A stretch of DNA of 64,000 bases from Lampris incognitus (taxonomy: Eukaryota > Chordata > Actinopteri > Lampriformes > Lampridae). Below the pieces are notes generated by a model. That model worked only from the letters and a program-made list of their open reading frames with translations, did no database searches and had not been told where the DNA came from. Shown piece after piece: positions 1 through 64,000 of the stretch (its first letter is position 1; the number at the start of each line of letters is the position of its first letter). Location of the stretch: positions 62,625,006 through 62,689,005 of the forward strand of contig NC_079216.1 of the NCBI RefSeq assembly GCF_029633865.1, in the 5' to 3' direction. Position numbers and translations under genes: made by a program.

Positions 1-146
1 AGACGACCGCGTCCCTCCAGGACGCCACACGATCACGTCGGACTCTTTTTGGAGTCATTTTATCAAAGATTTTGGCCCAAGCAGCTAGACTAAGTCAAAT
101 CAAAGAAGATGTAAAATACAAATACAGGTTGAAAGTGAAGAGTAAG

Positions 147-575
147 GGCGTCCGGGTGGCGTGGTGGTCTGTTCCATTGCCTACCAACACGGGGATCGCC
201 GCTTCGAATCCACATTACCCCCAGCTTGGTCGGGCGTCCCGACGGACACGATTGGCGGTGTCTGCAGGCGGGGAGCCGGGTGTGGGTTTGTGTCCTGGTC
301 GCTGCACTAGCACCTCCTCTGGTCGGTCGAGGCGCCTGTTTGGGGGGAGGGGGGGTGGCGTGATCCTCCCATGCTCGACGTCCCCCCGGCGAAACTCCTC
401 AGTCAGGTGAAAAGAAGCGGCCGGCGACTCCACTTGTATCGGAGGAGGCACGTGGTAGTCTGCAGCCCTCCCCGGATCGGCAGAAGAGGTGGAGCAGCGA
501 CCGGGACGGCTCAGAAGAGTGGGGTAATTGGCCAAGTACAATTGTGGAGAAAAGGGGGGGAGGGGCAAACAAAAA
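147..575 (+). mobile_element. tRNA-derived SINE-like element, family A, copy 1
   Basis: Opens with a tRNA-like head whose B-box-like motif reads CGCTTCGAATCC near 199-210. A GC-rich body follows and ends in a G/A-rich tail. The same body recurs at 22757, 46597 and 53648, always on the + strand, with shared blocks such as GGGTGTGGGTTTGTGTCCTGG and GTAGTCTGCAGCCCTCCCC variants. Open frames across it are chance frames. The family name is not assigned; the repeat status is certain from the four copies, the SINE class is inferred. Confidence 0.75.
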
Positions 576-578
576 CAA

Positions 579-1392
579 ATGGAGAGTAAAGCAGGCCACG
601 TAGTGGTATCGCTTGCAGTGGGTTAGTATAGTGATATTCATCCAAATCGATCATTATCTTAAATTCAAGCCCCACACCCTCTCTCCAAATCCTGGATTTG
701 ACTCGTTCCGTTTACTGCGTCCTCCGTCTCCTGTTGTTTATTCACGTGTTTAGTATAAAAGTTCCACTTCACCGAGGCTAGCCACGGACGGATAAACAGT
801 GTTCTGCTGGAAACAAACAAAACATCACGTGCTCTCATTTGCCGTAATGTCCGTGTTCCCAGAAATAAGCCATTACTTCCTGCCATGTCCATTGCAATTT
901 GTACGGCCTTTGAAAGGGATGCTTTCACGGGGGATAAATGACGAGAATACATTTGCCTCAATTACTTGGAAGTCAGTTCAGATAGAGAGAGGCTTGAAAT
1001 GACATAACTACTAGAATAAGTCAGGGAGACTATGGAAAGGATGCTCTTCATTATTTGCCCTGGCTCACTACTACAAGTAATTGCCAAAGATGCTTGGGAT
1101 TGGTCATGTGTAATTTCCCCCGCCGTACTGTGTCGTCGTTTCCTCCAATTAATACATTCTGCACTTTTCCCAATCAGAAACTCAAGGTAAATGGTAAAAT
1201 CCACGTTATGTTCAAAGCACGGACAGCCAGTGATGGGGCCGTGCACACGAAATCCGGGTACAAATAACATGAAGACATTAAGGACACAAAAAGTCACAAA
1301 CATGGAGACATACTGCCGTGGCTCGAACACACTGAATATGCCGAGGAGATTCTGAACCATCACAAACTATTAAAAAAAGAAGAGTTCCAGCG
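579..1392. other. Unassigned intergenic or intronic DNA
   Basis: No exon, repeat or RNA gene recognised. The open frames here have no familiar domains and look like chance frames in balanced-composition DNA. Confidence 0.5.
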
Positions 1393-2245
1393 ATGTTGCA
1401 CTGGAGTCGACCTCTGTCCTCGACGAGCTCAACTCATTACATGCTTGGTTTGAGACCAACAGTACCAAACCTGAGAATGCCTTTGGCTCGGGATGACGGC
1501 CCGCCCATCATATCCAGAGCTGATGTCAGTAAGAATTTAAAAACAACGAACTCACATAAGGCAGCTTGGCCTGATGGGACCTCTGGCTGTGTTCACAAAG
1601 CCTGTGCTGACCAGCTGGCAGACGTCTTCATGGACAGCTTAAACCTTTCCTTGTTCCCGTTTGTCATCCACTTCTGTTTTGAGATGACTACCATCATTTC
1701 CGGCCTTAAGTACCATCCTGTTGTGCTCATCCCAGTCATCATGGAGTGTTTGGAGTGGCTGGTCAAAACCCAAACTGACCTCTCCCTCTCAGACACTCTG
1801 GACCCACTGCAATTTCCCCACCACGCTAACAGGTCATCAGACGACGTCCGTCACCGATGTTCTCCAAGCTGCACTCTGTCATCTGCAGAAGAAAAACACA
1901 TTGGGCAAGAAGAAGCTGACTATGGCTCCGCATTCGACGCCGCGGTGTCCTCTAAGCTCATTATCAAGCTCGGGGAACCGAGATTGAAAACCTGCCTCTG
2001 TAATTGGACGCTGGACTTCCTGACAGGCAGACCTCCGACGGTGAGGGTGAGCACCAGCACCTCCTCCACATGAACCCTTAACATGGGCTCAATGTATTCA
2101 GTCCCCCCTGCACTTCCTGTTTACTGCACAGCCATCCACAACTCTAATACTACTATTACATTTATTATTGCATTATAGCCCCCAGTATTGATCTCTCTCT
2201 CAAGATAAACAAGACTGAGGAGATGATCATGTTTTGCAGGACGCG
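1393..2245 (+). pseudogene. Decayed non-LTR retrotransposon reverse transcriptase (L2/CR1-like)
   Basis: The open frame at 1393-2073 keeps the order of a fish L2-type reverse transcriptase: a KAAWPDG block (family KAAGPDG), VHKACADQLADVF, a PVIMECLEWLVK block, DTLDPLQF, SAFD, and LCNWTLDFLTGRPP. Downstream, in another frame near 2200-2235, an INKTEEMIMFCR-like piece matches the later NKTKE block. The catalytic FADD region is lost and the frame shifts at least once, so this is a dead fragment. Clade call is by family knowledge, not by search. Confidence 0.75.
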
Positions 2246-2799
2246 GCTGGGAGAGGGAGAGGTACATCCTGCAGATTACCAATAATTGCATATCTTCTTT
2301 TAACTATAGCTTCTGTTATTTATTTATTTATTTTAATTGTTACTAAGATATCCACAACAGCTTACCCCATTCATGGCCTGCATTTTACTTTGCATTTATT
2401 GCTTCCTCTTTTGGAACCATTTGGTGTCAAGACTTTGTTTTATGTTACTTTATTTTATTTTATTTTTTGTTAATTTTTTTTTTTACTGCGCTCATAAACA
2501 GAACAGCAACCACCGCGTCTGCGCTGTACTGTTACTGCGCATTGAAACGAAGCTACAGGGAAAAGACTTTTAATGCGGTCTAGGACCTTTTCATATATTC
2601 CTCTGTGCATTCCAAGAGTGACTTGTGTTTCTCCCACTGCCCGTGAAATAACACGGGAATATCTGGTCCCGGCGGGTTAATGTACACAGACAATCTGGCC
2701 ACTACAGCGGCTCATCTTCCCTTTTTAGTCCCACGCCCCTTTGCGCAATCAAGACGGTGAGATATCCATGGCCGGCGTAGGTTTATAATTTATATCCCC
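2246..2799. other. Low-complexity T/A-rich stretch and unassigned DNA
   Basis: 2310-2480 is T/A-rich (TTTATTTATTTA and TTTTATTTTATTTT runs) and may be the tail of the upstream LINE remnant. From 2565 to 2799 nothing is recognised. Confidence 0.4.
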
Positions 2800-3303
2800 T
2801 TATAACTTACAACTCCCTGTGACGTATACAGCCTCGTGATTATTAATGTTTTACCTTATAACTTACAACTCCCTGTGACGTATACAGCCTCGTGTTTATT
2901 AATGTTTCACCTTATAACTTACAACTCCCTGTGACGTATACAGCCTCGTGTTTATTAATGTTTTACCTCACAACCTACAACTCCCTGTGACGTATACAGC
3001 CTCGTGTTTATTAATGTTTTACCTTATAACCTACAACTCCCTGTGACGTATACAGCCTCGTGATTATTAATGTTTTACCTTACAACCTACAACTCCCTGT
3101 GACGTATACAGCCTCGTGATTATTAATGTTTTACCTTACAACCTACAACTCCCTGTGACGTATACAGCCTCGTGATTATTAATGTTTTACCTTATAACTT
3201 ACAACTCCCTGTGACGTATACAGCCTCGTGATTATTAATGTTTTACCTTATAACTTACAACTCCCTGTGACGTATACAGCCTCGTGATTATTAATGTTTT
3301 ACC
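2800..3303. repeat. 56-bp tandem repeat (about 9 copies)
   Basis: Nine head-to-tail copies of a 56-bp unit beginning TTATAACTTACAACTCCCTG and containing TGACGTATACAGCCTCGTG, followed by ATTATTAATGTTTTACC. Copies differ at a few positions (TTATAACTT versus TTACAACCT; GATTATT versus GTTTATT). Each unit contains TGACGTAT, close to a half CRE/ATF site. There are no unique spacers, so it is a satellite-type array and not a CRISPR. Confidence 0.95.
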
Positions 3304-5194
3304 TCACATGCAGTAGCTTTCCCGGGTAGGTCGGCTGAGGAAGCGTCGCTTTCGTTTTGAACGAATTTCCCATCAGAAGAGCCGTGCAGCCAAATTACCC
3401 TGCATGTGTAGGTCCCTGACATGCAGAAGGCAATGCCCTTTATTTCTTCTTTCATTTAAAAGCATTTGCCCTCCCCGATGCCCCAGCATTTTTTTTCTTC
3501 ATCCCAGCCAGTTGTGATGATGTGCATTGTTTTCATGACCTAAAAGTCTACGGCCTCGGGATATTTCTATGTTATGGGTACAATTGATTGTGCTTGGTAG
3601 GGTTTTTCAGTGGGAGGTTAACGTTTTTCAATTAAGTCAAATCAAACAACTCCGTGTGCAGGCACGGCGCTTCCGTTGCCATGAAGGAAGTATACAAAGC
3701 AGGGAACTGTAGTAAAAACTGAAAGCCGCTGACAACAGCGCCGCCCATTCAAACATCTTGGACTTTTGCATTGTTGCACCCAAGTACGAAATTTTGAATT
3801 ACAGCCGCAGGGCATCTTTGGCTCACAGATGGATTATGGGTAACAAGAACTGTCTGCTTCATCGCTACCATCACCTAAATATAGGCTTCACTCCTTAGAT
3901 TATAACCGGCTTTTGAATATTTCAGCAATTTTACAGTTCAGTACAGTGGCAATAACTCAGGACATGAGCTCAAAAATAACAAAGATCATGATTTCATTTT
4001 GGCTGATCAATGTTACACATTATTAATTTAAGTATTGCAGAGACTTAAGTGGAAAGCAGATTTCATTGATGTTAACATTAAGGGACAGTTATTAAAATCC
4101 ACAACTTTTCTTCCTTAATAAATAATTTTAGCCATCCGGGTCACAGAGTCAGGTTACATAATACTAACTGGTTGGAGACACCCTCCAGTCTCTGTATACC
4201 GCTGTTGAAATGTTTTGGTCAGGTCACACCAGCTGGTGCAGCAGCAAACCACCCCAGCAGGAAAAAAAGACTGTAAAGTGATGCCGATGTGACCGTGTTT
4301 CCGTCGGACAGATAATCAATATTTCTGTAGAACAATGTTACAGTATATTTTGATGAGACTGCTTTGGTCTGAGGGTGCCATTGTTACATGGGCGTGGACT
4401 ATTTACTGGTGGACTGATGACACATGGGTGACAATGGCTGCTACACCTTGGTTGTAGTCAGAGTAAACCAGTTGCAACAGGTCTATTCCCTGCCTTCTAC
4501 AATGAACTGTATTGGAACATTTTTCTGCAGCAGTATTGATCATTTGTCCAGCGTAATTGATAAAATGGTGAGAAAAGTCACAGATTGCAGCTTTAAACAT
4601 TTCTTACCATAAAATGTTCTAATGAAATAATGCAGATGCCTTTGTGCACCATGCAAAAAAAGGATGAGGAAACTAATGTACTCCTAGTTTCTTTCACAAC
4701 GTCATTCACGTCACTATGACCATGTAACTGACATGTATATTTGGCATACTATCTACAGCTGGTAATCATGGTTTTATTAATCTCATTTATAGGCTATAAA
4801 AATACGATTGGTAGGAACAAATCAAGCAATTGCAAATGAATTTTAGGACCTAAATGGCCTTAAAAACTGATAATTTAGATACTATAACATGTTGAATTTA
4901 AATGGTGGTCAAAGAGAAAAGTGCCTTTTTGGGACCATCATTATTGACTAGTGGTGGCCGTTTTCATTTTGGTGCTCGAGCATAATCATAATCCCGTGGA
5001 AAAACATAGCACATGTAACATATAATTTCATGCTTTTACGACAAATTTTGAGGTCCCATTAAGTCTTCTTGCTTAAAAGTGCTTCTACAGCAGCGAAGCA
5101 ATCTCAACAGTTCAAAGTACGGTTTGTCTTGTATGCTTGTGCACCGGCTATACCTGCTACGGCTGTCAACAGCAGAACATTGTTTGTGTTGCAG
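3304..5194. other. Probable sema4b intron sequence
   Basis: Lies directly upstream of the first recognisable sema4b exon. I looked for the preceding Sema-domain exons and found none, so this is most likely the 3' part of a long intron. No repeat family recognised. Confidence 0.45.
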
Positions 5195-8100
5195 GGTGAC
5201 AAAGGAGGGGAGAGAGTTCTGCAGAAAAAATGGACCACCTTCCTCAAAGCCCAGCTCTTGTGCTCTTTGCCGGATGATGGCTTCCCCTTCAACATTATCC
5301 AGGACATGTTTGTGCTGACCCCTAGTGCAGAGCGCTGGAAGGACACGTTATTCTATGGCGTTTTCACGTCTCAGTGGTGAGTAGTAACTTTGACAATCAC
5401 ACACATTGCCAAGTAAATATCCTAACCACTCAATAGTTTTGTTTTTTTCAAGATTCAAGAGTTTTATTTTTCACATACACACAAGTACAAGTCCCGAGTG
5501 CAGTGAAATGGAAAAAAAGGTAGAGCCTCGAAATGAAATGTGCAAACAACAAAGTCATTCATGAGCTGCCTGTGAAGCTTCTTAATCTGAATTTGAAATA
5601 TATCTATGTAGAAATGCCTTTTCGTCAAAAGCCAAGCCTCTACATGGTGCTTACTGTTTCAATGGCTAACACATCCCTTGTGTCAGATCCCAGTCAGTTT
5701 TCTTCCCCTGCACACTGTCTGATTAGGACTCTGTTTATACAGTTGCATAGCCTAACAATTCTGGGTTCCGTTGGGTCCAAGTTTGTGGTTCTTGCTCTAT
5801 TGAAGTCTATCGCTCTTAAAATATCAAATAGTTGCATACACACTATTCAATTTCTGCTTCAATATACTGAGTGGAAGTCAGTTCTGTGTGAAAACACTTC
5901 AACCACATTCAACACCATTTCTTGTTTATTTTTTCTGCATGGAATTGAAAATATGACAGAAATTTACTTAGAAATGTGGGGGGGGGGGAAGTATAGATAA
6001 TATCAAAATGAATACTCACCTGCTCATTCCTGATCAAGATTTCACTGTAAAAATGTTCTTTGTACAAAAAATGTTAAATCCGACACTAGATTTTGTTTAG
6101 AAAGTGTTATCCAGTCAGTTAGACTGCACTGAGGCCAGGAAAAAAAAGTGTGAGGAAAAAAATGGTTAAAGAAATTGAGTCTTTCCTTTGGATATTTTTT
6201 AATAACACTTACTTTCACAACATAATTGAAAACCAACTTTTCCCTTTAGGAGATACATACATTTTCTTTTGTCAAAAAGGGATTTTTTTCCCCCCAGTTC
6301 TTTTGAGTTGGGGCTGTGAGCTGAGACCCAAGGAAATTTAGAATGTTTTTCTTTTGGAATTTTGGAAATCAGAACACTTTCCTGTTGGAACTTTAGAATT
6401 TGGAATGCTTTGCTGTTTGAACTTTTGAATTAAGAACACTTTCCTGTTGGAATTTTAAACTTTAGAATGCTTTCCTGTTGGAACTTTAGAATTTTGAATA
6501 CTTTCCTGTTGGACTTGTAGAATGCCACCGCAAGGCATAGGCAAATGGAATGGTTGGACATAGCTTTGTTGAGGGAACTTCTTATGTATTCCAAGGTACA
6601 AGGGTGCTTCGGGGAGCTCTGCCGTCTGCTCCTTCACAATGGACCAAGTGGAAAAGGCGTTCAACGGGCGTTACCGAGAGGTTAACCGGGAGACCCAGCA
6701 GTGGTACACATACAACCACCCAATTCCCGAGCCACGGCCTGGAGCGGTGAGTACGGAGAAACACTACCCTCTGCTGGACATTCAGCACAGTCACATTCAT
6801 GCCAATTATGGGTAGCACACAAAGTCAATCAAGTTCAGTGGCTCTGATATCAGGAATCAGGAACAATTTGTCATTTCATACATGTACTTGTGTACCCAAA
6901 GAAACAAAATTGTGTTTCTTCCAGCCCACAGCAGTGCAACACAAAAGACAATGCTCCTGCTTGTTTGTCCGTCTAGCGTTGGACAGATGTCTGTCCTGCT
7001 GGCCATCACTGTCCTCCCCTCGTCCCTGAAGTCTTGATTTTGATCAAAGCACTGTTGCTTTCTGCTTTCATTTCCTGTCAGGTTTATCAGTGGCAGAGAG
7101 CCAACACATACAGCCTGTTGATGAGGCACGATGGGGAGGGAAGTGATACTGTTGCAGCTGGTATTGTCATGTGGGAGGGAGTGTGTTGAAATAAAAAAAA
7201 CTCCTTGTGTCACCTCTGCAGTGCATCACGAATGCTGCAAGAGAGCAGGGCATCGCCTCCTCGCTGCACATGCCTGACAAGGTGCTGAACTTTGTGAAGG
7301 ACCATTTCCTGATGGACAGCGTCATCCGCAGCCAGCCCCTCCTGCTCAAGCGTAACGTGCGCTATACACAGATTGCTGTGCACTGGGTCCAGGCCATCCA
7401 AAAGGCTTATAATGTGCTCTTCATTGGCACAGGTACTGGACTCACTGTTCCTTCACTGTTTCAACACAGCAGTCCATTCTTGGAACACAGTTTGATCCAG
7501 TTCTCTCAGTTCTCAAATTCTAAAAGGTTTCATTCTAATTCAAGGTCATTGTCTTGTCTGTTCCAGATGACGGGAGACTTCACAAAGCAATTAATGTCAA
7601 GAACAAAATGCACATCATTGAGGAGATGGTACTTTTCCCTGATTCTCAACCAGTGCAACACATTGAGCTGGACTCTGAAAAGGTAGAGTGCAATTTATTT
7701 CTGAAGGCTTCTTCTTAGATGCAAGTAATACGCTTGCTAAATGCTTTTTATCAGCAGTTGTCAGGGATTCAATGAGGCATGGAGAGTCGCAGACTTAAGG
7801 GGACCTCATGCTCATTGAGATAATTACATGCGACTTTCTCTCAGGGGAAATGGCAAACAGCTGGGCTTTAAACACCACGTGACACATCCTAAATCCTGTC
7901 GTCTCTAATTCTGTTCTACTACACCGTGTAGCTTTGTTGATCCAAGGGAAGGAAATTGATGCTAAATTCATACAAAGAAAAGCTGTGGGTATTGTGTAGA
8001 GATCTGGGCAAGATAGCTCAGAGATGAAATGAAAATAGTCCCTCAATGACTGTATCTAGTTCACCATACCGTCCCAACACTCTATTATCCCACCTCTCCT

Positions 8101-9439
8101 GCACAGGGCCAGCTTTATGTTTCCTCTTTCTCTGGACTGGTGGAGGTCCCAGTAGCTAACTGCACTAATTATCAGAGCTGCGGGGAGTGTGTCCTGTCCA
8201 GGGATCCGTACTGTGCATGGACCGGGAGGCAGTGTATGGATGTCAGACAAGCTTCCCCTGGCAGGTGATGATCACTCTGTGCAAAAAATATGTAAACTGT
8301 ATCATATCTAGAATATCTAGGTACTCTATGTGGCCACAGATGAAAGTCAGTTTTCTGATCAAATATTTTTGTTTCAGTTTCTGGCAGCAGGATGTAGATG
8401 ATGCGGACACATCGGTTATTTGCAACAAGACCATTTTCAGCGCACGGTTTGCTAAACTTCCAATGACACGTAAGTTGGATCAGATCCTATTCCCTAAATG
8501 GTCTCAGATTTCCAATTCAACACTGGCACTGTCTCAACATTATTGCCTGAATCCTGCTCCTTTTTAAATCAATGTGTGGCACAGTACAGCTTATTTGCTA
8601 CAGCATGCAATTAAAAGACTTCTTCGTGAAATTGAATTCTTACTGTGCCTCACTGTGCCTCAACAGGAAAGACTTCGTGCCAGGTGATCATAATACCAGC
8701 CAACACATTTAAAGTGCTGCCTTGTAAGCTGCGCTCTAACTTGGCAGAGAGGAGGTGGGAGTACAGCGAGACTGCAGGTCACTTCCATTACCCCAGCCCC
8801 GAGGGGGGCCTGGTGGTGGTAGCCCAGGCCAACAGGCAAGAAACCTACGAGTGCTGGTCAGTGGAGGAGGGCTTCAGACAACTACTGGCTAACTACTGCG
8901 TAAGGGGTGAGGCCAAGCAGGAGAGCACCACCCTGATGGGCCGGTCCCGTACCCCGCAGGTCCCCCAGGAGGAGATCATTATCCTGCCGGGGGAGGCCCG
9001 CTCACCACCTATCAATGCCAAGACCTACTGGAATGAGCTCATCGTGGTGTGTGCTCTCCTGGCCTTTTCCCTGGTGGTCTTCTCCCTGTTTGTGGTGTAT
9101 AGAAACCGTGACCACATGAAGTCCATGCTCAAGGAGGGAGAATGCCCCAACATGCAACAGAAGAAACCCAGAATAGTAGGAAAGCCAGCGGAGAACTTGC
9201 CGCTAAATGGCAACACAGTCCCAGTGTCTGTCTCTGATCATAAGGGTTATCAGACCCTAAATGACAACTATATCTGTAGCACTCCACCACACGAGTGCTC
9301 TTCACCAGACAACAGCAAGAGCTTTTCAGAGTCAGAGAAGAGGCCTCTGAACTTGAAGGAGAGCCATGTACAGATTTCTCCCACATGCCCACGGCCTCGG
9401 GTGAGACTGGGTTCTGAGATAAAAGACTCCATTGTGTGA
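5195..9439 (+). CDS. sema4b: Semaphorin-4B, 3' seven exons (partial gene)
   Basis: Single-pass membrane semaphorin, a guidance ligand acting at the cell surface through plexins. Exons: 5195-5376, 6596-6746, 7222-7432, 7567-7682, 8107-8264, 8378-8469, 8667-9439. All junctions are AG/GT, phases chain correctly, and the sum is 1683 nt (560 aa plus TGA). In order they encode the second half of the Sema domain (LQKKWTTFLKAQLLC, then VNRETQQWYTYNHP, CITNAAREQ, VLNFVKDHFLMD), a cysteine-rich PSI domain (SCGECVLSRDPYCAW, 8107-8264), an Ig-like domain (Cys pair in SCQVIIIP...YECWSVEEGF), a transmembrane helix near 9035-9100, and a cytoplasmic tail. The tail ends in RVRLGSEIKDSIV, whose last residues S-I-V form a class I PDZ ligand; human SEMA4B ends almost identically (DSVV). 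That tail and the WY at exon 2 separate it from other class 4 members. Signal peptide and N-terminal Sema exons are missing from view. Confidence 0.92.
5450..5535 (-). mobile_element. 3' end fragment of an L2-like LINE in a sema4b intron
   Basis: TCAAGATTCAAGAGTTTTAT followed by a cytosine-rich CACATACACACAAGTACAAG block resembles the terminal region of fish L2-type LINEs read on the minus strand. A similar GTTCAAGATTCAAGATTC start occurs at 59430. Short, so the family call is tentative. Confidence 0.4.
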
Positions 9440-12305
9440 GGCCAGCTCAGATAAACTTTATGTCATGTTGAGTGACTGACTGTAAACCGAGAGGAAAGAG
9501 TGCACTTGCTGAAAAAGACAAAACCCTAGAAGAGGGAACACTGAAAAATGTTGAACTCTACTCTGAGCGACATTTCATCACACAGATTTTGCACTTTGTC
9601 TTATATGATTTGTCCCTTTGGTCCATGTATATTTCTGTCATTATTTTTGCCACTCCCCCTTTTCTCATGTGCACTCAAAGCACAACCAAGGAGAAGATCC
9701 AGTTTGCCTTCAGACTTTTGAAGCTTTCTTATGATGCTCATGGAGGGAATGTAACCAACACAGGGGGGGATGTTGCCCAGTTATACGATGGTCATAGGAT
9801 GACATTTCGTAGCGTTACCTCTCAGTCCGTCCAACTGACCTATCTGTAACGCTTTTAAAGATAAATGTATTTTCTCTATTCCCACTTACTGACTCAATGT
9901 ATCTGTTATCTGACAAGAGCGTACATGACACTGAGGCTATGCATAACACTCACACTCCAGAAATGTCACAAACTGCTACCTGCTAGGTGAAACACAAGGT
10001 CTTTCTTACAGTTATACCCTTGCACAACTGTGTTAGCGTACCCATTGCTTGGACGACATTCATAAATCCAGAATTTAGAGTTGCCCCAGCCAATAAAATG
10101 GCAGGCCATAAGGAGCCACTGACAAAGAGATCGGGACCATTGGTTATGAAACTAAAAACACAAATGAGGGATGCCTTAAAGGAGATGTTTGGGTGCTTTG
10201 CTCAACTAGAAACCCCAACACAATAACTAAAACTAATGCAGACCTACAGAAAGACAACTGCAATAGACTCCGAAGTAAAGGCTGATACAAATGGGCTTTT
10301 TTAGTATTGTCCACATTGTTGTATAGAAATAATGCGTGTAGGCTTGACATTCAACAAAGTTTACGTTGCCAATGTGATAAAGGGGGGGGGAAAAAACCAT
10401 TCCAGGTATTATCACGCTATTCTTCATAAAAAAAGGCAGACTATGCAAAGCTAATAATGTGAAGTGGGGTGAACACCAAGGAAACCTCACCTTGAGACTT
10501 TGGAAGCACAAAGGATCCAGCACTGTACATTACTGAGGATCAGTGGCATTACACACACACATGCTCGCGCACGCATACACATGCATACACACAAGCATCC
10601 TCACTCAAATTATATGTGCAAGTGACTTCAGCTATTGTTGATTTGTTTGGTACAAGAATGTTTTGGATTTCTGAAAGATTGACATAAATAGGATGATCAA
10701 ATATAAAGGTCTATGCATATTGATGGCTTTTTTTTTTTAAATCAGAAAAGTTACTTCATAAGGAAATCTTATGAAGCAAGTTAGGAGGACACTATATATT
10801 AACATTATTGAAATACTGTCAGCCAGTAAATTGTTTGTCCATTTTGGGTAATATGAATATGTGTGATGACTCGCATTTTCCAAAGCCAATTTTGACCACT
10901 TTGAATCCATAACTATTCTCAGAGGGAAATATGAGAACAACTTAGACACACATGACCATGTAACCTGAACTTTATTTATCAGGGCTCATAAATAACACCC
11001 TCCCTAAAAAATAAAAAAAAAAGTACAGGTTGCTTGCGGAAATAGTGTGAAAGTCAACTATCAATGGCTTTCAGTCTAATGTTAACAATTTAACAAGTTT
11101 TATGACGATCCCAATTGGATTTTGATTTCCCATATTTGCAGTCAGAGATTATTCCAAAAGAATTATGACTAGAGGCTCTTTAAACAATGTTTCATAGTGA
11201 TGCTAAAGCTTCTCAATTAATACAATGTTATATGTCTTAAGTTTTTTTTTTAATCATAATATTGAATTGTTGTCAACATACTAACTATTTCATAAAAAAA
11301 AAAAAGAAATTGCTTAACTCAGAATGCATTACTTTTGCACATAATGTTGGAAGGCCTTAGTCAAGCACAGGATCTGGATTTGGTGGGAACTCTGCCTTTG
11401 GGGGGGAAAAAATTAAGATGCCTTCAAGTCAAACGTAATCAAAAGATGTGCCTCATGGGGAAACTACTGTAATATTAGTAGCTCAGACCCAAAATAAGCA
11501 GGCATTAGTGCTGAGGAATCACATGCTTTACTGCAGGTATGACAGGAGGGGTCATTCTTAACAGCAGAGGACACATTTCTATTGTGTTTAGCATTGTGTA
11601 TGCTCTAAACAGTCTTTCACAATGGCTTCAAACTCAGTCAGGGCATAGATTTTCTTTTATGAGAAGCACACAAATATAACCACTGGCTCTATTGTGAAAT
11701 ATAGTTAAACACAGTACTGATATACAATCCTTGTAAATGGCAATGCAAAATGGCTCTGTATAGATATCGGTGTACTCACCCATTCAGGATACTGGCTGAA
11801 GCAGTGTGTTTCTGACAAAAACACTTTATGCTATATTGAAAGACTGTTAAGGAAAAACAAATAAATGGCAGCTTTTAGTGAAGTTGTCATTGACAGAATA
11901 ATAAACTTGCCATAACAGTAATTTAGCAAACTATGTAAAGAAAAATTGTTTGATTAAAATTCTTAACTAGTAAATGGTTCATAAGTTAAATACTCTGAAT
12001 GCCAGTCAATGCTCACAGAAACAGTATTTATTAAACATTTTCCTTTGAAAAACCACTGTAGGCAAGCTCTCTATTTGTGACGGTGCAAGTTGCTCAGACT
12101 CTTCGTCATCATGTGTTGTAAGTAATGACGTTTTTTATGTAGAAATTGTTTTTGTAAATTCAGCTGCCAATGTAGAAATATTGTGAATTGTATTTTTTGT
12201 ATCATACATCACAACCGTTTGTTTTTTCTTTTGTATTTTACTGTATATAAAAAAAAGCACTTTATTTTCATTTTTTTTCCAAATAAAGACGAAATGGGAA
12301 CACGT
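9440..12305 (+). other. sema4b: sema4b 3' untranslated region
   Basis: AT-rich, ORF-poor sequence continuous with the sema4b stop codon and lacking splice-bounded coding. It ends in a T-rich stretch with an AATAAA hexamer at 12282-12287. A CA-rich microsatellite lies at 10550-10600. A 2.9-kb UTR is inferred from the absence of an earlier convincing end; an earlier polyadenylation site cannot be excluded. Confidence 0.55.
12282..12287 (+). promoter_or_regulatory. AATAAA polyadenylation signal, likely sema4b
   Basis: Canonical hexamer on the coding strand of sema4b, in a T-rich setting, followed by GTGTTGTGTGT (12315-12325), a possible GU-rich downstream element. Confidence 0.5.
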
Positions 12306-12424
12306 TCGTTTCGGTGTTGTGTGTATCACCGCCACCACGTGGCTTCTTGTATGAACACAAACTTCGTCCCCTTTGCAGAATTTAGTTGATGTCCAGGTAA
12401 TTTTGTGTTACATGAATAATAAAT

Positions 12425-12532
12425 GGTGGAATGTCACCTCTCTGGCAGGGAAGGAGCCCGAGCTGTTGCGGGAGGTGGAGCGGTACCAACTAGATATAGT
12501 TGGGCTCGCCTCCACACATAGCATGGGCTCTA
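12425..12532 (+). mobile_element. LINE endonuclease N-terminal fragment
   Basis: Encodes WNVTSLAGKEPELLREVE then RYQLDIVGLASTHSMGS, which is the start of an apurinic-type endonuclease domain in fish LINEs (WNVxSL...DIxGLxSTH). It stops being recognisable where the Penelope-like fragment begins, so it is a junction of two dead elements. Confidence 0.6.
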
Positions 12533-12536
12533 GAAC

Positions 12537-13195
12537 CACTACACAAACGGATGGCCCAACACAGAAGGCCAAACTCCTCAGGACAAGACTCAGCAGTTTA
12601 TCTACACCTAAAGGAGAAGACACACTCCTTCGAGGACAGCAGCGTACACATTTTGGACAGGGAAGATAGATGGTTTGAAAGAGGGGTGAAGGAAGCCATC
12701 TATGCGAAACTGGAAAAACCATCCCTCAACAGAGGAGGAGGTCTGTGACACCACCTATCTCCCACTTACAATGCCGTCCTTTCATCTCTACCCAGGAGAC
12801 TCAAGAAGCCTAGCCTCCAAGAACAACAGTCGGTCACTAACAACTCCAACGACTCATGACCACTGAATGGAGCACTAACGAAGTTGAAACTAACACCCCC
12901 AATGACCGTCGCTGCTTAACAACAGATCACAAAGAGCCACGCATATCCAATAACTCTGATAACGACGGGCGTTGCTAAACATCGGGACACAAAGAGCCAC
13001 GGACATCAATAGCTCTGATAACGACTCCAAAGAGGATAAATATCTGAGTTTCATCACCAGTCAGTCAGACTAGCTTGGTCTAGTCAGAAAGGCACGAACT
13101 GATGAAGCCTCTTGGACTAGAGGCGAAACGTCTTCACGGATATATACCAAGTCCAGTTGCACTCGATTCAATTCCTTTGGATACGTAACAAAAGC
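12537..13195 (+). mobile_element. Penelope-like element 3' fragment (GIY-YIG C-terminus plus terminal repeat)
   Basis: Residues read HLKEKTHSFEDSSVHIL, then DREDRWFERGVKEAIYAKLE and KPSLNRGGGL. This matches the C-terminal end of the Penelope-like (Neptune/Poseidon type) GIY-YIG endonuclease. The frame then meets TGA at 12747-12749 where relatives have Arg (a CGA to TGA decay), and the same frame continues HHLSPTYNAVLSSLPRR. About 350 bp downstream lies the terminal-repeat motif with the hammerhead-like fold. Assignment is from family knowledge. Confidence 0.65.
13096..13135 (+). ncRNA. Hammerhead-ribozyme-like motif (copy A)
   Basis: GAA, then CTGATGA (13099-13105), an extra A, stem II GCCTC/GAGGC closing loop TTGGACTA, then GAAA, C, GTC, TTC. 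This is the type I hammerhead order: stem I (GAA/UUC), CUGAUGA core, stem II, GAAA, a minimal stem III (AC/GU), cleavage after GUC. Penelope-like elements are known to carry hammerheads with very short stem III. The extra A after CUGAUGA departs from consensus, and activity is unknown. Confidence 0.5.
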
Positions 13196-13335
13196 CTGTT
13201 AAATAAATAATATATTAACGTTAGGAAGTGTTGTATTCTGTGCCTGATTTGAAGTGGTCACTACACAAGCGGAATCCGTTGCTTGTGGGGTCCCATCCCT
13301 CAGTTTTCTTCTGTTCGCTTCTAGCACATTTTATG

Positions 13336-16300
13336 GCAGTCAAAAGTCAAAGTATCTTCATCGTCCCTTGCAGGGAAATTAGTTTGCAGCCAGTATAAAA
13401 ACTCTCACACAAAGACAAAACATACAAACACCAAGGTGGAATTGACAACAGGACATAGGACATAGTAGGCAAGGAGAACCAAAGTAGGTCAAATATAAAA
13501 TGTAATATAAAAAACATAAATACAAAATATAAAATATACAGACCAAGGAAACTAGTGAACTACAGACAACAGATGAATATTATCTACTATTTAACAACTG
13601 GATGGCAGTGGGGACAAAGGAAGCCCTGTATCTCTTAGTACTAATACAGGGCATCCTCAACCGACGACCTGAAGGTAACAGCTCAAACTTTGGCCAAAGG
13701 GGGTGACCTTGGCACTCCAGAAGGGAAGTAGCCTTTCTGAACACCCTCCTATTATAAAGGTCAGTAAGCTGGGCTTGGCTTCTGCCTGAAATCTTGCTAG
13801 CCCGTTTGATAAGTCTATCGAGCCCTTTTTTTATTGGCCAGAGAAAAGTTACCAAACCAAGCCACAATACAGTACGTTAAAACGGTTTCAATAAAACTTC
13901 TATAAAAGAGAGTCATCATCTGGGAGGAGACATTAAATGTCCACATTTTCCTCAGGAAAAAAAGTCTTTGTTGGACCTTCTCTGATGTGGAAGCAACATG
14001 AGTTTCAAAGCATATTTTTTTGTCAAGAACAACCCCCAGATATTTGTAGCTGTCCACAAGCTCAGTGTCAGCACCTTTAATGCTGGTTGGTACAGGACTA
14101 GGAGTCTTTCTAAAACTGATTATCATGTCTTTAGTTTTAGACACATTTAAGTGGAGAAAGAAGTCCTCACACCAAGACACAAAATCATCGACCACAGGTC
14201 TGTGTTTTTCCTCCTCCCCGTCAAGAAGACTTACAATCACTGAATCATTGGCAAATTTGAATATGTGTCTGCTGGTATGGTTGCTGCGACAGTCATTAGT
14301 GTACAAGGTGTAGAGTAACGGGGAGAGGCAACAGCCCTGAGGGGAACCAGTTGAAGAGTACAGCTGATTGAAAAAGCAGCCATTAACCCTCACACACTGG
14401 GACCTATTAGTCAAGAAGTCCAGTATCTAGCCAACTAGATTAAGATCCAGTTTGAAAAGATGAATTATCTTATCTGCTAACAGATGTGGCTGGATTGTGT
14501 TAAAGGCTCAGGAGAAATCTATAAACAGCCTGGCATGAGCATTTGTCCCCTCAAGATGGCGGTACAGAAAATGTAAGTGTTATTATGGCATCTTGTAAAC
14601 CCCTATCGGGCCTGTATGCAAATTGTAGTGGATCAAAGGATTTCTCCACCTGCAATAAAACCTCGTTTTTAATGAGCTTCTTCTTCTTCTTCTAATCCTT
14701 CATGATTAGAGAAGTCAGCGCTACTGGCCTATTGTCATTTAATGTCACGGGGGTTCTAGTCTTGGCAACTGGTACAATTGTGGAATGTTTCCATAATTTA
14801 GGGACCCTCTGTTGCTGAAGGGATAGTGTTAAAATAGTGTGAAATATTCCACACAACTGTTCAGCACAGGTTTTAAGAACCTGGCCACAGATATCATCAG
14901 ATCCAGGGCTTTTGCTAGACTTGGTGACTTTGAAGTGTTTTTCCACACTTTTGATATCAACAGTCCAAGCTGGGGGAGCTCTAGCGCTGTTCTTTAATGC
15001 ATTCAGTTTGTCTGTGAAATCATGATTATCAAATCTCAAGTAAAATTTGTTTAACTCATCAGCCAATTGTTTATCTGAATTAAAACCAGCCAGAGCAATG
15101 TTCCTGTTGCCTTTGTCTTTACACCCAGTCATAGATTTCATACCGTTCCAGGCTACCCTCAAATTGTTACTGCTCAGCTCAGCTTCTATTTTATCTCTGT
15201 ACCTGAGTTTAGCCTTTTTGATTTCTGACCTGATCTCCTTCTTTGTTTCCTTAACTACAGCATAATTGCTAACTACAGTATCATTAACTACAGTATCTTA
15301 ACTACAGTATACAATGTACCCAACATCACCATAAATGGGCATCGATTAAGTGCGGCTGACAAATTCACTTACCTGGGCAGTTCTCTCTCCAGATATGTCA
15401 CCACTGATGAAGAGATGACCGCACGGCTTGCTAAAGCAAGTACTGCTTTTGGTAGACTCCACAAGAATGTGTGGAACAGGAGAGGCATCACCCAGGAGAC
15501 AAAAATTAAAGTGTATCGAGCCATAGTTCTCACTACATTGCTTTACGGCTGCAAAACATGGACAGTTTACAAACGCGATGCAAAAACACTAAACCATTTT
15601 CACACCACATGCCTCAGAAAACTTCTTGGCATAAAGTGGGATGACAAGATCCCTGACACTCGCTCAAGACTGCCGAGTATACACACCATCCTCATGCAAT
15701 CACAACTTTGTTGGGTGGGCCACGTAGTTCGCATGCCAGACCCCCGGCTCCCAAAGAAACTGTTATATAGTGAACTCAAGCAAGGCAAACGCTCCCATGG
15801 TGGTCAATACAAGCATTTCAAAGACACCTTGAAGGTTTCGTTAAAGGCCTTCACCATCAATTATGATACATGGGAACAGAAAGCTTTGAACAGAGGAGAG
15901 TGGCGTGCAGCTGTCCGAAATGGTGCAAACACATATGAGGCTGCCAGGATTGCTGCAGCAGAGAGCCGCGGGCAGCCCAGGAAAGACCGTGCCAGCAACC
16001 CTCCAACTACTCCCACTATCCCATGCCCACACTGCCAAAGAACATTCAGAGCGCAGATTGGACTAACCAGCCATCTTCGCACCCACAGAATTCGGCCCCT
16101 ACAGGATGACTAGATGGTCCTTGTCGCTGTGACGGACGAACAGCAACACAGTATCATTGCCCTCTTTAAAAGCATTTTTCCTTTTATGAAGCAGACCTTT
16201 AAGGGCTGATGAAGCCCATGGTTTGTTGTTAGGGAAAATCTTGACAGCCTTGGTCGGAATCACATTGTCTGTACAAAAGGAGATATAGCTATACACAACG

Positions 16301-16380
16301 TCCGTTAGCTCTTCAATATTGTCTGAGGATTCAGTAAACACCGACCGGTCTGTACAGTTGAGCACCCCTGCAGGGCGAGA
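13336..16380 (-). mobile_element. L2-like non-LTR retrotransposon, decayed, split by a nested insertion
   Basis: On the minus strand the order is: an upstream piece at 16159-16365 (NKPWASSALKGLLHKRKNAF), a linker plus RT N-terminus at 14692-15274 (KSSKSPGSDDICGQVLKTCA, PVALTSL), a broken stretch with a GAA-repeat expansion at 14670-14692, and the RT core at 13815-14414 (GSPQGCCLSPLLYTLYTNDC, then FANDSVIVSLLDG, where FADD has become FAND, then LNVSKTKDMII and YKYLGVVLDKK). The 3' end carries a TTTGACTTTTGACTG-type repeat near 13336-13351, typical of fish L2/Rex1 tails. The metal-binding Asp is lost, so it is dead. A second LINE interrupts it at 15286-16147. Confidence 0.85.
15286..16147 (+). 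mobile_element. 5'-truncated LINE with C-terminal C2H2 zinc finger, nested in the L2-like element
   Basis: Open frame 15415-16113 (232 codons) gives an RT C-terminal region (FGRLHKNVWNRRGI, KIKVYRAIVLTTLLYGCKTW, LCWVGHVVRMPD) ending in a single zinc finger CPHCQRTFRAQIGLTSHLRTH-like module (16021-16082). The host L2-like sequence is flanked by an 11-bp duplication, ACAGTATCATT, at 15275-15285 and 16148-16158, and the L2 frame joins exactly across it. The terminal finger is an element feature, so this is not a host zinc-finger gene. Clade not assigned. Confidence 0.82.
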
Positions 16381-16824
16381 GAGGAGTCAGTATTCCAGAC
16401 CTTCGCCTGCCTTACGTGTACTTTCTCTCTCCTCAACGCAGTCTTATATACAGGCAGGAGATGCACCGTATTGTGATGGGAAGATCTGAGAGACCCTACT
16501 CAGACTTGTACGCTTGTACGGAAAACTCGCTGCAGGCGCCGGACTGTGCAAGCGCCACCTCCGCAGAGGTGACAGTAATCCATTTATGTCGTCTTTCGGG
16601 ATCTTTAGGAATCCGATAAAATGCTCTCCCTTTTACTTATACGCGACCGTTCTGGCATCCCGGCGCACAACAGCTATCCACCATATTCACTGCATAAATA
16701 CAGCAGGCGAAGAGACTTGGTGCTAGCTAGCAGTCATTTGCCCAGCAATAGGCCCGCTTTCCTGCCAAAATGGCGGTGTTTCGATTTCGACTATTGCGTG
16801 ACGTCAACTACCGGAGCTCTATAT
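16381..16824. other. Unassigned GC-moderate DNA
   Basis: No exon or known repeat recognised. A GCCAAAATGGCGG start-like context at 16765-16777 leads into no recognisable protein. Confidence 0.35.
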
Positions 16825-16998
16825 TGTAACGTGCATGGATACGTAGACACGTTGGCCGCTAGCTGACGAGTCTGACCCTTTAATCGAGCGGTCAGCGATG
16901 TCTGCCGCGGTGCGGGTTCGCGTCCCGGCCGCGGCAGTTCCTGTGCTTGCCTCCCGAATTCGCTGCAATACGTTTCTGTGAATCCCGCTACTTTTACA
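16825..16998 (+). mobile_element. Solo LTR-like element with internal tRNA-like promoter (relative of the 47-kb family)
   Basis: Begins TGTAAC and ends CTTTTACA. It shares with the LTRs at 45-47 kb the block GACACGTT-GCC-CTAGCT-AC, GTCTGACCCTTTA and CGAGCGGT-AG. The B box reads GGTTCGCGTCC (perfect at the invariant positions). The 3' half differs (CCCGAATTCGCT block), as in the fragment at 51827-51942, so it represents a second subfamily. No target duplication is visible. Confidence 0.5.
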
Positions 16999-17365
16999 CG
17001 TTTTCTAGGGTTATGTATGGGGCATCATACGAAATATATAAGTAACGTAGCCTTTAACAGTATAACATTCATAGCAGTGATATGAGTCACAGAAACTTTA
17101 TTGATTTGACGAACAGGAACCTGTCTCATGAACCAGTCTGCACTGAACCTGAAAGATAATTTCCCCTTAGTTACGCTCAAACTGTGAGGCTTTTGGCTTT
17201 TCCTCGTAGATCTACAGCACTCAGCCGGGTCAGCCCTAATGAATAGTTCTGTTGAACCCTTGTTTGAAACTGAGATGGACAATGTCTATGAATGTTCTCA
17301 TTCATCCAGGTCATGGTTATGCAAAGGAATTGAATCGAGTGCAACTGGACTTGGTATATATCCGT

Positions 17366-17405
17366 GAAGACGTTTCGCCTCTCATCCAAGAGGCTTCATC
17401 AGTTC
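17366..17405 (-). ncRNA. Hammerhead-ribozyme-like motif (copy B1)
   Basis: Minus-strand reading: GAA CTGATGA A GCCTC TTGGATGA GAGGC GAAA C GTC TTC. Same fold as copy A, with an intact 5-bp stem II. Confidence 0.5.
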
Positions 17406-17560
17406 GTGCCTTTTTTGACTAGACCAGGCTAGTCTGACTAGACCAAGCTAGTCTGCTTGGTCTAGTCTTCATCAGTTCGTGCCTTTCTGACTAGACCAAG
17501 CTAGTCTGACTAGACCATGACTAGACCAAGCAGACTAGCTTGGTCTAGTCAAAAAGGCAC

Positions 17561-17600
17561 GAACTGATGAAGCCTCTTGGATGAGAGGCGAAACGTCTTC
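17561..17600 (+). ncRNA. Hammerhead-ribozyme-like motif (copy B2)
   Basis: Plus-strand copy in the right arm of the palindrome, identical in core and stem II to copy B1. Confidence 0.5.
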
Positions 17601-17783
17601 ACGGATATATACCAAGTCCAGTTGCACTCGATTCAATTTCTTTGGATGAGATTGTCAATGGCGTTATAAAAATTGTAACAGTGATTGACACATAGAAACA
17701 TAACGTTAGCAGTAACAACACTGCGCTAGCATTGGCTAGTACAAAAACATGCTAGGTGCTAACATTACACGTCTGGATCTTAC

Positions 17784-17955
17784 CTTCGTAATCGTGGATG
17801 TAGCTTGAAATGTAAAGCTTGAAGCCCTTCTCCTTTTTGGTAACTGACTTTTGGCATGCTTCTTGGATAATGCGACTAACGTCGTTAAACGTGAGTTTGG
17901 GTAGACCTCGAAGAGGCCGACTGAAAAACGCCAGCGCTTCCGAGACGTAGATACC
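17784..17955 (-). other. Possible coding exon or repeat-encoded ORF fragment
   Basis: Minus strand has an open frame reading FFSRPLRGLPKLTFNDVSRI, followed by KGFKLYISSYIHDYE, that stops at a strong donor G|GTAAGATC (17783-17777). The upstream end is an in-frame TAA, with an ATGGCGGACGG start in a different frame at about 18004. It reads like real protein but I do not recognise the family, and it may belong to a DNA transposon. Confidence 0.3.
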
Positions 17956-18010
17956 CCATTAGCCGCCGCTGTACGCCGCCGCTATGCGTCTGCCCGTCCG
18001 CCATATTGGA

Positions 18011-19695
18011 GCGGTCAATATCCGGACGTGAACCAATATAATGTGTCTTGAGAGATGCAGACTTCTCTACATAAATCGACTGTGACTCGCTTAATTCTGA
18101 ACCAATATTCACGAAATCTGGTTTGATATAAACGTGATAAATTGATAAATGATACTGGTTATTTGGAATTAAAGTTACCGGGGGGGGGGTAGTTCTAATC
18201 ACCTCGATACCAAAACAAAACAACTATTTTTGTTCCCCATGACTCCAGTTAAGTCCACTTCAGCAAGCTCCAGTACACAAAAATTGTTAATCTCAAATAT
18301 TTTATTTCCGGGTAAAAGATTCAACAGTCTTTCCACACCACACTGACAAAAACTTGCTTACATAAGTTTACTTACATAAGTTTGCTGTATGAACAAGTTC
18401 AATAAAACTGGAAGTCCTGTTAAACACATATTTGGAAAAAAAGACAGAAGTTAAAGTACAAAGTAAAATGAATCTGGAGAGAATTACAATTTAAGATGTG
18501 ACGTAAAAAGCTGACACTGTTCACAAGCTGGGTCACTGACACAGGTTTCTGTCATCTGGCTGTTCTAATTTGGGAGGTTTTTTTTTCATCATGTGTACAG
18601 AACTAGCTACTATAATATACTAATAATCAGTTTTCTATTCAATAAAGATACTGTGGAATTCCTACTATATCACTATTGCCAAACAATCATCAACATTTTC
18701 AAAATATAAGCTTAGGATCTCCTATGTATACACGCCTTCACCCGAAACGAGTAAAACACAATTTAATACAAAGATAGCAATGATTCACTACCTCCATATT
18801 CAAATGTGAGGCTGCACCGTAGATGACGACACTGTTTGGTGCTCTATAATGTCCCTTGGCAAGAATTTCTGTTGTTCGGTGGCACAGCGTAGTTGAGACG
18901 GCCGCAGAAGAATCCTGTTGCTTTTTGCCAGAGCTGCTGCCGAGTTGACAAACAGATCTGCCAGTTGCCGGAACCGCTGCCGAGTTGACTGAGCGGAGCC
19001 ACCATGGTTGACCCTTTCCGGGTACTGACAGCTGGGTAGACTGTGCCTGGGGATTTGAATTCAGAGTTACCTTCTCCTAGCCTTTGCCTAAAGAGGCATC
19101 AACCCACAAAGCAGCAGGTGGATTTGAAATCAGAGTTCCCTTCTCCTATCCCAATGTGTTGGCTGGACTTGGCACCATGGGAAGTACCATACAGACATGC
19201 AGGAGGACCAGATCTATCAGTAGGGATGTCGTCCTTAGCCAAAGGGCCCTTGCTGAGGGAAGGTGCTACCCCTCTACAGCCTGCGGTTGCAGTTCAGCGT
19301 CTTACCCAGGACAACCCCGGGTTAGAATCTCCCCGCTGAGTCAAATATACACATACGTAGCCCACATAAACTATCCTGACTTTGCTATATTACATACACA
19401 CACACACTCACAGAGACTTCATCATTTACACTTTTATTTTTATGCTCTCTTTCAATGTCTATTGCATTTATCATCATCACTATCACTAGCTATTTTATTT
19501 AGACTTCTTTGTTTTATACATGTCATCATTTACATTTCTTTTTATGCTGGTTTGCATTTATTTATTGCATGTATTATCATCACTATCACTATTGTATTTT
19601 GATTTGTTTTATCTTGTGAGGCATCTGTGTTTCTTATTTAATTGTATGCTTTGATGTACAGTAACATGTGACCTTCAAACCTTTTGCTATAAGGA
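18011..19695. other. Unassigned DNA, AT-rich
   Basis: Contains a short direct repeat (TTTACTTACATAAG at 18358-18380) and an imperfect internal repeat at 19040-19150 (GGATTTGAA-TCAGAGTT-CCTTCTCCTA twice). It may be the 3' flank of the transposase remnant that follows. No gene supported. Confidence 0.4.
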
Positions 19696-21440
19696 TTAGT
19701 ATCCCTGAAACAGTATGGCTTTAGAGAGCTTCTTTCGGAAGCTACCACTTTGCAATTGCAGAGTGTGAAGTTTGGCAATGTGGTACTGCCTCAATTTGTG
19801 GAATGTGCTGACAACTAATGACAGGATGGAAAAGTGGTGATTGTCAATGCCGTCCTGAGTTTCAATTATATGGTCACCAAGATTGAACACATCCTCTGAA
19901 CCTACGTCGGACCGGACCATGTGGTTGACAAGGGAAACGCTGCATTGATGAGCTGCTGATGTAATCACAAGACACAACTGATAATATTTTACTGGATCTT
20001 CCTGAGTCTTTCGTTGTAGTATGTCTAAAAGTGAGGTATTTATTCCAGGCTTGCTGTCCACAGAGTGCAACCACCTGTATAACAAAAAACTAAAAAAAAA
20101 AAGGTATGCACAACTACAACACATTATTTGTAAAGGTTGGAGATGAGATGAAAGGATGCTGATAGTAAAGTACTGTACATTCACAGTGTGTGTGGATGTG
20201 GGAATAGAACATGCCAACAATAATGCACCCATTACAAACAATACTTCTGCAGAATACATTATGTTTACCTTTGAAGTGTGTGAGGATGAGGAAGTGTTAT
20301 GTGCATCGTATCTCTTAAATAGCTGTAGGCTTTGGGGCCATGCAAATGCAGCGTTAAAGCAAACTCCCTTTGAGACAGAGTGTAGGCATGGTGCTGTTTC
20401 AGGAGTTCAACTGGAAGATCTGGAGTGTTAGGAAAAACAGACCCAAAAATATGAAATTTGATTTCAATTATTGCATTACAGTGCAACTCGGGTCACAAAT
20501 TTAAATGTTACTGGTAGTGTGATATGTCATCTACTGCCTTTGCCAGTATGAAATAAAACCCACTATATATTCATAAATGAAGAAAACCTACCAGAATAGT
20601 GGTCAAGCTTTAACTGTAGTTCTTCTGAAATCATATTTTTCTCTTTCAACTCACCTAGCAGTGACTTTACATTTTGTTTCTGTCTCCTTTCACAATCCTT
20701 GGCGATTCTCAACTGCCTCTGCAGCTCCTCAACTCTCGCTTCAGCCTCAGCTAACTTATATTTAATTTGGTCAGGGTCAAGGGCATAATGATGATCCTAC
20801 AAAATATAGCACTTGTTGGGTAAGCACTATACAACACAACTAAGTATATTGCAAAAGTGCTGTGGATAAGAACTGCTTTGTTACACTTACTGAGGTTGAG
20901 GAGTTCTGCGGTTCAGAAGATTCAGACAGGATCATCACTTGCCTCACCAGCTTGTGTTGATGTCCTAGTTGACCTGGCTTTATTTGGAACCATCAAATTA
21001 AGTAAGAAATCAACATTAGACAACTCTAAAAAGGATGTCTACTTTCAATATCAGGTTTAGTGGTAATTCCAGTTATTTTAGCAAGAGATCGTGTACTGTA
21101 TATGCTCATCATTCCAATCAGTTTCCATTATTAATACTGTTTACCACAAATAATGACTTAAAAATACAGTAACCTTGTTCAGATGGTCTGGAAAGGATGC
21201 AAAAACTGAAGGGATCACACATTCCTTCACACGCACAGTTTGCCCAGTTCTGTCAAAATCATCCGTCTTGAAATTACAGCTGCAGAGAACTGCAGAATCA
21301 GTAGGCTCAAAATCCTTCCGTCTAACAGCTATGGCCCAAGCTTTCCTTACTCCATGATTTTTTGGGAACCTTTGACAAAAACAAGGCCATCTCAATATTC
21401 CTTCTGGCATGTAGCTGAATGGTGCAGCCAGTACATTAAG
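19696..21440 (-). pseudogene. THAP / P-element-type transposase gene remnant
   Basis: Read 5' to 3' on the minus strand: a THAP zinc-finger piece at 21176-21440 (FCQRFPKNHGVRKAWAIAVR, DFDRTGQTVRVKE); a linker near 20880-21005 that needs a frame change; a coiled-coil exon at 20585-20797 (YALDPDQIKYKLAEAEARVE); an HTH-like piece near 20285-20425 (QREFALTLHLHGPKAYSYLR, a P-element transposase signature); then LHSVDSKPGINTSLLDILQR and a C-terminus at 19696-20085 ending KKLSKAILFQGY. The THAP ligand motif CSEHF has become CSCNF, losing the zinc-binding His. The catalytic middle is deleted. It therefore looks like a dead THAP9/P-like transposon, not a host gene. Confidence 0.65.
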
Positions 21441-22756
21441 GTAGCAGCATAAATATGGCTTAGCAGATCTAGCTAGCTAGCTAATTTAATCGTGGCAGTT
21501 TGTATAATCTCATGAGCACAAACACATTCCAGATGATACTTTTCTATAAAATAAATTATACAACTAATGAGATGAGGTGTAACTAAATATCACGTTTACC
21601 CCTAGTTGTACTAGTGCTTCAGTAAGTTAGCTAGCTAGCTAGCAAGCCATGTTTCCATTAGGTAGCTAACTAACATTAGCTAACGTTATGCCGGTGTCAG
21701 GTAATGTCCAGGATAGTCTGAGGTGATAATTCACGTTCACTGCCTTCCAAAACAGTAAAATATTGTTATATAAAATCATTGTTAATAAAATTGCCACTTA
21801 CTTGTGAAAAGTTATCCCGCATTGCCTGTTTTTAAGGCTTCTTCTGTTCGAACAGCCAAACGCAGCACATGCCTGGGCATTTTTCTATCGACTCAACTCT
21901 CTGACCACGCAGACGCACGTCAAATTCCAAACGAGGCATTTACGTATACATATCCGTGATGGCTTCGCTGTCGTTGTCAGTTGCCCGTATCACTTCCGGC
22001 GCTGCCCGGAAATGCTCGAGCTGGCCGAGTCGGAATGCGGAAGAGAGTGTGCATATAGTCCATTGGCCGGGATAAAAAAAAGGGGGGGGGCACCAGCCTG
22101 CCTTCCCTTGTGTATCTGTCCATGGTTTACCACAGAGAAAGTTTGTAAACGCATGACTGATTATCTGGACTCAGGGGGAATACCGTCGTATGTTGCAACC
22201 ACAGAACTTTAACTCGGGGCTTGTATCTGTCATTTAAACTGGATGCCATGTATTTCACCGAGCCTTTTGTTGGCTGACAAATGAATGCAGTCATTTTTAA
22301 AAAAAACCTTACGGGACACAATATTTCAAAATGTCAGGGGTCAGGGCCATGATATACACTTAACACCTACCGCGATGTTGATGGGCAAACATATCGACAG
22401 CTTTTACCTGAAGGTTTATGTCTCATGATACTGAACACAGAGGCAGTTTTAGCTGAATAGATGCAAAGTGAAAGTGCTGCATGGGGCTACTACCATGGGG
22501 CCTTCTTCCATTGGTTAGCTCTGGGAAATTAGCTCTCCGAACCACTAGGCACACAGCACTGCACATAATATACAAATCAGGGACAATAAACACGAACATA
22601 AATGTATAATTTATGCATTCACATCCGGGGGAAGTTTGCCTTGCCTCCAACCATCACCTACCATAATGCTGTGCCTGATTCGAGATGATCTGCTAAACCA
22701 CAGTTTGCTGATCAGCAGCCACGATCAGTGAACGGCGCATTGTGCCACTTTTTAGT
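21441..22756. other. Unassigned DNA with GCTA-rich runs
   Basis: Runs of GCTAGCTAGCTA at 21468-21485 and 21628-21645 and GCTAACGTTA motifs at 21665-21690. 21890-22060 is CpG-richer and could be the 5' end of the transposase-type element. No gene recognised. Confidence 0.4.
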
Positions 22757-23165
22757 CTGCTCCGTTGCCTAGCAACACAGGGATCGCCAGTTCGAATCCC
22801 CGGCTTGGTCGGGCGTCCCTACGGACACAATCGGCCGTGTCTGCGGGTGGAAAGCCGGATGTGGGTGGGTGTATCCTGGTCGCCGCACTAGCGCCTCCCC
22901 TGGTTGGTCTGGGCGCCTGTTCAGGGGGGAGGGGGGACTGGGGGGGGGGGATAGCGTGACCCTCCCACGCGCCACGTCCCCCTGGCGAAACTCCTCACTG
23001 TCAGGTGAGAAGAGGCGGCTGGCGACTCCCCATGTATCGGAGGGAGCATGTGGTAGTCTGCAGCTCTCCGCGGATGGGCAGAGGGGGTGGAGCAGGGACG
23101 GGGGTGGAGCAGGGACCGGGGCGGCTCGGAAGAGTGGGGTAATTGGCCAAGTACAGCCTTGGTAA
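22757..23165 (+). mobile_element. tRNA-derived SINE-like element, family A, copy 2
   Basis: Near full-length copy with B-box-like CAGTTCGAATCC at 22790-22801 and the family body (GTCTGCGGGTGGAAAGCCGG, CACCTCCCC-type block, TAATTGGCCAAGTACA end). It contains a short duplicated GGGGTGGAGCAGGGAC (23085-23117). Confidence 0.8.
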
Positions 23166-23460
23166 GTTCCGGTCTGCGTAGCCGTACGTCGCCGCGACGT
23201 GTAATTACTTTTTTTTTTTTGGAGAAGTGCACGTGAGGCCCCGGCGTAGGGTACGCGGCTACGCGTGCCCGCGCGGGACCCCCGGCGTCGATACTTCGCT
23301 CCCAATGGGAATTCCCAGTAAACGTCCCAAGCATCCCCCTCAGGCATGGCCGGATTAACACACGAGGAGGCCCCGGGGCACGCACGTCCATTGCCCCCCC
23401 CCCCGCCCCCGTCCCCGTCAGATAGGCTACGCATTACGCAAACAATACTAAACATTGTTA
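23166..23460. other. GC-rich unassigned DNA with T- and C-homopolymers
   Basis: Holds T12 near 23209 and C10 near 23394. No exon seen. Confidence 0.35.
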
Positions 23461-25936
23461 ATTCAATTCAATTCAAAACTTTATTGCAGACTCAGGGTCA
23501 ACAACAGACAAAGACAAATAGGTAAAAGACACACCCCAGACAATACAAAGAGTAAACACAATAAAATAACATAAATGGTACAAATCAATGTCTTTAAGAA
23601 TCAATCAATCAATCAATCAATCAAGTTGCATTTTATATAGCTTTTTTCTAGCTGCAGCAGCCACTCAAAGCGCTTAGTGACAGTGCCAGGACAGGATAGT
23701 GACAGGAGACCTCTGGCTTTGCAAGACTGGAGCCCTCCCTCCCTTGCTGTCTAGGATTGAAGGCAGCTATATCAGTGGTCCCACTGCCGGGATTGGTAGC
23801 GTACGGCACTGAATCTTATATGAGTTAAACTGTTGTTGATTACATTATCAGAGTCATTGAGCCAGCAAATAAATTTATACACGAGCTTTCTTAGAAGAGC
23901 CTGAAAGGTACCGACTCCTGCAGCCACGAACAATTTAACTTGCCCTGCACCATCTAGGTCTTTTTAGCAGTATTCTCATAGCATCATTATAAGCTACTCG
24001 AAGCCTCTGTTAGCTTGCTTTTTTATAGTTTGACCACAGGTGTGCAGTATAAAGTGTTGCACAATATGCTCTGAACAGAGACATCGTCACGCTAACTGAA
24101 CACACACCAAACTTGCGTGACAGAGTGTTTGCTTGTGCATACATCATGCGCCACTGCCTATAAATATCATCATCGTCTGTCATTTGTTCAGTAATACAGT
24201 GCCCAAGATATTTCACCTTATTACATACCACAAACTTATTATCAGACAATTTAAAATCAGGACATTTTAGATGATTGACCTCTTTGGTTCTGCAGATCAT
24301 GACAACACTCTTACTAGCATTGTATCTGATATCGTGCTGCACACCGTACACAGAACATATATCAAGGAGCTGCTGGAGACCAGCGCTACAGGGACTAAGA
24401 ATGACAAGGTCATCTGCGCACTTAATATGGTTCACCAAGGTATTGCCAATCATGCACCCAGTGTTACAGGCTTTCAACTGCTTGGACAAATCATCAATAT
24501 ATAAATTGTAGAGAACTGGAGACAGAATTCCTCCTTGTCTGACACCACTGCCAACCTGAAACACTATTACCCCATCCCACTTGCATAGTCTGGTGGGCAT
24601 ACCAATAAGCCAGGATTCTCACAATGTATTTAGGCACCCCTCTTTGACTTCATTTAACAAACAACTTTCTGTGATTAACACGATCAAAAGCTTTAGAAGC
24701 ATCAATAAAACACATGAGAACCAAGGAGTTTTGGCCTCTGTATTTGTTTACAATTTCCTTTAAGGTATATATACAGAAGTCAGTGCCATGTCTAGCTTTA
24801 AAACCAAAACTGGTTATCCGTGGAGGTGATAAACTCATGCACTCTATCCAGCAGGATTCTTTCTAGGACTTTTGACAGTATGCTGGCTAGAGCTATAAGC
24901 CTGTAGTTATCTAGGCTGCATACTTTACCAGCTTTGCCCTTAATGACTGGCACTAACAGTACAGACAACATTGTGTCTGGTAACAAGCCATGGACCATGA
25001 AGCCAGTAAAACAGATAGCAAGGAGAGGAGCTATCCTCGCACTGGCATGTTTAAGGTGTTCAGCGGTAATACGATCTGAGCCACTTGCCTTGTGAACAGA
25101 CAGCTTGTTTATAGCTTGGTACACCTCGTGTGACATGATCACCATTGAATCATCACTCTCAGTATCGCCCACCTTATACAGATCACTGTGGACACAATTG
25201 AATAAGGTGCTATAATGCTGTCGCCATAACTCAGCAATATTGTCTGTACCAGAGATACCATCAACAGTGCATGGTAGAGGTGTTTTATAGTTGATGAGAA
25301 CTCTCACTTCTTTCCAAAAATTAGCAAGGATCCTTTCTTAGCAGCTTCTTAGCCATGGAATCTGCCCTCGCGGCTTGCTCGTTTTTACAGATGAAGCGAA
25401 TGGCGTACTTGTATCTTGCATTAGTGAGCTTCTTGTGTTCAAGCTCAGGCCCTTGTCTGGGTCTGCCTGCCATAGCCCATGATTTAAAGGCTTCACAGGC
25501 TTCTTCATGATACCTCCAGCCAGGCCTGATGTTTTGTGTCTTATTTTATACTTGTAGTACGGCTTACTGCCTTCATACAGAGCACTAAGAATATCATCAT
25601 ACATGCAGCAGAGACCTCTCCTATGCCTCATATCCTTACAATTAATGTCTCTGCACATAACCACATCTCTAAGCAGATGTGTATTACCTAAGGTTTCATC
25701 TGTACGGGCATGATAGGCTAAGCTGTCCTCCTTTGTAAGAGTTGAAAAACTAAAACTAATGCAAATACCCAACATGATAGTCGACGCTATGTCAATCTGC
25801 ATGGGATTCGGATGGCGACTGCAAAGTACAACACAATTCTGAATCACAAAACAAACAGAGATGAGAATAGCAGCTCACAGCATCGCAAACACATTGAGAA
25901 GCCTTCTTCCCACTTTAACGGCTTACCAACAGGACA
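23461..25936 (-). mobile_element. Non-LTR retrotransposon (RT-bearing), decayed; 5' end abuts the Tc1 element
   Basis: Minus-strand order: 25338-25847 pre-RT region, 24798-25307 RT start (VHKASGSDRITAEHLKHASA, YRLIALASILSKVLERILLD), 24650-24838 (LVLMCFIDASKAFDRVNHRK), and 24010-24600 RT core (VGSGVRQGGILSPVLYNLYI, CADDLVILSPCSAGLQQLL, KVKYLGHCI, ending YTAHLWSNYKK). The catalytic motif is now CADD; relatives usually have YADD. Several frame breaks separate the pieces. The 3' end is an AATTGAATTGAATTAAC-type tail at 23458-23476 on the minus strand. Clade not assigned. Confidence 0.8.
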
Positions 25937-25938
25937 TA

Positions 25939-27554
25939 CACTACCGTTCAAAAGTTTGGGATCACCCAAACAATTTCGTGTTTTCCATGAAAAGTCACAC
26001 TTATTCACCACCATATGTTGTGAAATGAATAGAAAATAGAGTCAAGACATTGACAAGGTTAGAAATAATGATTTGTATTTGAAATAAGATTTTTTTTACA
26101 TCAAACTTTGCTTTCGTCAAAGAATCCTCCATTTGCAGCAATTACAGCATTGCAGACCTTTGGCATTCTAGCTGTTAATTTGTTGAGGTAATCTGGAGAA
26201 ATTGCACCCCACGCTTCCAGAAGCAGCTCCCACAAGTTGGATTGGTTGGATGGGCACTTCTTGCATACCATACGGTCAAGCTGCTCCCACAACAGCTCAA
26301 TGGGGTTCAGATCTGGTGACTGCGCTGGCCACTCCATTACCGATAGAATACCAGCTGCCTGCTTCTGCTCTAAATAGTTCTTGCACAATTTGGAGGTGTG
26401 TTTAGGGTCATTGTCCTGTTGTAGGATGAAATTGGCTCCAATCAAGCGCTGTCCACTGGGTATGGCATGGCGTTGCAAAATGGAGTGATAGCCTTCCTTA
26501 TTCAGAATCCCTTTTACCCTGTACAAATCTCCCACCTTACCAGCACCAAAGCAACCCCAGACCATCACATTACCTCCACCATGCTTAACAGATGGCGTCA
26601 GGCATTCTTCCAGCATCTTTTCATTTGTTCTGCGTCTCACAAACGTTCTTCTTTGTGATCCAAACACCTCAGACTTGGATTCATCCGTCCACAACACTTT
26701 TTTCCAGTCTTCCTCTGTCCAATGTCTGTGTTCTTTTGCCCATCTTAATCTTTTTTTTATTGGTCAGTCTCAGATATGGCTTTTTCTTTGCCACTCTGCC
26801 CTGAAGCCCAGAATCCCGCAGCCGCCTCTTCACTGTAGATGTTGACACTGGTGTTTTGCGGGTACTATTTAATGAAGATGCCAGTTGGGGACCTGTGAGG
26901 CGTCTGTTTCTCAAACTAGAGACTCTAATGTACTTATCTTCTTGCTCAGTTGTGCAACGCGGCCTCCCACTTCTTTTTCTACTCTGGTTAGAGCCTGTTT
27001 GTGCTGTCCTCTGAAGGGAGTAGTACACACCGGTGTAGGAAATCTTCAATTTCTTAGCAATTTCTCGCATGGAATAGCCTTCATTTCTAAGAACAAGAAT
27101 AGACTGTCGAGTTTCAGATGAAAGTTCTCTTTTTCTGGCCATTTTGAGCGTTTAATTGACCCCACAAATGTGATGCTCCAGAAACTCAATCTGCTCAAAG
27201 GAAGGTCAGTTTTGTAGCTTCTGTAACGAGCTAAACTGTTTTCAGATGTGTGAACATGATTGCACAAGGGTTTTCTAATCATCAATTAGCCTTCTGAGCC
27301 AATGAGCAAACACATTGTACCATTAGAACACTGGAGTGATAGTTGCTTGAAATGGGCCTCTATACACCTATGTAGATATTGCACCAAAAACCAGACATTT
27401 GCAGCTAGAATAGTCATTTACCACATTAGCAATGTATAGAGTGTATTTCTTTAAAGTTAAGACTAGTTTAAAGTTATCTTCATTGAAAAGTGCAGTGCTT
27501 TTCCTTCAAAAATATGGACATTTCAATGTGATCCCAAACTTTTGAACGGTAGTG
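25939..27554 (-). mobile_element. Tc1/mariner transposon, DD38E (Intruder-like), nearly intact
   Basis: 1616 bp between TA dinucleotides (25937-25938 and 27555-27556), the expected TA target duplication. Terminal inverted repeats start CACTACCGTTCAAAAGTTTG at both ends and match for about 28 bp. A transposase gene occupies the minus strand. The near-perfect ends suggest a fairly recent insertion. It lies against the 5' edge of a decayed LINE. Confidence 0.95.
26101..27142 (-). pseudogene. Tc1/mariner transposase with one frameshift
   Basis: DDE transposase that cuts and pastes the element by its inverted repeats. ATG at 27142, N-terminal paired-type HTH (SILVLRNEGYSMREIAKKL), an RKRSGRPRCT GRPR hook, and a second HTH. 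The frame then breaks in an A8 run (plus-strand T run at 26751-26758), where one extra base shifts MGKRTQTL out of the family WAKEHRHW frame. The second part (26101-26697) is open to the stop. Without that base the span is 1041 nt, or 346 aa plus stop, the usual Tc1 length. Catalytic residues seen: Asp in LWTDESK, Asp in QQDNDPKHTS, Glu in SPDLNPIELLWEQ. I count 38 residues between the last two, giving DD38E where Tc1 is DD34E. Confidence 0.92.
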
Positions 27555-27589
27555 TAAATGTTTTGTTTCAGAGCAAATAATTTAGTCCC

Positions 27590-28446
27590 CGCATCAATTG
27601 AAACTGTAGCCTGGGGCCTCGCATCAATAGAGACTTTGTAGCTTGGGGCCCTGCATCAATAGAGACTTTGTAGCTTGGGGCCCTGCATCAGTAGAGACTG
27701 TAGCTTGGGGCCCCGCATCAATAGGGACTTTGTAGCTTGGGGCCCTGCATCAGTAGAGACTGTAGCTTGGGGCCCTGCATCAGTAGAGACTGTAGCTTGG
27801 GTCCCTGCATCAGTAGAGACTGTAGCTTGGGTCCCCGCATCAATAGAGACTTTGTAGCTTGGGGCCCTGCATCAGTAGAGACTGTAGCTTGGGGCCCTGC
27901 ATCAGTAGAGACTGTAGCTTGGGTCCCCGCATCAATAGAGACTTTGTAGCTTGGGGCCCTGCATCAGTAGAGACTTTCTAGCTTGGGGCCCTGCATCAGT
28001 AGAGACTGTAGCTTGGGGCCTAGCATCAATAGAGACTTTGTAGCTTGGGGCCCTGCATCAGTAGAGACTGTAGCTTGGGGCCTCGCAACAATAGAGACTT
28101 TGTAGCTTGGGGCCCTGCATCAGTAGACACTGTAGCTTGGGGCCTAGCATCAATAGAGACTTTGTAGCTTGGGGCCCTGCATCAGTAGAGACTGTAGCTT
28201 GGGGCCTAGCATCAATAGAGACTTTGTAGCTTGGGGCCCTGCATCAGTAGAGACTTTGTAGCTTGGGGCCCTGCATCAGTAGAGACTGTAGCTTGGGGCC
28301 CCGCATCAATAGGGACTTTGTAGCTTGGGGCCCTGCATCAGTAGAGACTGTAGCTTGGGGCCCCACATCAATAGAGACTTTGTAGCTTGGGGCCCTGCAT
28401 CAGTAGAGACTGTAGCTTGGGGCCCCTGCATCAATAGAGACTAGAC
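27590..28446. repeat. Minisatellite, 30/32-bp unit, about 27 copies
   Basis: Units such as GTAGCTTGGGGCCCTGCATC followed by AGTAGAGACT. A 2-bp TT insertion (GACTTTGTAGC versus GACTGTAGC) gives 30- and 32-bp versions that partly alternate, hinting at a higher-order 62-bp unit. Open frames across it (GPCISRDCSLGP type) are repeat artefacts. Confidence 0.95.
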
Positions 28447-29115
28447 TGGGCCCTGCATCGCGACGCAGGGTTGTAACAAACGTCCCTTGTAGGGTTTGAT
28501 TGGGGATCCCTACTATACGCGAACACAATACAACTGACCTTTTGGGGCCCCTCGTGGTCCGGGGCCCTGGCGCACTCGCCCGGCATGCCTGGTCCACAAT
28601 CCAGCCTTGCTCTCAGGTCATCCATGAGTGAGTGACCTCAATTTGCGACGCATAGCCCATGGCGGCAGTCATTACGACGCCGTGGGGAAAAACATTTATT
28701 CTACGTTATTTCTAAGATGTAATCCTGAAAAATAAACCCCTGGTTTTAGAAAGCGTATCGGTAATCTGACAGTCTTTTTTTTCCCGTAACTGTAGTGGAA
28801 TACAGTTACGGTTTTTTGCATCCTGCTTATGTGACCGGTGTACTTTTTCGTTGCGTTGTGTAGGAAAGACAGGACAGCTTCTCTCATGCGTGGGATCTGT
28901 ATTCTGTCGCATATAAACCAAACAGGACAGGCTTCAGAAAACGTCAGATCAGCTCCTGCTGTAGCCTAGGCAAGAACTGGGACCCACATTAGACATAAGA
29001 CACATTAGGAATGGATAAAATACATTACAGGGGCAGACAAAACGAACACATACCTCTTTCTACAGGTCCAAAGCGGGAAAGAGGCAGAAGTCAGGGGGGG
29101 GACATACGTTTTATA
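28447..29115. other. Unassigned DNA between two minisatellites
   Basis: Includes GC-rich GGGGCCCCTCGTGGTCC-type sequence at 28540-28570 of repeat character and a perfect 11-bp hairpin (listed separately). No gene. Confidence 0.4.
28784..28811. repeat. Perfect 11-bp inverted repeat (hairpin)
   Basis: CCGTAACTGTA (28784-28794), loop GTGGAA, TACAGTTACGG (28801-28811), followed by a T run and preceded by another. Purpose unknown. Confidence 0.7.
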
Positions 29116-29682
29116 GCTACTAACAGGAAATGGCGTCACAACAGGGAGGGGCTACTAACAGGAAATGGCGTCACAACAGGGAGGGGCTACTGACAGGAAA
29201 TGGCGTCACAAAAGGGAGGTGCTACTAACAGGAAATGGTGTCACAACAAGGAGGGGCTACTAACAGGAAATGGCGTCACAAAAGGGAGGTGCTACTAACA
29301 GGAAATGGCGTCACAACAGGGAGGGGCTACTAACAGGAAATGGCGTCACAACAAGGAGGGGCTACTAACAGGAAATGGCGTCACAACAGGGAGGGGCTAC
29401 TAACAGGAAATGGTGTCACAACAAGGAGGGGCTACTAACAGGAAATGGCGTCACAGCAGGGAGGTGCTACTAACAGGAAATGGCGTCACAACAAGGAGGG
29501 GCTACTAACAGGAAATGGCATCACAACAGGGAGGGGCTACTAACAGGAAATGGTGTCACAACAAGGAGGGGCTACTAACAGGAAATGGCGTCACAACAGG
29601 GAGGTGCTACTAACAGGAAATGGTGTCACAACAGGGAGGGGCTACTAACAGGAAATGGTGTCACAACAAGGAGGGGCTACTA
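29116..29682. repeat. Minisatellite, 35-bp unit, about 16 copies
   Basis: Repeats of GCTACTAACAGGAAATGGCG followed by TCACAACAGGGAGGG, with CGTC/TGTC and AGGG/AAGG variants. AACAGGAAATGG holds an ETS-like GGAA core in every unit. No spacers, so not a CRISPR. Confidence 0.95.
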
Positions 29683-29724
29683 TAAGCGTTTCCTGATGAT
29701 ATAATAAAATAAAATAACAATGTT

Positions 29725-30120
29725 GGCAATGAAAATAATAATAATAATAATATTAATAATAATAATAATCATGTGGTGATACTTTGTGTAATTATATAAC
29801 ATTTTATTTGGTGATGACGTTTTTAACCATGCTACACTTACATAACGATGGTTACTGTATTCCATTACTCCCCAAGCCTGATCACGTGTAAATCAGGCTA
29901 CCGTGTGTTGGGAAAAGCTGCAGTGAGCAGTTCAACGCTGAGCACTGGGCCAATGTCAACACACGGTTCATTGCCTTGGGTGGAGTGCAGCAGTGTTTGC
30001 TCACCAACAGTAGGACTGACAAATACTCAACTCTAGCAGGCAGTTAATGCAAATCCCCAAATAGATAAATAAATAAATAAATAGATAGATAGAAGACGAG
30101 TTCGACAAAAGCGGTAATGG
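29725..30120. other. AT-rich stretch with AAT and GATA-type microsatellites
   Basis: (AAT)n at about 29735-29770 and AAATAAATAAAT/AGATAGATAG at 30064-30093. Nothing else recognised. Confidence 0.5.
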
Positions 30121-30121
30121 T

Positions 30122-30282
30122 AGCGGCGAGGTGGCCCAGCGGTTAGCACTGTTGCCTCACAGCAGGAAGGTCCCGGGTTCGAACCCAAGGCCGCCCTCCT
30201 TCCTGTGTGGAGTTTGCATGTTCAGCCCGTGTCTGCGTGGGCTTCCTCCGGGTGCTCCGGTCTCCTGCCACCATCAGAGACG
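30122..30282 (+). mobile_element. tRNA-derived SINE, family B (truncated)
   Basis: Starts GCGAGGTGGCCCAGCGGTTA with A-box-like TGGCCCAGCGG and B-box GGTTCGAACCC. The familiar fish body follows (GTGTGGAGTTTGCATGTTC, GTCTGCGTGGGCTTCCTCCG, GTGCTCCGGTCTCCTGCC) and is then cut off. A second copy is at 34055. Confidence 0.85.
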
Positions 30283-30741
30283 CGTGTTCGGTTAATACCC
30301 CTCCTGCCTGCCCCCCCCCCGGCCAATGCAATAGGGGAGAGGAGCTGGAGCTGGTGCCCGGAGGCTGCAGCAGCGGCCTGCTGCCGGATGGTTTACATGC
30401 AGAGAACAAATCCGGTGTGAGAAACCACACTGGAGAAGTAACGCGGCGTAAAGACATTACGGTCGGCCGCCCACTGCAGCTGAATAAAACGATGGGCGTT
30501 TTTTTTTTTTTTTGGTTTTGGTTTTTGTTTTATTTATTTAGCCTAATCAAGTATTTCTAAAATTAAATGTAATCTGAAACTGGGTGGAGTGGCAACTACA
30601 GCAGGTGTGTTTGACAAAGCCCACGTGCGTGCGCCAGCACACCTTAAAGACAAATAAGGCGGTGCACTCGAATATGTCACCTTTAACAAAACTACAGCTT
30701 TTGTCGTGCCCAACATCTAATACAACACACACATATACATT

Positions 30742-30799
<58 letters not shown>

Positions 30800-30820
30800 A
30801 TACCACCAAAAAAAACTATA
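30283..30820. other. Unassigned DNA ending in a TA/TG microsatellite
   Basis: T-rich run near 30499-30513 and (TA)n(TG)n at about 30748-30799. No gene. Confidence 0.5.
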
Positions 30821-30828
30821 ATGACAGC

Positions 30829-31133
30829 CATAGGCGTTTCTAGCCCATTTTGGGGGTGCTGCAGCACCCCTAAATTGAACCCCAGCACCCCTAAAATTGA
30901 AGATATTTTTTTATTTTTTATTTTTTACTGTATGTCCATGTTTAATAAGCTGAAGAAATGTCAAAGCCATATTCAGTATACGGTTTAAACGTAATATTTT
31001 AACAACAAAAATACAGCACCCCCCCCCCGCTTCGAAAATGGTTTGATCCACCACCCCAAAATGTATCTTGCCTGGCCGGCCAGCACTCTGGGTGCTCAGC
31101 ACCCCTACAACTCTGACCCTAGAATCGCCCCTG
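30829..31133. mobile_element. hAT-type non-autonomous element (MITE)
   Basis: Left end CATAGGCGTTTCTAG and right end CTAGAATCGCCCCTG are imperfect inverted repeats of a CAGGGGCG-TTCTAG type. It contains repeated GGTGCT-CAGCACCCC blocks and no ORF. The flanks ATGACAGC (30821-30828) and TTGACAGC (31135-31142) suggest a near-8-bp target duplication offset by one base. Confidence 0.65.
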
Positions 31134-31142
31134 ATTGACAGC

Positions 31143-31565
31143 GTTGTAAGTTTGTTTAACGATCCGCGTGATACGATGACACGCCTACGGCAAGCAATTC
31201 GGACCAATCAGGAGCGCTTGTAACTAATTGCCTGACTTCTTCGGTTTCGAATTGTCAGCGTTCGAAACAACGTAGCCGCGTTTTTATCAAAGCAACGGCA
31301 ACTACAGAAGGAAAGGAAATACATTGTAACCGGTTCCTTCCCGGAGAGCGGAGTGAAGACGCTGCAACCGATGGGGGGGAAAAAAACACAACAAGTGCCT
31401 TTGCTTGCGGAAGGGGAGGGGGAGGGGGAGGGGGGGAACAGCGTGCGCTGGCTCCTGATAGGCCGTCGGCTCTCTGACGTGTGCGCTCGCGCGCCAGGGA
31501 GCCGCGCACAAACGCCCGCAGTTCGCAGCTCGGCCGGCGGAGAGCGGCGCTCGTAACGAACCGGG
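31143..31565 (+). promoter_or_regulatory. rasef: rasef promoter and 5' UTR region (CpG-rich, TATA-less)
   Basis: GC rises sharply from about 31430 into exon 1, with many CpGs (GCGCTCGCGCGCCAGGGAGC) and a GGGGAGGGGGAGGGGG purine tract at 31413-31437 that could bind SP/KLF factors. No TATA box is seen close to the start codon. Transcription start not determinable. Confidence 0.5.
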
Positions 31566-34500
31566 ATGGAGCGACCCGACCTGCGGAGGCTCTTCTCGGC
31601 GTGCGACATGAACAAGTCCGGCATGATCGAGTACGACGACTTCTCGGTGATCTGCCGCGAGCTGAACGTGCCCGAGGACGAGATCCGAACCCTGTTCGAC
31701 AAGTTCGACTCGGACCGAGACGGGCGCATCGACTACGGCGACTTCTCGTCCAAGTTCCGGGAGGTGTGCGGGAGCGCGGGTCCGGCGGCGTCGTGCTCCG
31801 GCGGCTCGCCGCAGAACCGGGTCTGCCCGTGGGACGAGTTCCTGGGCACGGTGGACGGCGCCGACGCGCTGCTGTCCGACAGGCAAGTCGCGCCTGGCCG
31901 CCGGTCTGCAGGCGGAGATTTGAGTTTAACCCCCCCGGGGGGGCCGCCAGAGGGCGCTAGAGGGCCTCCGGGAGTGGAAGAAAAAAATGCAGTTAAAAAA
32001 AAACTAATAATAAAATTAAATATATAAAAAAATACTAAAAGAACTGTTGGTGAATATTGTAAAGCATAAATGACGAAGGTTTGGTTAATAACAGGAAGAA
32101 TATTTAATATAATACAGCTGAGAAACTATTTGAAATGTACATTAAATTAATATCACATTCATAAAAATGAAATATTGAGGAGCTGTATGTTTGGATTTTT
32201 TTGTAATTTAATTTTTCTTAAGCCATGTTGCAATAGTGGGGGGGGGCAGTCCAGCCAGAGGCTACGGCTATTAAGGGGGGGGGGGGTCCTTGGCATGGAA
32301 AAGTTTGGGAACCCCTGGGTAACCCCGCTATTGCACTAGGACTCTTGTCGTTGGGTAAAAATCCATGCACCCCCCCCTCCCTCCTCCTTTTTGTTGCATA
32401 TTCTCGTCTCCTTTCTGCTCTCTCCTCTGCCACAGTCTGAGGGAGCATCTGGCCAACATGTACCGGGCCATCCACTCCCACGCCAGCGGCGGTCTGCTGC
32501 AGCAGTACGAGGACGTCGTCCGCTCCCTGATCAACGAGAGCCTGGACCACCGGATGGAGAGCGTGCAGCTGGAGAACAACCTGAAGCGGTGAGAGCAACA
32601 GCAGGCGTTGTGCACAGGCCAGCTCTAGGCCTGTCACCCGTTTCTACCTTGATGCCCAAAACATGCCCCCCCCCCGGGTTGCTGAAACGTGTCTTAGAAA
32701 AAAGAAAAAACGCAAATGAAATGCACCAATGAGATGCAGCCATCCTCTGTAAACTGTGGGTTGATGGATGAATCGCAGCTCTTGTTTTGTTGGAGAAGCT
32801 GGTTTGAGGGTGGACCTCCCACGTGCCTGGGACAGCCCCACCAAGGCGTGTGGTTTTAGGTGATGCTTCAGGTTTATGAATCCATTCAGGCCCTCCTCTC
32901 ATCCTCTCAAGAGGATTGGTGAGGAGGGCGGCTGCCGTACCCACAAACGACAGCTGATGCAGAACTGAGTTGTTGGGGTTCGTGCGAAGACGCCCCTGGA
33001 AAAGAAGGGGCCGGGCCCTTTTTGGTTTGACAAACTAGTGTATTGTGAAGCCTCTCGGATGAGAGGCGAAACGTCTCTCGGATGAGAGGCGAAACGTCTT
33101 CACGGATATACAACCAAGTCCAGTTGCGCTCGATTCGGCTCCTTGGGGATAACCACGACCTGGATGAACGAGAACATTCACACACATATATTTTGAAACG
33201 TTGTCATTTTGGGAACACCTGCCCGGTGCAGTAATGTATCTCAAATCATCCGACCCAGATGGTCGTTTCAGTAAAAAGTCTGCATAAACGTTACACCCAG
33301 CCGTGCATTGCGTCCCTGGTTGTTTTTGACATCTTGACGTGTCTTCATCAATCAGAACACTTGTGGCTCTGATTGACGAACACACTTTTGTGGATTATGG
33401 CTTCGGATGTTGAGGCGCAGCAGGCGTTTCCGCGACGGGCAGGGAAACCGTGTTGGCGTGAGTGCTTGACTCATGTGAGAACACAAGGGGCAGCCCGTTA
33501 TGTAAGTTGTGTGCTGGGAAGTCAGAGCGGCATCTCCAGCGTGGTAGTGAAGGCGATGGGAAATCTTAAGAATAATGTCCATAGGGACGCCTGTGCAACA
33601 GGAAACCTGCACGGCACGCCATTGGTGAGTTTACTAATATCGCTTGATGTGTCATTCACTAGTCCCACCACTGGATAGCGTCGTCATGCATGCTCAATAA
33701 CCCAGGTAAGAGAGTCAAAGAAGGCTGGGTCGGGTCATCTGGGGACAACGTTTATCGACGGATGTGTTTCATCACTGAACTAGGTGACCTCTTCAGTCTA
33801 ATCCAGCACCTCTGCATAGGTTTTACACATCCCCTGGCGGCACTCCGGGTGAGCGCTGGATGCAGCAGAGCTTATGTATGTTTACAACCGCCAGATCATA
33901 TCAGATGGCCCAGATGAGGTCGCTGTAGGACCAGATTTAACTGATTAGACCCGTCTTCATTTCCCCCTTCCTGCTATGTACCGTCGTCATTTGTGCTTTG
34001 GTTGTTTTTTTTTAACTTTAAATTCTGGTTCAGCGGAATCCTGTTTACTCCGTTTGGCACAGTGGCCCGAGAGGTTTCGCAGACAGGGTTCTGGGTTCGA
34101 GCCCAGCCCATTTGTACAGTGTTTGCGTGCTCTCGCCGTGTTAACGTGGGTTTCCTCCCACTGTCCAAATACACGCAGGTTAGCTGGGATAGGCTCCAGC
34201 ACCCCCAGCACCCCCACCCTGAATTGGTTTAAGCAGGTATAAATGATGGATGGATGATGTCACATTAGATTTACTCAGCTGTTCTAAATAGTAGGGCCTG
34301 GATCAGGAGATCTGATTTCCTACAGGGTTTACGTTTTAGGATCTTGGGACCACTGGACTCGGGACTCCAAAAACATGGCCGCCGTGATGATCTAGTTTCT
34401 CCTGAGTGGGCTGCTGATGGAAGATACCTTATATTACAGCCATGGTCCCGCAGCGGTGATTAACAAGTTAGATTCATTACAGTTGTTGCAGTAGAGTTAT

Positions 34501-37500
34501 CCCTAAGGGTGAACAGGGTTGTGAATACTTCCAGTTGCATCTTCAACTAGTCAGGGAAGACGAGAGCCAAAATGCTCAAATGATTTCCTCCGAGCGGAGA
34601 TGTCTTTGGAGGACCAGGGGTAGCTCGGTGACATTCTCACACGGGAAGGCCAAAGCCGTGACGTGTTATGTTGTGTAACCGGGAAGGGTGAGCGGTGACA
34701 TTCCATCCTCAAGGAAGCAGAACACTTAAACGTGTTGCACTGTTTGCTCTTTTGACGAATGATCTGTACAGAGTTGATATGGACTGCACCCTTTTGCTTT
34801 GCTCCCAGTTGTCAGCATGCCATTGATATATATATAAAAAAACAACCTTGAAAATTTCACCCTCGATCAGAAGCGATGACTCTAATGTGGGGCTGCACAG
34901 TTCTGCAAAATCTCACCTTTAACAGGTTTCGGTCACGCACGTCGGTGGAATGTGCTTTCCGAGGCCCCTCCCTCCACGGTTTAAGCCCTGCCGCCGCACC
35001 TGAGCAAAGCAGTGGCCGTGTGTAAAGTTAATGCACCTATTATTTTTAAAGCCACGTCGACTGTGGGGTTTTTTTTTGGGGGGGGGGGGCAACCTTTCAC
35101 TAGACTCGCTCGTCCCAGCCACTGTCTTGGAGGAGTTGCTCCACCTCCACCGGAGCGACTGAAGACCCAAACTAAAGCTCACATCTGCGCCCCAACAGGA
35201 CCGAGGAGATGAACAGCAGTCAGCTGGCAGAACTGGAGGACGACATCGAGCAGCAGCTTGCCAAAGTTGAGGAGAGGGTGAGAGAAGAGGTGAGTGGGAC
35301 ACATTCGTCCGTGCGACCGCGGTGTTCGTCGCGAAGTTCGGCCCGGTCGGTTGTTTTTTTTGATTAAATGTAGAATTAGTGGACTCTTAAGATTATCAGT
35401 CGTACGAGTTCAAAGAAGACGAGGGCATTCCTCGCATTAATATATGCATATATTTGTATTCTACATCAAATACGGGGGCGCATCGGCAGCATCACCCCCC
35501 CCCCCGGCCCGTATGTCTTGCAAGTTACCTGCAACACGTATTTGCAAAGCAGAACACAGCAGCCGTTGCCATGTCTCACAAAGGACCTCTCTATGTAGTT
35601 TGATGAAAGCCCCCCCCCACCCCACCCCACCCCTCCAAAGCCCGAGCCGTGAGGCATTTTCTAACTCCTTGGGTTTCATGCGTGTAGGAGCGTGAAAGAA
35701 TGGAGGGGAACATGGCATCCATGCAGAGGAGGCACGAAAACGAGGTGGCGGACCTGCATGCAACCGTGGACAGTCTGTTAAAGGTCGGTTTTAAAAGATC
35801 CCTGCATGTGTAGTGTCAGGTTTCTACAAGTCCAAAAAGGTTTTTGTGTTTCCTGAGCTGTTTTACTGTTGCAGAGTGAACGTGTGCATATTGCATAATC
35901 TCTCCCTACAATAACCGGCCGTATTGGCTTATCACCTGTTTGGTTTACAAAGTGCTCACGAAACTGTTTCTCCCCAAGATTCAAGAGGAATATAAAGCCA
36001 ACCGCTCAAAGGAGGAGATTGTCAGGCTGAACCGGCAGATCTCGGAGCTCACGCAGGTGAAATTTGTCGAGGAGTTATCGTAGCTGCAGAATGTAGCGTG
36101 GCGACAAGCTGTACCTGTATAACACGATGCGCCATGTCGCCGTGCAGGACAACGAGCAGCTGAGGAGCTCGCTTGTGAAAGCACAGACGAACATCTCCGT
36201 CCTGCACTCGGAGCTGGACAAGCTGAAGAACATGTACGCCGACCAGAAAGCACAACACGAAAGGTCAGACGCCATTCTGAGGCCACCGTTGGTTCAATTG
36301 CAATTTACACAGCAAACCCCAGTGCCTTTTTTAATATTAGGTTACACGAGATCTGGTCATTCCTGTGTTTTTACAGGGACAGCGAGGATTTGAGGAAGAT
36401 GGTTTTAGAGTACCAGTCTTACTCCAGTCAGATTCAAGTTCTTCAGTAAGTTGCACCGGCATTTTTAAAAAAATTTTTAATGTCTGCCATGAACATTCAG
36501 CCAGGAACGTTTGTGGTCACTTATGCACGTGGGGTACAAGAAAATACTGACACTCTTGCATATTGTGATACTGTCACAAGATTGTGTCTCTTTTCATAAA
36601 CATTGCATCAGCAGGTCAGAGTAGTATCGAGACTTCTGATTCGCAGCTATCTGTAATATTGATGGCAGCGTTTGTGGCCAGCCCTTCTTCATGCTGTTTG
36701 TATCTGCGGCCACTAGGTGGCAGCTGCAGTACTGTAACACAGCTGCACAGAACGGCAGGAGCAGCAGGCGTCGCCATTGCCACACCAGCTATGGCTCTCA
36801 TTACACTGATTTTATGCATATATATATATATGACATTTTTTTCTTATGTTTGACATAAAAATTGCAATATATTTCCTTGTTTGCAGTATCGTAATATTTC
36901 ACAATAACAATAGTGACACTTGTATCGTGATATGTATCATATTGCCAAATTCTTGCCAATACACATCTCTCTTATACACTTGCGCCTGTTCTCCATCATG
37001 TCTACACCACCCCACCTGAATTAAATTGTATTTGCACATAATTCTTATTTCTGTTTTGACCTGCTCGGGGCACCAAGTAGGTGGGGTTTACTCTATCAGT
37101 GCGACTCAGATTTTACTTCAGGTCGTGACGGTCGCAAAAAGGTTAGCTAAACGTTGCCATTATAGAGTGCAAACTGGCATCTCCCACCTGTCTCACATCC
37201 CAGGAGTGGTTGAACCATTGCTAAGCATTTGCAAACGTTCTTCAAGTCTGTAAGCTGTAATAACCCTAACAACCAAGCGTGTCTATGCAACGAAGTGTCA
37301 TGGATCAGCTTCCAATGGTTTTCTCTGCTTCCTTATACAGGGAAACGAACAAAAAGCTGTACGACAGCAATGACGGGCTGCGTTCTGTCTTAGCCAGCGA
37401 AACGGTGGCAACTAAAAGGAGAGTAAGTTCCCATCTAAAGGTTGTATTCTCTCATACATATTGGGTAGCAGATGACTAATGGTTTTGCATGGTGCTTGCA

Positions 37501-39670
37501 GCGTGTATAGTTAACCGAGTTTGAGCTGATCGGTTGCTGGATGCAAGTTGGTTTTGTTGGAAGTCTGAAAGTGATTTTGTCGATGGCGTAACGAGACCTG
37601 TGCAATCTCAGTTTTGTCTGTTTTTATCTTCCAACCAGCTCTCTCCTCAAAATGTAATCCCAGCCAGAAGGATGAAGCCCCTCCGGCAAAGCACACTAAA
37701 CCATGGCAGGTACAAGTCCTTTCACAGACCTCTCTCAGCCTACTGATTGATTTTAGTGGTGGTAATTCAGCTCGTGAGAGTAAATATGTCCGTCCATGCT
37801 TTGCCCCAGTTCAGGGCAGGATCCCAGTAAAACGACCTACTCCCATGTGTCCAGCTGGGCGGATAAGTACCTGGACAGTGGTGTCGCCCTGCCGATGGAC
37901 ACGGTCGAGGTCCCCGACAGCGATATTGACAGCGACGACAGCGGAGACTCCGTAGAAACTGTGCACCACAGTTACTCGTGTGTTCCATCCGATATCGAGG
38001 TCAGACCCTCTGCAGTAATCCAGCCTATTATTGCGATCATATATTAGGATTTGAAATGTATTCGTAATCGACCCGTCTGTGCTATTTAATAGATATCGGA
38101 TATCAAATCTGAAGCGACGTCGGTGGCTGCGAGCAGGACCGGCTCCCTGGCATCATCGATACGAAGACGCTTGTCTGCCTTCTCGATGAGGGTAAAACGT
38201 GACATTCTAGATGCAATAAGACTCCTCAATGATGGAGGCTACAGTATAACACAAGAAACCCCACCTGCCGTCAGATAACGTTGTGTTGATATTCTTTGTT
38301 GGAAAGCCCTCCCAAACGGACATAGAAGAAAACGAGGGACCCGCTCCGATGTACAGACTGGTTTTGGCGGGCGACGCAGGGGCCGGGAAGTCCAGCTTCC
38401 TGCTGAGGTTGACCCTAAATGAATTCAGAGGGGATATTCAAACCACGCTAGGTAAGCGACACGACAAAGACACCGCACTTGAGACACCAAAACCCAAATC
38501 CGGTCTTTGAGGATGCCAGTTTGCCCTCTTGTCAGGGGTGGATTTCCAAATCAAGAAGATGCTTGTGGATGGAGAAAGGACCAGTCTCCAAATATGGGAT
38601 ACAGCCGGCCAAGAAAGGTAAGAGAACGGAGGCGCCCCCGGTGGCTCACCTGGTTGGGTGCGCACCACATAAGGCTGAGTCCTTACCGCAGCGGCCTGGG
38701 TTCGAATCCGGCCCGGGCCCTTTGCTGCATGTCATCCCTTCTCTCTCCCCTGCCTTTCCCGTCCCTCTACTATCACTGTCAAAGCAAACATGCTGAAATG
38801 TTTTATCTTGGGGGGGGGGGGGTAAGAGAATAGACTTCATCAGACCATCAAAAAGTGGCAGAGAAATGGCGGTGTGCCGTTTCATGCTTTAATCAGATTT
38901 ATTCACCGGACTCCAAGTAAGCGCTCAAGAAACCGGACGAGAGTCGGTTCCTTGTAGTAATTGTCATCCCCCGTAGGTTCCGCAGCATAGCCAGGTCCTA
39001 TTTCCGTAAAGCCCACGGGGTCCTGCTGCTCTACGACGTCACTTCAGAAAGCAGCTTCCTTAACGTCCGAGCCTGGGTGGATCAGATCCAGGTGAGTGGT
39101 GAAGGCCACGAATAACGGTCTAGCAAATAGGAAAAGAAAAGCAAACACGGTATGAACGGCGCCCCCTTTTACACACGCAGGACTCCACGGACGAGCACAT
39201 CCCGATGTGCGTCATCGGAAACAAGGTGGACCTTCGCGAGGAGCTTCCGGAAGGGAGCTGTGTGAGCGTCTCTCATGGGGAGAAGTTGGCCAAGGTGCAC
39301 GCCTTCGTTTCGCCCGATTTACGAACAGCCGAGTCCCTTCATGCGAATCCCTTGAGGGCAACTGAACACATCTGTACTTTATTTGCAGGCATACGGTGCT
39401 TTATTCTGTGAGACCAGTGCTAAGGAGGGGACGAACGTAGTCGAGGCTGTGCTTCACCTTGCAAGGTAGGACACGGGTCCCAAATCTTCCTGAATCATTT
39501 CTGTTCTGTGATGGAAAGCAGCTGCTGATCCCGCTTTCCCCCCACCCCACCCCCTTCCTCACGGCAGAGAAGTAAAGAAAAATGTAAAGCTGAGACGCGA
39601 GTCTGATACTCGGGTCAAACTGAGTTCAGCCAACCCGAAGAAGACTCTAGACAGCTGCTGTGGACTGTAG
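31566..39670 (+). CDS. rasef: Ras and EF-hand domain-containing protein (RASEF/Rab45), complete
   Basis: Rab-family GTPase with N-terminal EF-hands, thought to act in membrane traffic. Exons: 31566-31882, 32436-32588, 35199-35289, 35688-35783, 35979-36056, 36148-36263, 36377-36445, 37341-37422, 37639-37709, 37810-37999, 38093-38191, 38307-38451, 38536-38617, 38977-39091, 39181-39294, 39389-39465, 39568-39670. The sum is 1998 nt (665 aa), with all phases consistent. EF-hand loops are [12 protein letters not shown] (14-25) and [12 protein letters not shown] (48-59), both with Asp at position 12 where Glu is usual. A long coiled coil follows (about 110-370; [12 protein letters not shown] is diagnostic). 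The GTPase has G1 GDAGAGKS (476-483), G3 WDTAGQE, G4 NKVD and G5 ETSAK. The C-terminus DSCCGL is a di-cysteine prenylation signal. Intron 1 starts with GC. Human RASEF is longer (740 aa). Confidence 0.95.
31883..31888 (+). promoter_or_regulatory. rasef: Non-canonical GC splice donor of rasef intron 1
   Basis: AG|GCAAGT matches the GC-AG donor consensus. Joining 31882 to 32436 gives GACAGTCTGAGG (D-S-L-R), keeps the downstream frame and yields a total divisible by three. No GT nearby serves as well: reading on through exon 1 soon leaves recognisable protein. Confidence 0.8.
33038..33185 (+). mobile_element. Penelope-type terminal repeat fragment in rasef intron 2
   Basis: Contains a tandem duplication of CTCGGATGAGAGGCGAAACGTCT followed by CACGGATATACAACCAAGTC and a TGGATGAACGAGAACATTCA end. 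The CTGATGA half of the hammerhead core is lost here (TTGTGAAG instead). Confidence 0.65.
34055..34255 (+). mobile_element. tRNA-derived SINE, family B, internally deleted, in rasef intron 2
   Basis: A-box-like GTGGCCCGAGAGG, B-box GGTTCGAGCCC, then the family body (GTGGGTTTCCTCCCACTGTCC, TAGCTGGGATAGGCTCCAGC) and the typical ATGATGGATGGATGATG tail. Confidence 0.85.
38632..38822 (+). mobile_element. tRNA-derived SINE, family C, in rasef intron 13
   Basis: GCGCCCCCGGTGGCTCACCT head, B-box GGTTCGAATCC (38699-38709), GGCCCTTTGCTGCATGTCAT and CTCTCTCCCCTGCC body, as in common fish SINEs. Ends in a G run. Confidence 0.8.
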
Positions 39671-40105
39671 GCCCAGTAGCCAACAGACGTTACGGTGCGG
39701 CAGTACTGCAGGAGAACCGTGGGATTTTACTTTATGATGAAGTACTTTTGGTTTTCTGGCGCAGCAGATCAAAACTTTGCACATCCGTGGCTTAGACACA
39801 TCTGGAGCCCTTTCTAGTATTTATTCCCTCGTTTTGTGGTAAATGTTTTTACATTAAATTTCTATTAATATTGATATACACACATGTAGTGTGCGGGAAA
39901 CGTGTAAATCATGCATAGAGATATTCTCTGAGAGAGTGTGTGTGTGTGTGTGTGTGTAAATCTGATTTTATGAAATTTGTCATGTCTGTAACGAGTCTTT
40001 TCCATTCACACGACTGCTCTATATGACTGTATGCAAGTTTTAATGGCGTCTTTTAATTTCTGTCAATCCAAGCGAGATTCAAATAAATTGGTACTTTTCA
40101 ACAAT
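39671..40105 (+). other. rasef: rasef 3' UTR with AATAAA at 40082-40087
   Basis: Noncoding tail after the TAG, with a (GT)n at 39937-39957 and an AATAAA hexamer at 40082-40087. It faces the convergent FKBP8-like gene about 0.75 kb away. Confidence 0.6.
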
Positions 40106-40843
40106 GTCATCTCCCTCGATGATGTCATCGATTCAGTAATGAGGTGAGATCAAGGTAAAACCTCATGTATGCTGGGAGTAGAGTAGCCTGCTCCAGATCT
40201 TTTTGTTGAGCCCAGCAGTTTATATATATTTTGCCTCTGCGCTGCGGGGACCAAGAGTTGCTGAAGGGAAATGATGAAATTATCACTTTACATATTCTGT
40301 TATTTAGCTTCTACATAAGCGGAAGACATTTCAGCCGACACACTTTTGTATATTGGAGAACACAAAACATGTTTAATGTAGGGATAATTTGAGGATCGTG
40401 ACGTTGACGGTGAATCTTGTTTTGGGTGTAGTTAAAAGGACCACTTGTTTTTGCAAACCTTTCATTTAAGATAAACACACATTCCGTGGCCTGTATTACC
40501 CAAAATCAAGAAAGGGATGACAAAGTGGAAGTTTAACCCACAATTCAAACTCCCAAATCTTTAAAACGTAGACCCAGACCGGAGAGATTGGTCAGTTGCT
40601 CAGCATCTTTGTCAGGTAAGTGAAACGTGGATCTCCGGTAAAAGCTACTTGATAAAAACCCTCTTTAGTCAAGAGTCACCTTTCTACAATGACATTTAAA
40701 ATAAAATTTTAAAAAAAAATCTGAATCCACACTGCAGTGGCCATCAGCCCCTTTGCCAGTTCACGTCTTGCCCCGTTTCTTCCCAGCGGTCCAGGGGTCC
40801 TCTGACTGGATTCTCGACCCTGACTGGAAAGGATACGATGACG

Positions 40844-43800
40844 TCAGTTTCTTGCCGTCAGGATCACTGACGTCACTAGACTGCCCAAGGCCACCACCAG
40901 AGCTCCTAGCAGGAACTTCCAAGAAATACCCTGCAGAAACAAGGCAGAGTCAGGTGTTTTTGTTGTGTGTGTGTGTGTGTGTGTGTGTGCTCGAACTCAA
41001 AAGGCATACGCGTGTTGGTGAAGTACAAAAAAATGTGTGCTTGTGGCTCACGGATGAGTCCTTTTTGGTGGGAATTAGAAAAGGTGTAAGGTTATCTCCA
41101 AGCACCTCGGCTAGTTTAGCGTTCCACTTGTAGACTTCCTCACCTCCCGACTGCCTTTTGACGAGCTTGGATAACTCAACGTGGATGGCCTGAGGGGTGG
41201 GGGAGGGGGAGAAGAGAAGAAGAAACACTTGGACGCACATGTTACGTCAATAAAAACATAAACACAGTGGGAGTTGCGACGTTCAGGGGTTGCAATACCA
41301 AAAGTGACCAGCAGGTGGAAGCAAACGAATGCAACTCTGCAGCCGGCCCCTGGGTTGAAGGCTGTTGGAACGTTTTAAAATGCGGAACGTTTTCAAAGAC
41401 ACGCTCGTGTTCCTCTTTTAACTTAATCATTTGGTTTTATTCGCCCTTAATTTTGCAGCCTTTCACAAGAGTCCCCCGTCAGATGTTTCGGCCCCCACAA
41501 ATATAAGGTTGCAACGCGTTACTGAAATCTGCCTCGTGTTTTGCTCCTCTTTTGCCACCAGTATGATAATTCCTTTTTTCCCTAGGCAGATAAATTATGT
41601 CTCGAAAGCATTATATCCACCACTGACAGAAAGGGTATCATTACCAAGACAGCAGATATTTTGGTTTTGTCTAGACACATCTGCAGCTATGGCAGTGTAG
41701 TCTATAGGTCAGATCCAGGGGAAGACAAGCCGCACACTGGGTTGCCTGACCCCGCTGTCCCTCCAAGTGGGCCTGTTTTTATGGATGAAAATAACACTGC
41801 CTGACCATTTTCACTGGATTTTGGTAAAATTTCCACATAACAGCAACCAGTGGTCATAAAACCGAGGTTATTGATGTTACTTTTGGATATAATTTTTTTT
41901 ATTTAAAAAGTTCTCCATTGCACAGTTGGGAGGACAGGGATGGTTCCAGCGAGCCCAATCAATTTCCCACCTAAACCCTCTTCATTTGATTTAGAGCAGT
42001 GTTTCTCAACCTAGTCCTCAAGGAACCCCTACCCTGCAGATTTTCATTGTAACCCTGCATAGGTACTTACTCGACCAATCATCTCGCAGCACTTAATTAT
42101 GCAAGGTGTGCAACATCTGACAAAATTCATTGCTGATTGGTTTGAATAACTACAAACAGGTTCCTATTCAGGGTTGCAAAGAAAACCCGCAGGATAGGGG
42201 TTCCTTGAGGACTGGGTTGAGAAACACTGATTCAGAGCATGAGACTGTAATAAGCCACTCGGTTCGGTGACACCACTTAGGCAAACGTCTGCATTTTTGA
42301 GGGAAGGGTTTTCTCAGACGACTCTTAATAAGTGTGGTCAAGTGGAGGATGGCAGACGGCTCTCCACGAGCGAGACCGAACAGGCCCTCGGAGGAGCAGT
42401 AATTGTAATGCGCTGCGATCACAGGATCACAATTTCTAGGTTCTGTTTTGATTCTCCAAACTTAAATGCTGAGCATAAAGTACCAGTGCTTATTATCTTC
42501 AGTTTTTTTTCTTCCTCCTCTTTCTTTGAGAGGTAGGTCCGTGGTATCCTATGAATACTTTCTATTTACAGAACAGATAGATCAGCAGGCCGTCTGCGCC
42601 GTTTTCGTCGTAGCGACAGCAGATCCGTTATGACGTGTGACACAAATCCCGTAAAGGTCATACGGACGCCAGATTTCCTCACTCCATCGTTCCCGGGTTT
42701 CATCGCTCATCTACGAGATGAAACGTTTCCCCGCTAAACTTGGCGCCCCGGTGAACTGACGCAACCTTTCTGGGATTTGCACACCTGGATTAATTGCAAG
42801 TTATGCAACGCGGCAATTTAACGCCGCACGAGGACCTGTGCGGCGAGGCTCGTGGAGCTAAGACGAGAAGGAGTCGCTCGCCGCTAGCTAACGTGGAGTG
42901 GCAGCAAAGTAACTGCCCCGTTATTTGGGGTAGCTATTTTAGATTGACCTTTGCCCTGCTGGTGAGAGATGGATGGATTTCGTAGGCAGACTGCGGAGGG
43001 GAGAAACAGGTGGTGAGGAGATAAACTGGCTCACCCAGATAAAGTCTCACCTTGGTGGCAGGCTCCAGTTTCAAGGCCTTTTTTAGTATCTCCATTGCCT
43101 CTTTATACTCGCCCTTGTCTGAGAGGAGCTGGAAAAGACATGGCCGGCACCAATGAGCAGCGGCGGCAGTGCTAAAAGACCCACAAATGGTAGTAACATC
43201 GAGACAACACCATGCAGCTGTGCAGACAACATTGCAGAATTAATCATTTTCTGGACGCTGAAGGTGTCCAATGAGGAGGCGCTATTCGGCCGCGGCAAAT
43301 TTTTTGCATCACCTTCCCTGCCCTGAACAGGGCCTTGACGTTGTTCGGCTCGAGGGACAGAGCGGCGCTGCTGGTTCGGAGAGCCTCGTCGTAGCGCTCC
43401 AGCTTCAGCTGAGCGGCGGCCAGGTTGTTCAGACACTTCACCCGGTAGTCCCGGATCTCCGCCTCCTCGTCCACCACCCCGTCGCTCTCGTCGTCTACGA
43501 GTTAATGGGCACAGACACAACCCGTTGCGTAAGCGTCGGTCACGGCTGATCCCTACCGAGTTTGTCCCGGCCTCAACACCCCAAAACCTACAACAACATC
43601 CAGTCCGCGTGTGGAAGGGCTGATCGCGGCCTCGTGTTATCTTTGCCGGCTTTATTTATTTCCCCTGTAGCCTTCTAACTCACTAAATATGTGATTCTTA
43701 TTCAGCTCTTCCCCGGGTGCTGAAGTGTGCTTAACAACCGGGGGCCATCGTGATGGGCAGATTAGGACGCACGGCAGGCTCTCCGTTCGCCCAGCGTCTC

Positions 43801-44640
43801 CCTGGGTCCCACCCTGCCTCGTCGATGATTTAAGTGATTAAAGGGGAGGAAACGATACAGAACTTGATTAGCTATGATTATCGCATGAATTAGGTAGATT
43901 AAGCACAAACGCGGCCGCCTTAAACCGATGTGGCCCGGCATCACGATGGCGTGATTAGCGCGGTGACTGTTAAAGAGCACGGAGCGTGTTATGTCATTCT
44001 CAGCTGAAGATGTGGAAATGTTGTCTCCGAGGCATTTGTGTAACGCCTGTGTGTGTGAGTGTGTGTGTTTTTCCTGGGACAGAGAAAGGGAAGGGGTGGT
44101 GGTGGTGGTGGTGGTGGGGGGGGGACAAAGATCTTTGCACTAATAAGAACTGCCCTTTCACATGTCGTTGTACTTGTAACAACGACAAATAAAGTTCTAC
44201 ACTATTCTGAACAGACAAGCGAGGAAGTTGTGCGTTTGTGCACGAGCGAGTACACGCACGCCCTCGTGTCTGCGTGGTCAGAGGCCATGCGTTGCATCTA
44301 TTTATCTACATTTTCCCTCCCAGCAGAAGTCACCGCGGAAAGGTGCCGGCCCTACTATCTACCGCCGTGAGCCGTTAGTGGGGTAACGAAGCGGAGTTGT
44401 GTGTCCGGCGACGGGGAGCTACCTGTGGTGCGTGTGGTCAGCACCTCCAGGGCCATACAGTAGGCCCTCACGGCCATGCCGTATTCTTCCCTCTGGAAAT
44501 GGAAGTTCCCTCGCTCCCTCTTCTGGTTGCCGATGCGGATGCGGTCCGGTACGGGCAGGGTCAGAGGGTCGGCTTTCTCCCTGATGTCCTGGAGCTGCAG
44601 TTGGTAGAGCAGCGGCGCCCAGGCCGGAACGTCAGGCTCC
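40844..44640 (-). CDS. FKBP8-type TPR protein with C-terminal membrane anchor, 3' five exons (partial)
   Basis: Tail-anchored immunophilin family; human FKBP8 acts at the outer mitochondrial membrane with HSP90 and BCL2. Exons in transcript order: 44640-44423, 43494-43313, 43128-43051, 41189-41052, 40930-40844. All junctions are AG/GT with consistent phase, giving 233 residues and TGA. Exon 1 here holds the last FKBP-domain strands (WAPLLYQLQLQDIREK) and TPR1 (NQKRERGNFHFQREEYGMAV). Then come KCLNNLAAAQLKLERYDEAL and PNNVKALFRAGK (TPR2), GEYKEAMEILKKALKLEP (TPR3) and AIHVELSKLVKRQ. The last exon is the anchor WKFLLGALVVALGSL with a TARN end, matching human FKBP8 (AARN). The FKBP core exons were not found upstream in the window. 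It is divergent from FKBP8 and may be the fish paralogue fkbp16. Confidence 0.88.
41997..42229. mobile_element. hAT MITE in an intron of the FKBP8-like gene
   Basis: 233 bp with long imperfect inverted repeats of about 38 bp: CAGTGTTTCTCAACCTAGTC and, at the right end, the reverse complement of CAGTGTTTCTCAACCCAGTC. Flanks are ATTTAGAG (41989-41996) and ATTCAGAG (42230-42237), a 7/8 match to the 8-bp duplication expected for hAT. No ORF. Confidence 0.9.
42240..43050. other. Intron sequence of the FKBP8-like gene
   Basis: No exon or named repeat recognised between the MITE and the TPR3 exon. CpG content rises at 42590-42960. Confidence 0.5.
43500..44420. other. Long intron of the FKBP8-like gene with possible conserved block
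   Basis: 43660-43985 has balanced composition and several ATTA/TAAT cores (GATTAGCTATGATTATCGC, GAATTAGGTAGATTAAGC) and could be regulatory. 44096-44125 is a GGT/G microsatellite. No exon. Confidence 0.35.
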
Positions 44641-45459
44641 CTGCCAAACAAACAAGCAAACACACACATATCACCCGTGGGGGGGGAAATGAGGGGGGAG
44701 AGCCGGGGAGTGCATGTCTACGGCGATGTGTATTCTTATCACAGTGTATGGAGGGAGGGAGGGGGGGGGCGTCATAAAGGGCAGGTGTATCGCTCCACAT
44801 TTTGAACTTCATCTATATTGCACCGTGCGTCGCTTAAGTTTGTCCGGCTCAAATGAATGTGGAGCAGATGGTCGGCTTGTAAACCTGCAAAAAAAAAAAC
44901 CACGTGACCAGCAGCATCGTCCAAACTCACCTTAATTCAACCGCAATATAACACGGTACTAGGGGATGTGTACATGCAATAATAAAAAAAGGGAGGGAGA
45001 AACTTCACTTTGCTCTCAGGATTCACACCAACCGGGTAAACCGGCTGCAGCCACTGGGTGCAGGTTAATTTCTGGCATTTCCTACACATACGTACCACGT
45101 TTATACCACCCTGGGCAAGTAATGCTGGCCACGCCACCCACAGGTCATGGGTTAATGAGAACTGTGAATATTTATTGACCATTTTATGCACGTCAACCAT
45201 TTTTTTTTATTCTATTTTGCACCAGTCGAGTTTGGTGTTGACGAGCACACCTTTCTGAGCAAATGGGGAAGTAATTTATTTTGTAGGTATCAGTACAGAG
45301 GTCGAGTCAAACTGCAGCAAATGAAATTTTTAGGATTTTTAAAACTCCTCAAAATCGATCTGCGGATGAAACCCTTCATCGGGACAACCGAGACGAATAC
45401 AAAGACTCGTTTTTGTCAGACAACAAACTGCACACACGTTGGGTTTTGCTCTCGCCACG
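44641..45459. other. Upstream intron of the FKBP8-like gene
   Basis: A G-rich microsatellite-like stretch at 44680-44772. No recognisable FKBP-domain exon on the minus strand. Confidence 0.4.
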
Positions 45460-45826
45460 GTAACCGGTTATTTTGTTGCCCGGTGCGGGATTCGATACGC
45501 GGTGTACTGCACCACAAGGCAACACCGCTAACCGCTCGGCTAAAGGGTCAGACCCGTTAACTAGGAGCTAACGTGTCTTATTAGTAGTTTACAGTAGTCT
45601 GCAGCCCTCCCCGGAAGCGCGCCCTCGCGCTTTGTTATTCCCGCGCTCCGAAGAGACTTCCGAGGATCTGCACACTTCCGGATCCCACCAATGTAACCGG
45701 TTACTTTGTTGCCCGGTGCGGGATTCGTTACGCGGTGTGCTGCACCACAAGGCGACATCACTAACCGCTCGGCTAAAGGGTCAGACCCGTTAGCTAGGGG
45801 CTAACGTCTGTTATTAGTAGTTTACA
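45460..45826 (-). mobile_element. Miniature LTR retroelement (TRIM-like), copy 1
   Basis: Two direct repeats, 45460-45593 and 45692-45826, about 90% alike and bounded by TGTAA...TTACA (the outer edge at 45460 has lost its last base). They flank 98 bp with no ORF. Read on the minus strand, the sequence after the LTR is TTGGTGGGATCC, i.e. the primer-binding site of copy 2 with an internal deletion. The internal end next to the other LTR is GGGGAGGGCTGCAGACTAC. Both LTRs carry TAGCCGAGCGG (A box). No target duplication is visible at this copy. Confidence 0.7.
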
Positions 45827-46053
45827 CTATTATCCAAAGCGACTTCACACAACTAGTTAAATAAAGAAACAAATAACAGAAATTCCGCTCACAAAAATCA
45901 TGCCAAGTAAGGCGTATTTACCTTGGATCTGTTCAAACGAGCAAAAGCTGAACCTACTACGTCATACGCCTCGACACCCATCTGATGACGTAATCACGTT
46001 CCTTCGTCAGAATGTGACCACGTGGGTTTCGGGCCCGGGGAAACTGAAAGTAG

Positions 46054-46100
46054 TGTAACCGGTTACTTTGTTGCGGGATTCGATACGGCGTGTGCGGCGG
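46054..46100 (-). mobile_element. LTR end fragment of the miniature LTR family
   Basis: TGTAACCGGTTACTTTGTTG joined to CGGGATTCGATACG, i.e. the LTR edge and B-box region with a short deletion. It then runs into unrelated GC-rich DNA. Confidence 0.6.
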
Positions 46101-47055
46101 TGGATGTGGCCTAGCCGTTGTTACCGGACACATTTTGGACGTTTGTGGCCCCCCCGCAGCGTAGCGCCTTTTTCCAGGGGCGGTGCGTTTTCCCGGTATT
46201 TCATTTCGTTTCACCACCAAAGCGAACTAGTGGGCCTGTCCGACAGCTTCCAACGGCCCCAATTTACTCGAGGGCCACGCGGCTTTAAAGTTCACTCGGT
46301 TGGTTTCGACCACATGGAGCACAATGGAGGATTATCAATCACACTGTGACGGCTCTGATTCCCCGGGGGGTGTGTGTGTGTGCGCGTGTGCGTGTGTTGC
46401 GCGTGTGTGCAAGCTGGAGAGAAACCCAAAGAGGATGTAACCTTAATCGAATTATAAAGTGAATCGTAACGCACATTGCAGAGCGTTAAGTGACACAACG
46501 GGGGCCATCGTGGTTCAGCAGCATTTGCGGGGCGAAGTGTCGCGTCCAAGTTACCGAGACGATTAAAACGAAACCTAAAATCCAATCAAAAAAAGGGGCG
46601 TCCGTTGCCTACCAACGCGGGGACTTCTGCGTTCGAATCCCCGTGGTGCCTCCGGCTCGGTCGGGCGCACCCTACAGACACAACGGGCCGTGTCTGCGGG
46701 CGGGAAGCCGGATGTGGGCGTGCGTCCTGGTCGCTGCACTAGCGCCTCCTGGGGTCGGTCCCCCTGGCGAAACTCCTCACCGTCGGGTGACAAGAAGCGG
46801 CTGGCGACTCCACGTGTATGGGAGGAGGCACGTGGTAGTGTAACCGGTTATTTTCTTGCCCGGTGCGGGCTTCGATACGGGTGTACTGCACCACAAGGCG
46901 ACATCACTAACCGCTCGGCTAAAGGGTCAGACCCGTTAGCTAGGGGCTAACGTGTCTTATTAGTAGTTTACAGTCGTCACCCTCCCCGGAAGCGCGCCCT
47001 CGCGCTTGTTATTCCCGCGCTCCGAAGAGACTTCTGAGGATCTGCACACTTCCGG

Positions 47056-47073
47056 ATCCCACCGCTGCCACCA
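47056..47073 (-). promoter_or_regulatory. tRNA-Leu-type primer-binding site
   Basis: Minus strand TGGTGGCAGCGGTGGGAT. The complement reads ATCCCACCGCTGCCACCA, which from memory is the 3' end (with CCA) of vertebrate tRNA-Leu(AAG). It lies one base inside the LTR, the standard location for priming reverse transcription. Confidence 0.75.
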
Positions 47074-47103
47074 ATGTAACCGGTTATTTTGTTGCCCGGT
47101 GCG

Positions 47104-47158
47104 GGATTCGATACGAGGTGTACTGCACCACAAGGCGACGTCACTAACCGCTCGGCTA
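47104..47158 (-). promoter_or_regulatory. tRNA-like internal pol III promoter (A and B boxes) inside the LTR
   Basis: Minus-strand A box TAGCCGAGCGG (47148-47158) fits the TRGCNNAGYNGG pattern. B box GTATCGAATCC (47104-47114) differs at two places from GGTTCGANTCC. Spacing is about 33 nt, as in tRNA genes. The same pair occurs in the other three LTRs of the two copies. Confidence 0.6.
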
Positions 47159-47290
47159 AAGGGTCAGACCCGTTAGCTAGGGGGCTAACGTGTCTTATTA
47201 GTAGTTTACAGTAGTCAGCAGCCCTCCCCGGATCGGCAGAGGGGGCGGGGCAGCGACCGGGACGGCTCGGAAAGAGTGGGGTAAGAAGAA

Positions 47291-49424
47291 AGAAAAACAG
47301 AGAACAGACCCTGTCAGGTTACGCAGCTCAACGAGACCGGCGCGGGTACGGAAAGGGTACCGCTTCTGCCCCCTCCGCACCCCCCCCCCCGCAAGGCGAC
47401 AGTACCGGGAGCTACGTCTGGTCATGAATTATTCAAACCTGTTGTGTCGGTGACACAATTTTTGTTTGTCCAACAGAATTAGCGTACTCCCCCCAACCCC
47501 CACCCCTGCGAGGCCGTGTCGGCGGCTGGGGTCGGGTTACCCTTTCACCTCTCGTCCCCCCGGGAACGCATCCGCCGCATCGCGACGCATATGGGGTGTG
47601 AAACCAGGAGCCGAGCCACGGCCTCGGAAACACGAGCCGGGTCCCGGCCCTCGGCGCTGGAGGAAGTGGCGGCATTCAGAGATGTTATCGTTCTAGGTCA
47701 TGAATAAAAGACAGAACACGTGAGCTCTCTTCTTCTTCTTCTTCTTCTTCTTCTTTTTGTAGATGCCCATCATAACGATATGTGACGGATCCCGTTTTGT
47801 TTTGTTTTGTGTCTTCTTCTTGTCCCGGCATGTGACCGTGGCGGTTCACATGGCTCGAACCCTCACCGGGTCTAGTTGGGTTAGAGGCCCACCGCGGAGG
47901 GCAGGTTATTGACCTATGGGGAAGAGGGGCACGTGGCCTGGGTGGCAGAAGGGGACAGAGTCTTCTCTCTTTACAGGATATTAATACTCTGACCTTACAT
48001 CTGAGTTCTGGACGCACGACCGTTTCATCCCATATGTGAGACAGGAGTTGAGCTCTGGTGGGGCTGTGCAATGATTCACTTGACGCTCTGTTGTTGTTGT
48101 TGTTGTTGTTGTTGTTTTGTTTTCCACATCCGGGTACGGAAACACTAAAGTGGTTTCTCATTACCTCAACTTTTCCCCCCTTTGGCCATCGTCTCGCTAA
48201 AATTTCACAACGCTCCAAAGGCTGCCCGTTGCATAAGAGGGTGCTGCGCTCGCTCAACAGGCCGTAAAGCGTCCCGCCCGGGCCGCTCTGCCCCCCCCCC
48301 CCCCCCCCCGTCATGGGCTGTAACCGCCGGCTGCTTATGGGCATAACGGCTCGCCGCCATCAGATGGATTTCATGTGACCCACTTCTCCGGATAAGGGCC
48401 CTGCCACCCAGCCTTGACACAATTCACGGGGTATCGGGAAGAAAAGAGTGCGTGGAAATTGCACGCAGGCAACTTCGCTCTCGCCCCCCTTGATGGTCGC
48501 GGCCTTGGGACGAGCGTCTTGTCGATCTGGATTCCTTTATCGCCGCAGACAGCGTTTACCGACAGAGTCGACACTGCCGCCCGGGGAAAGCGCTCCGAGT
48601 ACGTTTAACGTTGGCTAGCATAACCTATTTGTCAACAAACCTATCAGCGGTGTACCGTCGGCTTCCTTCGTGGGTTGTTCTAGATACTGGTCTCCCTTTA
48701 ACACCAAGTCCACTGGGTTTTCTATACTGGAAAAACCACCCGCCAGCTGCGAAGGGAGCCGCGTCTGGCTACTGTGCCAGGAGTACAGAAGGCCTTAAAA
48801 CGCCATCAATCAGGAGCGTACAGGGAGACGCCGCCGACGTAGACAAGCCGCATACTTGTGACGGAGCAGCTTCGACGGATGTACGCTCGGTTGAAGCCGA
48901 GGCCGTTTACGCAAGCCATCGCTTCAGAGGAACCGGGCGACGTCGCGTCACAACAGCCAACAGGCCGAGAAGAGGGACGACTTCAACGGCGTTTAGTGCG
49001 TAAATAATTCAGAAGCGGAAGCCCTGAGCCATTTACCCCCCCCCCACCCCGTGATTAGAAGATGGCCCGGTTTCTGGACGGGGCCGGGAAACGCTCCACC
49101 TTGCCAGGTAGCGGTGAGTCACGCGAGGACGCACTAGATGACTCGGGGTGGATGTGATGAGTCACAGGTATTGTTGCTTCACCTACAACCGCCCCAGCCC
49201 AAAAAAATACATAACGAATTCAAAATGAGGTGATGCTGTGCCCAACATTAAGACCTCCACACCCCCACCCAACTCATGCACCCATCCTCAAACACACACA
49301 CACTGTATGGTACTTAATTCTAAGTCAGGATTCACCCCATACCCTTTGGCGGCTAACGCCATTAGCACGAGCAGCCGCTGCGTTGGGTCGGTCGTATAGC
49401 TGCTACTCTCAGGCCTTGTGGTGT

Positions 49425-49435
<11 letters not shown>
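47291..49435. other. Unassigned DNA with CTT and TTG microsatellites
   Basis: (CTT)n at 47728-47753, (TTG)n at 48090-48115, C-runs near 48292-48309. GC-rich 47440-47690 and 48780-48970 give chance frames only. No exon, including none of the missing FKBP domain, recognised. Confidence 0.4.

Positions 49436-49482
<47 letters not shown>
49436..49482. repeat. (AC)n microsatellite
   Basis: Uninterrupted CA dinucleotides, about 23 units. Confidence 0.95.
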
Positions 49483-49485
<3 letters not shown>

Positions 49486-49854
49486 TCGCACACAAACCAG
49501 GAGCGAGGTGCATGTCCCAGAGCCCGGATTACGTTATTGCCACGAGCTTTAAAACAAAGACGGCGTTACTAGAGAGACGTCAGGTGCAATTTGAGAAGGC
49601 CGCATGTCGACAGATCCATAAGGGTTTACGGTGTCAGGCGGGTCAGTAGTGATTAGCGCTGCAGTGGGACGCCTCCGGGTTTGAGCTCAGCACAACGAGC
49701 CCCCGGGGCGTCGTTAGTGCAGACAGGAAACACGGGCTGGTCAGTGGGCCGAACGCATCCCGCCACCACAACCGGGCCTTCTGCCGCCGAACGGAGCTTT
49801 GGCGCCGCGACCCCTTAGCCCGGGTTTACGTCCTAAAATAGCTACGAGCGCCGG

Positions 49855-50442
49855 CCTCTCTCTCCTCTCTCTCTCTCGCTCTCTCTCCTCTCTCGCTCTC
49901 TCCTCTCTCTCTCTCCTCTCTCTCTCCCCTCCCCCTCTCTCTCCTCTCTCTCCCTCTCTCTCTCCCTCTCTCTCTCCTTTCTCCTCTCTCTCTCTCTCCT
50001 TTCTCCTCTCTCTCTCTCTCTCTCTCTCGCTCCTCTCTCTCTCCTCTCCCCCCCCTCTCTCTCCCCCCTCTCTCTCCTCTCTCCCCCTCTCTCTCTCCTC
50101 TCTCTCTCGCTCTCTCTCCTCTCTCTCCCCCCCTCTCTCTCCTCTCTCTCTCTCTCTCCTTTCTCCTCTCTCTCTCTCCTCTCTCTCTCTCTCCTCTCTC
50201 CCCCCCTCTCTCCCCCCTCTCTCTCCTCTCTCTCTTCTCCTCCCTCTCTCTCTCCTCTCTCTCCCCTCTCTCTCTCTCCCTCCCCCTCTCTCTCTCCTCT
50301 CTATCTCCTCTCTCCCCCCCCTCTCTCTCCTCTCTCTCTCTCTCTCCTCTCCTCTCTCTCTCTCTCCTCTCTCTCCCCCCCCTCTCTCTCTCCCTCTCTC
50401 TCTCTCTCCCCCCCTCTCCTCTCTCTCCTCCCCCCCTCTCTC

Positions 50443-50474
<32 letters not shown>

Positions 50475-50485
50475 CCTCTCCTCTT
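49855..50485. repeat. 630-bp polypyrimidine (CTCTCT/CCCC) low-complexity tract
   Basis: Almost pure C/T on the plus strand, with CTCTCTCCTCTC units and C5-C7 runs. It produces long Leu/Ser/Pro and Arg/Glu/Gly open frames in several frames that are not genes. Mirror-symmetric pyrimidine tracts of this kind can form triplex (H-) DNA. Confidence 0.97.
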
Positions 50486-51297
50486 AATCTTGTTTTCTGT
50501 CCCGTCACTTTGCATGCTATCTACACACATACTACAAAACCAAAACCAAAAGCAAAACTCTTAGACTTCAGGAGACCCGCCCTGCTCAACATCCGTCTTT
50601 CCCGCACGGCGCGGGGCAGAGTGAGGATATGTGTACCTGGGCGAAGCTCTCAGCATGCTGGGAACAGATGCCGAAACAGAAATCAGGGTGTTACATTCAT
50701 CACGCCTCCAACTAAAAATTTTTTTTTAAAAAAACATTGCCAAAAGTTAAAGGGCAGGCCTAGTTACGCATAACTTCCTCTTGCATCAATTGTGTTTTTT
50801 GTTAATGTGGGATAATACGTCTTTTCTCTGTCCAGACTCTTATGACGTCCGGGGGAGGAGAAAGCCGCGCAACGGGCTCGGCAGCGGGGAGATTTTCAGG
50901 GATATCCGGGCCCTCTAATCCCCCCCCTCCCTCCCTCCGGTTCATAAGGGGCTTATGATTTCTTTACGCTACCGCTCACAATCAGTTTGATTTCTTGTTT
51001 TGCACTTAAGCTTCTGACGGCTGAATCAAAACAAAACCACAAGACGTGCACCGCTTACGGGCCGCACGACGTGTGAGGCCCACAGCAGAGAGACGATGTG
51101 CCGCTGTTGTATTTTCCCAGCTGAACGAGAGCGTAGTCTCACAGTGCCATGGAAGTGTGACCGGGGGTTAAAGTGGTATTTGCTAAGTGGGGGGGGGGGT
51201 CTCTGTATTAGAGAGGTGGGCAAAAGTGCGGGAGTGATAGTCGGCCTCAGTACTGCGTCTCAAATCAGGAAATTAACCCTACGAGCACATATACACA

Positions 51298-51299
<2 letters not shown>
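50486..51299. other. Unassigned DNA
   Basis: No gene or named repeat recognised. G-run at 51190-51199. Confidence 0.4.

Positions 51300-51374
<75 letters not shown>
51300..51374. repeat. (AC)n microsatellite
   Basis: About 37 uninterrupted AC units. Confidence 0.95.
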
Positions 51375-51376
<2 letters not shown>

Positions 51377-51826
51377 CATGCTCAATAAATCACTGGCTAC
51401 ATGTTCAATTTAAAAATTGAAATGCATCTTAATCCGTCTTTTGTATTAGTTGAAAGTGCCACGACTAGCCAGCAACGTCAGCAACTAGCTAGCAACGTTA
51501 CCGGGTGGAAGTTAGCTAGCTAGCTAGCTAACGTTACGTTCGCTTAACGTTAGTCGCTTGAATGAAAACCACAGCAGAGCTAGACAAAACTATTGGAAAT
51601 ACTATTGGAAATACACTGAAGAGACTCACTCTTTATGCCCCCCAATCCAAGATAATAGTGCAGGTAGCAGGTCGACGCTCTCTCGAGTCTTGTCCGCCTG
51701 GTGCGGTGAACTGACCCTGACCCGTGAGTGTGAAGCCCGTCTCTCTTGACGTCAAGTCTCGTGAAGCCACACAGCAGGCAGGTGCGGGTCACGTGAGGAC
51801 GCGACGTCATTCAAACTTTTAGAAAA
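51375..51826. other. Unassigned DNA with GCTA/AACGTT runs
   Basis: AGTTAGCTAGCTAGCTAGCT at about 51511-51530 and AACGTTA motifs, as at 21.6 kb. No gene. Confidence 0.4.
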
Positions 51827-51942
51827 AGTAAAGTAGCGTAGCGAATTCGGGGGGGACAACGCAACCACAGGAAGTGCCGCGGCCGGGAAGCGAACCCGTA
51901 TCGCCCGCACCGCAGGAGACGTCGCTAACCGCTAGAATAACG
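51827..51942 (-). mobile_element. Fragment of the tRNA-promoter LTR family (second subfamily)
   Basis: Minus strand: TAGCGGTTAGCGACGTCTCC, then GGGTTCGCTTCC (B box), GGCCGCGGCACTTCCTGTGG, CCCGAATTCGCTACGCTACTTTAC. This matches the 3' two-thirds of the solo LTR at 16825-16998. The 5' part is missing. Confidence 0.55.
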
Positions 51943-52427
51943 ACTTTATTTGCGATTTATTTCGTAATGCTTGTGAATTGGCTGCATCGTGTTTTTTTGT
52001 TTTAAATTTTACTGTGACAAAAAGGTTGATATTACTCCTGCCTACAGAGCGCCGCCGGATCTCGGCTCCGGTTGACTCGGGGGGGGAGGAGGAGGAGGAG
52101 GGGAAGCGCCGGTGTCGGGATCCGGGTAGCTGCGGCCCGCTTTAATCACTGAGTGTCACTCCACATTACTGCACACCACGGGGCGGGGCGTGAGAAGAAC
52201 CGCCTCCTCCACCGGATGAGCCCGCCCTCCGCGTAGGGCGGGAAAAGACAAGCCTCTCGCTCTCCGTACCGGCTTCACGTGCGCAGGAAGCGCGCACTCC
52301 GCCGCTGAGCAGGCTCAGTACGCGCCGCGCCACAGCGAACTTCCTCGTTAACATTTATGGCGCTCTCTACTGCTGACTCACCGCCTTATCTGGCCGGCGG
52401 ACACCTTGCCGGTCTGGATGGAGAGGG

Positions 52428-52430
<3 letters not shown>
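51943..52430. other. GC-rich unassigned DNA, possible CpG island
   Basis: 52050-52350 is CpG-rich with a GGAGGAGGAGGAGGGG run and GGGGCGGGGCG (52180). It could be a promoter, but no adjoining exon is recognised. Confidence 0.3.

Positions 52431-52492
<62 letters not shown>
52431..52492. repeat. (AG)n microsatellite
   Basis: About 31 uninterrupted AG units. Confidence 0.95.
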
Positions 52493-52493
<1 letters not shown>

Positions 52494-53645
52494 AGAAGGA
52501 GGGGGGGGAAGCAGAGCCGCTTGACGTCACACCTCTCCGTTTTCGCTGACGGGAAAGGCCAACAAAACGCCTCGTTGTGGTCGCCATGGAGACAGCCCCA
52601 CATAGACACGCTGATATAATAAGGGTAAACGTCATGTACCAGTCGGTATGCTAATAGCGAGCACCAGAGGATTTGCAAGGGCACTCTTCTTTATTTGTTT
52701 GTTTGTTTACTTATTTCGATTTTCATTACGGATCAATCGCCATGGCTGTGACTGTTTTTTTTCTTCTTCTTCTTCTCCTGTTCCGCTTGACTACCGGATG
52801 GACACAGCGCTAAGACAACCAAACAAAGGAGCTTAGGAACAACAGTCCTGGGCCCCGGTGGGACGTCACAGCTGTTTTCCCCCCCCCCCCCCTTCTCCTC
52901 CTCTCGACTACTAGACTTACGCTGGACTTGCTGCGTATCGGCGCCCAGATACAGCCTGACACCCGGGAACCCGGTGCGTAGGGGCCGACGACTTTGTTGT
53001 GTTTTCCTGAACTGGTTGTTTTCTTCTTCTTCTTCTTCTTCTTTTTTAATTTCCACCTCCAGCGATGAACCAATAAAACAGCGAGGGGGTGGGGGCTGCC
53101 GGGGCAGGGATCAAGGGTAGTTAGTGCCGACATCCTGGGGGTTTTGCGTTTCAAAAGTCCCCATTTAATCCAAAGCAGACTTCCTTAGCCTGTTAAACGG
53201 AATCTAATCTTAGCCCCGGGACTATCTGCAAGACATATAGAGGCTTTTTAAGGGCCGTATGTGGCCTGGCAATTTCAGCGGGTCTGGTACAAATGAGTTG
53301 GTTAAATTGCAGCTGAATCACGCAGCATAGTACGGAGTTAAGCGATGGTGGTTTGCACGAGCTCCAGCTGATCGTCTAGATGCACTATGCATTGCATTAC
53401 GCGTAAGAGTTTCTAGAAGATCTACAAAATGGCACATATTTCCCCATATTGTGACTCACAGTTGTGACTGACTGAGTGAATTTCAAAGACATTTGAAAAA
53501 AAAATGGTGTTTTCGTTACGCAAGCTCCTTTCACGAGCCCATATCTTTTTTTCTAGCTTCTACAAAACAGATTATTCATTCAAAATCACCCGTCAGTCCA
53601 CGTTACATCACAACACAATGTCGCTGAAGAGGCAAGAACATTCAT
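52493..53645. other. Unassigned DNA with CTT microsatellites
   Basis: (CTT)n at 52761-52778 and 53021-53042, C12 near 52880. No gene recognised. Confidence 0.4.
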
Positions 53646-53647
53646 CA

Positions 53648-53990
53648 GGGGCATCCGGGTGGTGTGGCGGTCTATTCTGTTGCCTAACAACACAAGGAGC
53701 GCCGGTTCGAATCCCCGTGTTACCTCCGGCTTGGTCGGGCGTCCCTACAGACACAATTGGCCGTGTCTGCGGGTGGGAAGCCGGAAGCCGGATGTGGGTA
53801 TGTGTCCTGGTTGCTGCACTAAGCGCCTCCTCTGGTTGGTTGGGCGCCTTCTTGGGAAGGGGTAACTGGGGGGAATAGTGTGATCCACCCACGTGCTACG
53901 ACCCCTGGTGAAACTCCTCACTGTCAGGTGAAAAGAAGCGGCTGTCGACTCCACAATTGGGCAGAAAGGGGGGGAGGGGCACAAAAAAAG
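53648..53990 (+). mobile_element. tRNA-derived SINE-like element, family A, copy 4
   Basis: GGGGCATCCGGGTGGTGTGG head, B-box GGTTCGAATCC (53704-53714), and the family body with a small duplication (AAGCCGGAAGCCGG). The 3' part lacks the CTGCAGCCCTCC block present in copies 1-3. Confidence 0.85.
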
Positions 53991-56639
53991 AACATTTTAT
54001 ATAAAAATTGTGTCAAATTCTGAAGTATTTGACAGATCATGGGCCCTGATAGAGTTATAACACAATATCGAAGGCTATCCTTCAATTGACAATTGCATTG
54101 CACTGTGCCTGGTGCCCATATGCCACTTTTGTCACTTGTTCCTCAGTGAGAAACCATTCGGGAAGGTGCAAAGATTTTTTATGTGCCCAATATAGATCTA
54201 TTTTGTTACTCATCGTTATCAGTCAGATTGTTGTCCGCAAAACGTGTCCTACTCTGGAATAGACCGTGAGCTCACAAACAATGATTCTGAACGTGCAGAG
54301 GTCAAAGAGAGGTTCTTCATTCTGCTCCGGGGATTCAGGGTTTATTTTTGCTTGATTCCTTTGTGCAGCGAGCACGGACAGTATGGTTAAACAAAGACGA
54401 CAGCTTGGTTCTCTCTCTGCACAAGACATCGCATCGAGTGATCATGCAAAGTGAATCTCAGCCCGTTTTGGATTTCACTTCTGAACTTCAAAGCTTCCAA
54501 AGTCCCCAGAGTCTAAACTTGGAGCCAAAAGCCAGGACCTTTGGAAGACGTGGTCCTGCCTTCCGTTGCTGTTATAGTCCAGAATACATATGAGCTTGCA
54601 TCAGTTAACGCATCAAGTTATGGTTGTATGGTTGTACGTATATCACAAGGGTATACCCTCATTAATTCACCTAACGAAGAAGTAGTGATTAAGTTGTAGG
54701 TACCATAACAAAGTTAGTTTTGAAGGGAGCTGCCACTTGCCTCCCTTAAATATCCCCCCCCCCCGCTTATACATTTCAAACATGGCGAAATAAATATTAG
54801 TGACACCAAGCTGCCTAGTGCTTTATGCATGACATTCTGAGGGGAGCGTTAAATGCCATGAAAATAGATATCAATTGGAAATTAATTTCCCGTTCAAAAC
54901 CCGTGCTGTCACAGATGTGAGCCGCGTTCTGCGAGCGAGATAACTGTCACAAAGAAAATGGCAATCAAAGAAATGTCAGCGTTTCTAAAATATCATCCCG
55001 CAAATTGGACGTTAAAGCGAATGGCCGAGCGGTTATCGCAACCCCTGCAGCATCGCTGACCAATTAACAGCTGGAATGCAACAGGAAGCATCTCTTTTTG
55101 CTAGTGTAGACTTGCATTTCCGCATGTCGCTTGCGTGTCTTTTTGTGCTTGATGCAACTGACTGACTCGGACGAATTCGAACGCAGATATACATTTCGAC
55201 TTGGATTCGCGCTATAGCGTGACAACCTGCAATAAAATGAGTGGAAACCGTCTCATTCCCCTGCCCTTGTCATTCATTGTCAGTCTCCTGTTACATCATC
55301 TTTCGAGATAATTGGATTGGCATTACGTGGGCTGTAATCTAACCAATGGATAGTCTGTCTTAAGCAGCATGCTCTAAGCCCCTCTCCAGTCTGCAAGTCA
55401 ATAGCGGTACATTCACCTCCAGGCCAATTAGCCAGGTTGTTATGGTAGACCAGCACACATCTGCAGGCTGGGTGTAATTGGGACATTACCATGGTCCTAC
55501 ACAATCTTGCTCTCCAGTGGAGCTGTGAATCCTAGAGCAACCGTTATTAGACATTCGGCCGCATTTCTGAGGAGGGAAGGCTTGACTTTGATTGAAAATA
55601 GTCAATGGCAAAGGGTGGTTCTCATCAGAGAAAGCCCGAGAAGCAGATAAAGGCAAATTAGCCTTGTTGTAGAGAATGTCTGCCAGCTTTACCCATGATG
55701 GGAAGACACAGCAGCATCTTTTACAACAATCATGTTGCATTTTATAAGATATGAGCTTAATGATAGTGTCCCCCGCCATCGTAAATAACAATACACAACA
55801 TCGCTGCGATGTGGGCACGTGTGTGCATGTGTGAACAAAGCACCTACGTATGATGGGCTCCTGCAGAGACGAGTGATGATGGAGCACTGACGTCAAACTG
55901 AAATGTGCCACACTCTCCGCTCCCACCAGCCCTACCCATGCCTCACCCTCTTACACACACACACGCACACACACACACTCTTGCTACTACCATAAATCTC
56001 CCTCCTCCAGGCTCCAGGACAGCAACCATCACCTGCCACCTCTGCTGCAGCGCCACACTGTTGTCCAGACAAATGACTCATGGGCTAAGTGCTTATCTGT
56101 ACACATTGTGTGGGACACATTGTAATTTCCAAGTCAAAGAGAGCATATGATATGTTCAACACGTTAGCTTGTTGCTACGGACCAGAACTAGACATTGTAA
56201 GTTACCCTGCACATGTGCATGTATAGCAAATAACAGTGTACTAAGTGTACAATTGATGTAAATGAAGGCAGTGAGCATGCTCCTCTTGTGCCTATAATTA
56301 CCTGTCATTTCTGTAATCTTACATGCTACAATTGCACTGGTATCACAGTACAAATGAGATAGTCGGTGTATAGTGGGGATGTGTTCATAGGTTGTCAACA
56401 ACAACGTGTGTTTTATCGTGTTAGATAGTCTTGTTTATGTCAGATTAGAGGAGAGGTGCTCACTTTTTGTGCAGAAAGACCTGTCTACAGTTCTAACAGC
56501 ACTATACCAACTGATACCTGTGAGCCACGAATAAAGCGTGGACCCTAAGAAGGAGTCCAGGGAACAGTTTTTATCCATGAAGCATAATTGGGGAGGATTG
56601 GGACCAGCTATCAATACAAAGCCACAACTATGCATGAGA
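53991..56639. other. Noncoding DNA with possible conserved elements
   Basis: No exon recognised. 54930-55060 and 55270-55760 have balanced composition, are free of repeats and carry dense homeodomain-type cores (CCAATTAGCCAGG, GGCAAATTAGCCTTG), as developmental enhancers often do. Conservation cannot be tested here. Confidence 0.35.
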
Positions 56640-56649
56640 GTTAGAATTT

Positions 56650-59242
56650 AATTAATTAATTAATTAATTAATTAATTCATCATCAGCCACTTCTCCGGGG
56701 TCGGGTTGCGGTGGTAGCAAGCTAAGTAGGGCACTCCAGACGTCCCTCTCCCCAGCAACTTCCTCCAGCTCCTCCTGGGGGATCCCAAGGCGTTCCTAGG
56801 CCAGATTGGACAAGTAGTCTCTCCAGTGAGTTCTGGATCTACCCCAGGGTCTCTTCCCAGTTGTCCGTGCCCGGTAAACCTCCAAAGGAAGGTGCCCAGG
56901 AGGCATCCTAATCAGATGCCTGAACCACCTCAACTGGCTCCTTTCAACGCGAAGGAGCAGCAGCTCTACTCCGACCTCCCTCCGGATGTCCGAGCTCCTC
57001 ACCCCTATCTCTAAGGCTGAGCCCAGACACCTTACGGAGGAAACTCATTTCAGCTGCTTGTATCCGTGATCTCACCCTTTCGGTCGCTACCCAAAGCTCA
57101 TGACCATAGGTGAGGGTTGGAACAATGATTGACTGGTAAATTGAGAGCTTTGCCTTCCGGTTCAGCTCCTTCTTCACCACAACGGTCCGGTACAATGTCT
57201 GCATTACTGTTGATGCTGCACCAATCTGCCTGTCAATCTCCCGCTCCATCCTACCCTCACTCGTGAACAAGACCCCGAGATACTTGAACTCCTTCACTTG
57301 AGGCAACAACTCATCCCAACCCAGAGGGAGCAATCCACCATTTTCCGGTAGAGAACCATGGCCTCAGACTTGGAGGTGCTGACTCACATCCCGGCCATTT
57401 CACACTCAGCTGCAAACTGCCCCAGTGTGCACTGGAGGTCGCATTCTGATGAAGCCAACAAAACCACATCATCTGCGAAGAGCAGGGATGCAATTCTGAA
57501 GTTCCCAAAATGGACACACTCCTCACCTTGGCTGCGTCTTGAGATCCTATCCATGAATATCACAAACAGAATCAGAGACAAGGGACAACCTTGGCGGAGT
57601 CCGACACCCACTGAAAACGTGTTTGACTTTGTGCCAAGAATGTGGACACAGCTCTCACTTTGGTTATACAAGGACCGGATGGCTTGTAACAACTGCCCCG
57701 ATACCCCATACTCTCACAGTACCCCCCACAGAGTGCCCCGGGGTACACGGTCGTAAGCCTTCTCCAAGTCCACAAAACACATGTAGACTGGCTGGTTAAA
57801 CTCCCATGCCCCCCTCAGCACTTCCGCAAGGGTAAAGAGTTGGTCCATTGTTCCACGGCCAGGATGGAATCTGCATTGTTCCTCCTGGATCTAAGGTTTG
57901 ACAATTGGTCCGAGCCTCCTTTTGAGCACCCTAGAGTAGACTTTCCCAGGGAGGCTGAGCAATGTGATGCCCTGATAATTGCAGCACTGAGGAGCTTTTT
58001 AACTACCTCAGAGACCTCTTCCAGAGATGTGGGTGGAGCTTCCCCTGAGTCTTCAGACTCTACCTCCTCCACTGAGGACGTGTTAGTCAGGTTCAGGAGC
58101 TCCTCAAACTGTTCTTTCCACCACTCGACAACATTCCCAGTCCGGGTCAACAGTTCCCCTCCCCGGCTGAATACAGTCTGAGTCAAGCCCTGCTTCCCCT
58201 TCCTGAGTCACCAGTTGGCTTGCCAGAGCTTCCTTCAGGCCAACTGAAAGTCTTCCGCCATAGCCTCAACAAACTCCTCCCACATCTGAGTTTTTGCTTC
58301 CACGACCGCTGAAGCGGCAGCCCTTCTGGCCTCCCGGTACCTGTCTGCTGCTTCAGGAGACCCCTGGGCCAACATAGTCCAAAAGGCCTCCTTCTTCAGC
58401 CTGACGGCTTCCCTCACCGTCAGTGTCCACCAGTTGGTTCTTAGGTTGCCGCCTCAACAGGCACCAATGACCTTATGACCACAGCTCCTGCCTGCCGCAT
58501 CTACAATAGAGGCTTTGAACATGGCCCACTCAGACTCCATGTCCCCAGCCTCCCTCGGGATACATGAGAACTTCTTCCGGAGGTGGGAGTTGAAGACCTC
58601 ATGGACAGGGGCCTCCGCCAGATGTTCCCAGTTCACCCACACTACACGTTTGGGTTTGCCAGGTCTGTCTGGCAGCCCCCCCCCCCATCTGATCCAACTT
58701 ACCACCAGGTGGTGATCAGTTGACAGCTCTGCTCCTCTCTTCACCCGAGTGTCCAAAACATACGGCCGCAGATCTGATGATTATGACCACAAAGTCTATC
58801 NNNNNNNNNNNNNNNNNNNNNNNNNNNNNNNNNNNNNNNNNNNNNNNNNNNNNNNNNNNNNNNNNNNNNNNNNNNNNNNNNNNNNNNNNNNNNNNNNNNN
58901 NNNNNNNNNNNNNNNNNNNNNNNNNNNNNNNNNNNNNNNNNNNNNNNNNNNNNNNNNNNNNNNNNNNNNNNNNNNNNNNNNNNNNNNNNNNNNNNNNNNN
59001 AAAGTCTATCATCGATCTTCGGCCTAAGGTGTTCTGGTACCAAGTACACTTATGAACTACCTTAAGTTCGAACATGGTGTTTGTTATGGCAATCCATGAC
59101 TTGCACAGAAGTCCAATAACAAGGCACCGCTCCGGTTCAGATCGGGGAGGCCGTTTCTCCCAATCACACCCCTCCAGGTTTCTCCATCACTGCCCACATG
59201 AGCGTTGAAGTCCCCCAGCAGAACTATAGAGTCCCGAGGAGC
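56650..59242 (-). mobile_element. Rex3 (RTE-clade) LINE, 5'-truncated
   Basis: Minus-strand order: endonuclease ([20 protein letters not shown], 59150-59240; TDHHLVVSWIRW at 58690-58725), linker, RT (VGLRQGCPLSLILFVIFMDR, LLFADDVVLLAS at 57384-57692) and C-terminus (EFKYLGVLFTSEGRMEREID, SQLRWFRHLIRMPPGHLP). The 3' tail is an (AATT)n repeat at 56650-56677. Flanking 10-bp duplication GTTAGAATTT lies at 56640-56649 and 59243-59252. Multiple frameshifts and stops break the single ORF, so it is dead. It contains a 200-N gap. Confidence 0.93.
58801..59000. other. Assembly gap (200 N)
   Basis: Exactly 200 Ns, a placeholder size. The same 10 bases, AAAGTCTATC, end the left flank and begin the right flank. 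Confidence 1.
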
Positions 59243-59429
59243 GTTAGAATTTGAATGCTTGATAACAGTCGAAATTGGCTTTCCTCTGTGAAATAAACTT
59301 AGAGATACCACACTTTTTTTAAACAAAATTGCGTATTGATTGTAATCCTTGTCTGCATACTGTGAGTATACCAATAAATGGACTTCGCCCAAGTGGTGGC
59401 CCAACACCTACTAAGACACTTCAGGGTTC

Positions 59430-59520
59430 AAGATTCAAGATTCTTTATTTGTTACATCTCATTATAAAATTTAAGAGAGTAAATGTGTGTTCGAGCAGTC
59501 CAATACATATGTAGCTGTAC
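59430..59520 (-). mobile_element. 3' end fragment of an L2-like LINE
   Basis: GTTCAAGATTCAAGATTCTT followed by TATTTGTTACATCTCATTAT resembles the terminal part of fish L2-like LINEs on the minus strand. Confidence 0.45.
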
Positions 59521-59602
59521 AAGAAACTATATTAAATTACTGCTGCCTTGAAAATAGGTCATTGTTTTTCTTCTAGTCTTTGTATTGCTCCAGTACTCAT
59601 TT

Positions 59603-59610
59603 ACTCTCTC

Positions 59611-59690
<80 letters not shown>

Positions 59691-59692
59691 AC
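59603..59692. repeat. (CT)n microsatellite
   Basis: CTCTCT run of about 85 bp with rare interruptions (CACTC at 59612, TTTC at 59682). Confidence 0.95.
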
Positions 59693-62600
59693 TCGGAGGA
59701 TGGAGAGAGAGTGGCATAGATAGCAACGGTGCTGGTAGGATAGATTAGCATGTGAGAGCTATCTCACATGTTTTCCTCTCATGTGTATCATGTGTCCCTC
59801 GTCAAATCATGCTTTGAAGCAACAACAATGACATGGGACACGGTGATATAACACAGGACGGCTGGTGGTACACAGGACAAGCATGGCCATTGGGGAAACA
59901 CACATGTGTGTGTATGTATATGTATGAGAGCAACTCAGACTACAAAAGAGTGTACGGAGGAACATCCAGATGTCAACCTTTTGTTCTGGAAGCCGTTGTG
60001 ATAAAGGCTGATCATCCTTGCAGAATGATATTCTTTACTGTGTAAAACAGCTTAGGAGAAAATCTTGTCTACATGATTTGCAACGAGTTGCGTGTAAACC
60101 GGTAAGGGGGACGACGAACTCGTGAGACATACAAACATAAATGACCCCCTATGAAAGCAAGCATCAACAACTAAAGGAACGATAAAGCCCGACTCAAAGA
60201 AGTCGTCACGTCGAGAATCTTGCGAGCTGTGCTCTGCGGTGAGAAACCATGAACGACGCAACAACAGACTAATGAAAAAGAGCAAATGAACTTCTTCCGG
60301 AGCCGTGTGGCTAAGACCAAGATCGCTATAATTTGTCTGATGGCCAAACAACTGACAGCCAGCTTGGGGCCCACCGAGCCTTAATAGATCTCAAAATATG
60401 CTCTGCTGCCAAAAATCCAATAAAAGTGGGAGGGAGAGATTTCACTCAGGGAGATTTACTGCCGTCAGTAAATATCCTTTCACCGCCGAGTGTCCAAAAA
60501 ACAAAAGCAAAAGTAGACAGATATGTTCTAGGGTAGTGCCATAATACGGCCTGGGCTGTGCCGATGAGCGAGATAAACCTGGCAGTGTGTGTGTGTGTGT
60601 GGGGGGAGGGGGGGGGTAAACATCCAATGAGATTAGGAGGAGGACGAGCACAGCTCAACACATTTGTCAGAGCGAAAACACGCTTTGTCAAAAACCTCAC
60701 GTCCATCGAGGAGGCCGAGATAGAGAAACCGTTGTAACGTCCCGGCTTTATTCACACGCCTCCGTTCGGTGTTCCAGGGCATCGGTGTGGACCTGCTAAC
60801 CGGTGAGACGGGGGCATGCTGATTGAGAGCCGGCCCGATCTTATCTGGAGTGGGCTACAGCTGTCTGTACTTGCTGGTGTGCTGCCGGAGCGTGAGCTCT
60901 GGGTGTGGCCTCCAGTCAGCCCGCTGCTGGCACGCCAGGGAAGCAAAACAACAAGAGACCCAAAAAACGTCAAACTTGTCACGGTGACCGTGCGCCCAAG
61001 GGTTCAGTTACATGTTTGCTAAAATAAAACAAACCCCTGACACGGCATTTTTTTTTGTTTGTTTTTTTTAGATGATAAAGACTGATGAAGAAATGTGCTC
61101 CTCAAAAGATGTCCGCCTAATCTTTCTTCACCGCCCCCCCGGCAGAGCCATTGCTCACCTCACCTGAGTTTTGCACAGGGACATTTTCTGCGTATCAGGG
61201 AACTGATTTAGATTTGTCCCCCCCACCCCCCCCACCCCTTGCTGTTGTGTCAAAATGGAGAGTTTATGGTTTTTTTTGGGGGGGGGGTGAGTCTCAGCGA
61301 GCCACTACACCGCAGATTTTCTGAGCGGTCAGCTCGCTTACATGCTGACGTGATCATCCGCACGAGACTGCAAAGTACGATTTAAATACCCCCTTATCGT
61401 AAGTGATTTAGTGTCTCTCCGCTCGCAAGTATTTCGTGTAACCAAAAAAAAAAAAAAAAAAGCAGAACTGCAAGTTCTGAGCGGTATCATGTTACAGCGG
61501 GTGATAAGAACTGGGTTACTGTGCATGCGGAGGATGCACACACACACACACACAGACACACAAGCGTGACACAGTGGCAAACACGCATAGGTCTTGCACC
61601 ACTTTATCAGCATCCCGATTCTGTTTGTACAACAGCAACAACACACCATCAGCAGGGGGAGGACTGACCTGGCCCTCGGTGGTCTGGGCCGCGGGACGAT
61701 CTGTTTGTTTTTTTCTTATTTATTGACTTTCCCTGACAATGTCACACTCATCTAGAGCGCTTGCCGCCCACAAAAGCCCTCCGTGATTGGCAATCAACCC
61801 CCTTCCACCCCCACCACCCCCACCCCCCCGACATCGCCCACCTCTCAGGGTTAACGCTCGCTCACGTGTCGCCAGTTTGGTCTGCGGATCAGTTTGTTTG
61901 CATAGCTTTCCCTCTCTTTCTTTTTTTTTTTTTTTGTGCGTGTTTTTGACAATGTCAGTGTTACTTCAAGCAGCTGCCTTCCCTCCTGGGTGTGGGTGTG
62001 TTCTCGGCGAGACCACGGGGAGAGAGACAATTGCCAGTCTCAAAACCAGAATCCCCACGAGCGCATTCCCGATGAAAAGTTGCCTCGTTAATCGCTGCGG
62101 ATTTGTCTTTTGGGCTCTGCACACACACACGCCAGACCACCGTGGACCAACACGGTCTCGGGGTACTCGGGGGGGGGGGGGTCCGGTCACGGAAATGCAC
62201 TAAATACAAAGAAGAAAAACAAATTAAAAAAAACCCAGCAAATTGCACCGCTGTGATAAATAGGTGCCGAGCATTATGCAATACCCATCAATCATCGGGG
62301 TAAACGTTCGACCTGCGGTGCATTCCCCTGAAATGAGGCTGAACCGTGTTTTCCTTTCCAGTGAAACTGCACTCTCACCCCACCTTGTCGCCAATGCAAC
62401 GCCGGCGAGGTGGGTTGTAAATCACGGCTCGGGCAGCCGTCAGAGACAGCTCCCCCCTGGGTCAAAGTGCTGGAGATTCCATCTCCCATGCTGTCGAACT
62501 TGTTTGATTGTTGTTTGTTTGTTTGTTGTTTTGTTTTTTTGGGGGGGGGGGTTGTTCCTCCTCTCTTAAATATACCATGTCAACGAGGGGGTGTTTTTGC

Positions 62601-63202
62601 TCGAGTCTGCGTTGCTGCTACAGCTGCAGGACCCTGCACGTTGCAGGAGTCTGGGTAATTGATTTGGGGGGGTTTACACTGCGTGTTTGGGTTTGGATTA
62701 AAGGATCGGGACGGTTCGAACCCGTTTAGAAGGTGACGGCAGCGCATCGCCTCACTTACCGGCAACAGCTTGCTTATACACGTCGGCGATGTGGGCTGAC
62801 GCACCCTCCCCCCCTCCCCCCCTCCCCCCCCCGCGAAGGCCCCGGTGCAGTCGACATTTTTCTAAGGCATCGAAAACCCGTTCCTACAAACACATCTCTC
62901 GCGAAGTGGGCTGTCAGTGACGCCTCGTTTTGTCGACTTCGGGCGATGTGAAGGGTCGATGGAGTGAGACTCCTCGTAAGCCCCCTCGGGCATTTTTATG
63001 GGTGTTTACGGGCCTGCGCAGAGATCCACTGACGCTGGCCTCCGCTGATCTGTGATAAGGCCCTGCCGACTGTCCCCCCCCCCCCACCACCCCATCCCCA
63101 CCGTCTCGGGACGACACATCCCACTATCGTCGTTAACAAAGAGAGCGCCATCAGATTTTTTTTAATTGCATCTCGTCCGTCTGCGGCTTCCTGCCCCCAG
63201 AC
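59693..63202. other. Noncoding DNA, no gene recognised
   Basis: Short C/G/T homopolymers and CA microsatellites (60588-60600, 61539-61553). Stretches at 60300-60480 and 62190-62310 are repeat-free, balanced and AT-motif rich, possible conserved noncoding elements. Open frames have no known domains. Confidence 0.4.
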
Positions 63203-63500
63203 CAGGGGCGGATCTACGGGGTGGCAAAGGGGTGGCAGCTGCCACCTCTGGGACACAGTCTTGCCACCCCATTTATAAATCAGATAATATGTTTTTAAAG
63301 TATATTTTATGTACATGCATGGTGAAGGTCAACGAGACCCGCACCAAACTCATCTCAAACAGAAGCCGCCGGTTTAGAATCCCTCCCCCCCTCACAGGGG
63401 CGGATCTACAGGGTGGCAAAGGGGTGGCAGCTGCCACCTCTGGGACACAGTCTTGCCACCCCTGTTGCCACCCCAGGAAAAAATCTCTAGATCCACCACT
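63203..63500. mobile_element. hAT-type MITE with an internal duplicate
   Basis: Left end CAGGGGCGGATCTA and right end TAGATCCACCACTG form an imperfect inverted repeat. An 8-bp duplication CCCCAGAC flanks it (63195-63202 and 63501-63508). The first 68 bp (to TTGCCACCCC) recur almost identically at 63394-63461. No ORF. Confidence 0.85.
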
Positions 63501-63508
63501 GCCCCAGA

Positions 63509-64000
63509 CCCACCGGAGGGCGGAGGGGAGGGGGGGGGTACCGTCAGTGTTCCCTATAGTCGGTCGGGTCCGCTGTAAGCAGCCCGGTAGATCGCTGGTT
63601 CTGGAAGCTTATCTAGCGGGTTTCATTAGCCACGCCGTCGCCTGGTACAGCGTGTCAGCCATTTCCCCAGCTCCACCCTGACGGGTGGAGCATCACCTAC
63701 TACACGCACGGTTTCTAGTGGTGCGGGGAGTCCAACTTTCGGACCGGCGCCGCGTTGATAGATAGCTGTGAAGTGCTCTTAGAAGACAGACAGCGACGGG
63801 CGCCTGACAGCGTTCAATCAATGCGTCCAGCAGATAGCAGGGAGAGGCTAATGAGATTCTCCCTACTCGTCCCCCCGTCATTTTGCAGTGCGGACACGCG
63901 ACTGTCTAGCCTCCTCTGAAATGCCCCTCAGCCAGTTTTATCAAGACATTCATTATTTTTAGGCGCCGCACCTCGTCGTGCACCCGGCTTCTGACTCACT
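63509..64000. other. Unassigned GC-rich DNA to the window end
   Basis: No exon or named repeat recognised. Confidence 0.4.

Follow-up and report, generated by a model that had tools for sequence, protein, structure and literature searches.

Introduction

The window considered here, a stretch of 64,000 nucleotides from the fish Lampris incognitus (contig NC_079216.1), raises the question of what kind of element occupies positions 46839..47210 and which autonomous element could move it. In the first-pass annotation, this segment was read as a miniature LTR retroelement (TRIM) with a tRNA-type RNA polymerase III (pol III) promoter inside its LTRs, and a promoter of this kind in the LTR of a fish TRIM was proposed to be a new variant. 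This claim of novelty fails because exactly such elements, TRIMs with tRNA-like LTRs, have already been published under the name Helenus, fish being included (Kojima 2024, PMC10886601). According to the same paper, Helenus hosts comprise zebrafish and other Cypriniformes/Ostariophysi, a catfish, milkfish, sterlet, paddlefish and coelacanth; animal Helenus elements have 4-bp target site duplications (TSDs), and the primer-binding sites (PBSs) of vertebrate ones correspond to tRNA-His, -Leu or -Lys. Box B is conserved as GGTTC and box A as TRGCY plus YGG in most families, and the zebrafish element LTR-11_DR reaches 5575 LTRs and 2618 interiors and forms tandem arrays (PMC10886601). Pol III transcription of Helenus is unproven in the available text of that paper, in which the driver of animal Helenus elements is inferred from PBS similarity as belonging to the Gypsy superfamily only, and in which a relative of a Copia element is named as driver of one fungal Helenus. 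The annotated notion that SINE and LTR element are combined in a hybrid would fit Kojima's proposal for the origin of Helenus (PMC10886601). Set against the published description, the window element appears from its sequence to be a new family of this already described Helenus kind.

Anatomy of the window element

Positions 46839..47210 hold a complete Helenus-type TRIM of 372 bp (family A), organized as LTR-interior-LTR, nested within a SINE and delimited by its anatomy and by its copies in the genome. PBS, A box, B box and purine tract are all found on the minus strand, which is hence the sense strand of the element and the strand of all its parts given below. Direct-repeat comparison places the 5' LTR (136 bp, TGTAAAC...GGTTACA) at 47075..47210 and the 3' LTR (134 bp) at 46839..46972. 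Both start with TG and end with CA, and 3 of 134 aligned bases are substituted between them (2.2%), so that the near-identical LTRs of the first reading are borne out, as is the non-coding nature of the 102-bp interior (INT_A or iA, 46973..47074, defined by sequence and interior alignment), in which no coding capacity was found. One spacer base separates the 5' LTR from the 18-nt PBS TGGTGGCAGCGGTGGGAT (47056..47073). The CCA end of tRNAs is added after transcription, and the PBS is complementary to CCA plus the 3' end of a gene in the genome which we take to be tRNA-Leu; the match to this tRNA-Leu-type end is exact, as annotated. The corresponding 25-base gene end GTGGGTTCGAATCCCACCGCTGCCA has five exact and eight one-mismatch matches in the genome, one of the eight being a driver PBS (see below).

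Two further parts of the first reading needed adjustment. The purine tract GGGGAGGG (46980..46987) is present, with the same letters in 44 of 44 aligned interiors, but it does not abut the 3' LTR, from which 7 nt separate its end. The A box TAGCCGAGCGG does occur in both LTRs (47148..47158 in the 5' LTR, 46911..46921 in the 3' LTR), but the B-box-like GTATCGAATCC, annotated for each LTR, is found only in the right-hand, i.e. sense 5' LTR (47104..47114), its counterpart in the 3' LTR being GTATCGAAGCC (46868..46878); likewise, the spacing of 33 nt between A and B box holds for one LTR but amounts to 32 nt in the other. Overall, the element displays the TRIM features of LTRs with TG..CA ends, a length below 1 kb, no coding sequence, a PBS and a purine tract.

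The window contains a second, older copy of this TRIM at 45460-45826, also on the minus strand, whose LTRs are 94% identical to the window 5' LTR; its own LTRs are 8.1% apart and its TSDs do not match. Adjoining this older copy, a piece at 46054-46093 corresponds to the final 47 bp of LTR_A (79% match).

Insertion and copies in the genome

The window element is flanked by two copies of GTAG (left, 46835..46838; right, 47211..47214), recognized from the sequence and from genome copies. Once the element and one GTAG are taken out, the SINE is continuous: among 30 SINE matches from the window and the fetched loci, 14 cross the junction uninterrupted with 80-91% identity, two of these 14 lying within the window. 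The annotated target duplication inside a SINE that rejoins on removal is thus confirmed. A search of the 1.48-Gb assembly for the family's junction of LTR end and PBS yielded 1496 + 1460 = 2,956 matches (up to 2 mismatches in 29 nt), and the reversed control yielded none. The 40 best-matching loci comprise 44 match groups, including 38 LTR-interior-LTR units of 368-377 bp in 37 loci, two of them at the window locus; the other three loci hold longer arrays, one of which reads LTR-interior-LTR-interior-LTR. Exact 4-bp TSDs, in keeping with the fixed TSD length of TRIMs and the 4 bp of animal Helenus elements, flank 29 of 39 units in these loci (the 38 simple units and the LTR-interior-LTR-interior-LTR array; two longer arrays and three single LTRs excluded), compared with a mean of 2.5 and a maximum of 9 in 20,000 rounds of shuffling flanks among copies. 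The target sites prefer a central TA, with T at position 2 in 24 and A at position 3 in 22 of the 29 duplications. Divergence within the LTR pairs of the 38 units ranges from 1.5 to 8.1% (median 3.7%), which is no fair estimate of age, since the copies were chosen as those nearest to the window copy.

Two independent SINE insertions with varying spacing, the scenario that the first-pass annotation had set against its own reading, are ruled out by the constant unit length in 37 of the 40 best-matching loci and by the TSDs. The insertion marks of the window family are those of an LTR element. In one locus (L078, 1130-3009), LTR_A and interior_A units are arranged in tandem, with some LTRs only 4-5 bp apart. 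Family A hence resembles Helenus and especially LTR-11_DR, beside which it is set by description only, in being a TRIM below 1 kb with boxes in the LTR, a Leu-type PBS, 4-bp TSDs, thousands of copies and tandem arrays (PMC10886601). As in Helenus, the interior is better conserved between families than the LTR (PMC10886601).

tRNA-like boxes in the LTR

The A/B pair was assessed by comparing the combined box score of each LTR, on each strand, with 2000 dinucleotide shuffles, using 11-base A- and B-box motifs as we take them to read. For the window 5' LTR, none of the 2000 shuffles equalled the score on the sense strand, while the antisense score was equalled by 1981; the annotated tRNA-type boxes are accordingly a feature beyond chance. 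One copy each of other LTR families with the same PBS gave 13/2000 (B), 2/2000 (D) and 0/2000 (E), family E scoring 154/2000 on the antisense strand, and the LTR of the driver described below (LTR_C) lacks tRNA-like boxes, 956 of 2000 shuffles being as good. The box A of family A, TAGCCGAGCGG, has the TRGCY plus YGG pattern of Helenus, each letter of TAGCC being present in 96-100% of 85 LTRs. In contrast to Helenus, its box B reads GTATC and not GGTTC (PMC10886601), and the departing bases at the two sites concerned are carried by 96% and 95% of the 85 LTRs; GGTTC does occur in the box B of the D and E copies, GGTTCGCTTCC and GGTTCGATTCC, respectively. Across the four LTR families, invariant columns make up 4/11 of box A, 7/11 of box B, 12/33 of the stretch between the boxes, 21/52 of positions 1-52 and 7/29 of positions 108-136. 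Thus box B, and not box A, exceeds the remaining LTR. The window itself also contains remnants of family D at 16825-16967 (78% identity) and 51838-51940 (90%); this family, with GGTTCGCTTCC as box B, is a second Helenus-like one.

A functional tRNA within the LTR was rejected, as Rfam (E up to 10) and ARAGORN with default settings both came back empty, and the sequence indicates that the tRNA-like part of the LTR is a promoter-sized match only. Relaxed ARAGORN runs on single LTRs returned scores of 30-36 for several of them and are uninformative, because the driver LTR also scores. The alignment of LTRs to tRNA genes, suggested in the first-pass annotation, was made against 15 distinct genomic genes (Thr, Cys, Lys, Ala and Arg; no Leu or Val) and gave a divided answer: it is clear only for family E (0/300 shuffles as good, but on both strands) and better for D (12/300) than for A, in which it is weak (50/300).

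Several of these results would equally suit an ordinary pol II LTR, in which the boxes are relics or chance and the element is a conventional TRIM: no tRNA is recognized by Rfam or default ARAGORN, LTR_A shows no significant alignment to the fetched tRNA genes, and the bases by which its box B departs from GGTTC are nearly fixed. This interpretation appears rather unlikely, however, as the sense-strand A/B pair recurs in four LTR families, with GGTTC in two of them, and is absent from the driver LTR, as AATAAA is by eye missing from LTR_A and present in LTR_C, and as the same layout has been published as an element type (PMC10886601). We retain pol III transcription from the LTR as an inference from the sequence. 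TTTT is absent from the sense strand of the window LTR and interior, so that a pol III RNA would read through the 3' LTR into flanking DNA. Since first-strand transfer needs the R region alone, such read-through RNA would be compatible with the cycle proposed below.

A probable Ty3/Gypsy driver with the same primer-binding site

Searching for the PBS with another following base showed that several LTR families ending in ACA stand before the same 18 nt, TGGTGGCAGCGGTGGGAT being common to the LTR families A, B, C, D and E. Among these, LTR_C (253 bp, TGTAACC..CTCGGTTACA) contains AATAAA and has 285 PBS junctions in the genome (up to 2 mismatches in 25 nt). At two places, pairs of LTR_C known from their ends only have their LTRs about 6 kb apart and TSDs CTTG/CTTG and CTGT/CTGT; one of the two pairs spans 6,271 bp. 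Behind another LTR_C (L098, L108), 5.8 kb of sequence contain matches to an aspartic protease (2.4e-9), RVT_1 (1.5e-39), RNase H (6e-32), an integrase zinc-binding domain (5e-19) and rve (8e-15), together with a weak gag match (0.0014) below the cut-off; no 3' LTR_C was found in these 5.8 kb. The Gypsy order PR-RT-RH-IN was seen in the single driver copy examined (L108), in separate and broken frames. The sequence evidence suggests that driver C is a Ty3/Gypsy element of about 6.3 kb with a 253-bp LTR and a PBS in common with Helenus. The first-pass annotation had called for an autonomous element with the same LTR ends and primer site; driver C has the primer site, and its LTR carries no tRNA-like boxes.

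For TRIMs in general, no mobilizing candidate had been identified as of 2015 (PMC4558846), and the autonomous partners of plant Cassandra elements are termed unknown (PMC7215508). A named candidate exists for the plant SMART FRetro129, whose interior is 96% identical to that of the Copia element FRetro64 (PMC3281118). As in that case, a tiny LTR element and its candidate driver here have PBS and purine tract in common but not the LTR; unlike FRetro64, however, driver C has an interior that diverges from Helenus right after the PBS (three driver copies), and the link consists of chimeric insertions (PMC3281118).

Two side observations concern the driver. At C6:3053422-3053467, the PBS of a driver LTR_C runs on into the complement of the T-arm of tRNA-Leu, and a one-mismatch match of GTGGGTTCGAATCCCACCGCTGCCA at C6:3053443 overlaps the PBS at C6:3053422; such an extension is as expected if the tRNA primer had been copied too far during plus-strand synthesis. 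Furthermore, an LTR_C pair with only 243 bp between (L060, 1250-2001; TSD TTAG) represents an internally deleted driver derivative, the interior of which matches the driver 3' end in L134, L136, L147 and L148.

Chimeric insertions of driver and Helenus

In 8 of 12 sampled LTR_C PBS junctions, the sequence runs into Helenus interior A; three of the remaining four have a common driver-like start, and in the fourth only the first bases are alike. Genome-wide, 295 junctions of LTR_C with iA were counted (up to 3 mismatches in 40 nt, family B copies possibly being among the 3-mismatch rows), 81 of them exact, which corresponds to about 3-10% of the 2,956 Helenus PBS junctions, the tolerances of the two counts being different. 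Inspection of 28 such loci (8 + 20) revealed 15 complete LTR_C-iA-LTR_A elements with both outer ends readable and 13 that are truncated, tandem or inverted. Exact 4-bp TSDs flank 12 of the 15 complete chimeras, compared with a mean of 1.3 and a maximum of 7 in 20,000 rounds of shuffled flanks, and the other three lack an exact one; in the second batch, the script tally of 7/16 became 7/9 after seven loci with truncated or rearranged LTRs had been set aside. These hybrids of about 0.5 kb hence exist in at least tens of copies, and their TSDs imply that most complete ones integrated as units. Recombination artefacts were rejected on account of the TSD excess.

Ordinary reverse transcription does not produce elements whose two LTRs are unlike. 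Diversity among the Helenus parts of 18 chimeras (0.060) matches that among 22 ordinary copies (0.063), and the nearest neighbour is another chimera for 8 of the 18, with 7.95 expected. A single amplified chimeric lineage was thereby rejected; Helenus parts that are diverse and interspersed with ordinary copies indicate many events. From their structure, the chimeras look like the products of repeated intermolecular plus-strand strong-stop transfers at the common PBS, and such transfer between two elements would imply that Helenus and driver are packaged together. A switch between RNA templates does not suit the chimeras, because U3 would not be supplied at the 5' end. Plus-strand transfer at the PBS as such has been described (PMC3187697).

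Beside the complete chimeras, foldback forms with long terminal inverted repeats occur, in which LTR_C and positions 1-69 of interior_A are followed by an inverted LTR_C (L057 and L092/L107); TTTT stands on either side of L092, within T-rich sequence. At the 3' side of other chimeras, pieces of LTR_A are repeated (L118) or inverted (L123, L131), possibly as self-primed products.

The junction of LTR_A with driver interior was found ten times (up to 1 mismatch), a further 38 rows at 3 mismatches having a driver-like LTR end. Seven of the ten are composites of the form LTR_C-iA-LTR_A-driver interior, one with shortened iA, and in one (L112) LTR_A is fused into LTR_C. The far end was sought for four composites and found for two, in which a plain LTR_C preceded by driver sequence closes the element; both of these closed composites, known from their ends only, have matching TSDs (ATAT, ATAG). 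For the other two (L144, L146), the 601 bp fetched contained no driver sequence and the far end was not found. The composites resemble the three-LTR template-switch complexes with TSDs reported from Triticeae (Sabot and Schulman 2007, PMC1950507). The remaining two of the ten junctions are reciprocal candidates, consisting of LTR_A, a short driver interior and an inverted LTR_C, and the one with a readable far end has no TSD match. No complete reciprocal element LTR_A-gag/pol-LTR_C was found among the ten junctions. Modules also mix among families A, B, D and E (L050, L075, L087).

Since composite drivers begin with LTR_C-iA-LTR_A-driver interior and solo LTRs retain their TSDs, one driver variant with a compound LTR (C-iA-A) might alternatively have left the chimeras behind as solo LTRs. 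We regard this as very improbable: both composites with a known far end (two of four sought, seven composites known) close in a plain LTR_C whose TSD matches the 5' end, and the Helenus parts of the chimeras are scattered among those of ordinary copies. Ectopic recombination at the DNA level, joining driver and Helenus copies already in the genome, would be favoured by some 27 bp that both have in common (the LTR end CGGTTACA, the spacer and the PBS) and by the presence of tandem and rearranged copies, but it is very improbable as an alternative to reverse transcription, because recombination of two loci would leave unmatched flanks and not the matching outer 4-bp duplications seen in 12 of 15 cases.

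Proposed cycle

Taken as a whole, the data are probably best explained by a Helenus TRIM that cycles via the particle of driver C and gives rise to chimeras by strong-stop transfer, with a pol III start as the inferred first step. In this cycle, the tRNA-like A and B boxes would let pol III start in the 5' LTR, and the resulting RNA would pass the 3' LTR into flanking DNA. The Helenus RNA would then enter a driver C particle, in which tRNA-Leu would prime at the PBS and the driver reverse transcriptase would copy the template; copying in the driver particle is supported by the common 18-nt PBS together with the chimeras. The 4-bp duplications at mostly central-TA sites are observed, and it would be the driver integrase that inserts Helenus there. 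Occasionally, plus-strand strong-stop DNA of the driver, comprising the whole LTR_C (U3-R-U5) and the PBS, would anneal to the PBS end of Helenus minus-strand DNA. This annealing would yield the LTR_C-interior_A-LTR_A structure that is found with TSDs in the genome and that would integrate as a unit, and related switches could place a Helenus unit at the PBS of the driver. More specifically, it seems likely that a pol III-transcribed TRIM and its pol II-transcribed Gypsy driver are regularly co-packaged, and that intermolecular transfer at the PBS supplies the driver LTR to the 5' end of a few per cent of the insertions of this TRIM. If so, the swap could give a Helenus body a pol II LTR or lodge a Helenus unit in the driver genome. 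The one-way excess, with many C-iA-A elements and no complete A-gag/pol-C element found, would follow from kinetics, as driver strong-stop DNA would already be present at a stage when the Helenus minus strand, being short, is the only one extended as far as its PBS.

Relation to known systems and significance

In soybean, judging by the title of Du et al. 2010, LTRs are reportedly swapped between autonomous and non-autonomous partners, a comparable exchange, though in a plant and not in an animal. Cassandra resembles family A in being a TRIM with a pol III promoter in the LTR, putative in the present case, and in forming tandem arrays, but it is a plant element with a 5S promoter (PMC7215508, PMC10886601). 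The Triticeae complexes are, like the chimeras, integrated multi-LTR products of abnormal template choice during reverse transcription; the chimeras differ from these plant complexes in deriving from an animal TRIM, in their size of about 0.5 kb and in that their two LTRs are unlike and the junction lies precisely at the PBS (PMC1950507). Among the open-licence matches listed, titles and the beginnings of abstracts describe no chimeras of a TRIM or Helenus with its driver.

As a fish TRIM with a tRNA-like LTR, the window element is real and well formed but not the first case of its kind, and the added result is a specific Gypsy driver recorded in TSD-flanked hybrids. In the available text of the Helenus paper, the Gypsy superfamily is the only assignment given for animals and is based on the PBS (PMC10886601); here, in contrast, hybrid insertions tie the window family to one particular driver, and the genome itself points to the autonomous element that moves an animal Helenus. 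The hybrids record a meeting of the RNAs or cDNAs of both elements in one particle and, as such, constitute a natural record of errors in second-strand transfer. They also provide a sequence test that can be applied to any genome, namely a search for insertions between copies of one TSD in which the two LTRs are unlike and the junction lies at a common PBS.
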